Assembly: GCF_013823385.1 (NCBI RefSeq)
Contig: NZ_PNMA01000002.1
Location: 124,001 to 188,000 of the forward strand
Length of the DNA stretch: 64,000 nt
Source: Hyphomonas sp.
Lineage (GTDB): Bacteria > Pseudomonadota > Alphaproteobacteria > Caulobacterales > Hyphomonadaceae
Direction: 5' to 3'
Shown: positions 1-64,000 of the stretch, one piece after another
How the letters are laid out: every line of letters starts with the position of its first letter
How positions within the stretch are numbered: the first letter of the stretch is position 1
The notes under the pieces: model-generated
The model's database searches: none
Seen by the model: only the letters and a program-made list of their open reading frames with translations
Told to the model about the DNA's origin: nothing
Translations under genes and position numbers: made by a program

Positions 1-476
1 CGGCTGACGCCCAGGAGGATGACATCGGCGCCGATCAGGCCTTCCACATTCTGCCCATCATCATGGGCCAGGGTGAAGTTGATCGCTTCCATCCGCTCGA
101 AATAGTCTTCGTCGAGGGCGTGCTGGCCGGCGACCCGGTTGTTCGGGGCCACACCCAGATGGCGGCTCAGCATGGCAATTGACGGGTCCAGCACCGGCAG
201 GGTGGGTATGCTCCGCTCACGGCAGAAGGCTTCCAGCCGGCCGCGCAGCGCGCCGTCCGAAATGGTGTACCACACCACACCGGGGGCCGCCTCGATCTCC
301 TTCATCACTCTTTCAAGCTGACGTTCGGAGCGAACGAGGTAATAGTTGTGTTCCAGCGGCTGCACATTCTCGAACTGGGCGCAGGCCGCGCGCTGGATGG
401 CGTTGAGCGTCTCGCCCGTACTGTCGGACACGAGATGCACATTGAAGTAGATGCTGGGGCGTTGAGGCTGGGTCAC
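1..476 (-). CDS. ppsR: Pyruvate, phosphate dikinase / PEP synthase regulatory protein (partial, N-terminal part)
   Basis: Only the first 158 codons are in the window; the gene runs off the left edge. Translation from a GTG at 476 gives a protein starting VTQPQRPSIYFNVHLVSDST, followed by GETL. This is the N-terminal signature of the DUF299 bifunctional kinase/pyrophosphorylase family, which inactivates and reactivates PPDK or PEP synthase by ADP-dependent phosphorylation. The visible part ends at ILLGVSR, the beginning of the family P-loop (GVSRTSKTP type), so the nucleotide-binding part lies outside. No ATG fits the conserved N-terminus. The gene diverges from hemE across the putative origin, as in Caulobacter-type chromosomes. 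Family assignment is firm; whether the target is PPDK or PpsA cannot be told here. Confidence 0.88.
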   Translation of the reverse strand, partial: MTQPQRPSIYFNVHLVSDSTGETLNAIQRAACAQFENVQPLEHNYYLVRSERQLERVMKEIEAAPGVVWYTISDGALRGRLEAFCRERSIPTLPVLDPSIAMLSRHLGVAPNNRVAGQHALDEDYFERMEAINFTLAHDDGQNVEGLIGADVILLGVS

Positions 477-817
477 GGATGTCTCTTGCCGGTCTGGCGC
501 CGATTTCACAAGGGGTGTGACTCCCATGTGGAATTCCAAATCACACACACGGATTCACAGGCGACTCACAATTGCAGGATTCTCACCTCTGGAGAGTCAC
601 GCTGCGTTCTCCTCTGTGATTCCAACACGGACGTTTACACCCTGTTAACCATTGACTCATTTCGGATTTGAAACGCCACAGCATCGCGGGCCAATCTGTG
701 ACTCGCCTGTGGATTTGCCGGGATAAAGCGTTAACAGATGGGTTATCCCTGAATCCCTCGGGGTTATAATCATAAGCGCCCTGACGGGCATTTAGATGAG
801 ATTGGGAAGGGGACTTC
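477..817. other. oriC: Putative chromosomal replication origin (oriC)
   Basis: This 341-bp gene-free stretch lies between divergent ppsR-like and hemE genes, the position of Cori in Caulobacter. It is visibly more AT-rich than its surroundings. It holds nine GANTC sites (starts 519, 552, 563, 578, 594, 618, 654, 700, 751). Six of them sit in a repeated nine-base element ending TCACA or TCACG that resembles the 3' half of a DnaA box. Two TTATCCC elements face each other (720-726 minus, 743-749 plus), an AAATCCACA-like box is at 708-716 (minus), and a TTAACCAT CtrA half-site is at 645-652. An AT-rich run at 762-775 could be part of an unwinding element. Origin function is inferred from synteny and motif content. 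The hemE promoter must also lie here. Confidence 0.75.
645..652 (+). promoter_or_regulatory. CtrA half-site (TTAACCAT) in the origin
   Basis: TTAACCAT matches the CtrA half-site consensus described for Caulobacter. The second TTAA of a full box (TTAA-N7-TTAA) is absent, because the bases seven downstream read CTCA. A second TTAA at 731-734 is followed by GTTATCC and also lacks a clean partner. CtrA binding here is inference from motif and location. Confidence 0.45.
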
Positions 818-1852
818 GTGGCAACGTCCGTTAAGAAATTGCTGGCTGTACTGTCAGGCGAGGCTGTGAAACCACCTCCGGTGTGGATGATGCGCCAGGC
901 TGGGCGCCACCTGCCCGAATATCTGGAGACGAGAGCGAGAGCGAAAGACTTTCTCGATTTCTGCTACACCCCGTCCCTTGCCACCGAAGCCACGCTTCAA
1001 CCCATCCGCCGCTATGGCATGGACGGGGCAATCCTCTTCGCAGACATCCTGCTCATCCTGGATGCGATGGGTCTGAAAGTGGCTTTCGAGAAGGGAGAAG
1101 GCCCGCTGGTCGAACAGATTTCCGGCCCATCCGATCTGGGAAGGGTCACGCCTCAGAAAGCGGCCGACCGTCTCGCGCCTGTCTATGAAACCGTTTCCCG
1201 CGTGAAAGCCGCCCTGCCTTCGTCCACCACGCTGATCGGATTTGCCGGTTCACCCTGGACGGTCAGCCTCTATGCCGTCGAGGGCCGGGGCAAGACCGAC
1301 AAGTCCACCGCCTGGCGCTGGGCCCATGGCCGGCCGGAGGATCTGGCAGCCGTAATGGATCAGGTCACCGAAGCGACAGCGCATTATCTTTCCCGCCAGG
1401 TCGAGGCCGGCGCCGATGCGCTGATGCTGTTTGACAGCTGGGCCGAGGGCCTTCCGGACAACATCTTCCGCGAAGTCGTCATCCAGCCGACGAAGAAGCT
1501 GGTCGCCCGGCTGCGGGAAATGGGCATCACGGTGCCGGTGATCGGATTTCCGCGCGGCGCGGGCGTCATGCTGCCCGAATATGTGCGGGAAACCGGGGTC
1601 ACAGCTGTTGGGCTGGACACGGCTGTCTCGCCCGCCTTCATCAATGCGCAGTTGCCGGCGGGTTTTCCGGTCCAGGGGCATCTTGATCCCCTCCTCCTGA
1701 TCGAAGGGGGCGGGCGACTTGACGCACGCGTCCGCGAATTGCTGGACGCCTACAAGGGACGGCCCCATATCTTCAATCTCGGTCATGGCATTCGCCCCGA
1801 GACCCCGATTGCGCATGTCGAACGTGTGCTGGAACTGATCAGAACCGAATAG
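818..1852 (+). CDS. hemE: Uroporphyrinogen decarboxylase
   Basis: The cytosolic enzyme decarboxylates the four acetate side chains of uroporphyrinogen III to give coproporphyrinogen III. At 344 residues it has family length. The N-terminal signature MMRQAGRHLPEY lies at about residues 24-35, including the two arginines that hold substrate carboxylates. ILFADILLILDAMG carries the conserved aspartate, FAGSPWT follows, and a C-terminal GHGI is present. The GTG at 818 is the only start that keeps the N-terminus at normal length. The gene begins directly at the putative origin and is followed three bases later by hemH, so hemE-hemH-hemJ probably form one transcript. In Caulobacter the hemE promoter lies inside the origin and is linked to CtrA; the same layout is present here. 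Confidence 0.97.
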   Translation: MATSVKKLLAVLSGEAVKPPPVWMMRQAGRHLPEYLETRARAKDFLDFCYTPSLATEATLQPIRRYGMDGAILFADILLILDAMGLKVAFEKGEGPLVEQISGPSDLGRVTPQKAADRLAPVYETVSRVKAALPSSTTLIGFAGSPWTVSLYAVEGRGKTDKSTAWRWAHGRPEDLAAVMDQVTEATAHYLSRQVEAGADALMLFDSWAEGLPDNIFREVVIQPTKKLVARLREMGITVPVIGFPRGAGVMLPEYVRETGVTAVGLDTAVSPAFINAQLPAGFPVQGHLDPLLLIEGGGRLDARVRELLDAYKGRPHIFNLGHGIRPETPIAHVERVLELIRTE

Positions 1853-1855
1853 AAA

Positions 1856-2941
1856 GTGAGGGCCGAAATGGGCCGCCGGATCGCTGTTGTCTTGTTCAAC
1901 CTGGGTGGCCCGGATACCGGTGACGACGTTCAGCCTTTCCTGAAAAATCTATTCCGGGATCCGGCCATCATCCGGGCACCTCTTCCTATCCGCTGGCTGA
2001 TTGCCCGGCTAATTTCTTCCCGGCGTGCGCCGATGGTGAAGCAAAACTATGCCCTGATGGATGCCGGGGGCGGCTCTCCCCTGCTCCGCGAAACCAAGAA
2101 ACAGTCTGCGGCGCTTGAGGCGGAACTGGCGAAACGGCTGCCGGGAGATGAAATCCGCTGCTTCATTGCGATGCGCTATTGGCACCCCTTCACCGAGGAA
2201 GCCGCTGCCGAAGTCCAGAGATGGGGCGCTGATGAAGTCGTCCTCCTGCCGCTTTATCCCCAGTTCTCCACCACCACGACGGGATCCTCCCTGACCGCCT
2301 GGAACACTGCATACAAGGGCAAGAGCCGCACGGTCTGCTGCTATCCTTTCGAGGAGAATTTCGTTTCCGCCCATGTCGACCGGATCATGGAAGCTTGGGA
2401 ACGCGCCGGCCGGCCGGAAAAGGTAAACCTCCTCCTCTCCGCGCATGGTCTGCCCGAAAGCGTGGTGAAGGCCGGCGATCCCTATCAATGGCAGTGTGAA
2501 ACACTGGCTGAAATGGTTGCCGGCCGTGTGCCGGCCCATTGGGAGGTCAGCGTCTGCTATCAGTCGCGCGTGGGTCCGCTGAAATGGATCGGCCCGGCGA
2601 CCGAAGGAGAGATCGAGCGCATTTCCGAACAGGGCGGCAATATCCTGATCGCGCCGATTGCCTTCGTTTCAGAACACATCGAAACGCTGGTTGAGCTTGG
2701 TGAGGAATACCGCCTCATTGCCGAAAAGCACGGCGCGGCGAGCTATACCCGTGTCGAGGCGCTGGGCATCCATCCCGGCTTCATCGCCTCGCTGGCGGGT
2801 GAAGTGACCCAGGCGCTGGCCATGAAAGAGTCCATTCGCTCCTGCGCCGGCGGGCGCCTCTGCCCTTCCGGCTGGAGCGGCTGCCCCCATGCGGAAACAA
2901 AACAGAAAGCCGGCGTCCGTATTACGGAAAAAGCCGTCTAG
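1856..2941 (+). CDS. hemH: Ferrochelatase (probable [2Fe-2S] type)
   Basis: Inserts Fe2+ into protoporphyrin IX at the membrane surface, the last step of haem synthesis. The protein is 361 residues from the GTG at 1856. An ATG at 1868, preceded by GTGAGG, is an equally good start and gives 357. Seen: VLFNLGGP near the N-terminus, the metal-binding histidine in LLLSAHGLP, and the glutamate/histidine segment FVSEHIETLVELGEEY. The C-terminal extension SCAGGRLCPSGWSGCPHA has three cysteines spaced C-x6-C-x6-C. Caulobacter and mycobacterial ferrochelatases are known to carry a [2Fe-2S] cluster on C-terminal cysteines plus one internal cysteine, so a cluster is likely. It follows hemE by three bases and precedes hemJ. 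Confidence 0.95.
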   Translation: MRAEMGRRIAVVLFNLGGPDTGDDVQPFLKNLFRDPAIIRAPLPIRWLIARLISSRRAPMVKQNYALMDAGGGSPLLRETKKQSAALEAELAKRLPGDEIRCFIAMRYWHPFTEEAAAEVQRWGADEVVLLPLYPQFSTTTTGSSLTAWNTAYKGKSRTVCCYPFEENFVSAHVDRIMEAWERAGRPEKVNLLLSAHGLPESVVKAGDPYQWQCETLAEMVAGRVPAHWEVSVCYQSRVGPLKWIGPATEGEIERISEQGGNILIAPIAFVSEHIETLVELGEEYRLIAEKHGAASYTRVEALGIHPGFIASLAGEVTQALAMKESIRSCAGGRLCPSGWSGCPHAETKQKAGVRITEKAV

Positions 2942-2955
2942 CGGGGAGCGCAGGC

Positions 2956-3399
2956 ATGGATCTCTATAACTGGCTGAAAGCCGGGCATGTGGTATTCGTC
3001 ATCGCGCTGATGGCCGGATTGCTGGTCTATCCGCGCTACAAGATCCACCAGCTCTCCAGCCAGCCGGGCGAGCCCCTCTTTGAAACGATGAAGAAATCCT
3101 CCGGCCAGCTCCGGATGATCATCCTCAATCCCAGCCTTATCCTTGTATGGGTCTTCGGTCTGGCCATGGTTTATGTCGACTGGCAACGTGGCGGACAGCT
3201 CTACCTTGAGGGATGGTTTCACGCGAAACTTCTGCTCGTGCTCATCATTTCCGGCCTGCACGGCTATTTCATCGGTCTTGGCAAGAAGGTCGACCGGGTG
3301 ACAGGTACGGTTCAGGCTAGGACCCTGCGGATGATGAATGAGGTCCCCTTCCTGCTAATGATCGGCGTCGTGATCCTGGTGATCGTGAAGCCTTTCTGA
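2956..3399 (+). CDS. hemJ: Protoporphyrinogen IX oxidase HemJ
   Basis: This 147-residue membrane protein has four predicted transmembrane segments (about 10-28, 50-72, 85-105, 125-145). It is of the HemJ/UPF0093 family, which oxidises protoporphyrinogen IX in bacteria lacking HemG and HemY. Conserved features seen are the first-helix histidine in KAGHVVF, ILNPSLILVW, and the family motif WFHAKL with its histidine and lysine. It starts 14 bases after hemH, completing a late-haem gene set (decarboxylase, chelatase, oxidase). The codons for GWFHAKL contain a near-match to the ParB parS palindrome at 3215-3230 (see findings). Confidence 0.93.
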   Translation: MDLYNWLKAGHVVFVIALMAGLLVYPRYKIHQLSSQPGEPLFETMKKSSGQLRMIILNPSLILVWVFGLAMVYVDWQRGGQLYLEGWFHAKLLLVLIISGLHGYFIGLGKKVDRVTGTVQARTLRMMNEVPFLLMIGVVILVIVKPF

Positions 3400-3431
3400 C
3401 AGGGCCAGGGCCACAATCCCCTTATGGGCGC

Positions 3432-3460
3432 TTGACGGGCAACCGGTTTGTGGCGGATAA
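3432..3460 (+). promoter_or_regulatory. Possible promoter for rho
   Basis: TTGACG (3432-3437) is followed after 17 bases by GGATAA (3455-3460). It lies in the 154-base spacer between hemJ and the likely rho start. The -10 element is weak, so this is a suggestion only. Confidence 0.3.
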
Positions 3461-3553
3461 GGCACGGGCTGGCCCGCCAAGTCCTTTGGCGCCGCGATGT
3501 ATTTTCGCCCGGCCCCTCCCCTTTTGACTATTCCAAGTCCGGATACTGCCCGA

Positions 3554-4843
3554 ATGGCTTCCACGATGCTCGACAACCTTACCAGTGTGACTCTGCGCGA
3601 ACTCAAGGCGAAGTCGCCTGAAGAACTCCTCGCCTATGCCGAGGAGCTCGAGATCGAGAACGCCTCCTCGATGCGGACGCAGGACATGCTGTTCGCGATC
3701 CTCAAGGAACTCGCTGACAGCGAAGTCGAAATCACCGGCCAGGGCGTGCTCGAGGTTCTCACCGACGGATTCGGCTTCCTGCGCTCGCCGGAATCAAACT
3801 ACTTGCCCGGCCCGGACGACATCTATGTCAGTCCCGAAGTGTTGAAGAAGGCCAACATCCGCACCGGTGATACGGTCGAAGGCCCGATCGTCGCCCCGCA
3901 GGACAGCGAGCGTTACTTCGCGCTGACCGATGTGAGCCGCATCAATTTCGAGGAACCGGAGAAGGCCAACAAGAAGGTTCACTTCGACAACCTCACCCCT
4001 CTTTATCCGGAACAGCGCCTCAAGATGGAGAGCCGCGATCCGACCAAGAAAGACCGTTCGGGCCGCGTCATCGACATCGTCTCGCCGATCGGCAAAGGCC
4101 AGCGCGCCCTGATCGTTGCCCCGCCGCGCACCGGTAAAACGGTTCTGATGCAGAACATCGCCGCGGCCATCGAAGAAAACCATCCGGAATGCTACCTCAT
4201 CGTTCTGCTGATCGATGAGCGCCCGGAAGAGGTGACCGACATGCGCCGCACGGTGAAGGGCGAAGTTGTCGCCTCCACCTTTGACGAGCCGGCGACCCGC
4301 CACGTCCAGGTGGCCGAAATGGTCATCGAAAAGGCCAAACGCCTTGTCGAACACAAGCGTGATGTCGTGATCCTCCTCGACTCGATCACCCGTCTTGGCC
4401 GCGCCTATAACACCACCGTCCCCTCCTCCGGCAAAGTGTTGACCGGCGGTGTGGATGCCAACGCCCTGCAGCGCCCGAAGCGTTTCTTCGGCGCCGCGCG
4501 GAATGTCGAGAATGGCGGCTCGCTGACAATTGTGGCCACCGCCCTGATCGATACCGGCAGCCGGATGGATGAAGTCATCTTCGAGGAATTCAAAGGCACC
4601 GGTAACTCCGAAGTCGTTCTCGACCGGAAGATTGCCGACAAGCGGACCTTCCCGGCCATCGACATCATGAAGTCAGGCACGCGGAAAGAAGAACTCATCA
4701 CGCCGCAGGACCAGCTTTCGAAGATCTACATCCTTCGCCGCATCCTTGGCCCGATGGGCACGACCGATGCGGTCGAATTCCTGCTCGACAAGCTGAAGCA
4801 GACGAAGACCAACGAAGAATTCTTCGAAGCGATGAAGAACTAG
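3554..4843 (+). CDS. rho: Transcription termination factor Rho
   Basis: Hexameric RNA-dependent ATPase that terminates transcription. The ATG at 3554 gives 429 residues beginning [18 protein letters not shown]. The frame is open upstream to 3497, but the added residues are not Rho-like. Domain order: N-terminal Rho_N helix bundle ([16 protein letters not shown]), cold-shock-like primary RNA-binding domain ([12 protein letters not shown]), then the RecA-type ATPase with Walker A APPRTGKT, Walker [17 protein letters not shown], and the Q-loop region GGVDANALQ. The Walker A reads PPRTGKT where E. coli has PPKAGKT; alphaproteobacterial Rho often varies here. It is followed after 12 bases by mnmE, a common alphaproteobacterial order. 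Confidence 0.97.
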
Positions 4844-4855
4844 AGGAGCGGCCCG

Positions 4856-6181
4856 ATGGGCGCGCGCGACACAATCTGCGCTCTCGCCTCGGGCCCTCCG
4901 CCGTCGGCCATTGCCATCATCCGCATTTCCGGCCCGGCGGTTGCCGAGGTCGGAGAGCGATTTCTCGCGTCCGGATTGCCGGAACCCAAACGCGCGGCGC
5001 TGACATATATATATGACGCCGCCGGCGAGCAGATCGACCAGGGCCTCGCGCTCCATGCGCGCGCCCCAAACTCCTATACCGGCGAAGATACACTCGAGCT
5101 CTACCTGCATGGTGGCCCGGCCGTCATCGATCATGCCCTCCGTGCACTGACATCCGTTCCCGGAATACGTTTGGCTGAGCCCGGGGAGTTCACGCGGCGT
5201 GCCTTTGAAAATGGTAAACTGGATCTTACCGAGGCCGAGGGCGTAGCTGACATCATCGAAGCGGAAACGTCCGCGCAGAAATCCCAAGCCCTTCGCCAAC
5301 TCGGCGGCGGCCTCACCGAAATCTATGAGGCCTGGCGCGAGGAACTGACCGGCGCGCTCGCCCTCATCGAAGTGATGATCGACTTTCCCGATGAAGGCGA
5401 TGTCCCCGAAGATACCGCCGCCCCCATCCTTCAGCGCCTCGGCAAGGTGATCGCCGAGATCGAAACCGCCCTCGGCGACCGGGGGGTTGGCGAGCGCATC
5501 CGCGATGGTTTTCGCATTGCCATTGTCGGCCCGCCGAACGCGGGCAAGTCGTCCATCCTCAACCGGCTTGCCCGGCGCGAAGCGGCCATCGTCACCGACA
5601 TCGCCGGCACGACGCGCGACGTCGTCGAGGTGCGGGTGATCCTCGGCGGTCAGGTTGTCTGGATTGCAGACACCGCCGGTCTGAGGGAAACCGAGGATGT
5701 GGTCGAGGCTGAAGGCGTCCGCCGGGCAATCCGCGCGGCGGCCGAGGCGGACCTCCGCATCCATGTGATCGATGGCGCGGCCCCCTCCCCTCCCCCCGGC
5801 CCGATCGAGACACAGGATATTGTCGTCTTCAACAAGGCGGACGCCCGGCCGGGCATCCGTGGGCCCGAAGGCGCGCTGCCCCTCTCGGCGGCAACAGGCG
5901 AAGGCATGGATACGCTCGAAGCCTCGATTGCCGGTTTCGTCTCCCAGCGGGCCGCCTCGGTCGAGGCGCCGGTCATCACCCGCGCGCGTCACCGGGAAAA
6001 GCTCGCTGCCGGTCTCGCCAGCCTGGTCTCTGCCCGCGACGCCCTCACCCAGGATATCGGCGCCGAACTTGCCGCAGAAGACGTCCGCATGGCTCTGCGC
6101 CAACTCTCCTCAGTCATCGGCAAGGTCGATGTGGAAGATGTTCTGAGCGCTGTCTTCTCCAAATTCTGCATCGGAAAATGA
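4856..6181 (+). CDS. mnmE: tRNA modification GTPase MnmE
   Basis: Works with MnmG to install the (carboxymethyl)aminomethyl group at U34 of tRNAs. It is 441 residues with an N-terminal TrmE domain that binds formyl-tetrahydrofolate, a central helical domain, and an inserted G domain. The G domain has GPPNAGKSS at about 223-231, TDIAGTTRD, DTAGLRETED and NKAD. The C-terminus is FCIGK, the conserved CIGK tail whose cysteine is needed for modification. It begins 12 bases after rho. mnmG starts 64 bases downstream, so both subunits of the complex are adjacent. Confidence 0.97.
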   Translation: MGARDTICALASGPPPSAIAIIRISGPAVAEVGERFLASGLPEPKRAALTYIYDAAGEQIDQGLALHARAPNSYTGEDTLELYLHGGPAVIDHALRALTSVPGIRLAEPGEFTRRAFENGKLDLTEAEGVADIIEAETSAQKSQALRQLGGGLTEIYEAWREELTGALALIEVMIDFPDEGDVPEDTAAPILQRLGKVIAEIETALGDRGVGERIRDGFRIAIVGPPNAGKSSILNRLARREAAIVTDIAGTTRDVVEVRVILGGQVVWIADTAGLRETEDVVEAEGVRRAIRAAAEADLRIHVIDGAAPSPPPGPIETQDIVVFNKADARPGIRGPEGALPLSAATGEGMDTLEASIAGFVSQRAASVEAPVITRARHREKLAAGLASLVSARDALTQDIGAELAAEDVRMALRQLSSVIGKVDVEDVLSAVFSKFCIGK

Positions 6182-6231
6182 CCCCTAGGGTTTGAGGGCG
6201 CCCGGCGTTATATAGCCGCCTCAAGCAGCGC

Positions 6232-6246
6232 TTAAGGGTTGGTTAA
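6232..6246 (+). promoter_or_regulatory. Full CtrA-type box overlapping the mnmG start
   Basis: TTAA (6232-6235), seven bases, then TTAA (6243-6246). This is an exact match to the CtrA consensus TTAA-N7-TTAA. The last A is the first base of the mnmG ATG. It lies in the 64-base mnmE-mnmG gap ahead of mnmG-rsmG-parA-parB. Binding by CtrA is inference. Confidence 0.5.
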
Positions 6247-8111
6247 TGCCGGACTTCCCGGATTTCGACGTTATTGTCATTGGTGGCGGCCATGCCGGCT
6301 GCGAAGCGGCGGCCGCGTCCGCCCGCTTTGGCGCGCGCACCGCGCTCATCACCCACAGGCTGTCGACGATTGGCGAGATGAGCTGCAACCCCGCCATCGG
6401 GGGGCTCGGCAAAGGCCATCTCGTGCGCGAGATCGATGCGCTCGATGGCGTCATGGGCCGGATGGCGGACAAGGCCGGCATCCAGTTCCGGATGCTCAAC
6501 CGGTCCAAGGGCCCGGCCGTCTGGGGGCCCCGCTCGCAGATCGACCGCAAGCTCTACCGCGAAGCGATGCAGGCCGAGCTGGCCGATTATCCAAACCTCA
6601 CCCTCATTGAAGACGGCGCCGAGGATCTGATCGTCGAGGATGGCACCATCCGGGGCGTGATCGGCCTCACCGGCAAACGCTATTCAGCGGCCAGGGTCGT
6701 CATCACCACGGGCACCTTCCTCAAGGGCGTGATCCATATCGGCGCCAAACGCATTCCTGCCGGCCGGATTGGGGAAGCGCCCGCGCTTGGCCTGTCTGAC
6801 CGGCTCTATGCCATCGGCCTGCCGATGGGCCGCCTCAAGACCGGTACGCCCGCCCGCCTCGACGGCCGCACCATCCATTGGGACCGGCTCGAGATGCAGC
6901 CGGCCGATGACCAGCCGATCCCGTTCTCCTTCCTCAACTCCGAGATCACGGTCCCGCAGGTCCAGTGCGGTATCACCTGGACGACGCCGGAAACCCATTC
7001 GATCATCGAAGCCCATATGGAAGAGTCCGCAGTCTATTCCGGCGCCATCTCCGGACGCGGCCCGCGCTATTGCCCTTCCATCGAAGACAAGGTGAACCGC
7101 TTCGGAGACCGCGACCGGCATCAGGTGTTTCTGGAGCCAGAGGGCCTCGACGATCACACCGTCTATCCGAACGGCATCTCCACCTCGCTTCCCGAAGAGG
7201 TCCAGGAGAAGTTCATCCGGACAATCCCCGGGCTGGAAGAAGTCACCATCCTCCAGCACGCCTATGCGATCGAATATGACTATGTCGATCCGCGCGCGCT
7301 GAGCCCGGCGCTGGAAGTCAAACTCATGCCGGGTCTCTATCTGGCGGGCCAGATCAACGGGACAACCGGATATGAAGAAGCCGGCGCTCAGGGCCTGATG
7401 GCCGGCCTCAACGCCGCGCGCGCCGCCGCCGGAAAAGACCCGGTCATTTTTGATCGGGCTGAAGCCTATATCGGCGTCCTGATCGATGACCTGGTGACCC
7501 GCGGCGTGACTGAGCCCTATCGGATGTTCACTTCACGCGCCGAATACCGGCTTGCGCTGCGCGCCGATAATGCCGACCAGCGCCTTACCCAGAAAGGCAT
7601 CGAGGCCGGTGTCGTGGGCGAGAAACGCGCCGCAATGTTTCACGTGAAACATCGGGCTCTGGAATCGGCCCGGAATCTTCTGAAAAGTCTCAATCTCAGT
7701 CCGGCGGCTGCCGCACGTAATGGATGGGCGGTCAATCAGGATGGCCGCGTCCGCTCAGCCTGGGAATATCTCTCTTATAAGGAGATCAGCTTCGCGCATC
7801 TGGTGGCCGTCTGGCCCGAGCTTTCTGAGCTCCCTCCAGACATCATTGCTCAGATCGAAATCGAAGCGCTCTATTCGGCCTATCTGGATCGCCAGGCTGA
7901 GGATGTGGCCGCGCTCCGCCGCGATGAAGCGCTGACCCTTCCCGCCGATCTCGACTATGACCTGATCGGCGGCCTCTCGAATGAGGTCCGCCAGAAGCTG
8001 AAAGCGGTCCGTCCGGGCACACTCGGTCAGGCTGCGCGGATTGAAGGCGTCACACCGGGCGCGCTGACGGCGCTACTCGGCCACGTCCGCCGTGTCCGCA
8101 AAGCGGGGTAA
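6246..8111 (+). CDS. mnmG: tRNA uridine 5-carboxymethylaminomethyl modification enzyme MnmG (GidA)
   Basis: FAD- and NADH-dependent partner of MnmE. It is 621 residues, normal length. The N-terminal Rossmann motif is [12 protein letters not shown], the GidA signature [18 protein letters not shown] follows, and [11 protein letters not shown] and [17 protein letters not shown] are present. The ATG at 6246 opens directly at the flavin-binding domain. The coding sequence carries a perfect 16-bp parS palindrome at 7636-7651, read through as FHVKH about two thirds along. rsmG starts three bases after the stop, so the two are almost certainly co-transcribed. Confidence 0.97.
7636..7651. other. parS: parS centromere site inside mnmG
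   Basis: TGTTTCACGTGAAACA is a perfect 16-bp inverted repeat, 18 bp counting the flanking A and T. It is identical to the consensus parS bound by chromosomal ParB proteins. It lies about 1.9 kb upstream of parB and 7 kb from the putative origin. Confidence 0.93.
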
Positions 8112-8114
8112 AAG

Positions 8115-8738
8115 ATGAGCGCGCAAGACGACCGCGCGGCCTTTCTGGCCGCCAATGATGTTTCACGTGAAACATTGGACCGTCTGGACCGGATCATTTC
8201 GGAGCTCGATGTCTGGCGGCAGAAATCCAATCTGATCGGCCCGAAAGAGTGGCCCCAGATCTGGACGCGCCATGTCGGCGACTCCTGGCAGCTTCTGGAC
8301 CATATCCCCGAAACCGCCCGCGTGGTGGATCTCGGATCGGGCGCCGGCTTTCCTGGCCTCATCATCGCGGCGGCCCGGCCCGGCGCCCATGTCACGATGA
8401 TGGAATCGGTCGGCAAGAAATGCGCTTTCCTTCGCGCGGCCATCGAGGCGGCCAGTCTCAACGCCGCCGTTTATCAGGGCCGGATTGAAGCAGCGCCGCC
8501 CAGCAAAGCCGATATCGTTACCGCACGGGCCTTTGCGCCAATGTCACAACTTCTGGAATACGCATCTCCCTGGCTCCGAAAAGGTGCAACGGGGGTTTTC
8601 CCGAAGGGCGAACGCTGGAAAGAAGAATTGACTGAAGCCCGCCAAAGGTGGAATTTCGCTTATGAAGCGATTCCAAGTCGCAGTGGTGGGTCAGGCGTCA
8701 TTTTGATTGTCAGGGAGGTCTTACGTCGTCATGACTAG
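8115..8738 (+). CDS. rsmG: 16S rRNA (guanine(527)-N7)-methyltransferase RsmG (GidB)
   Basis: SAM-dependent methyltransferase that modifies G527 of 16S rRNA. It is 207 residues. The SAM-binding loop VVDLGSGAGFPGL is near residues 72-84, followed by MMESVGKKCAFL and VTARAFAPM. The N-terminal segment NDVSRETLDRLD is typical of alphaproteobacterial RsmG; the DNA encoding VSRET is a perfect parS site. It starts three bases after mnmG and overlaps the parA start by eight bases, so translational coupling is likely. Confidence 0.96.
   Translation: MSAQDDRAAFLAANDVSRETLDRLDRIISELDVWRQKSNLIGPKEWPQIWTRHVGDSWQLLDHIPETARVVDLGSGAGFPGLIIAAARPGAHVTMMESVGKKCAFLRAAIEAASLNAAVYQGRIEAAPPSKADIVTARAFAPMSQLLEYASPWLRKGATGVFPKGERWKEELTEARQRWNFAYEAIPSRSGGSGVILIVREVLRRHD
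8159..8174. other. parS: parS centromere site inside rsmG
   Basis: A second perfect TGTTTCACGTGAAACA palindrome (18 bp with its flanking bases), 523 bp from the first. It is encoded in frame as part of the conserved VSRET segment of RsmG. Two exact copies next to parAB strongly support a functional ParB nucleation region. Confidence 0.93.
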
Positions 8739-9537
8739 GCCCAGAATCTTCGCTGTGGTGAATCAAAAGGGAGGTGTCGGCAAAACGACGACCTCCATCA
8801 ATCTCGGGACCGCGCTCGCCGCCGTCGGCCGCCGCGTTCTGATCGTCGATTTCGATGCCCAGGGAAACGCGTCCACCGGTCTTGGCATTTCACGTGCCGA
8901 GCGCCTGATGACCTCCTATGATCTGGTGGTCGATCGCGTGCCGCTCGAGGAGGCTGTCCTCTCGACCATCGTTCCGCGTCTCGACATTGTTCCGGGTGAT
9001 GAGAACCTGTCCGGGGTCGAAACCGAGCTTGCCGGCGATGCCCACCGGTCATACCGCCTCAAGGAGTCGCTGCACTCCTATATCGACCGGGTCGAACAGG
9101 GCGGCCTCGTCAAGTATGACTATGTCCTGATCGATTGCCCGCCATCGCTTTCGGCGCTGACCGTCAATGCGATGACCGCCTCGGACGCGCTGCTGGTTCC
9201 GCTCCAGTGCGAGTTCCTTGCTCTGGAAGGTCTGACCCAGCTTCTGCGCACCGTCGAAGTGGTCCGCTCCGGCCTCAATCCGACGCTCGAAATCCAGGGC
9301 GTCGTGCTGACCATGTACGACCGCCGCAACAGCCTGTCAGACCAGGTGGCCAATGAGGTCCGCGCCTTCTTCGGCTCGAAAGTCTATAATACGGTCATTC
9401 CGCGCAATGTCCGCCTGTCGGAGGCGCCGTCCTTCGGCAAGCCGGCGCTCCTCTATGATTATCGTTGCCCCGGCAGCGAGGCGTATATCCGTCTCGCCTC
9501 CGAAGTGCTGCAACGAGAAAAGGCGAGGGCGGCGTGA
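8731..9537 (+). CDS. parA: Chromosome partitioning ATPase ParA
   Basis: Deviant Walker ATPase that binds the nucleoid and moves ParB-parS complexes towards the cell pole. The ATG at 8731 gives 268 residues beginning MTRPRIFAVVNQKGGVGKTT, with the signature lysine pair at K13 and K18. IVDFDAQGNAS (switch I) and YVLIDCPPSL (Walker B) follow. An upstream start in the same frame at 8707 lies deep in rsmG and is not family-like. A GGGAGG ribosome-binding sequence lies within rsmG at 8712-8717. parB begins with a GTGA overlap at the stop. A partial parS-like core (TTTCACGTG) lies at 8888-8896. Confidence 0.97.
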   Translation: MTRPRIFAVVNQKGGVGKTTTSINLGTALAAVGRRVLIVDFDAQGNASTGLGISRAERLMTSYDLVVDRVPLEEAVLSTIVPRLDIVPGDENLSGVETELAGDAHRSYRLKESLHSYIDRVEQGGLVKYDYVLIDCPPSLSALTVNAMTASDALLVPLQCEFLALEGLTQLLRTVEVVRSGLNPTLEIQGVVLTMYDRRNSLSDQVANEVRAFFGSKVYNTVIPRNVRLSEAPSFGKPALLYDYRCPGSEAYIRLASEVLQREKARAA

Positions 9538-10514
9538 GCGATCCGGCAGAAGACAATCGCGGACGCCCCAGCCGGCTCGGCCGGGGTCTTTCTGCGCTGA
9601 TCGGCGAAGTCGAGGCGATGAATGTCCGTCCGGTGGCGCAGCCTGCGGCGGCGTCGTCTCCGGGGGAAGCGGTCCCGGCTGGCACCAATGCTACCCCTGG
9701 CGGGCAAGGGGCCAGCGAGATCGCGCTCGACAATATCCGGCGCAACCCGGCCCAGCCGCGCCGGACCTTCACCGAGGAAAACCTGCGGGAGCTGGCAGAG
9801 TCGCTGAAGGCAAAGGGCGTGCTTCAGGCGATCCTCGTCCGTCCTGATCCCAAGGAAGAAGGCAAGTATCAGATCATCGCCGGGGAGCGCCGCTGGCGCG
9901 CTGCGCGCATGGCGGGCCTCACCTCCATTCCCGCCGTGATCCGCAATGCCGACGAGCTGGAACTGCTCGAGATCGGCATCATCGAAAACGTCCAGCGTTC
10001 AGACCTCAACCCGATCGAGGAGGCTGAGGCCTATGAGGCGCTGATGAAGCGCTTCGGCCGGACACAGGAAAGCCTTGCCTCCAGCGTCGGCAAGAGCCGC
10101 GCGCATATCACCAACACGCTGCGTCTGCTTCAGCTTCCCGACGGCGCACGCACCCATGTCCGTGAAGGCCGGATCAGCGCCGGCCATGCCCGCGCCGCGC
10201 TCGGCGCGCCAGATCCCGAAGGCCTGATCGAGCTGGCGGTAGAGAAGGGGCTCAGCGTCCGTGAGGTCGAGGCGCGCGCGCGCGACGCCCGCAACAATGC
10301 GCCGATCGAAACCAAGTCGATGGACAGCCTGGCCCCGCCGGTCAAGGACATCAACACCGAAGCGCTCGAGGCAGACATCAGCCGCACGCTGGGCCTCGAT
10401 GTCGATATCCGCCACGGCAAGCATGGCGGCGAGATCCGCATCAAGTACCGCGACCTGGAACAGCTCGACGAGGTGTGCCGCCGCCTGACGGCCAAGCGCC
10501 GCGCGCCGGAGTGA
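9534..10514 (+). CDS. parB: Chromosome partitioning protein ParB
   Basis: CTP-dependent DNA clamp that loads at parS. The GTG at 9534, overlapping the parA stop, gives 326 residues starting VSDPAEDNRGRPSRLGRGLS. The LGRGL box is the N-terminal motif that stimulates ParA ATPase. Then come the ParB/Spo0J domain with GERRWRAARMAG and ENVQRSDLNPIEEAEAY (CTP-binding motifs), a helix-turn-helix near SLASSVGKSRAHITNTLRLL that reads parS, and a C-terminal dimerisation domain. A longer frame to 9465 exists but overlaps parA heavily and is not family-like. Confidence 0.97.
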   Translation: MSDPAEDNRGRPSRLGRGLSALIGEVEAMNVRPVAQPAAASSPGEAVPAGTNATPGGQGASEIALDNIRRNPAQPRRTFTEENLRELAESLKAKGVLQAILVRPDPKEEGKYQIIAGERRWRAARMAGLTSIPAVIRNADELELLEIGIIENVQRSDLNPIEEAEAYEALMKRFGRTQESLASSVGKSRAHITNTLRLLQLPDGARTHVREGRISAGHARAALGAPDPEGLIELAVEKGLSVREVEARARDARNNAPIETKSMDSLAPPVKDINTEALEADISRTLGLDVDIRHGKHGGEIRIKYRDLEQLDEVCRRLTAKRRAPE

Positions 10515-10547
10515 AGCGCCTGGCAGGCCTGCGGAATAAATAATCCG

Positions 10548-11579
10548 TTAACGAACGTTTTCGGCAGCCCTTGCCAGATCGTTAATCAGCAGGCGGATCA
10601 CGGGATCGCCCGTTGGTCCAGCGAGCTTCGTCTGACGCTCGGCATCATGGATGCGTTCCATCACCCGCATCAGGCGGCGCGCGGGCCATTTGCTAAGGCG
10701 CGCGCGGAAGGCCGGCCATTCGTTCGGCCAGACTTGCGGGCGGAGATACTTGCCGGGGTTTCCATCCCCGCCGGCGATCTTCTCATGTGCGCTCAGCATC
10801 CGGAGCACTTCCATCTGAAGCGAGCGCAGGATCGAGATGCCACTCGTTCCGTTCTCGGAAAGCTTGTCGAAGGCAGTCTGCGCTTCGCCCGGCCGCCCGT
10901 CCAGCGCGGCGGAGACAATGCCGGAAATCGCCTGTTTCACATCCGTTGCCGAAAGCGCGCGGACATCTTCCAGGGTCAGCGGCCGGCCGAGGCCGCGGGC
11001 ATAGAGGGCGAGCTTCTCGATTTCCGAATTGGCAAGCCCCCGGTTTCCGGGAAGATCACCCACGAAAGCGTCGAGGGCAGGGGGGTCTATCACCGCGCCT
11101 TCGGCCAGAAGCGCAGTCTTCACGCGGCTGGCCACATCGGCTTCTTCTTCGGCGAAGAACTGCAGGCAGGCGGCGCGTTTGGCGCTTTCGGCCGCCGCGC
11201 GGAGTTTGGACCGGGCCGGAAGGCTGCCCGCTTCGATCACCAGCTTTGCGGCAAAGCGCTGGGGGTCCTTGTCGCCCGCCTCGATCGCTTCGCCCAGGAG
11301 AGCGGCAATCTTGTCGCCGCTGGTGCGCACGCGAACGGCGCGCGCATCCCCCAGCAACGAGACGGCCTCCAGCGCATCGAAGAGGAGGGCGGGTTCTTTC
11401 TTGATCGCGTCGTCATCGAGCACGGTCACATCCATGCCCTGCTTGCCGCCCCAGCTGGCGATCAGGCTCTGCCCGGCATCGAAGGAGAGCCCTTCATCCT
11501 CGCTGAAGGCGAGCACGGCCCAGACTTCCGGATCAGGCCGCCGGGCGAAACCCTCCGCCGCGCGTCCCTTGTGCAGCAT
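10548..11579 (-). CDS. holA: DNA polymerase III subunit delta
   Basis: Clamp-loader subunit that opens the sliding clamp. It is 343 residues, normal length. It matches HolA in its N-terminal segment (IASWGGKQGMDVTVLDDDAIKKEPALLFD), where other AAA+ subunits carry a P-loop, and in the central NRGLANSEIEKLALYA. It is the last gene of a leftward group DUF3576 lipoprotein-leuS-lptE-holA. Its ATG overlaps the lptE stop by one base (TGATG). It ends 33 bases from the convergent parB. Confidence 0.92.
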   Translation of the reverse strand: MLHKGRAAEGFARRPDPEVWAVLAFSEDEGLSFDAGQSLIASWGGKQGMDVTVLDDDAIKKEPALLFDALEAVSLLGDARAVRVRTSGDKIAALLGEAIEAGDKDPQRFAAKLVIEAGSLPARSKLRAAAESAKRAACLQFFAEEEADVASRVKTALLAEGAVIDPPALDAFVGDLPGNRGLANSEIEKLALYARGLGRPLTLEDVRALSATDVKQAISGIVSAALDGRPGEAQTAFDKLSENGTSGISILRSLQMEVLRMLSAHEKIAGGDGNPGKYLRPQVWPNEWPAFRARLSKWPARRLMRVMERIHDAERQTKLAGPTGDPVIRLLINDLARAAENVR

Positions 11580-12052
11580 CAGGGGCTCGCAAATTTCAGG
11601 CGGATATCGTCGGCAATCTGTTTGGCCAGAACCCGCATCGCGCGGTCACCCGCATCGGTCTGGGCGGCAATATCGCCATAGGGCGAGTCCGGTACAAGGA
11701 AGCCGGTTTCGACATCGGACCGTCCCGTCACCCGCACATTCTCGCCTTCAAGCCGGTAGCTTCCGCTCGCCATGATGCTGGAGCGGGACGCTGCCCCGTC
11801 GGGCAACAGCGCCAACCGGGTAAGGTCGCTCTGCAAATTGACCGTCAGCGTGACCTGCTCGGTGAGACCCGGCAGCCCCACGGCCAGCTCTTCCTGAAGC
11901 GCGCGGCGGAGCATATGCCCCTGGCGGCCTTCAATGGGTGAAACCGAGATCAGGCCGGATTCGGCATGCTGTCCGTTGACCGGCGCATAGACCGGCTGAA
12001 AGCCGCACGCGGCGGTAGCAACGAGCAGCAGGGCGGCGACGACGTGCTTCAT
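11579..12052 (-). CDS. lptE: LPS-assembly lipoprotein LptE
   Basis: Outer-membrane lipoprotein that plugs the LptD barrel and aids lipopolysaccharide insertion. It is 157 residues. The lipoprotein signal [20 protein letters not shown] has the lipobox cysteine at residue 16. The CGFQPVYAP start and the position between leuS and holA are typical of alphaproteobacterial LptE. Its start overlaps the leuS stop by four bases (ATGA). Sequence similarity across this family is low, so synteny carries much of the call. Confidence 0.88.
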
Positions 12053-14616
12053 GCGACCACGATATTCACAATCCGGCCGGGCACAACAATCGTTTTCTTC
12101 ACGCTCTTGCCCTCGATGAAGCTGGCCACTTCCGGCAGGGCCCTGGCGGCTGCCTCCACATCCCCGGCCGCCATGTCCTTGGCAACGGTGATTTCTCCGC
12201 GCCGCTTGCCGTTCACCTGAACCGCCAGCGTCACGTTATCATCAACCACCAGCGAAGCGTCCACCTCCGGCCAGCTCGCCTGTGAAACAAGGCCCGGCTT
12301 GCCGAGTCGTTCCCAGCAGGTTTCGGCCAGGTGCGGCATGAACGGCACCAGGCAGCGGGCCAGCATGTCGGCCCCTTCGGCCCGCGCGCCGAGGGTCGCC
12401 GGATCAGACTCGGCCTTCTTCAGCGTGTTCACCCATTCATGCACGGTGGCGATGGCGGAGTTGAAGCGGAACTCTTCGATGGCCTTGTCGATGCTGGCGA
12501 CGGCCTTGTGGCTTGCCTTGCGAAGCGCGGTCGAGGCGTCATCGCTGGCGGGGGCAGGGAAGGGGCCCGTCTCGGGCAGAGCGTCAACGAAGGACCAGAC
12601 CCGCTGAACGAAGCGCGCCGCGCCCTCGGCGCCAGACTGGGTCCACTCCACATCCCGCTCGGGCGGAGAGTCAGACAGAACGAACCAGCGCGCCACATCG
12701 GCCCCATAGGTGGCGACGATGGCGTCGGGATCGACCGTGTTCTTCTTGGACTTCGACATCTTCTCGATGGCGCCGACCTTCACCGGCTTGCCGGTGGCAA
12801 TCTCGAACACCTTGCCGTCCTTCCGTTCGATGGCGGAAGGCTCCAGCCATGTTCCGGCCTCGGACTTGTAGGTCTCGTGCGTTACCATGCCCTGCGTGAA
12901 GAGACCCGCAAAGGGCTCGCCCGATGGCAGGTCCAGCTCGCCCACATCCCGCATCGCGCGCGAGAAGAAGCGCGAATAGAGGAGGTGCAGCACAGCATGC
13001 TCCACCCCGCCAATATACTGGTCCACCGGCAGCCAGTAGGCACGCTCGGCCGGATCGGTCGCGCTCGCAAAGCGGGCATAATACCAGGAGCTGTCGACAA
13101 AGGTGTCGAGCGTATCGGTCTCCCGGCGCGCGGGCTTGCCGCAATTCGGGCAGTTCACATGCTTCCAGGTTGGGTGCCGGTCCAGCGGATTGCCGGGCAC
13201 ATCAAAGGTCACATCCTCCGGCAGGCGCACCGGAAGATCCGCCTGCGGAACGCCCACCACGCCGCACTCCTCGCAATGGATCACGGGGATCGGGCAGCCC
13301 CAATAGCGCTGGCGCGAAACGCCCCAGTCGCGCAGGCGGTAATTCACCTTGCCTTCGCCCTGGCCGTCAGCCTCGATCTTCGCAATCGCCGCGCGCTTGG
13401 CGTCTTCGATGGAGAGCCCGTCGAGGAAACCAGACTTATATATATGTCCGGGTCCGGTATAGGCTTCGGTGCCCACCTCAAACGCTCCGGCATCCGCGCC
13501 CGGCGGCAGCACCACCGGGAATACGTCCAGCCCGAACTTGCGGGCAAAGTCGAGATCGCGCTGGTCATGCGCCGGGCAGCCGAAGATGGCGCCCGTGCCG
13601 TATCCCATCAGCACGAAGTTTGCGACCCAGACCGGAACCGTCCGTCCCGGTTCGAACGGATGAGCGACCGTCAGGCCGGTATCGAAGCCCAGCTTCTCGG
13701 CCTTTTCGATCGCTTCCTCGCTGGTGCCGACTTGGGCGCATTTCGCGCGGAACGCTTTCAGCGCATCAGACTTTTCCGCCAGCTGGATCGTCAGTGGATG
13801 ATCCGGCGACAGAGCAACAAAGCTCGCCCCGAACAGCGTGTCCGGCCGTGTGGTGAAAACGGGGATGCCCTTTTCAAAGCCGGCTGGCGCGGCGCCCTCA
13901 AAGGCAAAGGTCATCTCCAGGCCTTCGGACCGGCCAATCCAGTTGGCCTGCATCGTGCGAACCTTCTCCGGCCAGCGCTCCAGCTTCTGAACCGCGTCGA
14001 GCAGGTCATCCGCATACGCGGTAATCTTGAAGAACCATTGCGTCAGCTCGCGCTGCTCGACCAGGGCGCCCGAGCGCCAGCCGCGCCCGTCGATCACCTG
14101 CTCATTGGCCAGCACCGTATTGTCCACCGGGTCCCAGTTCACCTTCGAGGCCTTGCGATAGACAAGGCCCTTCTCGAACAGTTTCAGGAACAGGGCCTGC
14201 TGGGCGCCATAGTATTCGGGATCACACGTCGCAAACTCCCGGCTCCAGTCGAGTGACAGGCCGAGCTTGCGGAACTGTGCCTTCATCGACTCGATGTTGG
14301 CATACGTCCATTTGCCGGGGTGAACCTTGCGTTCCATGGCGGCGTTTTCCGCCGGCATGCCAAACGCGTCCCATCCCATCGGGTGAAGCACATTATAACC
14401 CTTGGCGCGCTTGTGCCGGGCCACCACGTCGCCCATCGCATAGTTGCGCACATGGCCCATATGCAGGCGGCCGGAAGGGTAGGGGAACATCTCGAGGACG
14501 AACGCTTTGGGCGCGCCGGGCGCCTCGGCTGGCACCTTGGTCCTGAAAATGTCGGCCTTCTCCCAGGCTTCACGCCAGCGGGGCTCCGCGCTCTGCGGAT
14601 CATAACGGGTGGCCAT
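12049..14616 (-). CDS. leuS: Leucyl-tRNA synthetase
   Basis: Charges tRNA-Leu. It is 855 residues, the usual size. The class I HIGH motif appears as [10 protein letters not shown] near residue 50 and KMSKS as [14 protein letters not shown]. The CP1 editing domain ([20 protein letters not shown]) is present, and two CxxC pairs (HCEECG and NCPNCG) suggest a zinc site. The ATG at 14616 starts at the canonical N-terminus. It lies 50 bases downstream of the DUF3576 lipoprotein gene and overlaps lptE. Confidence 0.98.
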
Positions 14617-14666
14617 CCTGGGCTCCCTTGAATGGAATTGAATTACGTAAGTCTTCTATCGGGGCT

Positions 14667-15104
14667 TTAGCGGATCTGAGAGGTCCGAAGAAGTCGCGCC
14701 CGTTCAAGAATCTTGTTTTCCAGCTGGATGGCCGTTTCCGGGTCAGCGGCCGCATCGGTCCACTGGCCCTCGGTGTTCACCTGGCGGTGAACGGTGACCT
14801 TCACGCCATCGGCGCGCAGGCGCGAGTCCAGAATGAACACGGTGGCCTTCACGCGCTCGTTCGGCGTGTCCGGAAAGCTTTTCCAGTCATAGGAAATGAT
14901 GCCGCCGATCGGATCGGTGGACTGAAGCGGCAGCGTGGACAGCGTATCCAGCGTGGCGCGCCACAGATACGGGTTCGATGCGCCGACCGACTGGACCACA
15001 AGCGGGCCATCATTGGCTTTACCGCGCGATTGGCAGCCCGAGACGAGCAGCAGGCCGGCAAAGGCGGCGGTGAGGATCGGCTTGATCATGTTCATTTTCC
15101 GCAT
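14667..15104 (-). CDS. DUF3576-family lipoprotein
   Basis: A 145-residue predicted lipoprotein. The hydrophobic leader MIKPILTAAFAGLLLVSGC places a lipobox cysteine at about residue 24. The body NPYLWRATLDTLSTLPLQS, the segment DPIGGIISYDW, and the later RVKATVFILDSRLRADGVKV match the uncharacterised alphaproteobacterial DUF3576 family. The ATG at 15104 has AAGGA five bases upstream; later in-frame ATGs at 15095 and 15089 are possible. It heads the leuS-lptE-holA group, which with lptE suggests an envelope role, but no function is known. It diverges from the porin gene. Confidence 0.82.
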   Translation of the reverse strand: MRKMNMIKPILTAAFAGLLLVSGCQSRGKANDGPLVVQSVGASNPYLWRATLDTLSTLPLQSTDPIGGIISYDWKSFPDTPNERVKATVFILDSRLRADGVKVTVHRQVNTEGQWTDAAADPETAIQLENKILERARLLRTSQIR

Positions 15105-15211
15105 GCAATTCCTTGTTGACCCGGCGTGTATAACAAGGGGGTTCTGGCCTCGCCAGTATTGTTATGCGCTTGGCTGAGTCAGCCGCAGCGCCCGTGATGG
15201 AGCCGCCCGTG

Positions 15212-16405
15212 ATGCTTAACGCCCGCCTGCTTGCCTTCGCCCTTGCCGCGCCGATGGTGGCGCTCGCCCCGGCGGCTTCGGCCCAGGATGTGTGGGATGA
15301 TCCGGGCGGGGTCGAAAGCGAGGCGGGCGTGGAGATCGCGCTGGTCGCCGCGCCCGATGCAGATGAAGCCATCCTTGGCCTCGCAAAGGCCCGCATGGCG
15401 ATCAACTATGTGCTGATGAACGGGGCCGAGATCGGCGCGGTCGGCGGGCTGGAGCTTCAGCGCGACCATCCCGCCCGCGCGGGGTTCAGCGGCGTCTTCC
15501 CGCCCTCGGCCGGGGCAGGGGCCTCCTCAGGCGGCGCGTTCAGCGGCCTTGCCCGCGGCGACACCCCGGCAGACCGTGATCTGCGGATCAGCCTGGAGAC
15601 GGCCTACATCTATATAGACGGCGGTTATGGCGAAGCGCGCCTTGGCGCGGATGAAGGCATCGCCACCCGCTTCTTTGAGGGTGGCCCGGCGCTCTTTGCT
15701 CATGCCGGCCTCGTCAATCCGGCGCTCGATCCCACCGGCCAGATCATCGCCCGCACCGATCATGATCTCACCGGCCCGGCCGCCAAGATCAGCTACGCTA
15801 CCCCCCGCATCCTCGGCCTGCGCGGCGGGGTCTCCTACACACCCACCGCTGATCGCCGGGGCGTGGACCGGGACACTGAAAGCGACTTTCCAGGATCGCC
15901 CCGTCCCCAGATAGAAGACGCCTTCGAGGTGGCGCTCAATCTCTCCCGCCGCCTGCCGCAAAGTGGGGTCCGCCTGCGCGCGGCCGCCGCCTACAGCCAG
16001 GCCGAAGCCCGCTTTGCGCCAGACCCCACCCTCTATGGGACGGTCGAGACCTGGTCGGCGGGTGCCTCGGCAGAGTTCTCCCGCCTGCGCCTCGGCGGCA
16101 GCTATCTGGAATCAAACAATGGCATTGCCGCCGGGCCGGGGGACTATTCGGCCTGGGCCGTTTCGGCCGCCATTCCGTTTGGAAAGCTGCAGGCGGTCGC
16201 GGAAGTCTCTGGCGCAGAAGATGAATTTGCCGGCCTCAGCAGTGACAGCTGGCAGATCGGCCTGGTCTGGACGCCGAATGAGGACTGGCGGCTTGCATCC
16301 GGCTGGCGGGACGTGGATACTGGATACCTGAATTCCGGCGGGCAGATCCCCTCCACGGGGGGGAGTCGCAACGGCATTGTGATCGAAATCACACGTTCCC
16401 TGTAA
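15212..16405 (+). CDS. Porin-like outer-membrane protein
   Basis: A 397-residue secreted protein. The ATG at 15212, with GGAG nine bases upstream, gives a clean signal peptide (MLNARLLAFALAAPMVALAP, cut after ASA-Q). The rest is rich in alternating polar and hydrophobic strands typical of a 16-stranded Gram-negative porin: repeated short strands with glycine and aromatic residues, IYIDGGYGEARLG, and a GIVIEITRSL C-terminal strand. It resembles the general alphaproteobacterial porin fold (Porin_4 type). The last residue is leucine where a terminal aromatic is common. Substrate is unknown. Followed by a CtrA box and the ntrZ-like gene. Confidence 0.75.
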   Translation: MLNARLLAFALAAPMVALAPAASAQDVWDDPGGVESEAGVEIALVAAPDADEAILGLAKARMAINYVLMNGAEIGAVGGLELQRDHPARAGFSGVFPPSAGAGASSGGAFSGLARGDTPADRDLRISLETAYIYIDGGYGEARLGADEGIATRFFEGGPALFAHAGLVNPALDPTGQIIARTDHDLTGPAAKISYATPRILGLRGGVSYTPTADRRGVDRDTESDFPGSPRPQIEDAFEVALNLSRRLPQSGVRLRAAAAYSQAEARFAPDPTLYGTVETWSAGASAEFSRLRLGGSYLESNNGIAAGPGDYSAWAVSAAIPFGKLQAVAEVSGAEDEFAGLSSDSWQIGLVWTPNEDWRLASGWRDVDTGYLNSGGQIPSTGGSRNGIVIEITRSL

Positions 16406-16425
16406 TTCCTCGCTTTATCAGAAAC

Positions 16426-16440
16426 TTAATCTTCCATTAA
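16426..16440 (+). promoter_or_regulatory. Full CtrA-type box upstream of the ntrZ-like gene
   Basis: TTAA (16426-16429), TCTTCCA, TTAA (16437-16440): an exact TTAA-N7-TTAA in a 73-base intergenic gap, ending 38 bases before the ATG. In this GC-rich sequence an exact match by chance is unusual. Regulation by CtrA is inferred. Confidence 0.55.
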
Positions 16441-16478
16441 GCGGACCCCCTCACTATCATCAGTGGTTGGGAGTTACT

Positions 16479-16931
16479 ATGCGCGTAGACCTCGTTCTTT
16501 CTTTCGCCCTTGCGGCCGCAGCCTTCACGCTGCCGGCTGTTGCGCAGGAACGCGTGACGAGCGAATTCATCCGCGTTGAGGCCCCCACACTGTCGGAAAC
16601 CAATTCGGCCCGGTCTGAATGGTATCGCCAGTTCTCCGAAGGCAAGCCCGCCGAATCGCGTCTGCAATGGCAGGCAGAGCCCAATCAGGACTTCTCGGTC
16701 CAGATCGGCAAGGATTCCCGCTGGCAGCTGAATTTCGACAAGGTCACCCGTCCGGGTGAAACCTATCTTCCGCGCGAGGAAGTTCAGGCCGGCGCCACAT
16801 TCCGCGTCACCCCCCGCTTCTCGGTCGGCGGTGAAGTGCGGTTCGGCGCCGATGAACTTGATTCGTCCAAGCGCTGGGAAAACCAGGATGTCGAAGCCGG
16901 CATCCGTCTGAAGTCCGCCTTCAAGTTCTGA
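16479..16931 (+). CDS. ntrZ: NtrZ-like periplasmic protein
   Basis: A 150-residue exported protein. The ATG at 16479 follows GGGAG and gives signal peptide MRVDLVLSFALAAAAFTLPA, cut after VAQ. The mature part has FIRVEAP and KDSRWQLNFD, with a C-terminal half of short beta-like segments. I assign it to the NtrZ family from length, signal peptide, these motifs and position: in Caulobacter, ntrZ lies a few genes downstream of parAB and encodes a periplasmic inhibitor of the NtrY sensor kinase. I rely on memory for that location, so treat the name as probable. No ntrXY is in the window. Confidence 0.6.
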   Translation: MRVDLVLSFALAAAAFTLPAVAQERVTSEFIRVEAPTLSETNSARSEWYRQFSEGKPAESRLQWQAEPNQDFSVQIGKDSRWQLNFDKVTRPGETYLPREEVQAGATFRVTPRFSVGGEVRFGADELDSSKRWENQDVEAGIRLKSAFKF

Positions 16932-16956
16932 TCTTCTGAAAATCTTGGCTGCCTGA

Positions 16957-16986
16957 AGCGCGCCTCTCTGGGCGCCGCTCGCTTTT
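16957..16986 (+). terminator. Possible terminator after the ntrZ-like gene
   Basis: AGCGCGCC and GGCGCCGCT form a GC-rich stem with one bulge around loop TCTCTG. It is followed by CGCTTTTC. The T-run is short. Confidence 0.4.
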
Positions 16987-16999
16987 CTGCGTCTTGCTG

Positions 17000-17578
17000 T
17001 CAGACCCTGAAACAGCCCCACCCATCAATCGCGGCCATCCCGGCTGAATCCGAAATGGAGAGTGCGTTATCCGGATTCACGCCGCCCAAGGCATAGACAG
17101 GGAAGGGCAGGGAAGGGACCAGCCGCCGGAATCGCTGCGCGCCCATGGCCGTACCCGCGCTGGCGCTGCGTGACGCAAAGACGGCCGAAAACAGCACCGC
17201 CTTGACCGGAAGTGTCCGGAAGTGTCCGAAATTGTCCCCTCTGTGTCCGCTCATGGTCTGCAGTTTGAACCGCCCGCGCCACTTGCGGGAGGCGCCCGCC
17301 ATCCTTCCCGGCCAGTGAACGCCGTCCGCCCCGATCTTCGCGGCCAGCTCGGCATCAGCCCCGATCAGTAGCCGAAGTTTCCGCGCCCGGCACAGCTTCA
17401 GCAGCCGCCGCGCCACGATTTCCCGGTCCGGCGCCCCGAAATGCCGGTAGATCACCCCCCAGCCTGCCGGAAGCCCGGCCACTATCGCTTCCGGGTCCGG
17501 CGTCCGCGCCGGATCGGTCAGGAAAAACGCCGGCGGCAACCCCTCCGGCAGGTGGCGCGCCGCCACCCGCGCGGCCAT
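17000..17578 (-). CDS. Thiamine-phosphate synthase (ThiE/TenI-like)
   Basis: A TMP-TENI barrel protein. Seen: FFLTDPARTPDP near the start, GVIYRHFGAPDR, LLIGADAELAAKIGADGVHWPG (the conserved GADGVH), FASRSASAGTA, and YALGGVNPDNA near the C-terminus. I chose the ATG at 17578 (192 residues), preceded by AAGG. The frame is open to ATGs at 17620/17623, which would abut the divergent yggS start. The TTRAxxK-type pyrophosphate-binding features of classical ThiE are only partly present. It could therefore be a second, TenI/ThiE-like paralogue rather than the main synthase. Confidence 0.78.
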   Translation of the reverse strand: MAARVAARHLPEGLPPAFFLTDPARTPDPEAIVAGLPAGWGVIYRHFGAPDREIVARRLLKLCRARKLRLLIGADAELAAKIGADGVHWPGRMAGASRKWRGRFKLQTMSGHRGDNFGHFRTLPVKAVLFSAVFASRSASAGTAMGAQRFRRLVPSLPFPVYALGGVNPDNALSISDSAGMAAIDGWGCFRV

Positions 17579-17621
17579 CTGCGCCTTGCGCCTCGAACTG
17601 GATTGGAGTTTCTCGATCATC

Positions 17622-18293
17622 ATGACGACTGATAGCCTGAACCAGGACATTGCCAACCGCCGCGCCGGGATCCTCGCTGCGCTTGCTGCCGCCAGCGCCT
17701 CCGCGCCGGAGCTGATCGCTGTCTCCAAATCCCAGCCGGACGCGGCCATCGAGGCGATTCTCGCCGCAGGGCAGCGGGTTTTCGGGGAAAACCGCGTTCA
17801 GGAGGCCCAGGCGCATTGGGAAAGCCGCCGCGAAGCCTATCCGGATCTGGTCCTGCATCTGATCGGCCCCCTGCAGACCAACAAGGCGGCCGATGCCGTG
17901 CGCCTTTTCGATGTCATCCAGACGCTCGACCGGGAAAAGCTCGCCGATGCGCTCGCCGCCGCCATGGATAAGGAAGAGCGCCGCCCCCAGCTCCTCATTC
18001 AGGTGAATACGGGCGAAGAACCCCAGAAAGCCGGGGTTATCCCGTCAAAAGTGGGCGATCTGCTGCGATACGCCCGGGAGCAGGCAGGGCTGGAGGTAGC
18101 CGGCCTGATGTGCATCCCCCCGGCGGATGAACCCGCCGGCCCGCATTTCGCGCTGCTGAAGAAGATCGCCCGCGATTACGGCCTCGGCCTCCTCTCTATG
18201 GGCATGAGCGGGGACTATGAACTCGCCGCCCGCTATGGCGCCACGCATGTCCGCGTCGGAACTGCCCTGTTCGGGGATCGCAGCGCCGCTTAG
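17622..18293 (+). CDS. yggS: YggS-family pyridoxal phosphate homeostasis protein
   Basis: A 223-residue PLP-binding protein of the YggS/PROSC family, which buffers PLP rather than catalysing a known reaction. Motifs: LIAVSKSQPDAAIEAIL (PLP-lysine), VFGENRVQEAQ, HLIGPLQTNKA, LLIQVNTGEEPQKAG, LLSMGMSGDYELAARYGATH, and VRVGTALFGDR. The start is the ATG at 17622, within the CATG shared with the longest thiE-like frame. Its stop overlaps the convergent L,D-transpeptidase gene by four bases. A yggS next to parAB/ntrZ-region genes fits Caulobacterales order. Confidence 0.93.
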   Translation: MTTDSLNQDIANRRAGILAALAAASASAPELIAVSKSQPDAAIEAILAAGQRVFGENRVQEAQAHWESRREAYPDLVLHLIGPLQTNKAADAVRLFDVIQTLDREKLADALAAAMDKEERRPQLLIQVNTGEEPQKAGVIPSKVGDLLRYAREQAGLEVAGLMCIPPADEPAGPHFALLKKIARDYGLGLLSMGMSGDYELAARYGATHVRVGTALFGDRSAA

Positions 18294-18796
18294 GCCCGGA
18301 TTTCGATCACCGACCCGCCCTGAAGCCGTTTCAGCACCGCGCGAAGATCGCCCTCTGCCAGCGCCACGCATCCTTCCGTCGGCAGATAGCCTGGCCGCGC
18401 CACATGCACAAAGATGGCGCTGCCTTTGCCCGCCACGGGCGGGTCATCATTATACCCAAGCTCGACAATCAGATCGTAGAGCCCGTCCGCCCGCCACAGC
18501 CGCTCATGGCGGGCAGGGCAGGGCAGGGGCACCCATTGATTATAGCGGGCATCGCCCGGCGCGTCGCACCAGCCATCTTCCGGCCGCAAGGCAATCGCCG
18601 GAATGCCCGTTTCCGGCGCCGGCCCCTTGTCCGGCCTGTACCAGACGCGGCGCACCGGCCAGATACCGGCGGGCGAAGCGCCGTCACCCTCGCGCTTCTC
18701 CGCCGCCGGCAAAACGCCGCCTTTGCCCAGCGCGCAGCGCAGGGAAAGCCCGCCGCCTTCCAGCCGCCCGTCTGAAAACGCGATGAAATGCGTCAC
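18290..18796 (-). CDS. L,D-transpeptidase (YkuD) family protein
   Basis: A 168-residue protein with a YkuD catalytic core. SAIFVHVARPGYLPTEGCVA contains the family His (residue 131) and Cys (residue 143) in the H-x(n)-[ST]-x-G-C pattern, and GIWPVRRVWYRPD resembles the substrate groove. No signal peptide or membrane segment is visible, unlike classical LdtA-type enzymes. It belongs to the short YkuD-like group often annotated as L,D-transpeptidase family. A peptidoglycan role is inferred from the fold only. Convergent with yggS, overlapping by four bases. Confidence 0.82.
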   Translation of the reverse strand: MTHFIAFSDGRLEGGGLSLRCALGKGGVLPAAEKREGDGASPAGIWPVRRVWYRPDKGPAPETGIPAIALRPEDGWCDAPGDARYNQWVPLPCPARHERLWRADGLYDLIVELGYNDDPPVAGKGSAIFVHVARPGYLPTEGCVALAEGDLRAVLKRLQGGSVIEIRA

Positions 18797-18892
18797 CTGG
18801 CTGCGCCTCCCGTTCTTGTTATTGGATAAACAGGCGCCACCTTTCTATGCAAGCGGCAGGCGCGATCGGCGCTGATGAGGCGGGATACGCAG

Positions 18893-19579
18893 ATGACGGC
18901 CAAAAAGTTCATTCTCATCGTCGATGACGAGGAAGATCTGCGGGAAACCCTCGCCGAGCAGTTCGCTCTGAGCGATGGCTTCAGCGTGCTGACCGCCGCC
19001 ACCGGCGAAGACGCCCTCGCCAAACTGGCCGAAGAACGCGTTGATCTCATGATCCTGGATGTCGACATGCCCGGCATGAGCGGCCGGGATGTCTGCCGGA
19101 AGCTGCGCGAGGCGGGCAACCGCGTCCCCGTCATCATGCTCACCGGGCGTTCCGGCGAAAGTGACACGGTGGCCGGGCTTGAGGCCGGCGCGAATGATTA
19201 TATCGCCAAACCGTTCAGCTTTGCGGTGCTGCTCGCCCGCGTCCGCACCCAGCTGCGCAGTTTCGAGCAGACCGAAGACGCCACCTTCGACATTGGCCCC
19301 TATGAATTCCGCCCCTCGATGAAGGTGCTGCGCACCAAGGAAGGCCGCCGCATCCGCTTGACGGAGAAGGAAACGGAGATCCTGAAATTCCTCTACCGGG
19401 CAGGGGGCAAGGCGGTTGCGCGGGAGACGCTGCTTTCAGAGGTCTGGGGCTATAACGCGGCTGTCACCACCCATACGCTCGAAACCCACATCTATCGCCT
19501 GCGCCAGAAGGTCGAGCCTGATCCGTCGAACGCCCAACTGTTGCTGACCGATACCGGCGGCTACCGCCTCAGGCCCTGA
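18893..19579 (+). CDS. cenR: OmpR-family response regulator (CenR-like)
   Basis: A 228-residue two-domain regulator from the ATG at 18893; another ATG at 18875 is possible. The receiver has the acidic pair D11/D12, phosphoacceptor D56 in MILDVDMPGMSG, threonine in VIMLTGRSG, and lysine in AKPFSF. The C-terminal winged helix has RLTEKETEILKFLY and the recognition-helix segment AVTTHTLETHIYRLRQKV. No kinase gene is adjacent. In Caulobacter the essential envelope regulator CenR lies a short distance from parB, and this orphan regulator occupies a similar place. The CenR name rests on that synteny from memory. The 3' end overlaps xthA by 11 bases. Confidence 0.68.
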   Translation: MTAKKFILIVDDEEDLRETLAEQFALSDGFSVLTAATGEDALAKLAEERVDLMILDVDMPGMSGRDVCRKLREAGNRVPVIMLTGRSGESDTVAGLEAGANDYIAKPFSFAVLLARVRTQLRSFEQTEDATFDIGPYEFRPSMKVLRTKEGRRIRLTEKETEILKFLYRAGGKAVARETLLSEVWGYNAAVTTHTLETHIYRLRQKVEPDPSNAQLLLTDTGGYRLRP

Positions 19580-20378
19580 GGCTTACCGTCACCGGCGCAT
19601 GGTCTGACGGTTTCCAGCCGCTCCGCCAGGCTGGATGGATGCGGTAGGAGCTAACGTCCACATCCTCCATCGCCGCCTTGTTGGCCCAGATATGGTCCAG
19701 CCGCCGGCCCCGGTTGGAGGCCGCCCAGTCTGCGGCGCGGTAGCTCCACCAGGTATAGAGTTTCTGCTCCTCCGGCACGGCCAGGCGGGCAATGTCCTCA
19801 AAACCGGCGGATCTGCGCGACTCCTCCAGCCGCTCGGTCTCCTGCGGCGTATGCGAGACGATGCCCAGCAGCTGCTTGTGGGACCAGACATCATTCTCAT
19901 GCGGGGCGACGTTGAGATCGCCGACGAGAACGCGTTTCACGCCCTTTTTCAGCTTCTTGTAGCCCGGCCCCAGCCGCTCGAGGAAATCCAGCTTGTGATC
20001 AAACTTGTCATTCACATGCGGGTCGGGAACATCCCCGCCGGCAGGCAGGTAGATATTGTGGATCTCTAGGCCCGAAGGCAGGCGCGCGGCAATCACCCGC
20101 GCATGGTTCTCCCGGCAGAGGTCAGGCACATCCACCTTCTCCAGCGGCAGCCGCGAGGCGATCGCCACCCCGGCATGGCCGCCGCGCTGGCCCCGGATCA
20201 CCAGATGCGGCAGGCCCATCTCCTTGAAGGCTTTCAGCGGAAACTCGCCGTCCTGGCATTTGGTCTCCTGCAGGCACACCACGTCCGGCTTTTCAGCCGC
20301 CACGAAGGCTTCGACATTCGGCGCGCGCAGGCGGACGGAGTTGATATTCCAGGTGGTGATCTTGATCGGGCGGGTCAT
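19569..20378 (-). CDS. xthA: Exodeoxyribonuclease III
   Basis: AP endonuclease and 3'-5' exonuclease of base-excision repair. It is 269 residues. Motifs: ITTWNINSVRLR at the N-terminus, VVCLQETKCQDGEFP with the catalytic glutamate, VLVGDLNVAPHENDVW, and RRLDHIWANKA ending in PSDHAPV with the catalytic histidine. It converges on the response regulator and overlaps it by 11 bases at the 3' ends. Confidence 0.95.
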   Translation of the reverse strand: MTRPIKITTWNINSVRLRAPNVEAFVAAEKPDVVCLQETKCQDGEFPLKAFKEMGLPHLVIRGQRGGHAGVAIASRLPLEKVDVPDLCRENHARVIAARLPSGLEIHNIYLPAGGDVPDPHVNDKFDHKLDFLERLGPGYKKLKKGVKRVLVGDLNVAPHENDVWSHKQLLGIVSHTPQETERLEESRRSAGFEDIARLAVPEEQKLYTWWSYRAADWAASNRGRRLDHIWANKAAMEDVDVSSYRIHPAWRSGWKPSDHAPVTVSLRA

Positions 20379-20620
20379 GCGCCTCTGGCTAACATCTGCC
20401 CCTTAAACGTCAACGCGCCCGAACGCGGGGAGTTCGGGCGCGCCGGACGCTTGAGCGTCTTGATGTCCGGACAGCGTGTATCCGGTGTCGAGCGGCAGGA
20501 AGGTATCGCAGCGGGGGGGTCGGTGCTGCGCGGTTTCCTGTCCGCCGATGTGTCTTTTATGTCACGCCGGGCCGAAAACCTCAAATTAACTCGGCGTAAC
20601 AGCTATCACGCTTTCGTGTA
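20379..20620. other. 242-base gap between lolA and xthA
   Basis: No convincing gene. It contains a perfect 11-bp stem-loop at 20414-20442 and a short GACGC/GCGTC palindrome at 20446-20459. Short frames here lack a ribosome-binding site and family resemblance. Confidence 0.6.
20414..20442 (-). terminator. Stem-loop between lolA and xthA
   Basis: CGCGCCCGAAC (20414-20424) and GTTCGGGCGCG (20432-20442) pair perfectly around a 7-base loop. There is no T-run on either strand. It may be a Rho-independent remnant or an RNA-stabilising hairpin downstream of the leftward lolA. Confidence 0.4.
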
Positions 20621-21283
20621 TCAGTTGTTGTCGAAGTCCCGCAGGATGAACAGGCGGGGATTGAGGCGTGCGCCCGTCTCCACATTGGTCAGCGTCACCG
20701 AGGTATTGCCGCCGTTGGCATCCGTGGTGCGCCAGCCGACCAGCGAATTATCCGCCGAGGCCAGCACCAGGGTCAGCGTGCCTTCCATGTCGCCGCTCTT
20801 GTCCTGAACGGTGATGTTGGTCCGGCCATTGGCACGGCGCACATCAATCACATTCGCCTGGCTCTCGAAATCCAGCCGGTCGCTCAGCAGCAGCGACAGC
20901 GGCGTCGATTTCAGCGGCACCCGGTCGGTGGTTTCCAGATCGCTGTCCTGCAGGGCAACGGTCGTGCCATCGCTCACCATTAGCAGCGGGACGGGATCAT
21001 CATAATCAAACCGCACCTTGCCGGGGCGCTGCATGGCAAACTGGCCGGTGGAGAATGAGCCGTCCGGCGAATACTGCTCAAACCGGCCGCGCGCCGTCTT
21101 CACAGTGGCGAGCGCCTGGGAGGCTTCCTTCAGCAGGGCTGCCCGCTCGGCGCCTGACAGCTGGGCTGCGGCCGCCGGGGCGGTAATCGAGGGGCTTACA
21201 GGCGCCTGTTTCAGCGCCGGCAGCAGGGGAGAGGCCCCGGCAATCATCGCGGCAGCAGCAAGCGGAGCAAAGAAATTCATCAT
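20621..21283 (-). CDS. lolA: Outer-membrane lipoprotein carrier protein LolA family
   Basis: A 220-residue periplasmic protein that would carry lipoproteins from LolCDE to the outer membrane. The start MMNFFAPLAAAAMIAGASPL is a signal peptide; the frame is open to 21319 but that N-terminus is not signal-like. Then come LATVKTARGRFEQYSPDGSF, GQFAMQRPGKVRFDYDDPVP, LLMVSDGTTVALQD, and WRTTDANGGNTSVTLTNVE. This strand-rich plan matches LolA-like OMLC proteins of alphaproteobacteria. It diverges from the ybbN/cnoX gene across 180 bases. The dedicated LolA arginine is difficult to assign by eye, so a general LolA-fold protein remains possible. Confidence 0.85.
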   Translation of the reverse strand: MMNFFAPLAAAAMIAGASPLLPALKQAPVSPSITAPAAAAQLSGAERAALLKEASQALATVKTARGRFEQYSPDGSFSTGQFAMQRPGKVRFDYDDPVPLLMVSDGTTVALQDSDLETTDRVPLKSTPLSLLLSDRLDFESQANVIDVRRANGRTNITVQDKSGDMEGTLTLVLASADNSLVGWRTTDANGGNTSVTLTNVETGARLNPRLFILRDFDNN

Positions 21284-21462
21284 CGTTCTGGCCTCCTTTA
21301 TATGACCATACGGGATCACGCCTACACTTAAGGGGCTGAACCGGGCCTAAACAGGGCGCATGGCAGATTTTCATCAACCGGCTGCGGCGCGCGGCGGCGT
21401 GCCCGCTTGCGCTCGTCTTTCTGCAGTCCCATCTTTGCGCCCGAAACAAAGGGATTCTTGCA

Positions 21463-22350
21463 ATGAGCAACGCTGAACTCCAGCACGTAAAGGAAGGTAC
21501 CGATCAGGGCTTCATGGCCGATGTCGTGGAAGCCTCCATGACCCAGCCGGTGATCGTCGATTTCTGGGCCCCCTGGTGCGGCCCGTGCCGCACGCTCGGC
21601 CCGATCATCGAGAAGGTGGTCGAAAGCAAGAAAGGCGCGGTCAAGCTCGTCAAGATCAACACCGAGGAACACCAGGCCTATGCCGGTCAGCTCGGCGTGC
21701 GCTCCATCCCCGCCGTCTATGCGTTTGACAAGGGCCGCCCGGTCGATGGTTTCCTCGGCGCGCTGCCGGAAAGCCAGGTCCGCGCCTTCGTGGAAAAGCT
21801 GCTCTCGGGCACCGATGACGCGCAGATGATCGCCGAAGCTCTCTCCCAGGCCGAAGCGGCCAGCCAGAAAGGCGATATCGCGCTCGCCGCTGAAATCTAC
21901 GCCGCCATCCTGCAGCAGGATCCGGAAAACATCGGGGCGATTGCCGGGCTTGCCCGCTGCCACCTCGCCAATGGCGACAAGGAAGCGGCCGAAGCCACGC
22001 TCGCCATGGTGCCGGAAGCCAGGAAGAATGACAGCGCCATCAAGGGCATCCGCATGGCCATCGAGATGATGGCCGACGCGCCCCCGCCGAGCGAGCTGGA
22101 CGCGGCCCTCTCCGCCGTGATGGCAGCGCCGGGCGATCACGCCCAGCGGTTTGAACTGGCCGAGCAGTATGCCGCCCTCGGCAAGTATCAGGACGCGGCC
22201 GATCACCTCTTGATCATCCTCTCCGCCAAGCTCGACTGGGAAGGCGGCAAGGCAAAAGACAAGCTGCTGAAGATTTTCGAAGCCGCCGGTCCGACAGATC
22301 CGGTCACCATCGAGGGCCGCCGCCGTCTCTCCTCGCTGATGTTTGCCTGA
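21463..22350 (+). CDS. cnoX: Thioredoxin-TPR co-chaperone CnoX/YbbN
   Basis: A 295-residue protein with an N-terminal thioredoxin domain and a C-terminal TPR region (EIYAAILQQDPENIGAIAGLARC and later repeats). The active site is WCGPC at residues 38-42, a true CxxC. E. coli YbbN lacks a working CxxC, whereas the Caulobacter homologue CnoX is known to keep it and to be redox active. This protein should be of the latter type, protecting clients of GroEL from oxidation. It is the first gene of a rightward group with the Lon-N, Trm112-like and DUF971 genes. Confidence 0.92.
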   Translation: MSNAELQHVKEGTDQGFMADVVEASMTQPVIVDFWAPWCGPCRTLGPIIEKVVESKKGAVKLVKINTEEHQAYAGQLGVRSIPAVYAFDKGRPVDGFLGALPESQVRAFVEKLLSGTDDAQMIAEALSQAEAASQKGDIALAAEIYAAILQQDPENIGAIAGLARCHLANGDKEAAEATLAMVPEARKNDSAIKGIRMAIEMMADAPPPSELDAALSAVMAAPGDHAQRFELAEQYAALGKYQDAADHLLIILSAKLDWEGGKAKDKLLKIFEAAGPTDPVTIEGRRRLSSLMFA

Positions 22351-22392
22351 ACCCCCTGATGGCCAGCCCGCGCCGGGCGAAAGGAAAAGATC

Positions 22393-23037
22393 ATGGCGCC
22401 CTATCGCAAGACAGCCGACCTGCCTGCGACCCTTGCCGTGTTCCCGCTCCCCGGCGCGCTGGTTTTCCCGCGCTGGCAGCTGCCGCTGAACATCTTCGAG
22501 CCGCGCTATCTCAACATGATCGATGATGCGATGAGCGGTTCGCGGCTCATCGGCATGGTGCAGGCGGTTGGCGGCCCGCGCCAGTCGCCGCTGATTGCCG
22601 AGGTCGGCTGCGCGGGCCGCATCACCAGCTACACCGAAACCCCCGATGGCCGGTATCTCATCTCGCTCACCGGCGTCTGCCGCTTCGGGGTCGTGCGCGA
22701 GCTTGATGTCACCACGCCCTACCGGCAGGTGAAGCCGGACTGGGAGCGCTTCGCCCAGGATCTGGTGCTTCCGCCGGAAGGGGAGGGGAGCGCGCGCGAG
22801 ACGCTGATCGCCGCCTTCCGCCACTATGCCGCTGCCAATGGCCTGGAGACGGACTGGTCCGCCCTGCAGGAAGCTTCGCTTGAAACTCTGGTTCATGCGC
22901 TGGCCTCGGGATGCCCGTTCGAACCGATGGAAAAGCAGGCCCTGCTGGAAGCGCCCAGCCTCGCCGAGCGTGCGGCTGCCTTGACGGCGCTTCTGGAGTT
23001 CGGCAGTGCCGCAGGTGGCGAAGGCCCCGTCCAATAG
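22393..23037 (+). CDS. Lon N-terminal-domain (LON substrate-binding) protein
   Basis: A 214-residue cytosolic protein consisting of the LON substrate-binding domain without ATPase or protease domains. [20 protein letters not shown] followed by [11 protein letters not shown] is the family start; GMVQAVGG and [18 protein letters not shown] follow. These stand-alone LonN proteins are common next to ybbN in alphaproteobacteria and have no settled function. AAGGAAAAG lies seven bases before the ATG. Confidence 0.9.
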
Positions 23038-23045
23038 GAGCAGAC

Positions 23046-23294
23046 ATGAGCGAATTGCCCGGCGATGAGCCAAGGGACGGCATTGTCCCCTTCGAGCATA
23101 ACGGCGTTGATCCGCGCCTGCTCGAAACCCTGATCTGTCCGCTGACGCGCCAGCCGCTCGCCTATGACCGGGCCCGCAATGAGCTGGTCTCGAAGAATGC
23201 GCGCCTTGCCTATCCCATTCGCGGCGGCATCCCGATCATGCTGCCGGAAGAAGCGCGTGATCTCGATGAGGCTGAAGAGGCCGCCGCGCCATGA
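23046..23294 (+). CDS. Trm112/UPF0434-family small protein
   Basis: An 82-residue protein starting [12 protein letters not shown], with the Trm112-like core [17 protein letters not shown] and [20 protein letters not shown]. Only one cysteine is present, so the zinc-binding set of eukaryotic Trm112 is missing, as in YcaR. The start follows the LonN stop by eight bases and the stop overlaps the next ATG by four. Function in bacteria is not established. Confidence 0.88.
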
Positions 23295-23596
23295 GCGCCC
23301 AGCCCTGGCCGGTCAAACTCACCTTCCGCGCCGGCGCGCAGGAACTCGTTGCCGAATTTGATGATGGCGCCTCCGGCCGGGTGGATTACCGCACGCTCCG
23401 GCTGGAAAGTCCGTCTGCGGAAGTGCAGGGCCATGGCCGGGGTCCGAAACCGCCGCCACCCGTGGTGCCGGAAGACATCCGTGTCCTGAAGGCAGAGCCG
23501 GTGGGTCGCTACGCCGTGCGCCTCTTCTTTTCCGATGGCCATTCCAGCGGGCTCTACACCTGGAATGTGCTCCGCGCGCTGACGGTGCGGGATTAG
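23291..23596 (+). CDS. DUF971-family (gamma-butyrobetaine hydroxylase N-terminal-like) protein
   Basis: A 101-residue protein with a single DUF971 domain: [14 protein letters not shown], then [20 protein letters not shown]. This domain forms the N-terminal part of gamma-butyrobetaine hydroxylases and occurs alone in many bacteria, sometimes linked to Fe-S cluster proteins. It overlaps the Trm112-like gene by four bases, indicating coupling, and the convergent ubiH-like gene by four bases. Confidence 0.87.
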
Positions 23597-24828
23597 CGCA
23601 TCAGGCTCGGCAGATGGTCCTGGTCGGCGCTGGCCTGGCGGGCAAGGGCCTGGCGGATCGGGGCAATCCTGTTGGCCGCAGTCAGGGCGAGCGCCCGCAA
23701 CGGTTTGAGCATCACATTGTCATTGGAGAAGGTCCGGTCCACCGCGTCCATGAACAGCGCGGTGGAGGCTGAATCAAAGCGCCGCCATTCGCGGTAGCGC
23801 GCCAGCACGGTCTCGCTGCCCGGATCAAGGCCCACCTCGCGCGCCTCCAGGATCACATCATAGAGAGCGGCAACATCCTTGAAGCCAAGGTTCAGGCCCT
23901 GTCCGGCCAGCGGGTTCATCCGGCGGGCCGCGTCGCCCAGCAGCGCCACGCGCGGCCCCGCCATGTCGCGCGCGATCTTCAGCACAAGCGGATAGGAGAG
24001 GGGAGGGCCTTCCAGGGTCATCGGTCCTGCAAATTCGGCAAAGCGGGCATTGAGTTCTGCCTCGATTGCTTCCTTCGGCATCTTGGCCAGCGTCTCGGCC
24101 GCGCCGGTCTTCATATACCAGGCAAGGTTTGCCCGGTTATCGGGCAGGGGCAGGGTGGCAAACGGGCCTTCCGGTGTGAACAGCTGGCGGGCAATGCCGC
24201 CATGCTGCCGGGAGAGTTTCACGTCTGCCGCGAACACAGACTTGCCATAGCTGCGCCCCTCGGTGCCGATCCCGGCAGCCTCGCGCACGGCAGAATGGAT
24301 GCCGTCACAGGCGGCAATCACGGCGCAGCGGATGCTTTCCCCACCCTCAAGATGCACCAGCGCGCTCGAAGGGCCCGCCTCATAGCCTGAAAAACGGGCG
24401 CCGCGCTTCCAGACGAGGCCTTCGGTCTCGCCTGCTTTCCGGTCGAGGGCGGCCTGAAGCGCGCCAGCAGGCACCAATTCGCCCAGTGCTTCGCGGCCGC
24501 CCTCGGGCAGGTCGTCATTGGAAAACGCCGCCCAGGGCGCGCCAAACCAGTGGGTGCCGCCATCGACCGCTTCCAGCCCGTTGAGCGGCTCGGTCAGGCC
24601 GGCGAGATCGCCGTGAACCCCGGCCGCGCCAAGCAATCGCCAGCTGCCCCGCACGATCGCGAAACTGCGCGTATCTGCAGCCGGCGCAGCACTTTCAGGG
24701 CGCACGTCCACCAGCACTGTGCGCAGGCCGGCCTTGGCCGCCAATACGGCAAGCGACGTGCCGACAGGGCCGGCACCGATCACCGCAAGGTCTGCGTCCA
24801 GGGGGGCAGGAAACACGGTTTCAACCAT
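23593..24828 (-). CDS. UbiH/UbiF-family FAD-dependent ubiquinone hydroxylase
   Basis: A 411-residue flavoprotein monooxygenase that would hydroxylate the ubiquinone ring. The start MVETVFPAPLDADLAVIGAG leads into the FAD Rossmann motif GAGPVGTS. The DG motif is in VIAACDGIHSAVREAAGIG, and the second FAD motif GDAARRMNPLAGQGLNLGF is present. The frame is open to 24975, but the extra residues lack family features. The exact ring position (UbiH, UbiF, UbiL or UbiM type) cannot be told from sequence alone. It diverges from amt across 219 bases. Confidence 0.88.
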   Translation of the reverse strand: MVETVFPAPLDADLAVIGAGPVGTSLAVLAAKAGLRTVLVDVRPESAAPAADTRSFAIVRGSWRLLGAAGVHGDLAGLTEPLNGLEAVDGGTHWFGAPWAAFSNDDLPEGGREALGELVPAGALQAALDRKAGETEGLVWKRGARFSGYEAGPSSALVHLEGGESIRCAVIAACDGIHSAVREAAGIGTEGRSYGKSVFAADVKLSRQHGGIARQLFTPEGPFATLPLPDNRANLAWYMKTGAAETLAKMPKEAIEAELNARFAEFAGPMTLEGPPLSYPLVLKIARDMAGPRVALLGDAARRMNPLAGQGLNLGFKDVAALYDVILEAREVGLDPGSETVLARYREWRRFDSASTALFMDAVDRTFSNDNVMLKPLRALALTAANRIAPIRQALARQASADQDHLPSLMR

Positions 24829-25047
24829 GTGACTGAGGTAGCCTCGAGAGGGCGTCTGGTCCAGCGATGGCGCCGGTTTGGGCGATTGGCCGCATCTCTG
24901 CACAAGTTCTGACCACCTCAGAGCAGAATCGAAGCTCGCCTCTGCGTCATGTGCGACTTTTCCGGGCAGGCACAATCATATCGCGGTGGGAGAGCGCTGG
25001 GGGTCACCGGGCTCTGCGTGATGAAGATGGCAAGTAAGGAGGGGCCA
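24829..25047. other. 219-base divergent spacer between the ubiH-like gene and amt
   Basis: Contains the upstream regions of both genes and the amt ribosome-binding site AAGGAGGGG at 25035-25043. I looked for a sigma-54 promoter because of amt; GGCACAATCATATCGC is close, but the GG-to-GC spacing is wrong. No other motif is convincing. Confidence 0.5.
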
Positions 25048-26406
25048 ATGGGCCAACTGATTGGACGATGGATCCGCGGGGCGACACTCGCGCCGCTGGC
25101 ACTGCTCACGGCAGGCATTGCATATGCGCAGGAAGACGATGTGGCGGCACGTCTGGCCGCGCTGGAAGAAGCGGTGAGCGGCAGCGCCAGCGCTTATGTG
25201 GACAACAGCTACCTTTTCCTTATCGGGGGCCTGATCGTCATGTTCATGGCGGCCGGCTTCTGTATGCTGGAAGCAGGTCTCGTGCGGTCCAAGAACGCCG
25301 CCATGCAGGCCACCAAGAACGTCACCCTGTTCGCCGTCGCCGGCCTGATGTTCTGGGTTGTCGGCTACAACATGGCCTATCCGGGCGCCACCACGCTGAT
25401 GGGTCTCCTCGGCACCACGCCCGGCCCCTGGAGCGGCGGCGATCTCTCCGTCGAATCCGATGGCGGCTATGCCCCGGCGTCTGACTGGTTCTTCCAGATG
25501 GTGTTCGTCGCCACCGCGGCCTCGATCGTCTCGGGCACCGTGGCCGAGCGTATCAAGATCTGGCCCTTCCTGATCTTCACCGCAGTTCTGACCGCGTTCA
25601 TCTACCCGATCGTGGCCAGCTGGGAGTGGGGCGGCGGCTATCTCGACAGCGTATGGGGCTTCTCCGACTTTGCCGGCTCGACGCTGGTTCACTCCACCGG
25701 CGGCTGGGCAGCCCTCACCGGCGCGATCATCATCGGCGCCCGTAAAGGCAAGTATTCCGGCGGCCATGTGAACCCGATGCCGGGCTCCAACATCCCGCTC
25801 GCAGCCCTCGGCACCTTCATCCTGTGGTTCGGCTGGTTCGGCTTCAACGGCGCCTCGCAGCTTGCTGCCGGCACCGCCGCTGACATCAACTCGGTCGCCC
25901 AGATCTTCGCCAACACCAACATGGCTGCCGTCGGCGGCGTGCTGGCCGCGATGGTCACCACGGCGATCCTTTACAAGGGCAAACTCGACGCCACGATGAT
26001 CTTCAACGGCGCCATCGGCGGCCTCGTCTCGATCACGGCTGAGCCGCTGGCCCCGTCGATGGGTCTCTCGGTCCTGATCGGGGCTGTCGGGGGTGTCCTG
26101 GTCGTGGTCTCCGTGCCGCTGCTCGACAAGTTCAAGATCGACGACGTGGTCGGCGCCATCCCGGCTCACCTTGTCTGCGGCATCTGGGGCACGATGATTG
26201 TTCCGCTGTCCAATGGCGATGCGACCTATCTCGGCCAGCTCGTCGGCGTGGCTCTGACCGGCGTGTTCGTGGTCGTCGCCTCGGCCATCATCTGGCTGGC
26301 CCTCAAATTCACCCTCGGCGTCCGCCCGAGCGAGGAAGACGAGGAAATGGGTCTGGACCGGGCAGAAATCGGCCTGGAAGCCTATCCGGAATTCTCCAAC
26401 CGCTAA
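25048..26406 (+). CDS. amt: Ammonium transporter
   Basis: A 452-residue inner-membrane channel of the Amt/MEP/Rh family. The ATG at 25048 follows AAGGAGGGG. A cleavable-looking leader (LAPLALLTAGIAYAQ) is followed by a short helical stretch and then about eleven transmembrane segments from residue 52. The twin pore histidines are in LVHSTGGWAAL and PAHLVCGIWGT. LEAGLVRSKNAA is the family signature, and the AmtB-type cytosolic tail is short. No PII (glnK) gene is adjacent, which is unusual but not unknown. A strong terminator follows, so it is probably a single-gene transcript. Confidence 0.96.
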   Translation: MGQLIGRWIRGATLAPLALLTAGIAYAQEDDVAARLAALEEAVSGSASAYVDNSYLFLIGGLIVMFMAAGFCMLEAGLVRSKNAAMQATKNVTLFAVAGLMFWVVGYNMAYPGATTLMGLLGTTPGPWSGGDLSVESDGGYAPASDWFFQMVFVATAASIVSGTVAERIKIWPFLIFTAVLTAFIYPIVASWEWGGGYLDSVWGFSDFAGSTLVHSTGGWAALTGAIIIGARKGKYSGGHVNPMPGSNIPLAALGTFILWFGWFGFNGASQLAAGTAADINSVAQIFANTNMAAVGGVLAAMVTTAILYKGKLDATMIFNGAIGGLVSITAEPLAPSMGLSVLIGAVGGVLVVVSVPLLDKFKIDDVVGAIPAHLVCGIWGTMIVPLSNGDATYLGQLVGVALTGVFVVVASAIIWLALKFTLGVRPSEEDEEMGLDRAEIGLEAYPEFSNR

Positions 26407-26433
26407 TCAGGATAGAATTCCACAGACCTTTGG

Positions 26434-26462
26434 CCCCGGCGGAGCAATCCGCCGGGGTCTTT
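26434..26462 (+). terminator. Rho-independent terminator after amt
   Basis: CCCCGGCGGA, loop GCAA, TCCGCCGGGG: a perfect 10-bp stem followed by TCTTT. Confidence 0.9.
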
Positions 26463-26555
26463 CACATTCCACTCTCCGGCGTAACCCCCGCGCGAATTGC
26501 AGATTCTTTCAAATTTCAGCCGATCCGTTTGCAGGGCGTTAAGCCTAACGGGGCC

Positions 26556-29105
26556 ATGGTGAAGACCCGCACCAGAGTCCAATACGGAGCGTCCTCCCCG
26601 ATGACAGATTACGCCAGCCGCGATTCAGAACTCCGCACGGTGAGTGACCCCGTCTGGAGAATTCTGACAGGCGCTGCCGCCTTTGGCGCAGGGGTCTTCG
26701 TGTGCGGAGCCGTGGGCTCCTACACGCCCACCGATCCCAGCTGGAATGCGGCCACAGGCGCTGCCGTGCAGAACCTGTTCGGCTCCAGCGGGGCTGTCTT
26801 CGCAGATCTTGCCCGCCAGACGCTCGGCTGGTCGGGCTGGATTGCCGGCCTTGCCCTGATGATCGGCGGCGCGATGCGCGCTGTGCTCGTCGGCAAGCCG
26901 CGTGTGCGCCGCTGGGTGATGGGGGCTATCTCGGTGCCGCTTTCGGCGGCCTGCTTTGCCTCCTGGCCCGTGCCGGAATCCTGGCCGCTCAGCGCCGGTC
27001 TCGGCGGCATGCTGGGCGATGGCCTGTTCAATCTCACCGTCCTGCCCTTCCGCGTGCTGATGCTGCCCTCTCCGCAGGTCTGGGCCGGGCTCCTGATGGG
27101 CGGCCTTGCCCTCTGGACCGCGCTTTCCGCCCTCGGCTTCGGCCGCCGCGACGCCCAGCTGCTTCAGGAAACCGCCACCCGCGGTGGCCGCCATGCTGCC
27201 CTTCAGGCGCGCGGGGCAGGGGATATGCTGCTGCGCATCGGCCAGAAGCTTGTCACCCGCGAACCCGCCCTGCCGCACGACACGGCCGCTCCCGCCGCCC
27301 CGCGCGAAGAACGCACCCTCATCATCAAGTCGGACGAGGATTACGTCCCCACCTCGCGCTATCTGCGCGATCTCGATGACGAAGACGAAGACTACGCCCG
27401 CAACGAGGACGACGAGCGTTGGGACGATGAAGACGACGAGGACGGCTATGAAGCCGCCAATGACGAGGATGAAGACGCCGCTCGTCCGCCGCGCTTCACC
27501 TTCTCCAAGCCTGTCCAGGCGCCGCGCTCGGCTTCCGTGCCGAAAGTCGCCCAGCCCGAGCGCCGCCGCGCCGCCGCCACGCGCCTGCCGCCGATCGACC
27601 TCTTGCAGGAACCCGAGGAGCGCCGCGAGACCATTGATGAGGAAGCCCTCATCGCCAAGGCCGCGCGCCTTTCCGAAGTTCTCAAGGAATTCGGCATCCG
27701 TGGCCGGATCAAGGAAGTGCGCCCCGGCCCGGTGATCACCCTGTTCGAGATGGAACCGGCGCCCGGCGTGAAATCTTCCCGCGTCATCTCCCTGGCAGAC
27801 GACATCGCCCGTTCGATGAGCGCTGTCTCCGCCCGTGTCGCGGTCGTGCCCGGCAAGAACGCCATCGGCATCGAGCTGCCCAACGAGGAACGCGACACGG
27901 TCTGGCTGCGCTCGCTGCTCCAGTCGGACGCCTATGCCGGCAGCCGCTCCAGCCTGCCCATGGCACTGGGTGAAGACATTGGCGGCCTGCCCACCGTGGT
28001 TGACCTCGCCAAGATGCCCCACCTCCTGATCGCCGGCACCACCGGCTCGGGCAAGTCGGTCGGCGTCAACGCCATGATCCTGTCACTGCTCTACCGGCAT
28101 ACGCCCGAACAGTGCCGCTTCATCATGATCGACCCGAAGAAGCTCGAACTCTCCGTGTACGAAGGCATCCCGCACCTGCTGGCGCCGGTCGTCACCGAAG
28201 CCGACAAGGCCGTCAACGCGCTCAAATGGACCGTGCGCGAGATGGAAAGCCGCTACGAGCTGATGTCGAAAGCCGGCGTGCGGAATCTTGCCGGCTATAA
28301 CGAGAAGGCCGCGAAGTATCGCGCCGCCGGCGAAGAGATGACCCGCAAGGTCCAGACCGCTTTCGATGATCGCGGCAAGCCGGTCTATGAAACCGAAGTC
28401 CTGCCTGTGGACCATATCCCCAACATTGTCGTCGTCATCGACGAGATGGCAGACCTGATGCTGGTTGCCGGCAAGGAAGTGGAAAGCTGCGTCCAGCGTC
28501 TCGCCCAGATGGCGCGGGCCGCCGGTATCCACCTGATCACCGCCACCCAGCGTCCGTCCGTGGACGTCATCACCGGCACGATCAAGGCGAACTTCCCGAC
28601 GCGCATCTCCTATATGGTCACCAACAAGGTCGACAGCCGCACCATCCTCAACGAACAGGGTGCCGAGCAGCTCCTCGGCATGGGCGACCTCTTGTACCAG
28701 GCCCCCGGCAAGAAATCCCAGCGTCTGCATGGCCCCTTCGTGGCCGATGAGGATGTGGGCGCGGTGGCCGACTGGCTGCGCGAGCAGGGCGAGCCTGATT
28801 ATGTGATGGACATCCTCGAGGCGCCGGACGATGGCTCCACCGGCTCGGCCGTGATGGACGCCATCCTCGGCACCGGCGGCGGCGGCGATGATGATGAAGG
28901 CCTCTTCTCCCAGGCCGTCCAGATCGTCGTCCGCGACCAGCGCGCCTCCACCTCCTATCTCCAGCGCCGTCTGAAGGTGGGCTATAACAAGGCTGCCGGT
29001 CTGATTGACCGCCTCGAAGAAGAAGGCGTCATCTCCGCCCCCAACCATGCCGGCAAGCGCGAAGTCCTCGCCGGCGGCGGCAACGGCAAGGCCAGCGCCG
29101 CTTAA
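26556..29105 (+). CDS. ftsK: DNA translocase FtsK
   Basis: Septum-anchored motor that pumps chromosome ends through the closing division site. From the ATG at 26556 it has 849 residues; MTDYASRD at 26601 is an alternative start. An open frame to 26430 overlaps the amt terminator and is rejected. N-terminal membrane domain (about four segments to residue ~190). A linker is rich in Asp/Glu (27342-27480). Alpha/beta motor: GPVITLFEMEPAPGVKSSRV, Walker A GTTGSGKSVGVN, Walker B VVVIDEMADLM. Gamma winged-helix: LQRRLKVGYNKAAGLIDRLE. Essential cell-division and segregation gene. Confidence 0.96.
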   Translation: MVKTRTRVQYGASSPMTDYASRDSELRTVSDPVWRILTGAAAFGAGVFVCGAVGSYTPTDPSWNAATGAAVQNLFGSSGAVFADLARQTLGWSGWIAGLALMIGGAMRAVLVGKPRVRRWVMGAISVPLSAACFASWPVPESWPLSAGLGGMLGDGLFNLTVLPFRVLMLPSPQVWAGLLMGGLALWTALSALGFGRRDAQLLQETATRGGRHAALQARGAGDMLLRIGQKLVTREPALPHDTAAPAAPREERTLIIKSDEDYVPTSRYLRDLDDEDEDYARNEDDERWDDEDDEDGYEAANDEDEDAARPPRFTFSKPVQAPRSASVPKVAQPERRRAAATRLPPIDLLQEPEERRETIDEEALIAKAARLSEVLKEFGIRGRIKEVRPGPVITLFEMEPAPGVKSSRVISLADDIARSMSAVSARVAVVPGKNAIGIELPNEERDTVWLRSLLQSDAYAGSRSSLPMALGEDIGGLPTVVDLAKMPHLLIAGTTGSGKSVGVNAMILSLLYRHTPEQCRFIMIDPKKLELSVYEGIPHLLAPVVTEADKAVNALKWTVREMESRYELMSKAGVRNLAGYNEKAAKYRAAGEEMTRKVQTAFDDRGKPVYETEVLPVDHIPNIVVVIDEMADLMLVAGKEVESCVQRLAQMARAAGIHLITATQRPSVDVITGTIKANFPTRISYMVTNKVDSRTILNEQGAEQLLGMGDLLYQAPGKKSQRLHGPFVADEDVGAVADWLREQGEPDYVMDILEAPDDGSTGSAVMDAILGTGGGGDDDEGLFSQAVQIVVRDQRASTSYLQRRLKVGYNKAAGLIDRLEEEGVISAPNHAGKREVLAGGGNGKASAA

Positions 29106-29128
29106 CTCCCGATCTCTCCAGCCATGGT

Positions 29129-29301
29129 GGGGCCCCGCAAAGGGGCGGCCCCGGCCTTCCGAAGAAGAGGGCGGGGCCATCCCTTTTCTGGATTGTTTAG
29201 TCCAGTGCCCGGCTCATGATCGGAAGAAACGCCCTCTTTCCCCTCTCCCTCTGGGAGAGGAGGGGCCCGCGCCCAAAGGGCGTGGGAGGTGAGGGCTCAC
29301 C
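29129..29301. repeat. Cluster of short palindromes between ftsK and the aldo/keto reductase
   Basis: Four adjacent hairpins: GGGGCC/GGCCCC (29129-29152), CCTCTCCC-TCT-GGGAGAGG (29242-29260), CGCCC-AAA-GGGCG (29270-29282) and GGTGAG-GG-CTCACC (29288-29301). The genes converge here, so they may act as bidirectional terminators. The CCTCTCCC element has the look of a dispersed REP-like unit. No T-runs. Confidence 0.55.
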
Positions 29302-30313
29302 CCATCGGATAGAGAATCTCCCGCGAGACCTTGTCACACGCCTTCATCACATCTTCCGGCAACACAAGATCGGCCGCCGCCAGAATATCCGCCAGCTGAT
29401 CAAAGCGCGACGCCCCCACAATCGTGGACGCCACAAAGCTGTGCTGCTTCGACCAGGCTGTCGCCAGTGTCACCGGGCTCATGCCGGCCTGTTTGGCAAT
29501 CTCCATATAGCGCGCCGTGGCCGCCAGGGTTTTCTCATTAATGAAGCGCTGCGTCATCGCCGTATGGCGCCCGCCCTTGTTGGCATAGGCGGAAAAGCGC
29601 GCGCCTTCGGGGAACGCCCCGCCCTGATACTTGCCAGAGAGCACGCCGCCGCCCAGGGGCGAATAGGGGATAAGGCTCACCCCCTCGCGATCACAGATCT
29701 TGGAAAGGGCGTCCTCGAAGCGGCGATTGTTCAGCGAGAAATTGTTCTGGATCGTCTGATACCGGACCGTGCCCAGCCGGTTGGAGGTCTCGATGGACTT
29801 CATCAGCCCCCAGGCGTCTTCATTGGAACAGCCCACGATGCGCACATAGCCTTCGCGCACGAGGTCATCGAGGGTTTCCATTGTCTCGTCGAAACCGGTG
29901 CCATGGTCGGGCCAGTGGGTCTGGTAAAGGTCGATATAGTCGGTCTGCAGCCGGGTCAGGCTCGCCTCCACCGCGCGGCGGATATTGTGCCGGTCCAGCG
30001 CCGTCATGCCCGCGCGCTGCGATCCCTTGATCCAGCCATGCGATGGCCCGCACACTTTCGTGGCCAGGATGATCGCGTCCCGGTCCTTGGTCTTCATCCA
30101 GCGCCCGAAGATTTCCTCGGTCAGCCCGCCATATTTGAGGTCGGGCGGCACCGGATAGTTTTCGGCGGTGTCGAAGAAGTTGATCCCGGCGTCCAGGCTT
30201 GCGTCCAGAATGCGGAAGGCTTCCTTCTCGTCGGTCTGGGTTCCGAAGGTCATCGTCCCCATGCAGATGTCAGAGACATAGATAGCACTTTTGCCGAGGC
30301 GGCGGTGTTGCAT
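29297..30313 (-). CDS. Aldo/keto reductase
   Basis: A 338-residue NADPH-dependent oxidoreductase of the AKR superfamily (Tas/YghZ-like). The start MQHRRLGKSAIYVSDICMGT matches the family N-terminus; the frame upstream to 30367 is not family-like. The catalytic tetrad is visible as D in FFDTAENY, Y in ENYPVPP, K in IILATKVCGP, and H in LYQTHWPDHGTG. NADP-binding motifs include SLIPYSPLGGGVLSGKY and IVGASRFDQL. Substrate unknown. Confidence 0.93.
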   Translation of the reverse strand: MQHRRLGKSAIYVSDICMGTMTFGTQTDEKEAFRILDASLDAGINFFDTAENYPVPPDLKYGGLTEEIFGRWMKTKDRDAIILATKVCGPSHGWIKGSQRAGMTALDRHNIRRAVEASLTRLQTDYIDLYQTHWPDHGTGFDETMETLDDLVREGYVRIVGCSNEDAWGLMKSIETSNRLGTVRYQTIQNNFSLNNRRFEDALSKICDREGVSLIPYSPLGGGVLSGKYQGGAFPEGARFSAYANKGGRHTAMTQRFINEKTLAATARYMEIAKQAGMSPVTLATAWSKQHSFVASTIVGASRFDQLADILAAADLVLPEDVMKACDKVSREILYPMG

Positions 30314-30374
30314 GGCGTTTGCTCCCATAAGGCTTGTCGCTGCCCACCCTAGCGCCGCCTGCGCCAAGCGCCAG

Positions 30375-32009
30375 TCATCCCGGCCCGCGCTCTCCCCGCG
30401 TCAGGCAGCCTTCAGCCTCCAATATGTCCAGCGCCGGCTTTAGGCCGGCCTGATACCGCCGCCAGCGGCCAAGGGCGGAAGTATACAGCGGCTCGCGCAC
30501 CTGCGCCGAAGAGGCGGTTGCCACCGGCGCAGCATTCTCGTGGAACGCAAGGCAGCCCGCCTCGAAGGGCAGGCCGCAGAACGCCAGAAGGCGCCGGGTC
30601 TCTGCTTCCTGAGCGGTCACCACCTGTTCGTAGTGCACGACCGTGAAACGCCCCGGCGGCAACACCTCTTCATAGCGCCGCACCAGCCGGTCAAACCCGG
30701 CATAATAGCGGGCCGTGTCCTCCAGCGTGTAGGCATAGTTGTAATAGGAGAAGCTGGTGGCAAACATCTGCCGGTAGTTCGATAGCACTGTGTCTGCCGG
30801 ATGCCGCCGCAGGCAGATCACCCGCGCGCCCGGCAGCGCCGCCAGGATCACCGGTGCCAGCAGGATATTGAGTGGCATCTTGTCGGTGAACATCCCGGCA
30901 AGGCCCAGCGAGGTGCGCACGCTGTCCAGATAGGCTGCTCCGAGGACGGAGAGATCAAGGCTGCCCGCCGCCGCCAGCGTCTCCGGGTCCAGCACCAGAT
31001 TGGAGGGCGTCTTCGCCTGCCGCTTCAGGCAGAGCGCAAAGTCTGAAAGCTCCCCTGCCGGGGTGACGGCGCTGTGGCTTGTCAGGATGCGGTCCACCAG
31101 CGTTGTGCCCGTCCGGGGCATCCCGCAGATGAAGACCGCGCCGTCGCCGGCCGGGGCAGGGGATACAGGCAAGGCTTCTGCCAGCGCGCCGGCAGCAGCG
31201 AACAGGGCCTTGTCCCGCTCCGGGTCGTGCCGGATCAGGCGGCGCTTGCCCGCCTTGGCGCGGGAGAGCCAGGCAAGGGCTTCTTCCGGCTGTTTCAGAT
31301 CCTCATGCGCCTTGGCCAGCGCGTGACCGATGCGCAAGGCTGCATCAGCCTCCTGCGCGTGGCGCGCAAACATCGCTTCCAGCGCGGCGATGTGATTGTC
31401 CTCTGCCGTCTGACGGGTGATCTGCACCAGAGACGGCAGGCCGCGCGTATCGCCGGGATCGGCGGCGGCGCAGCTCCGGTAGGCGTCCCGCGCCCGCGCC
31501 AGGTCTCCGGCAAACTGCAGCGCGGCGGCATGGTTATACTGATAGTTCGCATTCCCCGGCTCTGCTTCGGTCGCCGCCGCATAGAACGGCAGGGCTTCGC
31601 CATGCAGGCCGGCCCGGCTCATCACCACGCCAATCGTGTCACACGTGTAGGCGTCCTGGGGGCCCAGCGCTGCCGCCGCCCGGATGGCGGTCACCGCGTC
31701 GCTGCGCCGGCTCAGCGCCAGAAGGCAGCGCGCCTGCTGGGCCAGGGCGCCGGCATGGGCCGGATCGAGGCGCGCAGCCGCCGCGAAGAGTTCTTCCGCC
31801 TTGCCGGTATTGCCATGGTCCAGCGCCAGCTGGCCGAGCAGGTAATAGGCCTGCGCCGTCCCCGGCGCTTCCTTCAGCACCGCCAGGCACAGGGCATGGG
31901 CCTCCTGATAGGCCCGCGCCCGCAACAGACGCGCCGCTTCTGCCAGCTTCGGCCCGGTCAAACTTGGGTCTGAAAACGTCTTCTGCAGGGCAAGTCTCTC
32001 CGGCTGCAT
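30375..32009 (-). CDS. TPR-repeat sulfotransferase
   Basis: A 544-residue cytosolic fusion. Residues 20-250 hold tetratricopeptide-like helical repeats (AYYLLGQLALDHGNTGKAEE, LFAAAARLDPAHAGALA and others). Residues 290-540 are a sulfotransferase domain with the 5'-phosphosulfate loop ICGMPRTGTTLVDRIL and the 3'-phosphate motif RRHPADTVLSNYRQMF. The start MQPERLALQKTF is used; the long upstream frame to 32183 runs through the promoter region. The acceptor is unknown. It is divergent from a TonB-dependent receptor, a pairing that recurs in sphingomonads and Caulobacterales by my recollection. Confidence 0.85.
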   Translation of the reverse strand: MQPERLALQKTFSDPSLTGPKLAEAARLLRARAYQEAHALCLAVLKEAPGTAQAYYLLGQLALDHGNTGKAEELFAAAARLDPAHAGALAQQARCLLALSRRSDAVTAIRAAAALGPQDAYTCDTIGVVMSRAGLHGEALPFYAAATEAEPGNANYQYNHAAALQFAGDLARARDAYRSCAAADPGDTRGLPSLVQITRQTAEDNHIAALEAMFARHAQEADAALRIGHALAKAHEDLKQPEEALAWLSRAKAGKRRLIRHDPERDKALFAAAGALAEALPVSPAPAGDGAVFICGMPRTGTTLVDRILTSHSAVTPAGELSDFALCLKRQAKTPSNLVLDPETLAAAGSLDLSVLGAAYLDSVRTSLGLAGMFTDKMPLNILLAPVILAALPGARVICLRRHPADTVLSNYRQMFATSFSYYNYAYTLEDTARYYAGFDRLVRRYEEVLPPGRFTVVHYEQVVTAQEAETRRLLAFCGLPFEAGCLAFHENAAPVATASSAQVREPLYTSALGRWRRYQAGLKPALDILEAEGCLTRGERGPG

Positions 32010-32152
32010 CAGAATTGAGCATGCCCGATGCACTTTGCTGCAGCCGGGCGAAAAATCAAACCGGCCTTTGCCGCGCCTCTTGCTGCAGGCTGGGACTGCA
32101 CAGCTTCTGGTCAGGTCGAGGGGACGTTTAACGACATCGCAGAGGTACACAT
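32010..32152. promoter_or_regulatory. Divergent promoter region of the sulfotransferase and TonB receptor genes
   Basis: This 143-base spacer holds both promoters. TTGCTGCAG occurs twice as a direct repeat (32035-32043 and 32080-32088), each followed by a C/G-rich CTGGG-like sequence. Their 45-base spacing suggests a shared regulator, but no factor is known. Confidence 0.4.
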
Positions 32153-34648
32153 ATGATCCGGAAATACCTGCTCCTGTCCGCAAGTGCTGCGGTGCTGGCC
32201 AGTGGATTGCCCTTGTTAGCCCAAGCCCAGGAGGCCGCCGATAGCGAGCTCCGTGTAGAGGCGGTGACGGTGACCGCCACCCGCCGCGCCGAAAGCGTGC
32301 AGGACATCCCCATCAACATTTCCGCCATCGGGGATCAGCAGATCGCGGAGCAGGGGTTTGATGAACTTGCCGACATGCTGGCTTATGTGCCCGGCATCAA
32401 CGTGGTTGACCGGGGCGGGCGCCAGGGCAACCCGCTGATCGTGCGCGGATTGAATGCCGATGGCCTCGGCTCGGGCGATGGCAACAATAATGGCGGCGGC
32501 ACGGTTGCCACCTATATCGGCGAGATTCCCGTCTATCTGGATCTGAAGCTCAATGACCTGGAGCGGGTGGAGGTTCTGCTTGGCCCTCAGGGCACCCTCT
32601 ACGGCGCAGGCACCCTCGGCGGCGCCATCCGCTACATCCCGAAGAAGCCCGACTTTTCGGGCGATACGCTCGACGTGCGCACGGAAGTCTATCAGTATTC
32701 GGAAGCTGACGACCTCTCCTATGATGCCGGCTTCACCATCAACAAGGCGCTCGCGCCAAACTTCGCCCTCCGCGCGTCGATCGATTACGAGAATGATTCC
32801 GGCTTCATCGACTATCCCTATGTCGTGCGTGAGATCGGTGTCTCCAATCCGGACCCGGATTTCACAAACCCTGCAGATGTTGCCGCAAACCTCCGCCGCA
32901 TCACCGACGCCGACAGCGAGGAAACCCTCTCTGCCCGCGTCGCGGCCCGGTGGGAGCCGCTGCCCTGGCTTGATACGACGCTCACCTATTATCTGCAGAA
33001 GTCCGATATCGGCGGCCGCCGCGGCTCCAGTGCCCGCTCCACTGTTCCGGCAGGGGACTATGAACTCGCCAAGCGGGTGGAAGAGCCCAACGAGATCACC
33101 AACCAGCTTCTGGCGCTGGAAATGGTCGCAGACCTCGGCTTTGCAGAGCTCACTTCGGCCACCGGCTATTCCCGCTTCAACGACAACGGCCAGCGCGATC
33201 AGACCGATCTGCTGATCACGCTGGAATACAGCTATGAAGCCTTCCCCACCTTCACGTCCTTTACTCAGGAAAAGGGCCGGGAAAGCCGGATCAACCAGGA
33301 ACTCCGCCTTGTATCGACCACGGAGGGTCCGCTGAGCTGGATCGTGGGGGCGTTCTACAACCAGTTTGAAGGCGCCGGCTATTCGGCCGAATACACGCCC
33401 GGCTATGCCGCCTTCGCCGGCTTCAATCGCCCGGACGACCTTGAATACTTCTCCCAGTCCTTCTCCAAGCTCGAAGAGTCGGCCTTCTTTGGCGAGCTTA
33501 GCTACGACATCACAGACAGATGGTCCGTCACCGTAGGCGGACGATATTACCAGTATGACCTTGAATCCTTCAGCGATGTCGATTTCCCGCTGTTTGATCC
33601 GGGCTTTGCCCGGGTCGGGGTCAGCGCCCTGGAATCCAGCCTGCGCTCGGACTTTGCCGCCGGCAGCCCGAACGGAACTGAGCGCACCAGCCAGTCGGAT
33701 GAAGGCACGCTCTTCAAGTTCAACACATCCTACAAGCTGACCGACGATATTCTGGGCTATTTCACCGTCTCGGAAGGCTACCGCATCGGGAACCAGAACG
33801 GCATTGCGGTCTGCCCGGATTATGACCCCACCAATACCCAGCAGGGCGCCTGCGCGCTGCTGCCGGGCCAGCAATACGGGCCGGGCGCCGGAGACATCTC
33901 CACACGGGATGAAAGCCAGTACCTGCCCGACAAGACGATCAATTACGAGCTTGGCTTCAAATCGACGCTCGCCGGTGGCCGCGTCACGCTCAACGGCGCG
34001 ATCTACTATATCGAGTGGAAAGACCCGCAGCTGACTTCGGCCACCATCAATGCGTCCATCCCGATCACGGTGAACGCCGAAGGCGCCGAAACCAAGGGTA
34101 TTGAACTGTCGGGCAACTGGCGGGTCACCGAGGCCTTGTCCGTGCGCGGCAGCTACAGCCATTCGGAAGCCTCGCTCACCGCGCTCGCGCCGGGCCTTGT
34201 GGGCACCATTTCGCCGCCGGGCTTCAGCACGATCCTTCTCGACGGCCAGGACGGAGACCGGCTGCCGGGCTCTCCGGAAGACCAGTTCTCGATCTTCGGC
34301 TCCTATGTCTACCCGCTGCCTTCAGGGCGCACGCTGACCTTCAATGGCGGCTATTCCTGGCAGGGCGATGTGCTCAGCCGTACCGGCGGGCGCGGCGGCG
34401 GGCTGACGCTGGACAGCTATGGCGTGGCCAATGCCTCGGCGGTCTATGATGCCGGCAAATGGCAGGCGACCCTCTTCGTCAACAACCTGTTCGACGAGTA
34501 TTATGAGACCGGTGTTGTTTCCACGCCGCTCTCCAACCAGATCGTGGCGGATGACAACGGAGACCCGGTCTATATCCGCTCCTTCTACACCTATGTCGGC
34601 GCGCCGCGCGCGATCGGCATCCGGGCCAGCTACAAGTTCGGCCAATAG
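32153..34648 (+). CDS. TonB-dependent outer-membrane receptor
   Basis: An 831-residue outer-membrane transporter. Signal peptide MIRKYLLLSASAAVLASGLP (cleaved near AQA-Q), a TonB-box-like VEAVTVTATRR, then the plug domain (DIPINISAIGDQQIAEQGFD, PLIVRGLNADG). The 22-strand barrel carries many aromatic pairs and ends in GIRASYKFGQ. It lacks FecA/PupA-type extra N-terminal signalling residues. The ligand is unknown; the divergent sulfotransferase hints at a sulfated or carbohydrate substrate, but that is speculation. A strong terminator follows. Confidence 0.93.
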   Translation: MIRKYLLLSASAAVLASGLPLLAQAQEAADSELRVEAVTVTATRRAESVQDIPINISAIGDQQIAEQGFDELADMLAYVPGINVVDRGGRQGNPLIVRGLNADGLGSGDGNNNGGGTVATYIGEIPVYLDLKLNDLERVEVLLGPQGTLYGAGTLGGAIRYIPKKPDFSGDTLDVRTEVYQYSEADDLSYDAGFTINKALAPNFALRASIDYENDSGFIDYPYVVREIGVSNPDPDFTNPADVAANLRRITDADSEETLSARVAARWEPLPWLDTTLTYYLQKSDIGGRRGSSARSTVPAGDYELAKRVEEPNEITNQLLALEMVADLGFAELTSATGYSRFNDNGQRDQTDLLITLEYSYEAFPTFTSFTQEKGRESRINQELRLVSTTEGPLSWIVGAFYNQFEGAGYSAEYTPGYAAFAGFNRPDDLEYFSQSFSKLEESAFFGELSYDITDRWSVTVGGRYYQYDLESFSDVDFPLFDPGFARVGVSALESSLRSDFAAGSPNGTERTSQSDEGTLFKFNTSYKLTDDILGYFTVSEGYRIGNQNGIAVCPDYDPTNTQQGACALLPGQQYGPGAGDISTRDESQYLPDKTINYELGFKSTLAGGRVTLNGAIYYIEWKDPQLTSATINASIPITVNAEGAETKGIELSGNWRVTEALSVRGSYSHSEASLTALAPGLVGTISPPGFSTILLDGQDGDRLPGSPEDQFSIFGSYVYPLPSGRTLTFNGGYSWQGDVLSRTGGRGGGLTLDSYGVANASAVYDAGKWQATLFVNNLFDEYYETGVVSTPLSNQIVADDNGDPVYIRSFYTYVGAPRAIGIRASYKFGQ

Positions 34649-34671
34649 GGGCAGGGCAGGAAACCTGACGG

Positions 34672-34699
34672 AAAGCCGCGCCGGAAGGCGCGGTTTTCT
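34672..34699 (+). terminator. Rho-independent terminator after the TonB receptor
   Basis: CCGCGCC (34676-34682), loop GGAA, GGCGCGG (34687-34693), then TTTTCTC. A run of A's precedes the stem. Confidence 0.85.
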
Positions 34700-34776
34700 C
34701 CATTGAATTTCGCTCCATGGCGGTTGAGCAAAATCCGGGTGGCGGAAGGGTGCGGCCGGGCCTATAGCACGCCGCC

Positions 34777-35688
34777 ATGAGCCCCGCCCTTCGCCTTGGT
34801 TTTCCCGCCGCCCTCCTCTCCTACCTGATCTGGGGGAGCCTGCCGCTCTATATCCGCGCCATGCAGCATACCGGCGCGCTGGAGCTGCTCGCCCACCGTG
34901 TCCTCTGGTCGGTGCCCACGGCCATCCTGTTCATCGCGGTCGCCGCCAACTGGCGCGATGTCCGCGCCGCCTTCACGGGAAGTAATCTCAAATGGCTCAC
35001 CGTGTCCGGCCTGCTGATCGGGGCGAACTGGGCGATCTATATCTGGGCGGTCAATGCCGGGCGCACGATGGAAGCCTCGCTGGGCTATTACATCAACCCG
35101 CTGGTCAATGTGCTGTTCGGTATGCTGATCTTCTCGGAAAAGCTGCGCCCGGCCCAATGGGTCGCCGTCGCCATCGCCGCCATCGGGGTGGGCGTGATGA
35201 CCTTCGCCTTCGGCCGCGTGCCCTGGGTGGCGCTGATCCTCTGCATCACCTTTGCCTGCTATTCGGTGATCCGGAAGAAGGTCGCCATCGACAGCCGCGC
35301 CGGTTTCCTGGTCGAGGTGGCGCTGCTCGCGCCCGTTGCCCTCGCCTGGCTCACCTGGTTTGCCACCACCCAGCCCGGCGGCCGCTGGCTCGGGGAAGGG
35401 GGCTCAGACATCCTGCTGCTGATGGCGGCGGGCCCCATCACCGCCATTCCGCTGATCCTCTATGCCCTCGCCGCCAAGCGCCTGCGCTTCTCCACCATCG
35501 GCATGATGCAGTATATCGGCCCCACCATTCAGTTCCTGATCGCGGTGCTCGTCTTCAAGGAAAGCTTCGGGATGACCCACGCCCTCGCCTTCGGCTTCAT
35601 CTGGACGGCGCTGATCGTCTTCACCGCCGACAGCCTGATGGGCGACGCCAAGGCCCGGCGCCTGGCGCGCACGGCCCGGCCCGCCTGA
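34777..35688 (+). CDS. rarD: EamA-family transporter RarD
   Basis: A 303-residue membrane protein with ten predicted segments in two EamA repeats. The start FPAALLSYLIWGSLPLYIRA, LELLAHRVLWSVP, and the RarD-type signature ASLGYYINPLVNVLFGMLIF identify the RarD subgroup. RarD was named for chloramphenicol sensitivity, but the natural substrate is unknown. Isolated gene; the preceding gene ends with a terminator. Confidence 0.92.
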   Translation: MSPALRLGFPAALLSYLIWGSLPLYIRAMQHTGALELLAHRVLWSVPTAILFIAVAANWRDVRAAFTGSNLKWLTVSGLLIGANWAIYIWAVNAGRTMEASLGYYINPLVNVLFGMLIFSEKLRPAQWVAVAIAAIGVGVMTFAFGRVPWVALILCITFACYSVIRKKVAIDSRAGFLVEVALLAPVALAWLTWFATTQPGGRWLGEGGSDILLLMAAGPITAIPLILYALAAKRLRFSTIGMMQYIGPTIQFLIAVLVFKESFGMTHALAFGFIWTALIVFTADSLMGDAKARRLARTARPA

Positions 35689-35696
35689 CGCGGCAC

Positions 35697-35729
35697 AAGA
35701 AAACAGCGGCCTCCCTCGGGAAGCCGCTG
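35697..35729 (-). terminator. Rho-independent terminator of the beta-lactamase-like gene
   Basis: Read on the minus strand: CAGCGGC, TCCC/GGGA inner pairs with a TC loop, then GCCGCTG followed by TTTTCTT. The run of T's is on the minus strand, so it ends the leftward serine hydrolase transcript. It also faces the rarD 3' end. Confidence 0.8.
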
Positions 35730-35803
35730 CAAGGTAAGTGCATGACGGAAATGGAGCCTTCCAGTTCCGAAGCTGCCTCTGCAATGCGTGTGCCAGCTAT
35801 CGC

Positions 35804-36931
35804 TCAGAGACAGCCATAGGCCGCCTCCACCAGCGCCGCCGCGCGCGGATCGCCCACCAGAGAGGACGACTGCCGGTTCATCACATAGGCCGCCGCCAGC
35901 TCCCGCGCGGGGTCCGCAATCGCCATAGACCCGCCCCAGCCCGAATGGCCCAGCGTCTCCGGGTTGGGGCCAAAACTGCCATGGCTGTTGATCATGATGC
36001 CCGCGCCAAACCTGGTATCCATCGGCAGCACCAGGTCCGGCCCGTCCACGCGCGGGCGGATCAGCGCGTCCAGTGTGTCGCGCCGGATCAGCGTCTTGCC
36101 CCCGGCAATCTGCCCGCCGCGCGCATAGGCTTCATAAAGGCTCGCCACCGCCAGGGCCGCGCCATGCCCGTTCGCCGAGGGGATTTCGATCTCGCGCCAG
36201 GCCCGGCCCGCCCGGTCGGGCGAAGACCATTTATAGACAAACGCCGCCTTCCGCTCCGGCGTCAGATTGCCCAGCGGCGCCAGCGCCTTGGGCCGCAGCA
36301 TGTCGCCCACGCGCGGCTCGTCGGCTTCGGGCAGGCCGATCTGGAAATCGATGCCCGCCGGGCCGCAAATGTCTTCCTTCAGGATCGTGCCCACGCTGCG
36401 CCCGGTGATACGCTTGACCACCTCGCCCAGCATGTAGCCCCAGGTCAGCGGGTGATAGCCATGCGCGCTGCCCGGCGGCCACATCGGGGGCAGGGCGGCA
36501 ATCGCGGCGGCGCAGGCGGGCGGGTCGAGCCACAGCGCCGGGTCGATCTCCTTCTCGAAGCCCGGCAGGCCCGCCTGATGGCTCACCATCTGGCCAATCG
36601 TCACCTCGCCTTTGCCTTCGGCGGCAAATTCGGGCCACACATCGGCCACCGGCGTTTCATAGCCTGCGGGCAGGGTCTCCACCGCCATCGCCAGCACCAG
36701 CGCCGAGATGCCCTTGGAGGCAGAATAGATCGGCACAATCGTCGTCTCGTCCCAGACGCGTTCCTTGCCCCGGTCGGCCCAGCCGCCGCGCAGGTCCACC
36801 AGCGTCTCTCCGCCGATGCGCAGGGCAAAGCTCGCCCCATGCTCCTCGCCGCTGGCAAAATTCGCCTCGAAGGCTTCGCGCACCGGCTCGAAACCGGGGG
36901 CCACATGGCCTGAAATGGGCGTATCAGTCAT
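35804..36931 (-). CDS. Serine hydrolase, beta-lactamase/EstB class C-like
   Basis: A 375-residue penicillin-binding/esterase family protein. The catalytic SxxK tetrad is in VPIYSASKGISAL and the tyrosine region is near GYHPLTWGYMLGEVV. The third motif appears as LGHSGWGGS (HSG in place of KTG, typical of the EstB esterase subgroup). It has no signal peptide, so it is probably an intracellular esterase rather than a resistance enzyme. AGGGAG lies upstream of the ATG. Confidence 0.86.
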   Translation of the reverse strand: MTDTPISGHVAPGFEPVREAFEANFASGEEHGASFALRIGGETLVDLRGGWADRGKERVWDETTIVPIYSASKGISALVLAMAVETLPAGYETPVADVWPEFAAEGKGEVTIGQMVSHQAGLPGFEKEIDPALWLDPPACAAAIAALPPMWPPGSAHGYHPLTWGYMLGEVVKRITGRSVGTILKEDICGPAGIDFQIGLPEADEPRVGDMLRPKALAPLGNLTPERKAAFVYKWSSPDRAGRAWREIEIPSANGHGAALAVASLYEAYARGGQIAGGKTLIRRDTLDALIRPRVDGPDLVLPMDTRFGAGIMINSHGSFGPNPETLGHSGWGGSMAIADPARELAAAYVMNRQSSSLVGDPRAAALVEAAYGCL

Positions 36932-37023
36932 TCTTCGGGCTCCCTGTCACATTGATTTCGGCCCGGAAACAGGCCACCCCTTCGACCGCAAGAGACCCCA
37001 TACCGTCAAGGAGGCAAAGCCCC

Positions 37024-37902
37024 ATGTCCACCAAGCACCGTCCGCGCCGTTCCTGCCTCTATATGCCCGGCGCCAATACGCGCGCGCTGGAAAAGGCCCG
37101 GGAAATCCCGGCTGACACGCTGATCCTGGACCTCGAAGACGCCGTCGCCCCCGAAGCCAAGGAAGAGGCCCGCGCCGCCATCCTCGCCGCTGTCGCCCAA
37201 GGCGGCTATGGAAAGCGCGAGATCGTCATCCGCATGAACGGCCTCGACACGCCCTGGGGCCATGATGATCTGAAAGCCATCGCCACCTCCGGCGCCCATG
37301 CCGTGCTCGCGCCCAAGGTCACCGGCCACCGGGACATCGAACGCCTTAACACCCTGCTGCGCGAGGCGGGCGCGCCCGATACAATGGCCCTCTGGGTGAT
37401 GATCGAAACCCCGCTCGCCATCCTCAACATCAAGGATATCGCAGCCGCTGCCATCGGCACACATCTCGCCGCCTTCGTCATGGGCACGAATGATCTGGCC
37501 AAGGAATACCGTGCCCGGATGACGGCTGACCGGCTCGCCTTCCAGACAGCGCTGCAGCTCACCATCGCGGCGGCCCGCGCCTATGGCCTCACCGCGATTG
37601 ATGGGGTCTATAACGACATCAAGAATGAAAGCGGCTTCCGCGACGAGTGCGAGCAGGGCCGTGATCTTGGCTTTGACGGCAAGACGCTGATCCATCCCAG
37701 CCAGGTGGACGAGGCCAACCGCATCTTCGCCCCCAGCCCGCATGATGTCGAACAGGCCAAAGCCGTCATCGAAGCCTTCGCCGATCCCGCCAATGCCGGC
37801 AAGGGCGTGCTGAAGGTGAACGGCAAGATGACCGAACTGCTGCACCTGGAAGAAGCCCGCCGTGTGGTCGAGATGGACGCCGCCATCCGCGCGCTCGCCT
37901 GA
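37024..37902 (+). CDS. CoA ester lyase (malyl-CoA lyase / citrate lyase beta family)
   Basis: A 292-residue HpcH/HpaI-type lyase. MSTKHRPRRSCLYMPGANTR follows AAGGAGG; the open frame upstream to 36952 lacks a ribosome-binding site. Seen: ILDLEDAVAP with the metal-binding acidic residues, VLAPKVTG, MIETPLAI, and GTNDLAKEYR, then KTLIHPSQVDE. It is a plausible L-malyl-CoA/beta-methylmalyl-CoA lyase or malyl-CoA thioesterase of the ethylmalonyl-CoA pathway. The nearby mesaconyl-CoA hydratase supports that, but the exact substrate is not fixed by sequence. Confidence 0.88.
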   Translation: MSTKHRPRRSCLYMPGANTRALEKAREIPADTLILDLEDAVAPEAKEEARAAILAAVAQGGYGKREIVIRMNGLDTPWGHDDLKAIATSGAHAVLAPKVTGHRDIERLNTLLREAGAPDTMALWVMIETPLAILNIKDIAAAAIGTHLAAFVMGTNDLAKEYRARMTADRLAFQTALQLTIAAARAYGLTAIDGVYNDIKNESGFRDECEQGRDLGFDGKTLIHPSQVDEANRIFAPSPHDVEQAKAVIEAFADPANAGKGVLKVNGKMTELLHLEEARRVVEMDAAIRALA

Positions 37903-37954
37903 CGGGGACGGCCGGGGGAGGGGCGCCCATAAGGCCGCTCTGTCCCCCGTTTTC
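37901..37954 (+). terminator. Possible terminator after the CoA ester lyase gene
   Basis: An imperfect stem, ACGGGGACGGCC against GGCCGCTCTGTCCCCCGT, surrounds a 19-base loop. It is followed by TTTTCG. Confidence 0.45.
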
Positions 37955-38044
37955 GTGAGATAAAAGTCCAGCCGTGCCAGGGCGTTATCAGAAAAATGGG
38001 CGCATCTTATCCACCCCCGCCGCGCCCATGGTATTTTCTGCGCC

Positions 38045-38749
38045 ATGGACACCGAAGATCAGATCCCGGAAGAAGATGCCCTGAACTACCTGCTCGGCCG
38101 GGCGCGGTGGTTCATCCTCAATCTGATCGATTTCATTGACACTGCGCTTGCCCGGCTGCCGGCCTCTCCGCCGCGCCAGGCCATCGCCTATCTCACGCGC
38201 CGCGCGCTGCTTCCGGCAGAAGCGGCCCTGCGCCGCGCCATCCTGCTGATCGCCAGCGAGATGGAAATGCCCGTCCCCCGCGCGCCCCGCGCAAAACCCA
38301 CGCGCCCGCCTGCGCCGCCGCTGCGCAGGCAAGCGCCTGCCGACCGCGCGCCCATCTTCCGGATGAGCGAGCCCCCGCCGCGCCCCGCAAAGGCTGAAAG
38401 CATTGTTCCGAAGGCAGACTATCTGCCCGAACACCTTCTGCCCCGTATCTGTATACTGACAGACGACGTTCTGGGCGCGCCGCCTCCGCCGCCCCTGCCT
38501 GCGCCGGCAGCCCGCGATCCGGGCGCCCGCTTCTTCCGGCGGCTCGCCGCCCTGCGCCAGGCCTATGACGATCCCCGGCGCGAAGCCCGCCGCTGGCTGC
38601 GCCGCAATGCGGCCCCCGCCCCGCGCCCCGCGCCGATCATCTCGGAGAAAATCCCCGGCATGCGCCGCGCCCTCGGGCCAGACGCCCAGGCCCTCCTCCG
38701 GGAGCTGACAGAAAAAGCCCTGCGCACCCTCACCCCCAACACCTCCTGA
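38045..38749 (+). CDS. Proline/arginine-rich protein of unknown function
   Basis: A 234-residue protein I do not recognise. The N-terminal 70 residues are hydrophobic and helical (YLLGRARWFILNLIDFIDTA, then a basic helix). Residues 80-130 are rich in Pro, Arg and Ala. PPPPPLPAPAA near residue 150 looks like a flexible linker, and the rest has arginine-rich helices. There is no signal peptide, but the N-terminal helix could associate with membrane. ATG-started, in normal codon use, and ending before a separate small gene; it may be lineage-specific. Confidence 0.5.
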   Translation: MDTEDQIPEEDALNYLLGRARWFILNLIDFIDTALARLPASPPRQAIAYLTRRALLPAEAALRRAILLIASEMEMPVPRAPRAKPTRPPAPPLRRQAPADRAPIFRMSEPPPRPAKAESIVPKADYLPEHLLPRICILTDDVLGAPPPPPLPAPAARDPGARFFRRLAALRQAYDDPRREARRWLRRNAAPAPRPAPIISEKIPGMRRALGPDAQALLRELTEKALRTLTPNTS

Positions 38750-38780
38750 CCTGGCTTTGAATGCCCTAGGCCGTCATCCG

Positions 38781-38803
38781 CCTCCTCTGCTGCGCAGGGG
38801 AGG
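38781..38803. repeat. Short palindrome CCTCCTCTGC-TGC-GCAGGGGAGG
   Basis: A 10-bp stem with one mismatch and a 3-base loop, in the 134-base gap before arsC. Its base composition is like other small palindromes in the window. Confidence 0.5.
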
Positions 38804-38883
38804 ATAAGGGCGTTTCGCCGCCGCCCTCGACACGCCCCCAAAGCCCCCTAAGTCAAAGCCTGAAAAAAGCTCAGGAGGCCCCC

Positions 38884-39231
38884 ATGACCTACATCCTCAT
38901 CCACAATCCCGGCTGCGGCTCGTCGAAGAAGGGGCTGGAGCTTCTGAAAGCCAACGGCGTTGAGCCGCAGATCCGCAAATACATGTCCGCCGCCGAACGC
39001 CTCAGCGTCGAGGAGCTGAAAGACATCGCCAAAAAGATGGGCGCCAAATCCCCGCGCGCCTTCCTGCGGGAGAAGGACGCCGCCGCTGCCGGCCTCCCCG
39101 AAACGGCCTCCGATGAAGCGGTCTATGCCGCCATGGCGGAAAACCCGAAACTCATCCAGCGCCCCATCGGCCTCAACGGCAAGAAGGCCGTCCTCGGCCG
39201 CCCGAATGAAAAACTGCTCGAGATTGTGTAA
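38884..39231 (+). CDS. ArsC/Spx-family arsenate reductase-like protein
   Basis: A 115-residue thioredoxin-fold protein. The single N-terminal cysteine is in IHNPGCGSSKKGLELL (residue 11), and IQRPIGLNGKKAVLGRP carries the arginine and cis-proline region of the ArsC family. The arginines that set true arsenate reductases apart from the YffB/Spx group are not all obvious. No ars operon genes (arsB, arsR, arsH) surround it, so it may be a YffB-like thiol protein. AGGAGG precedes the ATG. Confidence 0.85.
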   Translation: MTYILIHNPGCGSSKKGLELLKANGVEPQIRKYMSAAERLSVEELKDIAKKMGAKSPRAFLREKDAAAAGLPETASDEAVYAAMAENPKLIQRPIGLNGKKAVLGRPNEKLLEIV

Positions 39232-39263
39232 GCGCCAGAAGGGGGCAGCCCCTCTCCTCCGTC

Positions 39264-39343
39264 ATCCCGGAATTTGCGCAGCAAATATCCGGGATCCAGC
39301 CTTGCGCCACTGGATCCCGGTCTTCGCCTGCGGCGAAACCGGG
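39264..39343. repeat. Tandem palindromic element
   Basis: Three overlapping inverted repeats: ATCCCGGA...TCCGGGAT (39264-39295), GGGATCCAG...CTGGATCCC (39291-39318) and CCCGGT...ACCGGG with an inner TTCGCC/GGCGAA (39316-39343). This arrangement resembles REP/BIME-like dispersed elements. Confidence 0.65.
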
Positions 39344-39430
39344 AAGACGGCTGCTTTGGATCAGCCAATCGATCAAATTTCACCGATTGGCTGAAGGGGA
39401 TGTTTGCCGGGAAGTGCCATAACCGGCCCC

Positions 39431-39700
39431 ATGTTGCTTATCGCCCTCTCAACTGCCGGTCTCCTCCTTGCCTTTTCGGCCTTCGCCGCCTTCGGGCTGC
39501 CCTGGCTTGTCATGGGGGGCCGGGCTTTTGAGGAGTTCCCGCAGCGGCGCGATCAGCACGTAATGGCCGGCATGCTGGCCACCGCCGCCCTCTGCCTTGC
39601 CTGCATGCCCCTGCTCGGCTCGGCGCTCACCGCCGCCAGCCCCCAGCTGCAACTCTTCGCCGAGACGGTGCTGGCCGTGCCGGAACGCTTCTGGAGTTAA
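39431..39700 (+). CDS. Small two-helix membrane protein of unknown function
   Basis: An 89-residue protein from the ATG at 39431. Helix one covers residues 1-30 (LLIALSTAGLLLAFSAFAAF), and a second hydrophobic segment is at about 45-68. QRRDQHVM lies between them. No signal cleavage site is clear and I recognise no family. It precedes the mesaconyl-CoA hydratase by 48 bases, so the two may be co-transcribed. Confidence 0.5.
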   Translation: MLLIALSTAGLLLAFSAFAAFGLPWLVMGGRAFEEFPQRRDQHVMAGMLATAALCLACMPLLGSALTAASPQLQLFAETVLAVPERFWS

Positions 39701-39748
39701 CCGCCGGAAGCGGCTAAAGCCTCGCCCATCAGAAGATGAGGGCAAGCC

Positions 39749-40801
39749 ATGGCGACCAGCACGAAATCCAATCCCGGCAACTTCTTTGAAGATTTCAAGC
39801 CCGGCGAAACGCTGATCCACGCCACCCCGCAGACCGTCACCGAGGGCGACATCGCCCTCTATCGCGCGCTGACCGGCAATCGTTACGCCCAGTATTCTTC
39901 CGCCGAATTTGCAAAGGCCGCCGGCCTGCCGGGCCTCTGCGTGGACCCGCTCCACGCCTTCCACATCGTCTTCGGCAAGACCGTGCCGGACATCTCCCTC
40001 AATGCCGTCGCCAATCTCGGCTATGCCGATGGCCGCATCCTGCGCCCGGTCGAGCCCGGCGATACCCTCCGCGCCAGCTCCGAAGTGATCGGCGTGAAGG
40101 AGAATTCCAACGGCAAGACCGGCGTGGTCTGGGTCCGCACCAAGGGCGTCAACCAGCGCGCCGAGGAAGTCATCACCTATGTCCGCTGGGTGATGATCAA
40201 CAAGCGCGATGCCGCCTCGCCCGCCCCGGCAGAAGTCGTGCCCAGCCTGCCCTCTGCCGTCGCCCCGGCAGACCTTACCGGCTTCCCGGAAATGAAGGCC
40301 TGGCCCTTCGCCCAGTCGGGCAGCCGCCATGTCTTCGAGGATTATGAAGTGGGCGAGAAGATCAGCCATGTCGACGGCATGACGGTCGAAGAGGCCGAAC
40401 ACCAGATCGCCACCCGGCTCTACCAGAACACGGCCAAGGTGCATTTCGATGCCCATGGCCAGAAGGCCAGCCGCTTCGGCAAACGCCTCATCTATGGCGG
40501 CGTGGTCATCTCGATTGCCCGCTCGCTGGCCTTCAACGGTCTTGAGAATGCCGGGCAGATCCTCGCCATCAATGCCGGCACCCATGTGAACCCGCTGTTC
40601 GCCGGTGACACGATCTATGCCTGGAGCGAAGTGCTCGCCAAGGCCGAGCTGTCGGAAACCTGCGGCGCCCTGCGCCTGCGCCTCGTCGCGGTGAAGGATG
40701 CAGACCCCGGCGTCTTCATCTACAAGGACGAGACCGGCAAGCACGACCCCCGCGTGCTTCTGGACTTCGACTATTGGGCCGCCATCCCGCGCGCCCGCTA
40801 G
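39749..40801 (+). CDS. mch: Mesaconyl-CoA hydratase (double MaoC domain)
   Basis: A 350-residue protein with two MaoC-like hotdog domains. The first starts at FEDFKPGETLIHATPQTVTE, and the second at FEDYEVGEKISHVDGMTVEE followed by FDAHGQ. Its length and order match mesaconyl-CoA hydratase of Rhodobacter, which converts mesaconyl-CoA to beta-methylmalyl-CoA in the ethylmalonyl-CoA pathway. The product would be cleaved by the lyase at 37.0 kb. Crotonyl-CoA carboxylase/reductase and ethylmalonyl-CoA mutase genes are not in the window. Confidence 0.88.
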   Translation: MATSTKSNPGNFFEDFKPGETLIHATPQTVTEGDIALYRALTGNRYAQYSSAEFAKAAGLPGLCVDPLHAFHIVFGKTVPDISLNAVANLGYADGRILRPVEPGDTLRASSEVIGVKENSNGKTGVVWVRTKGVNQRAEEVITYVRWVMINKRDAASPAPAEVVPSLPSAVAPADLTGFPEMKAWPFAQSGSRHVFEDYEVGEKISHVDGMTVEEAEHQIATRLYQNTAKVHFDAHGQKASRFGKRLIYGGVVISIARSLAFNGLENAGQILAINAGTHVNPLFAGDTIYAWSEVLAKAELSETCGALRLRLVAVKDADPGVFIYKDETGKHDPRVLLDFDYWAAIPRAR

Positions 40802-40832
40802 CGCAAGCGCACCGCCACCCTATATTCGTCCG

Positions 40833-41249
40833 ATGGGCGGCTATCCTCCATATGCGGGCTTCACCGAATTTGCGATTGCGCTCGGCGTGATCCTCTCGGC
40901 CATTGTCAGCCTGCTGGGCACTTCCAGCCGCAAGCGCGTGATCGCCCAGGGCGAGGCGCGCCTGCAGGATCTCTCCGAAATGACGGGGATTCTCGATCCC
41001 AAACAGCTTTTCGCCGTGTTCGGCCCGCCGGATATGGGCCGGGTCTGGCGCAGCGTGACACTGCTGGACATCCGCCGTGCCCGCACGCCCGCCGGCTGGC
41101 TGATGTCGAGTGATCTTGTGGACTATGCCTGCATTCTGGCCGCGTTCATCGGCATGGCCATAAACTACTGGCTTGTTCCACTGCTTTTGCTTGGCGCATT
41201 GGGGGTACAGGCCGCTGGCTGGATTGTGTCGGCCCGTGTTCCGAAATAA
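40833..41249 (+). CDS. Membrane protein of unknown function
   Basis: A 138-residue protein. One hydrophobic segment is near the N-terminus (ALGVILSAIVSLLG) and two near the C-terminus (ACILAAFIGMAINYWLVP, then LLLLGALGVQAAGWIV). Between them lies a cytosolic segment with DPKQLFAVFGPPDMGRVWRS. I recognise no family. The start at 40833 is the first ATG not overlapping mch. Confidence 0.5.
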   Translation: MGGYPPYAGFTEFAIALGVILSAIVSLLGTSSRKRVIAQGEARLQDLSEMTGILDPKQLFAVFGPPDMGRVWRSVTLLDIRRARTPAGWLMSSDLVDYACILAAFIGMAINYWLVPLLLLGALGVQAAGWIVSARVPK

Positions 41250-41302
41250 GGGGCAGGGGGGAGCGCTGTTTCGCGCGTGTGGGGAAATCTAGGAAGCTGC
41301 CC

Positions 41303-42112
41303 ATGAAGCTCTGGAAGATGAACGGCGCCGGCAATGCCTTTGCCATTTTCGATGCCCGCTCGACGGCATTCACGCCCACTGTGGAGCAGATCCGGAAGAT
41401 TGCCGCCGATCTGAAAGCCGATCAGGTGATCGCGATGGAGCGCGACGCCACCAAGGACGTCTTCATGCGCATCTGGAACTCCGATGGCTCGGAAGTCTCC
41501 GCCTGCGGCAACGCCACCCGCTGTGTCGGCCTGCTGATGCTGGACGAGACCGGGAAAGACCGCGTGACGATCCAGACCGAGGCCGACATGCTGCGTGCCT
41601 CCCGCGCCGAAGGCGGCCTGATCACGGTGGACATGGGCTCCCCCCAGATGGGCTGGGAAGATATTCCCCTGTCGGAAAAGATGGATGTGCGCGGGGTGGA
41701 CGTGAAGATCGGACCGATCGACGCGCCGATCCTCTCGCGGCCGGCGGTTGTCTCCATGGGCAATCCCCACGCCGTCTTCTTCGTCAAGGATGTGGACGCC
41801 TATGACATTCCGGCCATCGGCCCGCTGGTGGAATGGCACCCGCTCTTTCCCAAGGGCACAAATGTCGGCTTTGCCCAGGTGATTGACCGGGAAACCATCC
41901 GCCTGCGCGTCTGGGAGCGGGCTGCCGGTCTCACCAAGGCCTGCGGCACCGGCGCCTGCGCCGCCCTCGTCTGCGCCGCCCGCGCCGGGCTGACGGGCCG
42001 CAAGGCCCGGATGATCCTCGATGGCGGCGACCTCTTCATCGAGTGGCGCGAGAGCGACGACCATGTCTACATGACCGGCCCGGTCGAGCTGGAATTTGAA
42101 GCCGAGATCTGA
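41303..42112 (+). CDS. dapF: Diaminopimelate epimerase
   Basis: Converts LL- to meso-diaminopimelate for lysine and peptidoglycan. It is 269 residues from MKLWKMNGAGNAF. The two catalytic cysteines are in SACGNATRCVG and KACGTGACAAL. PHAVFFV and GTNVGFAQV are family segments. The frame is open to 41279, but MKLWKMNGAGN is the family start. dapF followed by mtaB and ftsY is a common alphaproteobacterial order. Confidence 0.96.
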   Translation: MKLWKMNGAGNAFAIFDARSTAFTPTVEQIRKIAADLKADQVIAMERDATKDVFMRIWNSDGSEVSACGNATRCVGLLMLDETGKDRVTIQTEADMLRASRAEGGLITVDMGSPQMGWEDIPLSEKMDVRGVDVKIGPIDAPILSRPAVVSMGNPHAVFFVKDVDAYDIPAIGPLVEWHPLFPKGTNVGFAQVIDRETIRLRVWERAAGLTKACGTGACAALVCAARAGLTGRKARMILDGGDLFIEWRESDDHVYMTGPVELEFEAEI

Positions 42113-42188
42113 TCCCCCGGCTCAGGGGATTGCGCTGGAGGCTCTCCCGCGCTCAATCTGCACGGCACTTATCAGAGGAAACACTCCC

Positions 42189-42647
42189 ATGCGGCCTGCC
42201 TTGACCCTTGCGACCCTCCTTCTCGCGGCGGCGGCCGCCCAGGCCCAATCCATCTCGGTCAACAAGGGGCAGTGGTCCGTCACCCAGGATATGTATTACG
42301 AAGTCAGCGCCGCAGGCGAAGTGATCGACATTCCATCCGAACACTCCGCCATCGAGGAATGCTGGTCGCTGGACGAGGAAGTCCTGATCGACGAAAGCAT
42401 GGTCGAAATGTTCGATGGCTGCGTCTCCACCGGGGCCACCGCAAGGCAGTTCGGCCTGGAAATCGGCCTCGCCTGCAATTTTGACGGCATCAATGTCGAT
42501 GGCGCCGCGCTGTTCGCAGTCTCCCATGGCCGGGACAGCTTTGCCGCCCAGATTTACCTTGCCAGCCCCAGCGGCGATGAAATCGATTTTCAGAGCCACA
42601 TCCTGATGATCGGCCACCGCACCGGCACCTGCAAAGCCCCCGGCTGA
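42189..42647 (+). CDS. Secreted DUF3617-like protein
   Basis: A 152-residue exported protein. Signal peptide MRPALTLATLLLAAAAAQAQ is followed by GQWSVTQDMYYEV and a cysteine-containing body (EECWSLDEE, FDGCVSTG, LACNFDGI, GTCKAPG) with four cysteines, likely two disulfides. The arrangement (W-S-V..., paired cysteines, C-terminal G-x-C) recalls DUF3617 proteins, which are uncharacterised. It sits between dapF and mtaB, where such genes are not usual. Confidence 0.6.
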   Translation: MRPALTLATLLLAAAAAQAQSISVNKGQWSVTQDMYYEVSAAGEVIDIPSEHSAIEECWSLDEEVLIDESMVEMFDGCVSTGATARQFGLEIGLACNFDGINVDGAALFAVSHGRDSFAAQIYLASPSGDEIDFQSHILMIGHRTGTCKAPG

Positions 42648-42704
42648 CGCTCAGCAGGCCTATCTGCTTGCAATTTGGCCCCATCGGCGCGATCTGACGG
42701 GCTC

Positions 42705-43994
42705 ATGGCTGACACCGCCCCACCTTCCGGCCCGACCGTCATCACGCTCGGATGCCGCCTCAACACCTACGAGTCCGAGGTGATGCGCCGCCATGCGCAG
42801 GAGGCAGGCCTTGGCGATGCGGTCATCGTCAACACCTGCGCGGTCACCTCCGAAGCCGTGCGCGGCGCCCGCCAGGCCATCCGCCGGGCCGCGCGGGAAA
42901 ATCCCGGCGCGCCCATCCTCGTCACCGGATGCGCCGCCCAGACTGACCCGCAAGCCTTCGCGGCCATGCCGGAAGTCACCCGCGTCATCGGCAATCATGA
43001 CAAGATGAAAGCCGAAACCTGGAAACCGGCAGACCTGCTCGGCGGGGAAGAGAAGGTCCGGGTGAACGACATCATGAGCGTGCGCGAAACCGCCGCCCAT
43101 CTGATCGATGGCATGGAAGGGCGCGCGCGCGCCTATGTCCAGGTCCAGAATGGCTGCGACCATCGCTGCACCTTCTGCATCATTCCCTATGGCCGCGGAA
43201 ATTCCCGTTCGGTGCCGGCAGGGGAGGTGGTCGCCCAGGTCCGCACCCTCGTCGCCAGCGGACATCATGAAGTGGTGCTGACGGGCGTGGACCTCACCAG
43301 CTGGGGCGCAGACCTTCCGGGCACGCCGCAACTCGGCAATCTGGTTCAGCGCCTCCTGAAGCTCGTGCCGGATCTCCGCCAGCTGCGCATATCCTCCATC
43401 GACGCCATCGAGATGGATGAGGCCCTGCTTGAGGCGATGACAGATTCGCGCGTCGCGCCTTACCTTCACCTCTCGCTGCAGCATGGCGACAATCTCATCC
43501 TCAAGCGGATGAAACGCCGCCACAGCCGGGAAGACGCCATTCAGCTTACGGAACGTCTGCGGACCTTACGGCCAGATATTGCTCTGGGGGCGGACATCAT
43601 CGCCGGTTTCCCCACGGAAACCGAAGCGCATTTTGAAAACTCTCTCCGCCTGGTGGAGGAATGCGGTCTCTCTTTCCTGCACGCCTTCCCCTACAGCCCG
43701 CGCCCCGGAACGCCGGCGGCTAGAATGCCCCAACTCGCCAAACCCCTGATCAAGGAACGCGCCGCACGCCTGCGCGCAGCTGGTGATGCCGCGCTGATCC
43801 GGCATTTTGATCGCCATCTCGGAGAGGTGCGCGAAGCCCTTGTTGAGCGCGGCAGCATGGCCCGCCTTTCAGACTTCACCCAGGTAAAACTCAGCTGGCC
43901 GGATGGGGCAGGGAATGATGCGGCTGGACGTGTCGTCCCCGTACAGATAACCGGCCATGACGGCAAACAGCTATTTGGAACACCCCTCCCATGA
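42705..43994 (+). CDS. mtaB: tRNA ms2t6A methylthiotransferase MtaB
   Basis: Radical-SAM enzyme that adds a methylthio group to t6A37 of tRNAs. It is 429 residues. The UPF0004 domain has three cysteines (TLGCRLNTYESEVM, VNTCAVTSEA, VTGCAAQ). The radical-SAM CxxxCxxC is GCDHRCTFCIIPYGRG, and a C-terminal TRAM-like part follows. The ATG at 42705 suits the family; upstream starts add no conserved residues. The stop overlaps ftsY by four bases (ATGA). Confidence 0.95.
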   Translation: MADTAPPSGPTVITLGCRLNTYESEVMRRHAQEAGLGDAVIVNTCAVTSEAVRGARQAIRRAARENPGAPILVTGCAAQTDPQAFAAMPEVTRVIGNHDKMKAETWKPADLLGGEEKVRVNDIMSVRETAAHLIDGMEGRARAYVQVQNGCDHRCTFCIIPYGRGNSRSVPAGEVVAQVRTLVASGHHEVVLTGVDLTSWGADLPGTPQLGNLVQRLLKLVPDLRQLRISSIDAIEMDEALLEAMTDSRVAPYLHLSLQHGDNLILKRMKRRHSREDAIQLTERLRTLRPDIALGADIIAGFPTETEAHFENSLRLVEECGLSFLHAFPYSPRPGTPAARMPQLAKPLIKERAARLRAAGDAALIRHFDRHLGEVREALVERGSMARLSDFTQVKLSWPDGAGNDAAGRVVPVQITGHDGKQLFGTPLP

Positions 43995-45235
43995 TCCTCT
44001 GGTTCGGTAAGAAAAAGAAACTCGAAGAAGCCAAGGCCGCTGGCGAAGCCATGAAGGCGCCGGAGCTGACGGCCGAAGAACTCGCCGCGCAAGAAGCTGC
44101 CGCTGCTGAGAAGGCAGAGATCGAGCGCAAGGTCGCCGAGGCCAACCGCGCCTGGGAAGAGCGCCAGCGCCGGGAAGCTCAGGAGGCGGAGGATGAAGCT
44201 GTCCGCGCCAAGGCCGCCGCCGAACTGAAACTGCTGGAAGAGCGCCGCGAGCATGAACGCCTGCGCGCCGAAGCCGCCGAGGCCGCGCGTCTCGCCGCAG
44301 AAGCCGAAGCCAATGATCCGGGCCTCTTCGGCCGCCTCGGCGAAGGCCTCGCCCGCTCCACCGCCAAGCTCACCGAAGGCATCGCCGCCCTTGGCCGGCG
44401 GAAGCTCGACGAGGAGACGCTGGAGGAGTTACAGGACCTGCTCATCACCTCCGATATGGGCGCCAAGGTCGCCGCGCGCGTCACCAAGGGGCTCGCCAAG
44501 GGCCGGTTTGACAAGGAAATCTCCGGAGACGAAATCCGCCTCGCCCTGGCCGAGGAGATCGAAGAGATTCTCAAACCCCGCGAAAAGGTGGTCGACTTTT
44601 CAGACGGCCCGCGCCCGCGCATCGTTTTGTTCGTGGGCGTCAATGGCTCTGGCAAGACGACGACCATCGGCAAGATCGCCTCCAAACTGAAGGATCAGGG
44701 CGCCAAGGCGCTGCTGGTTGCCGGCGACACCTTCCGCGCCGCCGCCGTTGAGCAGCTCAAAGTCTGGGGCGCGCGCGCCGACATTCCGGTGCTCGCCAAG
44801 GAAACCGGCGCTGACGCGGCCGGCCTCGTCTATGAGGCGGTGGAACGGGCCAAAGCCCAGGATCTCGATCTTGTCCTCGTCGATACCGCCGGCCGCCTGC
44901 AGAACAAGGCGGAGCTGATGTCGGAGCTTGCCAAGGTCGTCCGTGTCGTGAGGAAAATTGATCCAGATGCCCCGCATGACGTGATCCTGGTGCTCGATGC
45001 CACTGTCGGCCAGAACGCGCTCTCCCAGGTCGAAGCCTTCCGGCACACGGCAGGGGTGACCGGCCTCGTGATGACCAAACTCGACGGCACCGCCAAAGGC
45101 GGCGTCCTGGTCGCCATCGCCGAAGCCCACGACCTGCCCATCCATTTCATCGGCATCGGCGAAAAGGCAGAAGACCTCCGCCCGTTCAGCGCGGAGGCCT
45201 TCGCAAAGGCGCTGGTGGGGATCAAGGCGCCGTAG
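43991..45235 (+). CDS. ftsY: Signal recognition particle receptor FtsY
   Basis: Membrane-associated SRP receptor GTPase that brings ribosomes making membrane proteins to SecYEG. It is 414 residues. The N-terminal A domain is an Ala/Glu-rich coiled coil, followed by the N domain. The G domain has GVNGSGKTTTIGKIA, VDTAGRLQNKAELM, TKLDGTAKGG, and GIGEKAEDLRPF. The start overlaps the mtaB stop, so the genes are coupled. yciB, often next to ftsY, is 4.8 kb away. Confidence 0.96.
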   Translation: MILWFGKKKKLEEAKAAGEAMKAPELTAEELAAQEAAAAEKAEIERKVAEANRAWEERQRREAQEAEDEAVRAKAAAELKLLEERREHERLRAEAAEAARLAAEAEANDPGLFGRLGEGLARSTAKLTEGIAALGRRKLDEETLEELQDLLITSDMGAKVAARVTKGLAKGRFDKEISGDEIRLALAEEIEEILKPREKVVDFSDGPRPRIVLFVGVNGSGKTTTIGKIASKLKDQGAKALLVAGDTFRAAAVEQLKVWGARADIPVLAKETGADAAGLVYEAVERAKAQDLDLVLVDTAGRLQNKAELMSELAKVVRVVRKIDPDAPHDVILVLDATVGQNALSQVEAFRHTAGVTGLVMTKLDGTAKGGVLVAIAEAHDLPIHFIGIGEKAEDLRPFSAEAFAKALVGIKAP

Positions 45236-45237
45236 GC

Positions 45238-45453
45238 TTACTCGGCGGCCTTTGCCACGCCCCGGCCATCGTCAAATATCTCTTCAATATGCCGCTCGAA
45301 CAAACGGGCGATGGCGAAGGCGAGCGGCAGGGAAGGGTCATACTTGCCGGTTTCGATGGCATTGACCGACTGGCGGGACACGTCCAGCAGGTCAGCCAGG
45401 TGCTGCTGGCTCCAGCCACGTTCTGCCCTCAGGGTACGGATATTGTTTTCCAT
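45238..45453 (-). CDS. XRE-family transcriptional regulator
   Basis: A 71-residue protein that is little more than one helix-turn-helix (TLRAERGWSQQHLADLLDVS, RQSVNAIETGKYDP). It is the second gene of a leftward pair with the 135-residue membrane protein upstream (11-base gap). XRE regulator/membrane protein pairs of this size are widespread, often autoregulated. The operator at 45897-45925 lies ahead of the membrane protein and is the likely target. Confidence 0.9.
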   Translation of the reverse strand: MENNIRTLRAERGWSQQHLADLLDVSRQSVNAIETGKYDPSLPLAFAIARLFERHIEEIFDDGRGVAKAAE

Positions 45454-45464
45454 GGCGCGTCCCC

Positions 45465-45872
45465 TCAGACGATCTTGCCAAGAGACTGGCGGAGATGGGC
45501 AAGCCCATAGAAGAAGAAAAAGCCCGGTCCGAACAGGAAGAGGGGAATGTCGGGGATCACGTTGAACCGCTCAAGGAAGCCCAGAATGAAGATGGCCCCG
45601 GTCAGCATCACGCCGCCCTCCGACAGGGCCTGCAATTGCCGCATCCGCGTGTATTCGTCTGTCTCCCGCACCAGCCGCAGGATGGCCATCAGGATGGCGA
45701 TCAGCGGAAGGGCGATGGCTATGGCCGCGCCCATGCGCACGCCGGTTGAGGCGGTGTCTATGTCAATAAAGGTGAAAGCCACGGCGATGGCGACACAATA
45801 GAATGCCATCATCGGGACGAAGATCATCAGGTAGCGCTTGTTGGCGGTACGAAAGCCTTTGGGTTGGGTCAC
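45465..45872 (-). CDS. Small membrane protein paired with the XRE regulator
   Basis: A 135-residue protein with four predicted membrane segments (about 15-35, 45-65, 85-105, 110-130). The cytosolic loop LRLVRETDEYTRMRQLQALS resembles the family found beside small XRE regulators. Its start is a GTG at 45872, preceded by GGAG. Function unknown; by analogy it may modulate the regulator. Confidence 0.75.
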   Translation of the reverse strand: MTQPKGFRTANKRYLMIFVPMMAFYCVAIAVAFTFIDIDTASTGVRMGAAIAIALPLIAILMAILRLVRETDEYTRMRQLQALSEGGVMLTGAIFILGFLERFNVIPDIPLFLFGPGFFFFYGLAHLRQSLGKIV

Positions 45873-45896
45873 TGGGAAAGCTCCATGTCAAGTTTC

Positions 45897-45925
45897 CTTG
45901 TCTATATGACAAGCATCCTTGTCAT
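45897..45925. promoter_or_regulatory. Operator with three GACAAG/CTTGTC half-sites
   Basis: ATGACAAG-CATC-CTTGTCAT (45906-45925) is a perfect 8-bp inverted repeat. An overlapping CTTGTC-TATAT-GACAAG (45897-45913) shares its middle arm. It sits across the predicted promoter of the leftward pair, where a small XRE repressor would bind. Confidence 0.65.
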
Positions 45926-45930
45926 GTAAA
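45901..45930 (-). promoter_or_regulatory. Promoter of the XRE/membrane-protein operon
   Basis: On the minus strand: -35 TTTACA (45925-45930), 18 bases, -10 TATAGA (45901-45906). The operator palindrome fills the spacer and covers the -10, typical of autoregulation. Confidence 0.6.
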
Positions 45931-46031
45931 GGGACCTTTACAAAAAATCTTTGGTGCCGCCTTGGCAAAGAAAATCCCGGCGCGGCAGGGCCGGCCGGGA
46001 TGATCAGAGTCCTTTGGGAAAGGGGCGGGGC

Positions 46032-47771
46032 CTATTCCGCCGCCATCGCACTCGCAGGCGCCGCCCGTGCCCCGCGCACCAGGCGGCCGGGCAGCTTGCC
46101 GGTCGGGTCGCCGTCGCGGTGGGTGATCTCGCCCTGGAGGATGGTGGCGGTATAGCCCGAGGCGCGCTGCATCAGGCGCCGCCCGCCCGCCGGCAGATCG
46201 TGGATCACATTCGGCAAGTGCAGCTTCATATTGGCAAGATCAATGACGTTGAGGTCAGCCCGGTATCCCGGCGCAATCAGGCCCCGGTCCCAGAGCCCGA
46301 TCCATTCGGCCGTCAGCCGCGCCTGGCGATGCACGATGCTCTCGACACTGAGTTTCTGGCCCTTCTTCCGGTCGCGCACCCAATGGGTCAGCATGGTGGA
46401 GGTGAACGAGCCGTCGCAGATCATGCCGACATGCGCGCCGCCATCAGAGAGGCCGGGCAGGGTGGCCGGGCTCTGCATCATTTCAAGAATCGGATCGAGG
46501 GTTCCCTGCGCATAGTTGAGGAAAGGCAGGTAGAGCACGCCGCTGCCCTCCCGCTCCAGCATCAGGTCAAGCGCCACGGCCTCAGGCGAAACGCCGCGCG
46601 CCTCGGCCATGGCGGCCAGCGTGCTTTCCGGGCCGGGCTCATAGTTTACAGGGTCTGACAGCTGGAAGATCTTGCCGAAATTGCGCACCATCGATTTCAG
46701 GAACGGATTATCCGTCTGCGGCGCATCGGCCAGAAGGCGCGCGCGGAAGTCGAGGTCGCGCAGGCGCGTCACACGCTCCGCCAGCGGAAGATCGGCAATC
46801 TCCCGATAGGTCGGGTGGGCACTGAAGGGGTTCAGCGTCAGCTCCAGCCCCAGCAGCACGCCCACCGGGCGCGGCGCCACCTGCGCGCGGATCGGCACGC
46901 CCTCGGCCGCTGCCGCCTCAATCGCGCCCAGCAAGTGCCGCCAGCCATTGGGCGCCACATCGGACTGTGCCAGCGAAACAGAGAGCGGCCGGCCAGTCTT
47001 TTCCACGATCCGGCGCAGCATCGCGGCTTCCTTCTGCGGATCGTCAAAGTCCGACACGAATTGCAGCACGCCCCGGCCCGCTTCCGCCAGGCCCATGCCG
47101 ATACCGGTCAGCTCGGCTTCCGAGGCGGTCAGTGTCGGCGTCGGCTGGCCATCCGAGGTGCGGTGGTTCAGCGTGCGCGACGTGGAAAAACCCATCGCGC
47201 CGGCCATCACAGCCTCCTTGGCGAGCTTGGCCATGGCGGCAATATCGTCCGGGGTCGCATCTTCCCGGTTGGCGCCGCGATCGCCCATCACGAACACGCG
47301 CAGCGCCGCATGGGGCAGCTGCGCGCACACGTCTGTGTCAAAGCGGCGGGTGGATAGGAAATCGAGATAGTCCGGGAAACTCTCCCAGGTCCAGGGAAGG
47401 CCCTGCGCCAGAACGGGGAAGGGGATGTCCTCCACGCCTTCCATCAGGCGGATGAGGCGGTCATGGTCCTCGCTCTTACAGGGGGCAAAACCCACGCCGC
47501 AATTACCCATCACGACGGTGGTGACGCCGTGCAGGGAGGAAGGGCTGATCGCCTCCCCCCAGGTCACCTGGCCATCATAATGGGTGTGCAGGTCCACAAA
47601 GCCTGGCGTCACGATCTGTCCGCGCGCGTCGATCTCCTCGATGCCCTTGCCGCTGACCTTGCCGACCTGCGTGATGACGCCGCCGGAAACGGCCACATCG
47701 CCCTCGAAGGCCGGCCCGCCGCTGCCATCGATGATGGTGCCGCCGCGAATGATCAGATCCTGCGTTGCCAT
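46032..47771 (-). CDS. N-acyl-D-amino-acid deacylase / amidohydrolase family
   Basis: A 579-residue amidohydrolase. The start [20 protein letters not shown] is the family N-terminus. Metal ligands: HxH in [15 protein letters not shown] and a later aspartate in [10 protein letters not shown]. The Cys in [14 protein letters not shown] matches the D-aminoacylase bridging cysteine. It probably hydrolyses N-acyl-D-amino acids or a related amide; D-hydantoinase-like activity is possible. Isolated gene. Confidence 0.88.
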
Positions 47772-47879
47772 GGGCTTAGTCCTCCGGTCGTCTTTATCTG
47801 CGGTCAGGATGCCTCAAGGGCAGGGGGTGTCAAACCCTGACGCCGCGACCCCCTCTGCCAAAAAGGGTGCCCGAACGGG

Positions 47880-47916
47880 AAAGCGCGGAGCAGGCTGGCG
47901 AGCCGCTCCGCGCTTT
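47880..47916 (-). terminator. Strong stem-loop after the membrane-protein gene
   Basis: AAAGCGCGGAGC (47880-47891) and GCTCCGCGCTTT (47905-47916) are perfect 12-bp arms, with an inner GGCT/AGCC stem. It lies 22 bases beyond the stop of the leftward gene at 47938. The T-run is three bases. Confidence 0.7.
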
Positions 47917-47937
47917 GGATGTCTCAGCAGACGCGGC

Positions 47938-48798
47938 TTAAGGCGCGCTGATCAGCCGGTCTTCCAGCCCATCCCGCTCGCGGCCACCGAACACGGCGGC
48001 GCCAGCGGCCACAAAGGCGCCGATCATCATCGCCAGCGCGGTGGCAATGGCCAGCGTCGCGCTGGCGGCGCGGGCCGCATCGACTTCATCCCGGGCTGCC
48101 TCGCGGGCCTCGGCGATCTCGGTGAAAGCCAGCTGCACGCGGGCTTCGGCTTCGCTGTCGCTCATCCCGGTCCATTCGATCACGTCGGCGGTGAGCCAGG
48201 CGCGGTCTTCTGCGGTCACGGCCTCTTCATCGGCAATCGCGCGGATGACCAGTCGGCCTGCCTGCTCGCGGGCACCGTCCAGCGTGATCGGATTGCCGCC
48301 GGGGAGGCGGTAAAGCCGGTCGGTGATCACGACGGGCGGGGCAAGCGCGTCGTCCTCGGAGGCAACGGCGGCGGCAGTGACGGCCGTGGCCGCTGCCGAT
48401 CCGCCTGCTGCGGCAAGTCCGGCCACGGCAAACATGAAGGCGCTCGCCACGGCCCAGGTGAGAAAGCCGTGAACACTGTCCCGGAAGAAAACCTCGTCCC
48501 GGTGGATCGTCCAGCGGCGGCGCATACGGCCAGCGAGATAACCCCCGGCGATGGAGGCAAAGATCTGGGTGAAGATCAGCCAGATAACGGTGACAACGCC
48601 AATCGTCGTCAGCGACAGCCCATCTTCGGCGAAGGGCGACATCGCGCCAAAGCCAAAGGCAGAGCCGAGGACGACAAGAACGATCGTCAGGCCGAGCGCG
48701 GCAAACGCGCCGGCAAAGATGGCAGACCAGCTGATCGCCGGGCCTTCCCAGCGCGAAGGGTTTGCGCCCGCAGGCGCATGAATGGGTGCATCGGTCAT
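47938..48798 (-). CDS. Multi-pass membrane protein of unknown function
   Basis: A 286-residue protein. Segments at about 25-50 (WSAIFAGAFAALGLTIVLVV), 65-90, and 110-130 are hydrophobic. A polar alpha-helical stretch, ARVQLAFTEIAEAREAARDE, precedes a last segment at about 245-270. It resembles the YrzE/TIGR04086-like membrane family, often with a small partner gene upstream. That partner is the microprotein at 48813. Function unknown. Confidence 0.6.
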   Translation of the reverse strand: MTDAPIHAPAGANPSRWEGPAISWSAIFAGAFAALGLTIVLVVLGSAFGFGAMSPFAEDGLSLTTIGVVTVIWLIFTQIFASIAGGYLAGRMRRRWTIHRDEVFFRDSVHGFLTWAVASAFMFAVAGLAAAGGSAAATAVTAAAVASEDDALAPPVVITDRLYRLPGGNPITLDGAREQAGRLVIRAIADEEAVTAEDRAWLTADVIEWTGMSDSEAEARVQLAFTEIAEAREAARDEVDAARAASATLAIATALAMMIGAFVAAGAAVFGGRERDGLEDRLISAP

Positions 48799-48812
48799 GA
48801 TGTGCGCCTCTG

Positions 48813-48887
48813 TTAGAAGATGAGAAGAATGAGAAGGATCAGCGGGATCGGAACCCCGAGAAACCAGAGTAAAATGCCCTTGCCCAT
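48813..48887 (-). CDS. 24-residue membrane microprotein
   Basis: A 24-codon ORF too short for usual gene calling. It starts MGKGILLWFLGVPIP and ends in a run of Leu/Ile, making one transmembrane helix. AGGAGG lies 11 bases before the ATG. It ends 14 bases before the membrane-protein gene at 48798, so the pair is probably co-transcribed. Similar tiny proteins (MGKGILLW-like, GIPIP) exist in other alphaproteobacteria by my recollection. Confidence 0.6.
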   Translation of the reverse strand: MGKGILLWFLGVPIPLILLILLIF

Positions 48888-49113
48888 GATGGGTGTTTCC
48901 TCCTGTGACTAACCCACGCCCGCCACGTCTCGTCGAAAGGTAACGCCCCGCTCTCCGTTAGGTTCCCGCCTGCCTGCCCGCCTGCCTGTGACCGCAATCG
49001 GGGGCTTCGTCCGCCAAAGGAGGAAACGCAGGGCGCAGAAGGGGAGGCGGCATGTCTCTACGCCTTGCGCCGCCGCTTCCCTCTGCCCGCAAACCGGCCT
49101 AAGCGGGGCGCCG

Positions 49114-49974
49114 ATGTCTGCTTCGCTCCTCCCGGTTGTTCTCTGTCTTCTCTCTGCGCTGACCGTCGCAATCACCAATGTGATGGTGAAGCGCGGCGGT
49201 GATGTGCTCACCGCGCGGGCGATTGTTGCCATCGTCATGGGGCTCAGCGTCCTGCCGCTCCTGCCCTTCGCGCCCCTGCCACCTCCGGAGACCTGGCCGC
49301 TGATTGCCGTCTCGGTCGTGGTGCACTGGTTCTATCAGTTCTCGGCCATCCGGGCGCTGCACCGGGGCGCGCTCTCGCTGGTGTTTCCGGTGATGCGGGG
49401 CCTCGGCCCGCTGGCCACAGCGGTGCTCGCCGCCATCTGGCTGCGCGAAAGCCTCTCGCCCATCCAGATTGCGGGCCTCCTCGTGGCCTCGCTCTCCATC
49501 CTCGTCTTCGCGCTGCCGACGGGACTTACCGAAGCTGCGCGCCGTCTTGACCGGGCGGCCCTCTTCTGGGCGCTGATGACGGCCATCGGCGTCGGCCTTT
49601 ATGCCGTGGCCGATACGCGCGCCGCCCGCGCGATGGAAACGCCGCTGACATTTGTCGTCTGGCTGTTCCTGCTCGACTGGATCGGCGTCACGCTGGTGCT
49701 CCTCTGGCAACGCAAGGGCAGGGTGATCGCCTGCCTGCGCAAGGAAGCGCGCGCCGGCGCCATTGGCGGGGTTGCCGGCTCGCTCTCCTATGGCATGGCG
49801 ATCTATGCCTACACGCTGACGGACGCGGCGATGGTAACGGCGCTGCGGGAAACCTCCGTGGTCTTCGCCGCCGCCTTCGGGGCCTGGCTGCTGAAGGAAG
49901 GCTTTGGCAGGCGGCGCATCGTGGCAGCGGCCACGCTTGCGGCCGGGCTCGTGCTGATGCAGGCGGCAGGCTGA
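49114..49974 (+). CDS. EamA/DMT-family transporter
   Basis: A 286-residue membrane protein with about ten hydrophobic segments in two EamA halves: ALTVAITNVMVKRGGD at the start, FPVMRGLGPLATAVLAAIWL in the middle, and the repeat SLSYGMAIYAYTLTDAAMVT, then ALRETSVVFAAAFGAWLL. The start at 49114 gives MSASLLPVVL; the frame is open upstream to 48988 but that part is not membrane-like. Substrate unknown. Confidence 0.85.
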   Translation: MSASLLPVVLCLLSALTVAITNVMVKRGGDVLTARAIVAIVMGLSVLPLLPFAPLPPPETWPLIAVSVVVHWFYQFSAIRALHRGALSLVFPVMRGLGPLATAVLAAIWLRESLSPIQIAGLLVASLSILVFALPTGLTEAARRLDRAALFWALMTAIGVGLYAVADTRAARAMETPLTFVVWLFLLDWIGVTLVLLWQRKGRVIACLRKEARAGAIGGVAGSLSYGMAIYAYTLTDAAMVTALRETSVVFAAAFGAWLLKEGFGRRRIVAAATLAAGLVLMQAAG

Positions 49975-50044
49975 CGGAACCTTTCATTCATGAGAAGACG
50001 GTAGCGAGCTGAACTGGAAGCTGCTCCCGCGCGTAAGGAATGCC

Positions 50045-50779
50045 ATGACCGAGATGACCCCGCCCCCTTCGCCCGCCAATGGCATCGGCACGGCCGCTGA
50101 CAAGGCCAACCAGATCTGGGGCGACTTCATCCCCGTGATCGGTTTCATCCTTACTTACAACGTGTTCCGCCGCGTGGAACTGCTCGACGGGCTGATCAAC
50201 AAGGACACCGCCATCTACTGGGCCACCGGCGTGCTGATCGTGCTGATGCTCGGTTTCCTCGGCAAGCAGATCATCGAGCGCAAGCCTGTCTCGCAGATGA
50301 TGGTGTTTTCCTCCGCCATCGTCGGCGGTTTCGGCCTTATCGGCATCCTGCTCCAGGAGAAGGCCTTCATCTATGTGAAGCCGACGATCCAGCAGATTTT
50401 CATGGCCGGCATGATCTTCATCCCGCTGCTGTTTGGAAAAAACCTCTGGAAGTCGCTTTTCTCCAAAGTGTTTGATCTGCCCGATTTTGCCTGGCGCACG
50501 CTGGCCATCCGCTGGGGCCTCTTCTTCATCGCGATGGCAGTGTGGAACGAATATCTCTGGCGCATGTATGCGCCCGGCTTTGAAAGCCCTCTGGTGCTGG
50601 CCGGCATTCCTGTGGCACCGGCGGGTTCCTACGAATTCCTTGGCCTGACATTCGGCGCGAAGAATGCCGAAGATGTCTGGGCCAACTGGAAGCTCGGCAA
50701 CATGGTGATCGTCTTCCTCTTCGGCGCGCTGAACACGCCCTACACGCTCAAGCACCTGCGCACGGACGAAGAAGCGTAG
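50045..50779 (+). CDS. yciB: Inner membrane septation protein YciB (IspZ)
   Basis: A 244-residue inner-membrane protein with five to six segments. It begins with a short cytosolic N-terminus (MTEMTPPPSPANG), then DFIPVIGFILTYNVF. The family segment KPTIQQIFMAGMIFIPLLFG and the later WRTLAIRWGLFFIAMAVWNE are seen. YciB acts in cell-envelope synthesis and division and interacts with division proteins. In many alphaproteobacteria it follows ftsY; here 4.8 kb of other genes lie between them. Confidence 0.92.
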   Translation: MTEMTPPPSPANGIGTAADKANQIWGDFIPVIGFILTYNVFRRVELLDGLINKDTAIYWATGVLIVLMLGFLGKQIIERKPVSQMMVFSSAIVGGFGLIGILLQEKAFIYVKPTIQQIFMAGMIFIPLLFGKNLWKSLFSKVFDLPDFAWRTLAIRWGLFFIAMAVWNEYLWRMYAPGFESPLVLAGIPVAPAGSYEFLGLTFGAKNAEDVWANWKLGNMVIVFLFGALNTPYTLKHLRTDEEA

Positions 50780-50816
50780 GCTCCCTGCAGGCCCCGATCT
50801 TGCGCGATCCTCTCTG

Positions 50817-50851
50817 TCACACTCGATACGCTAAAAGCCTCTCGAGTGTGA
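50817..50851. other. Perfect 10-bp inverted repeat after yciB
   Basis: TCACACTCGA (50817-50826) and TCGAGTGTGA (50842-50851), with further CCTCT/AGAGG pairing outside (one mismatch). There is no T-run. It lies between convergent yciB and the Nudix gene; it may be a terminator-like hairpin or a binding site. Confidence 0.5.
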
Positions 50852-50905
50852 CGATAGAGGGAAGAGGAGCGGGCAAGGTTGCAGGCTTCCGCCAGGTCTC
50901 TTTCC

Positions 50906-51457
50906 CTAGCGCGAGACCTTATCCGTACCCGGCGGGTTACCAAATGGGGGGAATATCTTCAGATGCCGGGTCTGGGCAAAATGCGTCAAAGCCCATACAG
51001 CGGTCGGGAAGGCCATCTGTGACCAGGGGATGTCGGCCCAGCGGACGAGTTTCACCTCTTCGCTTTCCGGTCCTGGCGCGATGTCTGACAATAGTCTGGC
51101 GCGGAACATGATCTGCACCTGTGAAATGCGGGGCACGGAATAGACGCCGAGAACGCCGTCGAGCTCGATTTCGGCCATCGCTTCCTCGCGGGCTTCACGC
51201 CGCGCGGCGTCTTCAACGCTCTCGCCTTCCTCCATGAATCCGGCCGGAAGGGTCCAGAACCCCTTGCGGGGTTCGATTGCACGCCTACAGATGAGGATTA
51301 GGTCGTCCTTGATAACGACCGATCCGGTCACAATCTTAGGATTCACGTAATCAATAAAATTGCATCGATTGCAGATTCTCCGCGCCCGATCGTCCCCATC
51401 TGGCACATCAAGGCGAAAATCTGTGTTCTGGAAAGGAGTTGGCAATTGATCAGTCAT
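50906..51457 (-). CDS. Nudix hydrolase
   Basis: A 183-residue pyrophosphohydrolase. The N-terminus has a zinc-ribbon-like CNRCNFIDYVNPK, then the Nudix domain. The Nudix box is GFMEEGESVEDAARREAREE (positions about 72-91), with the E-rich REAREE catalytic core. It resembles the short ribbon-bearing NUDIX group; substrate unknown. Opposite in direction to the MarR gene. Confidence 0.92.
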   Translation of the reverse strand: MTDQLPTPFQNTDFRLDVPDGDDRARRICNRCNFIDYVNPKIVTGSVVIKDDLILICRRAIEPRKGFWTLPAGFMEEGESVEDAARREAREEAMAEIELDGVLGVYSVPRISQVQIMFRARLLSDIAPGPESEEVKLVRWADIPWSQMAFPTAVWALTHFAQTRHLKIFPPFGNPPGTDKVSR

Positions 51458-51605
51458 CCAATCTTTATCCTGTCGCCTATATGGAGAATGTGTTTGATCC
51501 GCCTACGGGCCTCTTGTTAACGCCCCGGAACACGGATCGGCCCCTTTCCCAGTCCCGTCCTCCCCGGACACCTAACAATACACTAACCAATCAAGGAACC
51601 CAGTC

Positions 51606-52229
51606 ATGAGCTTCAATCTCAACGCTTCGCCCAGCCACCTTCTTCACCGCGCCCAGCAGATCGCTGCCAATCATTCGGCCGCTGCTCTGAAATCGGCCGG
51701 CGTCACGCTGCGTCAGTTTTCTGTTCTCGCGGCCCTCTCGGGCAATGAAGGCGTCAGCCAGTCTGATCTGGTCAATGCCACCGGCATCGACCGCTCCACC
51801 CTCGCCGACATGGTTGCCCGTATGGAAACCGCCGGCCTCATCAAGCGCGCCGATTCCAAAACCGACGCCCGCGCCAAATCCGTCAGCCTGACGGCAAAAG
51901 GCAAGAAAGCCTATGACAAGGCCCTCCCGGCCGTCACCAAGGCTGACGACGCCCTCTTCTCCACCCTGGCAAAAGCCAAGCAGGACGCCCTGCTGCAAGG
52001 CCTGACCGGCCTCGTCGACGACTCCGAGAAGAAAGAAGCCGCTCCGGCTGCGCCGAAGGCTCCGAAAGCGCCCAAGGCTGCCAAAGCCCCGAAAGCTGTC
52101 AAAGCCGCTGCGCCGAAAGCCAAGAAAGCCCCTGCCAAGAAAAAGGCTGCCAAGGCTGAAGTGAAAAAAGCTCCGGTCGCCGTGAAGAAGGCCCCGGTTG
52201 CCAAGAAAGCCGCTGCGAAGAAGAAGTAA
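51606..52229 (+). CDS. MarR-family regulator with histone H1-like lysine/alanine tail
   Basis: A 207-residue fusion. Residues 1-139 form a MarR winged helix (LRQFSVLAALSGNEGVSQSD, then TGIDRSTLADMVARMETAGL and a wing with KTDARAKSVSLTAKG). Residues 140-207 are low-complexity: 24 of 68 residues are lysine, with repeats of KAPKA, AKAPK and KKAPV. This is like histone H1 tails and bacterial H1-like proteins. The tail is in frame and follows the wHTH directly. A strong terminator lies after the stop. It likely acts as a nucleoid-binding regulator; the target is unknown. Confidence 0.85.
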   Translation: MSFNLNASPSHLLHRAQQIAANHSAAALKSAGVTLRQFSVLAALSGNEGVSQSDLVNATGIDRSTLADMVARMETAGLIKRADSKTDARAKSVSLTAKGKKAYDKALPAVTKADDALFSTLAKAKQDALLQGLTGLVDDSEKKEAAPAAPKAPKAPKAAKAPKAVKAAAPKAKKAPAKKKAAKAEVKKAPVAVKKAPVAKKAAAKKK

Positions 52230-52250
52230 GCTTCTTCCTTCGTCAGAAGG

Positions 52251-52775
52251 TCATGAGCGGGGCGCCTCAAGCGCCCCGCTTACTTTTTGGGTCAGTGCTT
52301 CGTCCAGCGGCCCGCCGATATGCAGGATGATCTCGCCCTCGGCAGAGATCACGAAGGTTTCCGGAACGCCTGTCAGCCCGAAATCCAGCCCGCCCCGGCC
52401 GTCCGGGTCCAGCGCCACCTGGGTGTAGGGATTGCCCAGCCGCTCCAGGAATTTCGCCCCGTCGGCCACCTTGTCCTTGTAGAGAACGCCGTAGACCTGG
52501 CCGGGATGCTGCTCGCCGAGGGCCACAAGGTATTTGTGCTCGGCCTCACACGGCGCGCACCAGCTGGCAAAGAGGTTCACCACCACAGGCCGGCCGCCGG
52601 GGGGAGGGGCAAAGGCAATCTCGCCGCTCCCATCCATCAGCGGGAAGACATGTTCGGGCGCGGCCCGCGAGACACGCTCGAACTCGCCCTTGGTGGGGCG
52701 GATCATCTGCCAGCCGCCAAATCCTGCCACAACCACCAAAGCGACCACCGGCAAAGCGTAGAGCCAGCGTTTCAT
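52251..52775 (-). CDS. ccmG: CcmG/DsbE-like thiol:disulfide oxidoreductase
   Basis: A 174-residue periplasmic thioredoxin-fold protein that reduces apocytochrome c cysteines. Membrane anchor MKRWLYALPVVALVVVAGF at the N-terminus. The CxxC is in NLFASWCAPCEAEH, and the cis-proline region is LTGVPETFVIS. It overlaps ccmD by four bases (ATGA) and is the last gene of ccmABCDG. Its 3' end carries the opposite-strand terminator. Confidence 0.93.
   Translation of the reverse strand: MKRWLYALPVVALVVVAGFGGWQMIRPTKGEFERVSRAAPEHVFPLMDGSGEIAFAPPPGGRPVVVNLFASWCAPCEAEHKYLVALGEQHPGQVYGVLYKDKVADGAKFLERLGNPYTQVALDPDGRGGLDFGLTGVPETFVISAEGEIILHIGGPLDEALTQKVSGALEAPRS
52256..52288 (+). terminator. Terminator of the MarR-tail gene inside the ccmG coding end
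   Basis: AGCGGGGCGC, loop CTCAA, GCGCCCCGCT (52256-52280), a perfect 10-bp stem, followed by TACTTTTT. The terminator sequence overlaps the last codons of the opposite ccmG gene. Confidence 0.85.
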
Positions 52776-52930
52776 GTCCGCAGGTCCTCGTCATTGGCCA
52801 CCAGCGCGTCGAGACGCTTCTTCGTCGCCCGCGCCGCCAGCCAGGCCTGAAGGCAGGCCCCTGCAATCATCAGCGCGCCGATCAGATAGCAGGCCCAGAT
52901 ATAGGCGGCGTTCTTGTCAAATTCCGGCAT
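52772..52930 (-). CDS. ccmD: Haem exporter protein CcmD
   Basis: A 52-residue single-helix membrane protein, below usual gene-calling length. MPEFDKNAAYIWACYLIGAL starts the helix; RATKKRLDALVANDED is the basic-acidic cytosolic tail. CcmD links the CcmABC haem-handling transporter to CcmE. It lies between ccmC and ccmG, overlapping ccmG by four bases, which confirms its identity. Confidence 0.9.
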   Translation of the reverse strand: MPEFDKNAAYIWACYLIGALMIAGACLQAWLAARATKKRLDALVANDEDLRT

Positions 52931-52934
52931 CGGC

Positions 52935-53663
52935 TCAGCCCTCCAGCGCGCTTGCGGTCAGGCGCGCAATCCGCCGCTGACGGATTTCCGTCCGCATATG
53001 GGTCATCACCAGGCCGCCGAAGAGTAGCCCGTGGCCAAGGCCGGAGACCAGAAGCGGGGTGAGGTAGACGGCCGCCATCTTGGGCCCATCGGCGGTGATC
53101 ACGCTGGCGGGCTGGTGCAGCGAGGTGAAGAGGTCCACGGAGAATTTGATCAGCGGCACATTGATCGCGCCCACCATGGCAAGGATCGCCCCGGCGCGGG
53201 CCGCCTTCTGGCGCGAATCCATCGAGGCGCGCAGGGCCATGTATCCGAGGAACAGGAAGAGGAGGAACAGGACGGACATCATCCGTGCGTCGTCCCATTG
53301 CCACCAGGTGCCCCAGGTGGGCTTCCCCCAGATCGAGCCGGTGGCGAGGCACAGCGCCGTCCACACCGCGCCCAGCGGCGCAATCGCCTTGGCGGCAATG
53401 TCGGCCAGCTCATGGCGCCAGATGAACCAGACGAAACTCGCCACCGCGAGGGCCGAATAGCTCGCCATCGACAGCCAGGCGGCGGGCACATGGATGAACA
53501 TCACCCGCATGATGTCGCCGCCCTGATACTCGTCCTTCGGCACGATCCAGAGGCCCTGCCAAAGGCCCCACAGGATGCAGAGCGCGCCCGCGCCATAGAA
53601 GAGGGGCGCCGCCACGGCGGAGAATTTCAGAAACTTGTGCGGATTGGCGAAGGCAGACCACAT
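52935..53663 (-). CDS. ccmC: Haem exporter protein CcmC
   Basis: A 242-residue protein with six transmembrane segments that loads haem onto CcmE. Signature: the tryptophan-rich WWQWDDARMMSV motif after WGTWWQWD, and conserved histidines in MFIHVPAAW and LFTSLHQPAS. Between ccmB and ccmD, four bases ahead of the latter. ccmE, ccmF and ccmH are not in the window. Confidence 0.95.
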   Translation of the reverse strand: MWSAFANPHKFLKFSAVAAPLFYGAGALCILWGLWQGLWIVPKDEYQGGDIMRVMFIHVPAAWLSMASYSALAVASFVWFIWRHELADIAAKAIAPLGAVWTALCLATGSIWGKPTWGTWWQWDDARMMSVLFLLFLFLGYMALRASMDSRQKAARAGAILAMVGAINVPLIKFSVDLFTSLHQPASVITADGPKMAAVYLTPLLVSGLGHGLLFGGLVMTHMRTEIRQRRIARLTASALEG

Positions 53664-53686
53664 GGTGTTACCGAGATAGCCTCCCC

Positions 53687-54352
53687 TCAGTCCGCCGCCA
53701 AGCGCAGGGCAGCGGCCATGGCATAGGGCGCAACAGCGCAGGCGAAAAGGGTGGAGGCGGCCAGCAGCATCGGCGCCCCGTCCGATCCGATGCCCCCGGT
53801 CATGGCGAGGGCCCCGAAGATGGCGGTCGGCACATAGAGGGGCAGGGCGATGATCGAGATCAGCAGCCCGCCCCGGCGCACCGTGGCCGAAAGCGCTGCG
53901 CCCACGCCGCCCCAGAAGAAAAAGGCAAGTCCGCCAAGGGTGTAGAAGCCCAGATGGATCAGCAGGTCCATGCTTGCCTGCGCCTGAAACATCAGCGCCA
54001 GCAGGGGAGAGGCCAGCGCCAGCGGCAATCCCGCCGCCAGCCAGTGCGCCAGCGTCTTGGCCGCCGCAATCGCCGCCATGGGCGCGCCTGTCTGCAGCCA
54101 GAGGTCCAGCGTGCCATCCTCGGCGTCGGCCTGGAAGATCCGCTCCAGCGTCACCAGGCTCGACAGGGCCAGGGCCACCCAGATGATACCGGGACCCACC
54201 GCCTTCAGGGTCTGCGTATCACTTCCAATGCCCAGCGGCACCAGCACGGCCGCCCCGCCGAGGAAGCCGAGCGGCAGCAGCGCGCCCGCGCCCCCCGCCC
54301 AGGCCTCGGCGAACGCCTGCCGGAAAGCGGCCAGGATCGGCGCCGCGCTCAC
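53687..54352 (-). CDS. ccmB: Haem exporter protein CcmB
   Basis: A 221-residue six-segment permease of the CcmABCD complex. The N-terminus AAFRQAFAEAWAGGAGALLP and the periplasmic/membrane segments ADAEDGTLDLWLQTGAP, then GLAFFFWGGVGAALSAT, are family-like. The start overlaps the ccmA end by four bases. ccmC starts 23 bases after its stop. Confidence 0.92.
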   Translation of the reverse strand: MSAAPILAAFRQAFAEAWAGGAGALLPLGFLGGAAVLVPLGIGSDTQTLKAVGPGIIWVALALSSLVTLERIFQADAEDGTLDLWLQTGAPMAAIAAAKTLAHWLAAGLPLALASPLLALMFQAQASMDLLIHLGFYTLGGLAFFFWGGVGAALSATVRRGGLLISIIALPLYVPTAIFGALAMTGGIGSDGAPMLLAASTLFACAVAPYAMAAALRLAAD

Positions 54353-54930
54353 AAAGTCACCTCATTGGTCACGGGAAAGCCGGCGGCGTCATGCATTGAC
54401 GCAATAATGGCCCCATTTGTCCGTAAATGTCCGGAAATGACCGCGTCCAGCATCGTTCTGCCGGCCGCGTCCAGCGCCGTGTAAGGCTCGTCCAGCAGCC
54501 AGACCGGCCGGTCCTCCAGCAGCAGTCGCCCGAATGCCGTGCGGCGGCGCTGGCCTGCGGAGAGATACCGGCCGGGCACATCAGCGGCCCGCGTCAGCGC
54601 CATTTTCTCAAGGATATCAGGGATGTCCGCTTTCGATCCCCAGGCCTGCGCCCAGAGGGCAAGATGGCCGCGCGGGGTTTCCTGCGGCTTGATGCCTTCC
54701 TTATGGCCGATCCAGTGATGGGGCGCTGCCCGCACCATCTCCCCCGCCTCAGGCCGGGTCAGCCCCGCCAGCATCCGCAGCAGCGTCGTCTTGCCCGCCC
54801 CATTGGCGCCGCGCAGCACGATGGCGTCTCCGGGGGATAGGGAGAGGCTTACGCCGCGAAACAGCACCCGCTCCCCCCGCAGGATAGCAAGGCCGCTGGC
54901 TTGGATCAGGGGCGCGGTCGATGTCGTCAC
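54349..54930 (-). CDS. ccmA: Haem exporter ATP-binding protein CcmA
   Basis: A 193-residue ABC ATPase. Walker A RGANGAGKTTLLRML, ABC signature YLSAGQRRRTAFGRLLL, Walker B VWLLDEPYTALDAAG, and the switch histidine in MHDAAG. It is shorter than typical exporters, as CcmA usually is. It heads the leftward ccmABCDG group and is divergent from acnA over 171 bases. Confidence 0.95.
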   Translation of the reverse strand: MTTSTAPLIQASGLAILRGERVLFRGVSLSLSPGDAIVLRGANGAGKTTLLRMLAGLTRPEAGEMVRAAPHHWIGHKEGIKPQETPRGHLALWAQAWGSKADIPDILEKMALTRAADVPGRYLSAGQRRRTAFGRLLLEDRPVWLLDEPYTALDAAGRTMLDAVISGHLRTNGAIIASMHDAAGFPVTNEVTL

Positions 54931-55101
54931 CGGCGCAGGCTTAGCCTGTTCGTCTCCGCCTGCAAACGGGGCCTTGCGCCGCTATTAACGCATTGACCCT
55001 TTGTCCCAATTGCGCCGGAAGGGCAGGGCCTATATGAGGGCCGCAGCGACGAAAGCGGGCCTCCAGCCGTGAGGCCCTTCACCAGGAGGCAAGGGCCGGA
55101 C

Positions 55102-57867
<2,766 letters not shown>

Positions 57868-57874
57868 GCCATTG

Positions 57875-57910
57875 AAAACCCCGCCACAGATCGTCTGCGG
57901 CGGGGTTTTT
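57875..57910 (+). terminator. Rho-independent terminator after acnA
   Basis: AAAACCCCGCC and GGCGGGGTTTTT close a stem with CAGA/TCTG inside and a TCG loop. T-run of five. Confidence 0.93.
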
Positions 57911-57971
57911 GCAGCCTCTCACGCGGCTGTGACTGTCGGCGCTTTGCCCCAGCGCATATAAGCGAGTTGTG

Positions 57972-58622
57972 ATGAAGCGACTGGCTGTCCTCTTTTCCTT
58001 CCTTGTGGCTGCGATGGCGGCCCCCTCGGCGCATGCCGAAGGCCCGGTTCTTGTTGAGCTTTTTGCCTCCAAGAATTGCCGGTCCTGCCCGGCGGCCTAC
58101 AAGGCGATGGACGAGCTGGAAGCGCAGCGCGACGATGTCTGCGTCCTCACCTGGCCGGTCGATTACTGGGATTATCTCGGCAGCAAGGAAAAGATGGCCC
58201 TGCCGGAGTCGAAAGACCGCCAGCGCGGCTATGTCGAGCGCTTCTCCCTGCGCGGCCCCTATACGCCTCAGGCGGTGTTCAACGGCGTGAAACAGGCGCC
58301 GGGCAACAAGGCCAGCAAGATCGAGTCGGCGCTGGCCGAGGCGCAGGCTCACCCGGATTCCGGCGTCCGGCTCGTCCGCAAGAATGGCAAGGTTTCCCTG
58401 AAGGGCGAAACCGGCAGCCTCACCGATCTCTGGTGGGTGACCTATCTCAAGGATGCGGACAACGAGACCAAGATGCCCAATCCGGTCACCTCTGCGCGCC
58501 AGATCGGCCCCTGGCTCGGCGGGCGCGCGGATATCGAGCTTCCGGCCTGCGAGTCCGGCTGCATGCTGATCGTTCAGGAAGCCGGCTTTGGCCCTGTCCT
58601 CGCCGTCATGGACGTGCGCTGA
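57972..58622 (+). CDS. DUF1223-family secreted thioredoxin-like protein
   Basis: A 216-residue exported protein. Signal peptide MKRLAVLFSFLVAAMAAPSA cut after HAE. The CxxC motif NCRSCPAAYKAMDEL sits where thioredoxins have their active site, preceded by VLVELFASK. The remaining domain carries TWPVDYWDYLG and RGPYTPQAVFNG, the DUF1223 signature. A further cysteine pair (LPACESGCML) is near the C-terminus. The family is unstudied but often lies beside acnA. It may act on disulfides. Confidence 0.9.
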   Translation: MKRLAVLFSFLVAAMAAPSAHAEGPVLVELFASKNCRSCPAAYKAMDELEAQRDDVCVLTWPVDYWDYLGSKEKMALPESKDRQRGYVERFSLRGPYTPQAVFNGVKQAPGNKASKIESALAEAQAHPDSGVRLVRKNGKVSLKGETGSLTDLWWVTYLKDADNETKMPNPVTSARQIGPWLGGRADIELPACESGCMLIVQEAGFGPVLAVMDVR

Positions 58623-59678
58623 TCATTCTTCTTCGGGCGCCGCTTGATCTGGCTCTGCGCCGTCAGGAGCGCGCGCGATGGAGGCTACCGCCGGCGCAAA
58701 ATCCATCCAGTCGACCTGCGAGATCTGGAACGCCCAGCCCCGCGCGCGTTCATTGATGGCGGCACCGCGATGGGCGCCCTCGCCCGCTTCTATGGCGCGC
58801 AGGGTAACGAAGAAACCATCCGCCTCCCGATAAGGGCGCACCTCCACCTCCAGCCCGTCATGGGTCTGGGTGATATGGGTGCCCACGGGCCGCGTCCTCA
58901 GGGCGTTTGCCGGCCGCACACCCACCGGCTGCAGCCGCGTGAGCGCCAGGGCCGGGCCGGTCGTCACCAGCCGGTTGACCAGCTGATAATCCTGATAGGG
59001 CGGGGCGGGCGTGAAGGCGCGGTCGCTCGATCCGATCGTACGCTGAAGATAGAGCGCCGCGCCGGTCGCATCGGTCAGGCGCACGGCTGAGACAGCATCG
59101 GCATTGAGGTCGATAATGTCGAGGTCCAGCCAGGCCTGCGCCGAATAGAGCGGGGGCAGGCTGCCGGTCACGCGGTAGGCCTGCATCTCGCCGGGGCGGC
59201 GCACATAGATGTGCTCGTCCTTTCGCCCGGTCAGCAGGGCCGCCGCCACCTCGCCGTCCGGGCCGATCACTTCCACCAGCGCGCCATTGCCGCCTTCGCG
59301 CGGATCGCCGAGGCCGATGGCGTTCATCTTGCCCGGATCGCGCGTGCGCGGCGCGTCCCAGACCAGCGTTTCCAGCCCGCCCGCCAGCTCGCTCAGCCGG
59401 TCGGCGCGGATGGGGTAGCCATCCGTCCCCGACAGACGCCAGCCACCCGGTGTGGCAAAGAGGGTATAGCTTTCATCGGCCAGCGTGACGCGGATTTCGG
59501 CGGCCTCTGCGCGCACGGCGGCAAAGCCGGGCAGAACGGGCTCTCCCTGCAGGTCGCTGCGGGGGGCAGGGGCGCTGCCGAGAAGCTGGCTGGCAAGGGC
59601 GATCAGAACCAGGCCGCCGGCCACAGCCGCCATGATCCGGACCCGGAAGGTGCGCTGCTGGCTGCGCTGGGCGGTCAT
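58623..59678 (-). CDS. DUF4340-domain protein of the Gld-like cassette
   Basis: A 351-residue protein with an N-terminal membrane segment (IMAAVAGGLVLIALASQLLG) and a large periplasmic domain built of beta-rich repeats (VRVTLADESYTL-like strands, WRLSGTDGYPIRADRLSELA). This is the DUF4340 architecture. It overlaps the GldG-like gene by four bases and is the last of four co-directional genes. These DUF4340 proteins typically follow GldG-like auxiliary proteins of ABC exporters. Substrate unknown. Confidence 0.78.
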   Translation of the reverse strand: MTAQRSQQRTFRVRIMAAVAGGLVLIALASQLLGSAPAPRSDLQGEPVLPGFAAVRAEAAEIRVTLADESYTLFATPGGWRLSGTDGYPIRADRLSELAGGLETLVWDAPRTRDPGKMNAIGLGDPREGGNGALVEVIGPDGEVAAALLTGRKDEHIYVRRPGEMQAYRVTGSLPPLYSAQAWLDLDIIDLNADAVSAVRLTDATGAALYLQRTIGSSDRAFTPAPPYQDYQLVNRLVTTGPALALTRLQPVGVRPANALRTRPVGTHITQTHDGLEVEVRPYREADGFFVTLRAIEAGEGAHRGAAINERARGWAFQISQVDWMDFAPAVASIARAPDGAEPDQAAPEEE

Positions 59679-61570
59679 GCCTTGCCCCTTCGCCGCTTCG
59701 TCTGCCGGCGCCAGACGAGGAAGCCCGCCAGCGTCACCAGCAGCGGCCCGCCCCAGATATTGATGGCCTTGAGCGTTGATTCGAGCTGATCGATATCGCG
59801 GCGATAGTCACGCTCGATGTCGCGCAGGCTGGCGCGGATGGACAGAATATCCTCGCGCAGCGTGGCCAGCTCGCGGCGCTCGTCCTCGGTCAGCTCCGCT
59901 TCGGGATCGCCCGCAAAGAAACCGTCCCCGGAGGCGGCAGACTGAAGCTCCGCCAGGCGCGCCTGCGCCGTGGAGAGGCGCGATTCCAGGGCAGACTGCT
60001 GGCGGAAATACTGGGATTCGGCAGCGTCGCGCATCGTATCTATACGAACCATCGGCCGTAGGCTTGCCGCGCGCGAACGCAGCCGGGAAAGCTCGCCCCG
60101 CCCGGCCAGCGCGTCGAGGGCATTGAGCAGCAACGCGCCATTGTCCGCCACCACCATGCCGCTGCCGGGCACGACATAGAAATCATCCGCCAGGAAATCC
60201 GCGTCGGCAATCAGCACCATCTCGGCGGGGATCGCGCTGGTGGGGATGTGGGGGGGCAGGTTTGCCGCTTCGGCGCGGGCCGCTTCCGCATCAGCCCGGT
60301 CGGCAGGCTGGTCCATAGGCGGGGGCCCGTCCGGAAAGGCGGTGGGGAGGCGTCCGGAAAGGCGCGCGGCAATCACCAGCGGCGCGGGCTCGGTCATATA
60401 GCTCTGCAGCACTTCGTTCGGCCCCATGTCGCGCGCCGCGCGGGCCGGGTCGATATAGGACGGGCTCGGGCCCGTGGTGATCAGCGGCGCAAAGGTTTCG
60501 CCCGCCGGCAGGTCTCTGGCAATCAGCGCGCCGGGGGCGCCGAAATTGACCACGCGCATAAGATCTGCCGTAATCGGATCATCCCGGCTCATCGTTTCGG
60601 CCGGCACGCCCACGAACAGCGGATGGGCCATCTCCTCGATCCGCCCGCCGAAGGATTCCACCGGCACGGTCAGCGCATTGGCCGCGTCTGCCACTGCCTG
60701 CGGGGCCAGTTCCACGCCCCAGGCCGCGCCCAGCCGCCCGAGGCCGGAACGGGCGAGCGAATCCGTTGCTGAAAACATGGCCCCGGAAAGCGCCGTCTTG
60801 GCGGCGGGGTCCACCACGAAGATCGCCCGCCCCTGGCGCAGGATGAACTGGTCGATCAGCCATTCCTGCCGCACGGTCAGGGGGCTGGGATGGGCCACCA
60901 GCAGCACGTCCATCTCGGGCAGGGAATGGAAATCCTCGGGGATTTGCTCCACCGTGAAGCTGCGCCCGATATCCTGCAGCACCACATACCCGCTTTCCCC
61001 GCCCAGCGCCCGCATGCCGGGCAGGGAGCTGAGGATGCCAACTGTCGGCGGCTCGGGATTGTCCAGCCGCGCGATCATCCGGGTAAGGTCATATTCCAGC
61101 GTCGTCTCGCGCTCGGGCGCGAGGAACGGGATGATGCGCAGGTCATCAATCGTGTTGCGCCCGATGATACCGAAATAGAGCGGGTCGCTCCCTGATGCCG
61201 GAATGGCGCTGATGCCGGCGGCAAGGGCTTCGTCTTCGGCTTCGGAGAAAGGCTTAGGGTCAATCTCCCGCACGCGGACATTGCCGCCAGAGGCGGCCGC
61301 ATACGTCGCCAGCAGCTCGCGCACCCGCGCCGCATGCGCCTGGATTGCCGGATAATCCTGCCCCACGCGCCGGGAATAGACATAGGTCAGCTCCACCGGC
61401 TCAGCGAGATCGCGCAGTGTCACCCGTGTGGCATCCGACAGCGTGTAGAGCTTGCCTTCGGTGAAATCGAGCCGCGCCCCCGCCAGCAGCTTCTGCGCGG
61501 CAATATTTCCCGCCAGCAGGATGATCCCCGCCAGCAGCGTCATCACCACAAGATAGCGCCGTGCCTGCAT
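59675..61570 (-). CDS. GldG-like ABC transporter auxiliary protein
   Basis: A 631-residue protein. N-terminal membrane helix (LVVMTLLAGIILLAGNIAAQ), a large periplasmic ABC_transp_aux-type domain (RLDFTEGKLYTLSDATRVTL, then VELTYVYSRRVGQDYP, and TVGILSSLPGMRALGG), a coiled-coil region near residues 530-590, and a C-terminal helix IWGGPLLVTLAGFLVWRR. This matches GldG-like proteins first named in Bacteroidetes gliding motility but common in other bacteria. It ends two bases from the permease gene. Confidence 0.85.
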   Translation of the reverse strand: MQARRYLVVMTLLAGIILLAGNIAAQKLLAGARLDFTEGKLYTLSDATRVTLRDLAEPVELTYVYSRRVGQDYPAIQAHAARVRELLATYAAASGGNVRVREIDPKPFSEAEDEALAAGISAIPASGSDPLYFGIIGRNTIDDLRIIPFLAPERETTLEYDLTRMIARLDNPEPPTVGILSSLPGMRALGGESGYVVLQDIGRSFTVEQIPEDFHSLPEMDVLLVAHPSPLTVRQEWLIDQFILRQGRAIFVVDPAAKTALSGAMFSATDSLARSGLGRLGAAWGVELAPQAVADAANALTVPVESFGGRIEEMAHPLFVGVPAETMSRDDPITADLMRVVNFGAPGALIARDLPAGETFAPLITTGPSPSYIDPARAARDMGPNEVLQSYMTEPAPLVIAARLSGRLPTAFPDGPPPMDQPADRADAEAARAEAANLPPHIPTSAIPAEMVLIADADFLADDFYVVPGSGMVVADNGALLLNALDALAGRGELSRLRSRAASLRPMVRIDTMRDAAESQYFRQQSALESRLSTAQARLAELQSAASGDGFFAGDPEAELTEDERRELATLREDILSIRASLRDIERDYRRDIDQLESTLKAINIWGGPLLVTLAGFLVWRRQTKRRRGKA

Positions 61571-61572
61571 GG

Positions 61573-62331
61573 CTAGCCAAGCCTCCGGCGCGACGCCCAG
61601 AGGCAGTTGAGGAAAGCAAACGTCGCCGTAAAGCCGAGGAAATACGCCACCACGCGCAGCTCCAGCACGCCGCGCTGGGCGCTCTCAAACTGGGTGATGA
61701 AGGAAAACCGCGCGATCAGATCGGCAAAGCCGGTGCCAAACAGCGTCTGAACCGTGGAGAGCACCAGCGGCCATCCCGCGGCCGTGAAGACAAACGCGAT
61801 CACCACCGAGATCACAAACGCCGTCACCTGGCTGCCCGTCAGCGCCGAGACCGCCGCCCCGATGGAGAGATACGCCCCGGCCATCAGGAAGCTGACGAAA
61901 TAGGTCAGCGCAATGGCGGCGTTATCCGGATTGCCGAGATAGTTCACCGACAGCCACATCGGCAGGGTCAGCAGGAGGCCCGTGCCCGCCACCGTCCAGG
62001 CCGCGCAGAGTTTCCCCAGCACCAGCCCCGGCAATCCCAGCGGCAGGGAGAGAAGAAGCTCATCCGTCCCCGCCGCGCGCTCATCCGCCCAGAGGCGCAT
62101 GGCGAGCGCGGGCAGGAAGATCATGTAGAGCCAGGGATGCCAGGCAAAGAAGGGCTGAAGGTCTGCCACGCCGGAATCGAAAAACCGCGCCGCTTCCCAG
62201 GTAAAGAGGCCAAGCGCCAGCAGGAACACGGCGAGAAACACATAGGCCATGGGCGTTGCAAAATAGGCGTTCAGCTCACGGCGATAGGTCGCGGTAAACC
62301 CGCTCATCTGCTGGCGCACGGCGCTGATCAC
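61573..62331 (-). CDS. GldF-like ABC permease
   Basis: A 252-residue membrane protein with six predicted segments. TYRRELNAYFATPMAYVFLA is the ABC2-permease entry motif, followed by LLALGLFTWEAARFF. It starts four bases inside the ATPase gene and ends two bases before the GldG-like gene. It is the channel part of the cassette. Confidence 0.87.
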   Translation of the reverse strand: MISAVRQQMSGFTATYRRELNAYFATPMAYVFLAVFLLALGLFTWEAARFFDSGVADLQPFFAWHPWLYMIFLPALAMRLWADERAAGTDELLLSLPLGLPGLVLGKLCAAWTVAGTGLLLTLPMWLSVNYLGNPDNAAIALTYFVSFLMAGAYLSIGAAVSALTGSQVTAFVISVVIAFVFTAAGWPLVLSTVQTLFGTGFADLIARFSFITQFESAQRGVLELRVVAYFLGFTATFAFLNCLWASRRRLG

Positions 62332-63059
62332 AGCGTTTCCTCCTCCACCTGATCGGTGAGGCGGGCAAAGGCGCTTTCCAGCGTGCCATCATCGGTGCGC
62401 TTGGCGAGGCCTGCGGGCGTGTCATCGGCCACGATCCGCCCCCGGTCGACCAGCACGGCGCGGTGACACATCGCGGGCACCTCGGTCAGCGTATGGGTGG
62501 AGATGATGATGGCCTTGGTCGGCGCCATCCGGGCGATCAGCGCGCGCACCGCGCGTTTCTGGTTGGGATCAAGCCCATCGGTCGGCTCGTCCAGCACCAG
62601 CACGGGCGGGTCATGCAGGATCGCCCCGGCGAGGCCCACGCGCCGGCGATAGCCTTTGGAGAGCGCCCCGATGCGCTGGCCCAGCACGCCGGAAATCCGC
62701 GCATCGGCAATCGTGCGCTCGATGGCGTCCTTGCGCTGGCCTTTGGGAATCTGCCGCGCGCTGGCCAGAAAGGCCAGGAACTCCGGCGGCGTCATATCAT
62801 TATAAAGAGGCGCGCCTTCGGGCAGGTATCCCAGCGCGGCCTGCGCGGCGCGGCGCTCGGAGATGATCGATTTCCCGTCGATCAGCACGTCGCCCACATC
62901 CGGCTCCAGCACGCCGGCAATCATCCGCATCGTGGTCGATTTGCCCGCCCCGTTGGGCCCGAGAAAGCCCAGCACGGTGCCTTTCTCCACGGCAAAGGAT
63001 ATGCCGCGCACGGCCTGCTTGTTGCCATAGGCTTTTTCGAGCGATCTGACGTCCAGCAT
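62328..63059 (-). CDS. GldA-like ABC ATPase
   Basis: A 243-residue ATPase. Walker A FLGPNGAGKSTTMRMI, signature LSKGYRRRVGLAGA, Walker B VLVLDEPTDGLDPNQ, and the switch histidine ISTHTL. The start at 63059 (MLDVRSLEKAYG) matches the family; the frame upstream adds nothing. It overlaps the permease by four bases. The four-gene ATPase-permease-GldG-like-DUF4340 order is conserved in many bacteria. Confidence 0.92.
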   Translation of the reverse strand: MLDVRSLEKAYGNKQAVRGISFAVEKGTVLGFLGPNGAGKSTTMRMIAGVLEPDVGDVLIDGKSIISERRAAQAALGYLPEGAPLYNDMTPPEFLAFLASARQIPKGQRKDAIERTIADARISGVLGQRIGALSKGYRRRVGLAGAILHDPPVLVLDEPTDGLDPNQKRAVRALIARMAPTKAIIISTHTLTEVPAMCHRAVLVDRGRIVADDTPAGLAKRTDDGTLESAFARLTDQVEEETL

Positions 63060-63156
63060 GAATGTCCCGCGCTTCAGCGTGCCCACGTGATAGCGGGCGT
63101 CGCTCCAAGGTCAAAGCCGAACCCTCAGAGATTACCGGCGTTTCATGTCAGAAGGG

Positions 63157-63912
63157 TCAGGCCGAAAACCGCGCGACCTCTTCGATCACGCACTTTGCCG
63201 CCACGGCCACGATCTTCCCGCCATCTTCCACGCTCGACTGGGTCGGGTCAGAGCCGATCCGGCCATCGGGGAAGTCGCGGCGATACTGCACGGCGTCGCC
63301 AATCGTGCCGGACGGGGCAATCTTCGGGCTCATCGGCGTCTTGCTGCGTTCCCGCTCGGGGTAACCCCAATAGGTGACGGAGACCTCAGACGGCGTGGCA
63401 TGGCTGCCATGGCCGGTGGGGTAAAGCTCATTGCAGATGCCCATCACTTCCTTGAAGTCCCACCAGTCGCGGCGCTTCAGGGTCAGGCCGGGGCGGTTCG
63501 TCTCCCCGCGCGGATCAAAGCTGCGGCGGGCATGGATTTCGGCGAAGGCCGCCTCGATGGTGGCGATATTGCCGCCATGGCCGTTCAGCCAGTAGATCCG
63601 CTCAAAGCCATGCCGCATCAGGCTGTCGGTCCAGTCCACCATCGCCGCAATCATGGTCGAGGGGCGCAGGGTAATCGTACCGGTAAAGCCAAGATGATGC
63701 TGCGCGCAGCCCACCGCAAAGGTCGGCCCGATGAGAATATCATCCGGCGCCAGGCTTTCGGCATGGTTGGCGATGATTTCCGGGCACAGAGCATCCGTCC
63801 CGATGAAGCCGTTGGGCCCATGCTGCTCGAACGAGCCGATGGGGATCACGATGGTCCTGGATTTCTTCAGCCAGGCTTCAATGTCGGGCCAGGTGGAAAC
63901 GGGAAGGCGCAT
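63157..63912 (-). CDS. Creatininase-family protein
   Basis: A 251-residue metal-dependent amidohydrolase. Motifs: IPIGSFEQHGPNGFIGTDAL with metal-binding Glu and His, IYWLNGHGGNIATIEAAFAE, and GHGSHATPSEVSV. The ATG at 63912 opens MRLPVSTWPDIEAW. The family includes creatininase and MftE/FAPy deformylase-like enzymes; the substrate is unknown. It lies four bases from the purK stop, so it may be co-transcribed with it. Confidence 0.87.
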   Translation of the reverse strand: MRLPVSTWPDIEAWLKKSRTIVIPIGSFEQHGPNGFIGTDALCPEIIANHAESLAPDDILIGPTFAVGCAQHHLGFTGTITLRPSTMIAAMVDWTDSLMRHGFERIYWLNGHGGNIATIEAAFAEIHARRSFDPRGETNRPGLTLKRRDWWDFKEVMGICNELYPTGHGSHATPSEVSVTYWGYPERERSKTPMSPKIAPSGTIGDAVQYRRDFPDGRIGSDPTQSSVEDGGKIVAVAAKCVIEEVARFSA

Positions 63913-63916
63913 CAGT

Positions 63917-64000
63917 CTAGTCCTTTCGCGGGGCAAGGCGGCGGGTGATATGGCCCATCTTGCGTCCGGGCCGGGCTTCGCGCTTGCCATAGAGGGTCAG
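63917..64000 (-). CDS. purK: N5-carboxyaminoimidazole ribonucleotide synthase PurK (3' end)
   Basis: The last 27 codons of a gene running off the right edge. LTLYGKREARPGRKMGHITR is the conserved C-terminal segment of PurK, an ATP-grasp enzyme of de novo purine synthesis that carboxylates AIR. The rest cannot be assessed. Confidence 0.85.
   Translation of the reverse strand: MTLYGKREARPGRKMGHITRRLAPRKD

Follow-up and report, generated by a model that had tools for sequence, protein, structure and literature searches.

That an initiator site can contain a methylation site is already known from RctB: at the origin of Vibrio cholerae chromosome 2, the sites of this initiator (11- and 12-mers) are arrayed, each of them contains a GATC, and efficient binding to the GATC-bearing sites is reported only when these are fully methylated (PMC2865523). 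That system, however, relies on RctB and Dam, belongs to a secondary chromosome and operates beside SeqA. The origin of Caulobacter crescentus (Cori) lies in the neighbourhood of hemE and combines moderate and very weak DnaA boxes with CtrA sites (PMC4468827, PMC4285127); several GANTC motifs have also been described in it (PMC3973325), but its G-box TGATCCACA and its W-box TCCCCA do not contain GANTC. In Escherichia coli oriC, filling of the low-affinity DnaA sites, which are located 2 bp apart, proceeds from strong boxes (PMC6727663, PMC6070618), and some DnaA sites overlap GATC and are blocked by SeqA (PMC4285127). The Helicobacter pylori DnaA box TCATTCACA has a T at position 5, before CACA (PMC4285127), but it retains T4 and does not include GANTC. 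Control of origin firing by CcrM in alphaproteobacteria is contested: one account states that initiation in Caulobacter needs fully methylated GANTC sites (PMC2865523), whereas the DNA content profile of a C. crescentus ccrM deletion is normal, and its authors conclude that the control of initiation does not require CcrM (PMC3973325). In the literature searched, we recognised no description of GANTC fused to DnaA boxes. In contrast to the V. cholerae system, the locus described here presumably joins DnaA with CcrM on the main chromosome of an organism in whose genome SeqA was not found; compared with oriC, GANTC and CcrM would stand in place of GATC and Dam, and the mark lies inside a 9-mer, in a fixed register.

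The locus is located near the left end of a 64,000-nucleotide stretch (the window, bases 124001-188000 of contig C2) from a Hyphomonas genome of 4.18 Mb. The putative origin is the intergenic region between hemE and a gene which we take to encode a PPSR/DUF299-type product (Table 1). PPSR also adjoins hemE in relatives, and hemE relatives are present in 103 of the 105 genomes of the family. From their translations, the genes 3' of hemE are presumably hemH, hemJ, rho, mnmE, mnmG, rsmG, parA and parB, and the two parS sites sit inside ORFs that we read as mnmG and rsmG. The hemE/PPSR/parAB neighbourhood is the known surroundings of alphaproteobacterial origins, and the placement of the locus between hemE and PPSR, near parAB and parS, fits an origin of the Cori type. 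In Hyphomonas neptunium, the maximum of marker frequency is found close to hemE, but neither GC skew nor searches for DnaA sites pointed to a clear origin (PMC6650430); the failure of the latter searches may be explained by boxes of the form GANTCACA. ChIP binding of CtrA adjoins the H. neptunium origin (PMC7200025).

To evaluate GC skew, twenty 20-kb stretches (400 kb) of the complete congener G046, whose array lies at 696 kb, were sampled. Skew is negative from 20 to 565 kb, positive from 845 to 2265 kb and negative from 2420 to 3065 kb; the sign switches around the array, with the exceptions that signs are reversed in the two origin-flanking stretches and that the value at 3320 kb is positive. 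The contig of the window departs from the canonical pattern in this area, its cumulative skew passing through a small local maximum at the origin instead of a minimum, and this counts against the model presented below. The initial annotation had placed the array at the origin and had proposed GC skew as a check. Gene order and H. neptunium marker frequency (PMC6650430) agree with that placement; congener skew does so with the exceptions given, and the skew of the contig of the window does not.

Table 1. Features of the putative origin and its surroundings. Coordinates are those of the window; counts out of 40 refer to the genus origins compared.
Feature	Position	Strand	Remarks
PPSR/DUF299-type gene (presumed), 5' part	1..477	-	start near 477; flanks origin; from translation
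Putative chromosomal replication origin	478..817	.	intergenic, PPSR/DUF299-type gene to hemE; from gene order
Element A, GGAGTCACA	516..524	-	GANTC 519-523; GANTCAC kept in 34/40
Partner box A', AATTCCACA	527..535	-	2 bp from A; CCACA 33/40, GANTC 0/40
Element B, GGATTCACA	551..559	+	GANTC 552-556; GANTCACA in 40/40, all four bases at N
Element C, CGACTCACA	562..570	+	2 bp after B; GANTC 563-567
GANTC (GATTC) without CACA	578..582	.	other clades retain GANTC here or nearby
Element D, AGAGTCACG	593..601	+	GANTC 594-598; GANTC in 29/40, GANTCAC in 17/40
Element E, GGAATCACA	615..623	-	unpaired; GANTC 618-622; GANTCAC 39/40; N is A, G or C
CtrA-like site, TTTA-N7-TTAA	634..648	+	7 of 8 letters of TTAA-N7-TTAA in the window
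GANTC (GACTC) beside CtrA-like site	654..658	.	GAATC here in another clade despite an indel
Element F, CGAGTCACA	697..705	-	GANTC 700-704; GANTCAC kept in 38/40
Partner box F', AAATCCACA	708..716	-	2 bp from F; CCACA 40/40
GANTC (GAATC) without CACA	751..755	.	
AT-rich stretch and GCCC-TGAC-GGGC inverted repeat	765-789	.	before hemE; ATAAGCGCCCTGACGGGC / TATAATCATAAGCGCCCTGACGGGC strongly conserved (90% consensus of the genus alignment)
hemE	818..1852	+	flanks origin; from ORF
parS, two perfect sites	7636-7651 and 8159-8174		just ahead of parAB

Nine GANTC sites are present within positions 519-755 (starts 519, 552, 563, 578, 594, 618, 654, 700 and 751). When the sequence 481-817 was submitted to 5000 dinucleotide shuffles, a mean of 2.0 GANTC was obtained, nine were reached once and six copies of GANTCAC were never reached. 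Six of the sites are embedded in nGANTCAC elements; the third plus-strand 9-mer has a CACG end, hence five of them, and not six, are exact nGANTCACA. Over the whole window (1-64000) GANTC is strongly under-represented, with 81 sites versus 287 in dinucleotide shuffles, and is therefore otherwise avoided. The densest other 237 bp includes five GANTC in 184 kb of the same contig (220 sites) and four in the 400 kb sampled from G046 (535 sites). Genome-wide, GANTCACA occurs 61 times in the genome of the window, 38 times in G042 and 48 times in G046, and each of the three genomes has five copies within a 189-bp stretch of the origin. Chance clustering is ruled out by the shuffles, the 184 kb of contig, the 400 kb of congener and the genome counts.

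These data bear out what had been noticed from the sequence of the locus: the nine sites in 237 bp are all present, and the six nine-base elements read as quoted, with the CACG-ended one making the exact copies five. Similar density elsewhere and loss of the element in close relatives had been named as contrary outcomes. No such density was seen in the 184 and 400 kb, five of the 61 genomic copies of GANTCACA fall within 189 bp at the origin, and GANTCAC is kept in the origins of close relatives (in 34 to 40 of 40 origins at A, B, E and F, as listed in Table 1, and in 16 at C).

The relatives were taken from a genus set of 42 genomes, which provided 40 origins for comparison. G071 was left out because its contig starts 114 bp before the hemE match; G066, the left half of which is unalignable, was kept in the alignment and removed before the counts. 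The G042 origin was read across a record junction, and the tree, built without it, has 39 rows. The 40 origins have a mean pairwise identity of 64% and form 17 clusters at 90% identity. Each of them contains 5-10 GANTC (mean 8.2) and 3-5 GANTCACA.

A constant trait of these origins is that CACA-ended 9-mers occur as tandem pairs, on the same strand and with a 2-bp gap, exactly three per origin in 40/40. An element has either a TCCACA box or another element as its partner, and the gap is fixed at 2 bp, as between the low-affinity DnaA sites of E. coli. Neither this pairing nor the conservation of the array across the genus had been noted in the initial annotation. The corresponding 11-bp spacing was found in 112 pairs versus 0.2 expected from shuffles, and any other spacing up to 40 bp in at most 11; the number of pairs depends on the definition, being 112 under a stricter rule on the preceding base and 120 otherwise. 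The 240 pair members comprise 128 GANTCACA, 86 TCCACA and 26 others, and when one sequence per 90% cluster is considered (n=17), 46 of 51 pairs include at least one GANTCACA. At site C, the GANTCACA and TCCACA/CCCACA classes replace each other (GANTCACA in 16 origins, TCCACA in 13, CCCACA in 9, other sequences in 2). No paired site other than B is invariant, as GANTC is missing at A in 6/40 and at C in 24/40 origins. The elements had been described earlier as DnaA-box ends carrying a methylation site; in their pairing and exchange across the 40 congeneric origins, the nGANTCACA elements behave, as far as sequence comparison can tell, as a DnaA-box variant with a built-in CcrM site. The methylation site is built into the GANTCACA boxes, not into the partner boxes A' and F'. 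When compared with TTWTNCACA, the 128 GANTCACA members match at 6/9 letters in 105 cases and at 7/9 in 23, and partner boxes at 6-9 of 9. The recognition helix of DnaA contacts TnCACA and Arg399 contacts TTA (PMC5742627), so that GANTCACA should be the weaker class of predicted box. Besides the lack of invariance noted above, two traits count against the model presented below: element E is unpaired, and position 2 has changed at A (twice), E (once) and F (twice).

Changes at the sites were counted on a quick tree of the 39 rows. The N of GANTC has changed at least five times at each of A, B and E, and three times at F. At element B, positions 2, 3 and 5-9 are unchanged; at E, positions 3 and 5-9 are unchanged and position 2 has one change; at F, GA, TC and ACA are nearly constant apart from the two changes at position 2; at A, positions 2, 3 and 5 show 2, 2 and 1 changes, and at C the GANTC state has switched at least three times. 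Because at B and E the N has changed at least five times, and the other positions from 2 to 9 none or once, the constraints of a CcrM site and of a box appear to be superimposed. A GANTC with a free N, in a genome that encodes CcrM, is what a CcrM target looks like. Position 4 is T in 100/112 partner boxes versus 15/128 GANTCACA boxes, and GANTC thus adds a constraint that is not seen in the partner boxes. The register is fixed as well: GAN precedes TCACA in 167/218 cases in the genus origins versus 1/145 in 183 kb of background, and the proportion of GANTC flanked by ACA is 167/329 in the genus origins, 1/211 in background and 4/535 in G046. As sites of CcrM and box-like sites coincide in a fixed register that is kept despite a mean identity of 64%, the contested role of CcrM in origin firing can be directly tested at this locus.

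Two readings of the elements that do not involve DnaA recognition of them were considered in the light of spacing and register. The TGTGA and TCACA contained in the elements resemble what we take to be CRP/FNR half-sites, and a regulator of that type could drive hemE or PPSR from them. TGTGA-N6-TCACA is nevertheless found in none of the 40 origins, and its two places in the genome of the window are not at the origin; spacing speaks against CRP-type sites, which were rejected, and the probability left to this reading is close to nil. Methylation might instead act on DNA structure, the dense m6A destabilising or bending the origin and easing unwinding, whatever protein binds. It is reported that methylation lowers DNA stability, which has been proposed to aid the opening of the Caulobacter origin (PMC2865523), and the total of GANTC is held within the narrow range given above for the 40 origins. 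An effect of this kind predicts density, but neither the fixed register with CACA nor the 2-bp pairing, and we consider it very improbable.

With respect to the machinery, the genome encodes a CcrM of 360 aa, the best PDB match of which is CcrM 6pbd; it scores 609 bits on the NCBIfam CcrM model, under the cut-off of 830. CcrM was found in 103/105 family genomes, the other two being 85% and 87% complete, and one congener encodes a second CcrM-like protein (G056:C1:13609-14670), 52% identical to that of the genome of the window. GcrA is encoded in the latter genome and in 99/105 of the family in all. A search for SeqA (PF03925) gave no matches in the genome of the window and detected the E. coli control. 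The setting that the initial annotation had assumed, CcrM without SeqA, is thus the one encountered.

The DnaA of this genome (entry L254:1405-2862, minus strand) and those of its relatives were compared at the residue which we take to match R399 of the E. coli numbering. It is K in the genus (g1) and in g3, g6 and g9, as examined, R in g4, g5, g7, g8, g10, f2 and f3, mixed in f4 and Q in f5. As the residue concerned reads 5'-TTA, a K there would suit an alternative in which GANTCACA is a plain low-affinity preference of the DnaA of this lineage and the CcrM site a by-product with no role. The K is, however, common to g3, where GANTCACA is absent from the pairs, and the partner boxes, with their T at position 4 in 100/112, lack the G2/A3/N4/T5 pattern. 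We therefore regard a by-product as improbable. Separately, residue 399 was rejected as the cause of the box change, no co-variation being apparent (K is also present in 5/5 of g3 and in 1/2 of f4).

A 114-aa stand-alone protein similar to DnaA domain IV is encoded at L262:1396-1740, minus strand (G000 contig C12, near 44.0 kb). It matches NCBIfam PRK06030-type models below cut-off. Short second matches to PF08299 were obtained in many of the relatives searched, and short domain-IV frames exist; the protein is a possible competitor for DnaA boxes.

Beyond the genus, 48 origin regions out of 63 genomes from the other genera of the family were covered. In the single origin of sister genus g6, GANTCACA accounts for two of the paired boxes, those that correspond to B and F; in sister genus g9, one paired GANTCACA is present, at B, in 2/3 origins. 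Pairs that do not include GANTCACA were found in g3 (23 origins), g2 (2), g7 (5) and one of three g4 origins, and there are no pairs in those of g10 (9), g5 (1) and g8 (1). No GANTCACA-bearing pair was found in 55 further PPSR-hemE regions, none of which has more than two GANTCACA; these comprise 21 named and 34 order-level regions, with four from the family and at least two duplicates among them. Order-level loci outside the family number 35, and one of these (L222) has no PPSR nearby. In the order family f2, probably the Caulobacteraceae, the 13 usable regions contain 0-1 GANTCACA and no GANTCACA pairs, and two members have TGATCCACA. In the regions covered, the full array was seen only in this genus, with partial forms in two sister genera, and the GANTC-CACA fusion seems to have built up within a single lineage.

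Enrichment in GANTC is wider than the fusion, since g10 origins are rich in GANTC (9-13 in 8/9 of them, 2 in the other) and show little fusion to CACA, an ACA flank being present on 4/93 GANTC. Tandem GACTCGACTC and GATTCaGATTC occur in the GANTC-rich origins of g10 and g5 (L082-L092, L096). Among the named loci (L099-L134), those with PPSR beside hemE have 3-13 GANTC in 18/21 cases, and those without it have 0-1 GANTC within 400 bp in 14/15; the exception is L110, whose contig is too short for PPSR to show. That g10 and g5 are GANTC-rich with little CACA fusion means that GANTC alone may matter at origins, as it would if another protein read methylated or hemimethylated GANTC and covered the overlapping DnaA boxes, in the way SeqA does on the GATC sites of E. 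coli oriC, DnaA being blind to the mark. Candidate readers are GcrA, a SeqA analogue and the 114-aa protein resembling DnaA domain IV. GANTC methylation is reported to enhance GcrA binding (PMC3667746), GcrA is widespread in the family, as shown above, and a review suggests that an unknown sequestering protein exists in alphaproteobacteria (PMC6090056). On the other hand, SeqA itself was not found in the genome of the window, and a covering protein leaves the fixed-register fusion of GANTC and CACA (167/329 versus 1/211 in background) unexplained. We consider it unlikely.

The origin array suggests, rather than proves, that methylation has a part in timing the next round of chromosome replication. 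In the model that we favour, nGANTCACA would join a CcrM methylation site to CACA, the 3' half of a DnaA box, and each pair would consist of a GANTCACA box located 2 bp from a second box, mostly TCCACA. DnaA bound to the TCCACA box would recruit DnaA onto the GANTCACA box next to it, and how well DnaA fills this second box would depend on its methylation. Origins would be permissive when fully methylated, a condition that CcrM restores late in the cycle, and the hemimethylated daughter origins would stay refractory up to the next action of CcrM. CtrA, bound to the adjacent conserved site, would represent a second lock; at the homologous place, TTAA-N7-TTAA is matched at 8/8 letters in 22/40 origins and at 7/8 in 18/40. 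We estimate at about 50% the probability that the elements are weak DnaA boxes of the form nGANTCACA, filled according to their methylation by CcrM, with binding, affinity, methylation dependence and its sign presumed; the estimate is a joint one, which also covers the view that chromosome replication in this Hyphomonas-type alphaproteobacterium starts at the array and depends on DnaA.

Full methylation is taken to be permissive because of the analogy with RctB and because over-expression of CcrM in C. crescentus leads to extra chromosomes (cited in PMC3973325). Two reports count against the model: binding of RepC is stated to be independent of methylation (PMC6090056), and the C. crescentus ccrM deletion has a normal DNA content profile (PMC3973325). 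The latter result does not decide the matter for this lineage, since the f2 relatives examined do not have the fusion.

The initial annotation had gone further and proposed a SeqA-like switch operated by a methylation-sensing DnaA or other initiator, which we retain as a conjecture. That DnaA itself is the reader of methylation, the chromosomal origin thus timing its own re-licensing through CcrM and without SeqA, is a tentative proposal, possible but short of probable. If DnaA reads the mark, self-timing would follow from the fact that box and mark are one sequence. After replication, the methyl group of the old strand would be at position 3 of the box in one of the sisters, and in the second sister it would face position 5; with methyl groups at unlike positions, the two hemimethylated origins could differ in their affinity for DnaA. 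A DnaA that reads the mark might therefore provide stalked budding cells with a built-in asymmetry of sister origins.

Two further stretches stand out in the genus alignment. The AT-rich stretch with its inverted repeat at 765-789 is possibly an unwinding element or the hemE promoter. Upstream of element A, a CACAAG (window positions ~502-513) belongs to the 90% consensus and is perhaps a further box-like site. A 15-letter sequence, CACANNNGANTCACA (CACA-N3-GANTCACA), was also searched for. In genus g3 it is absent from G020 and occurs once in G012, away from the origin. In five genomes of the genus of the window it has 3, 3, 3, 3 and 2 matches, 14/14 of which are at the origin, and it thus provides a signature of the origin in these genomes.
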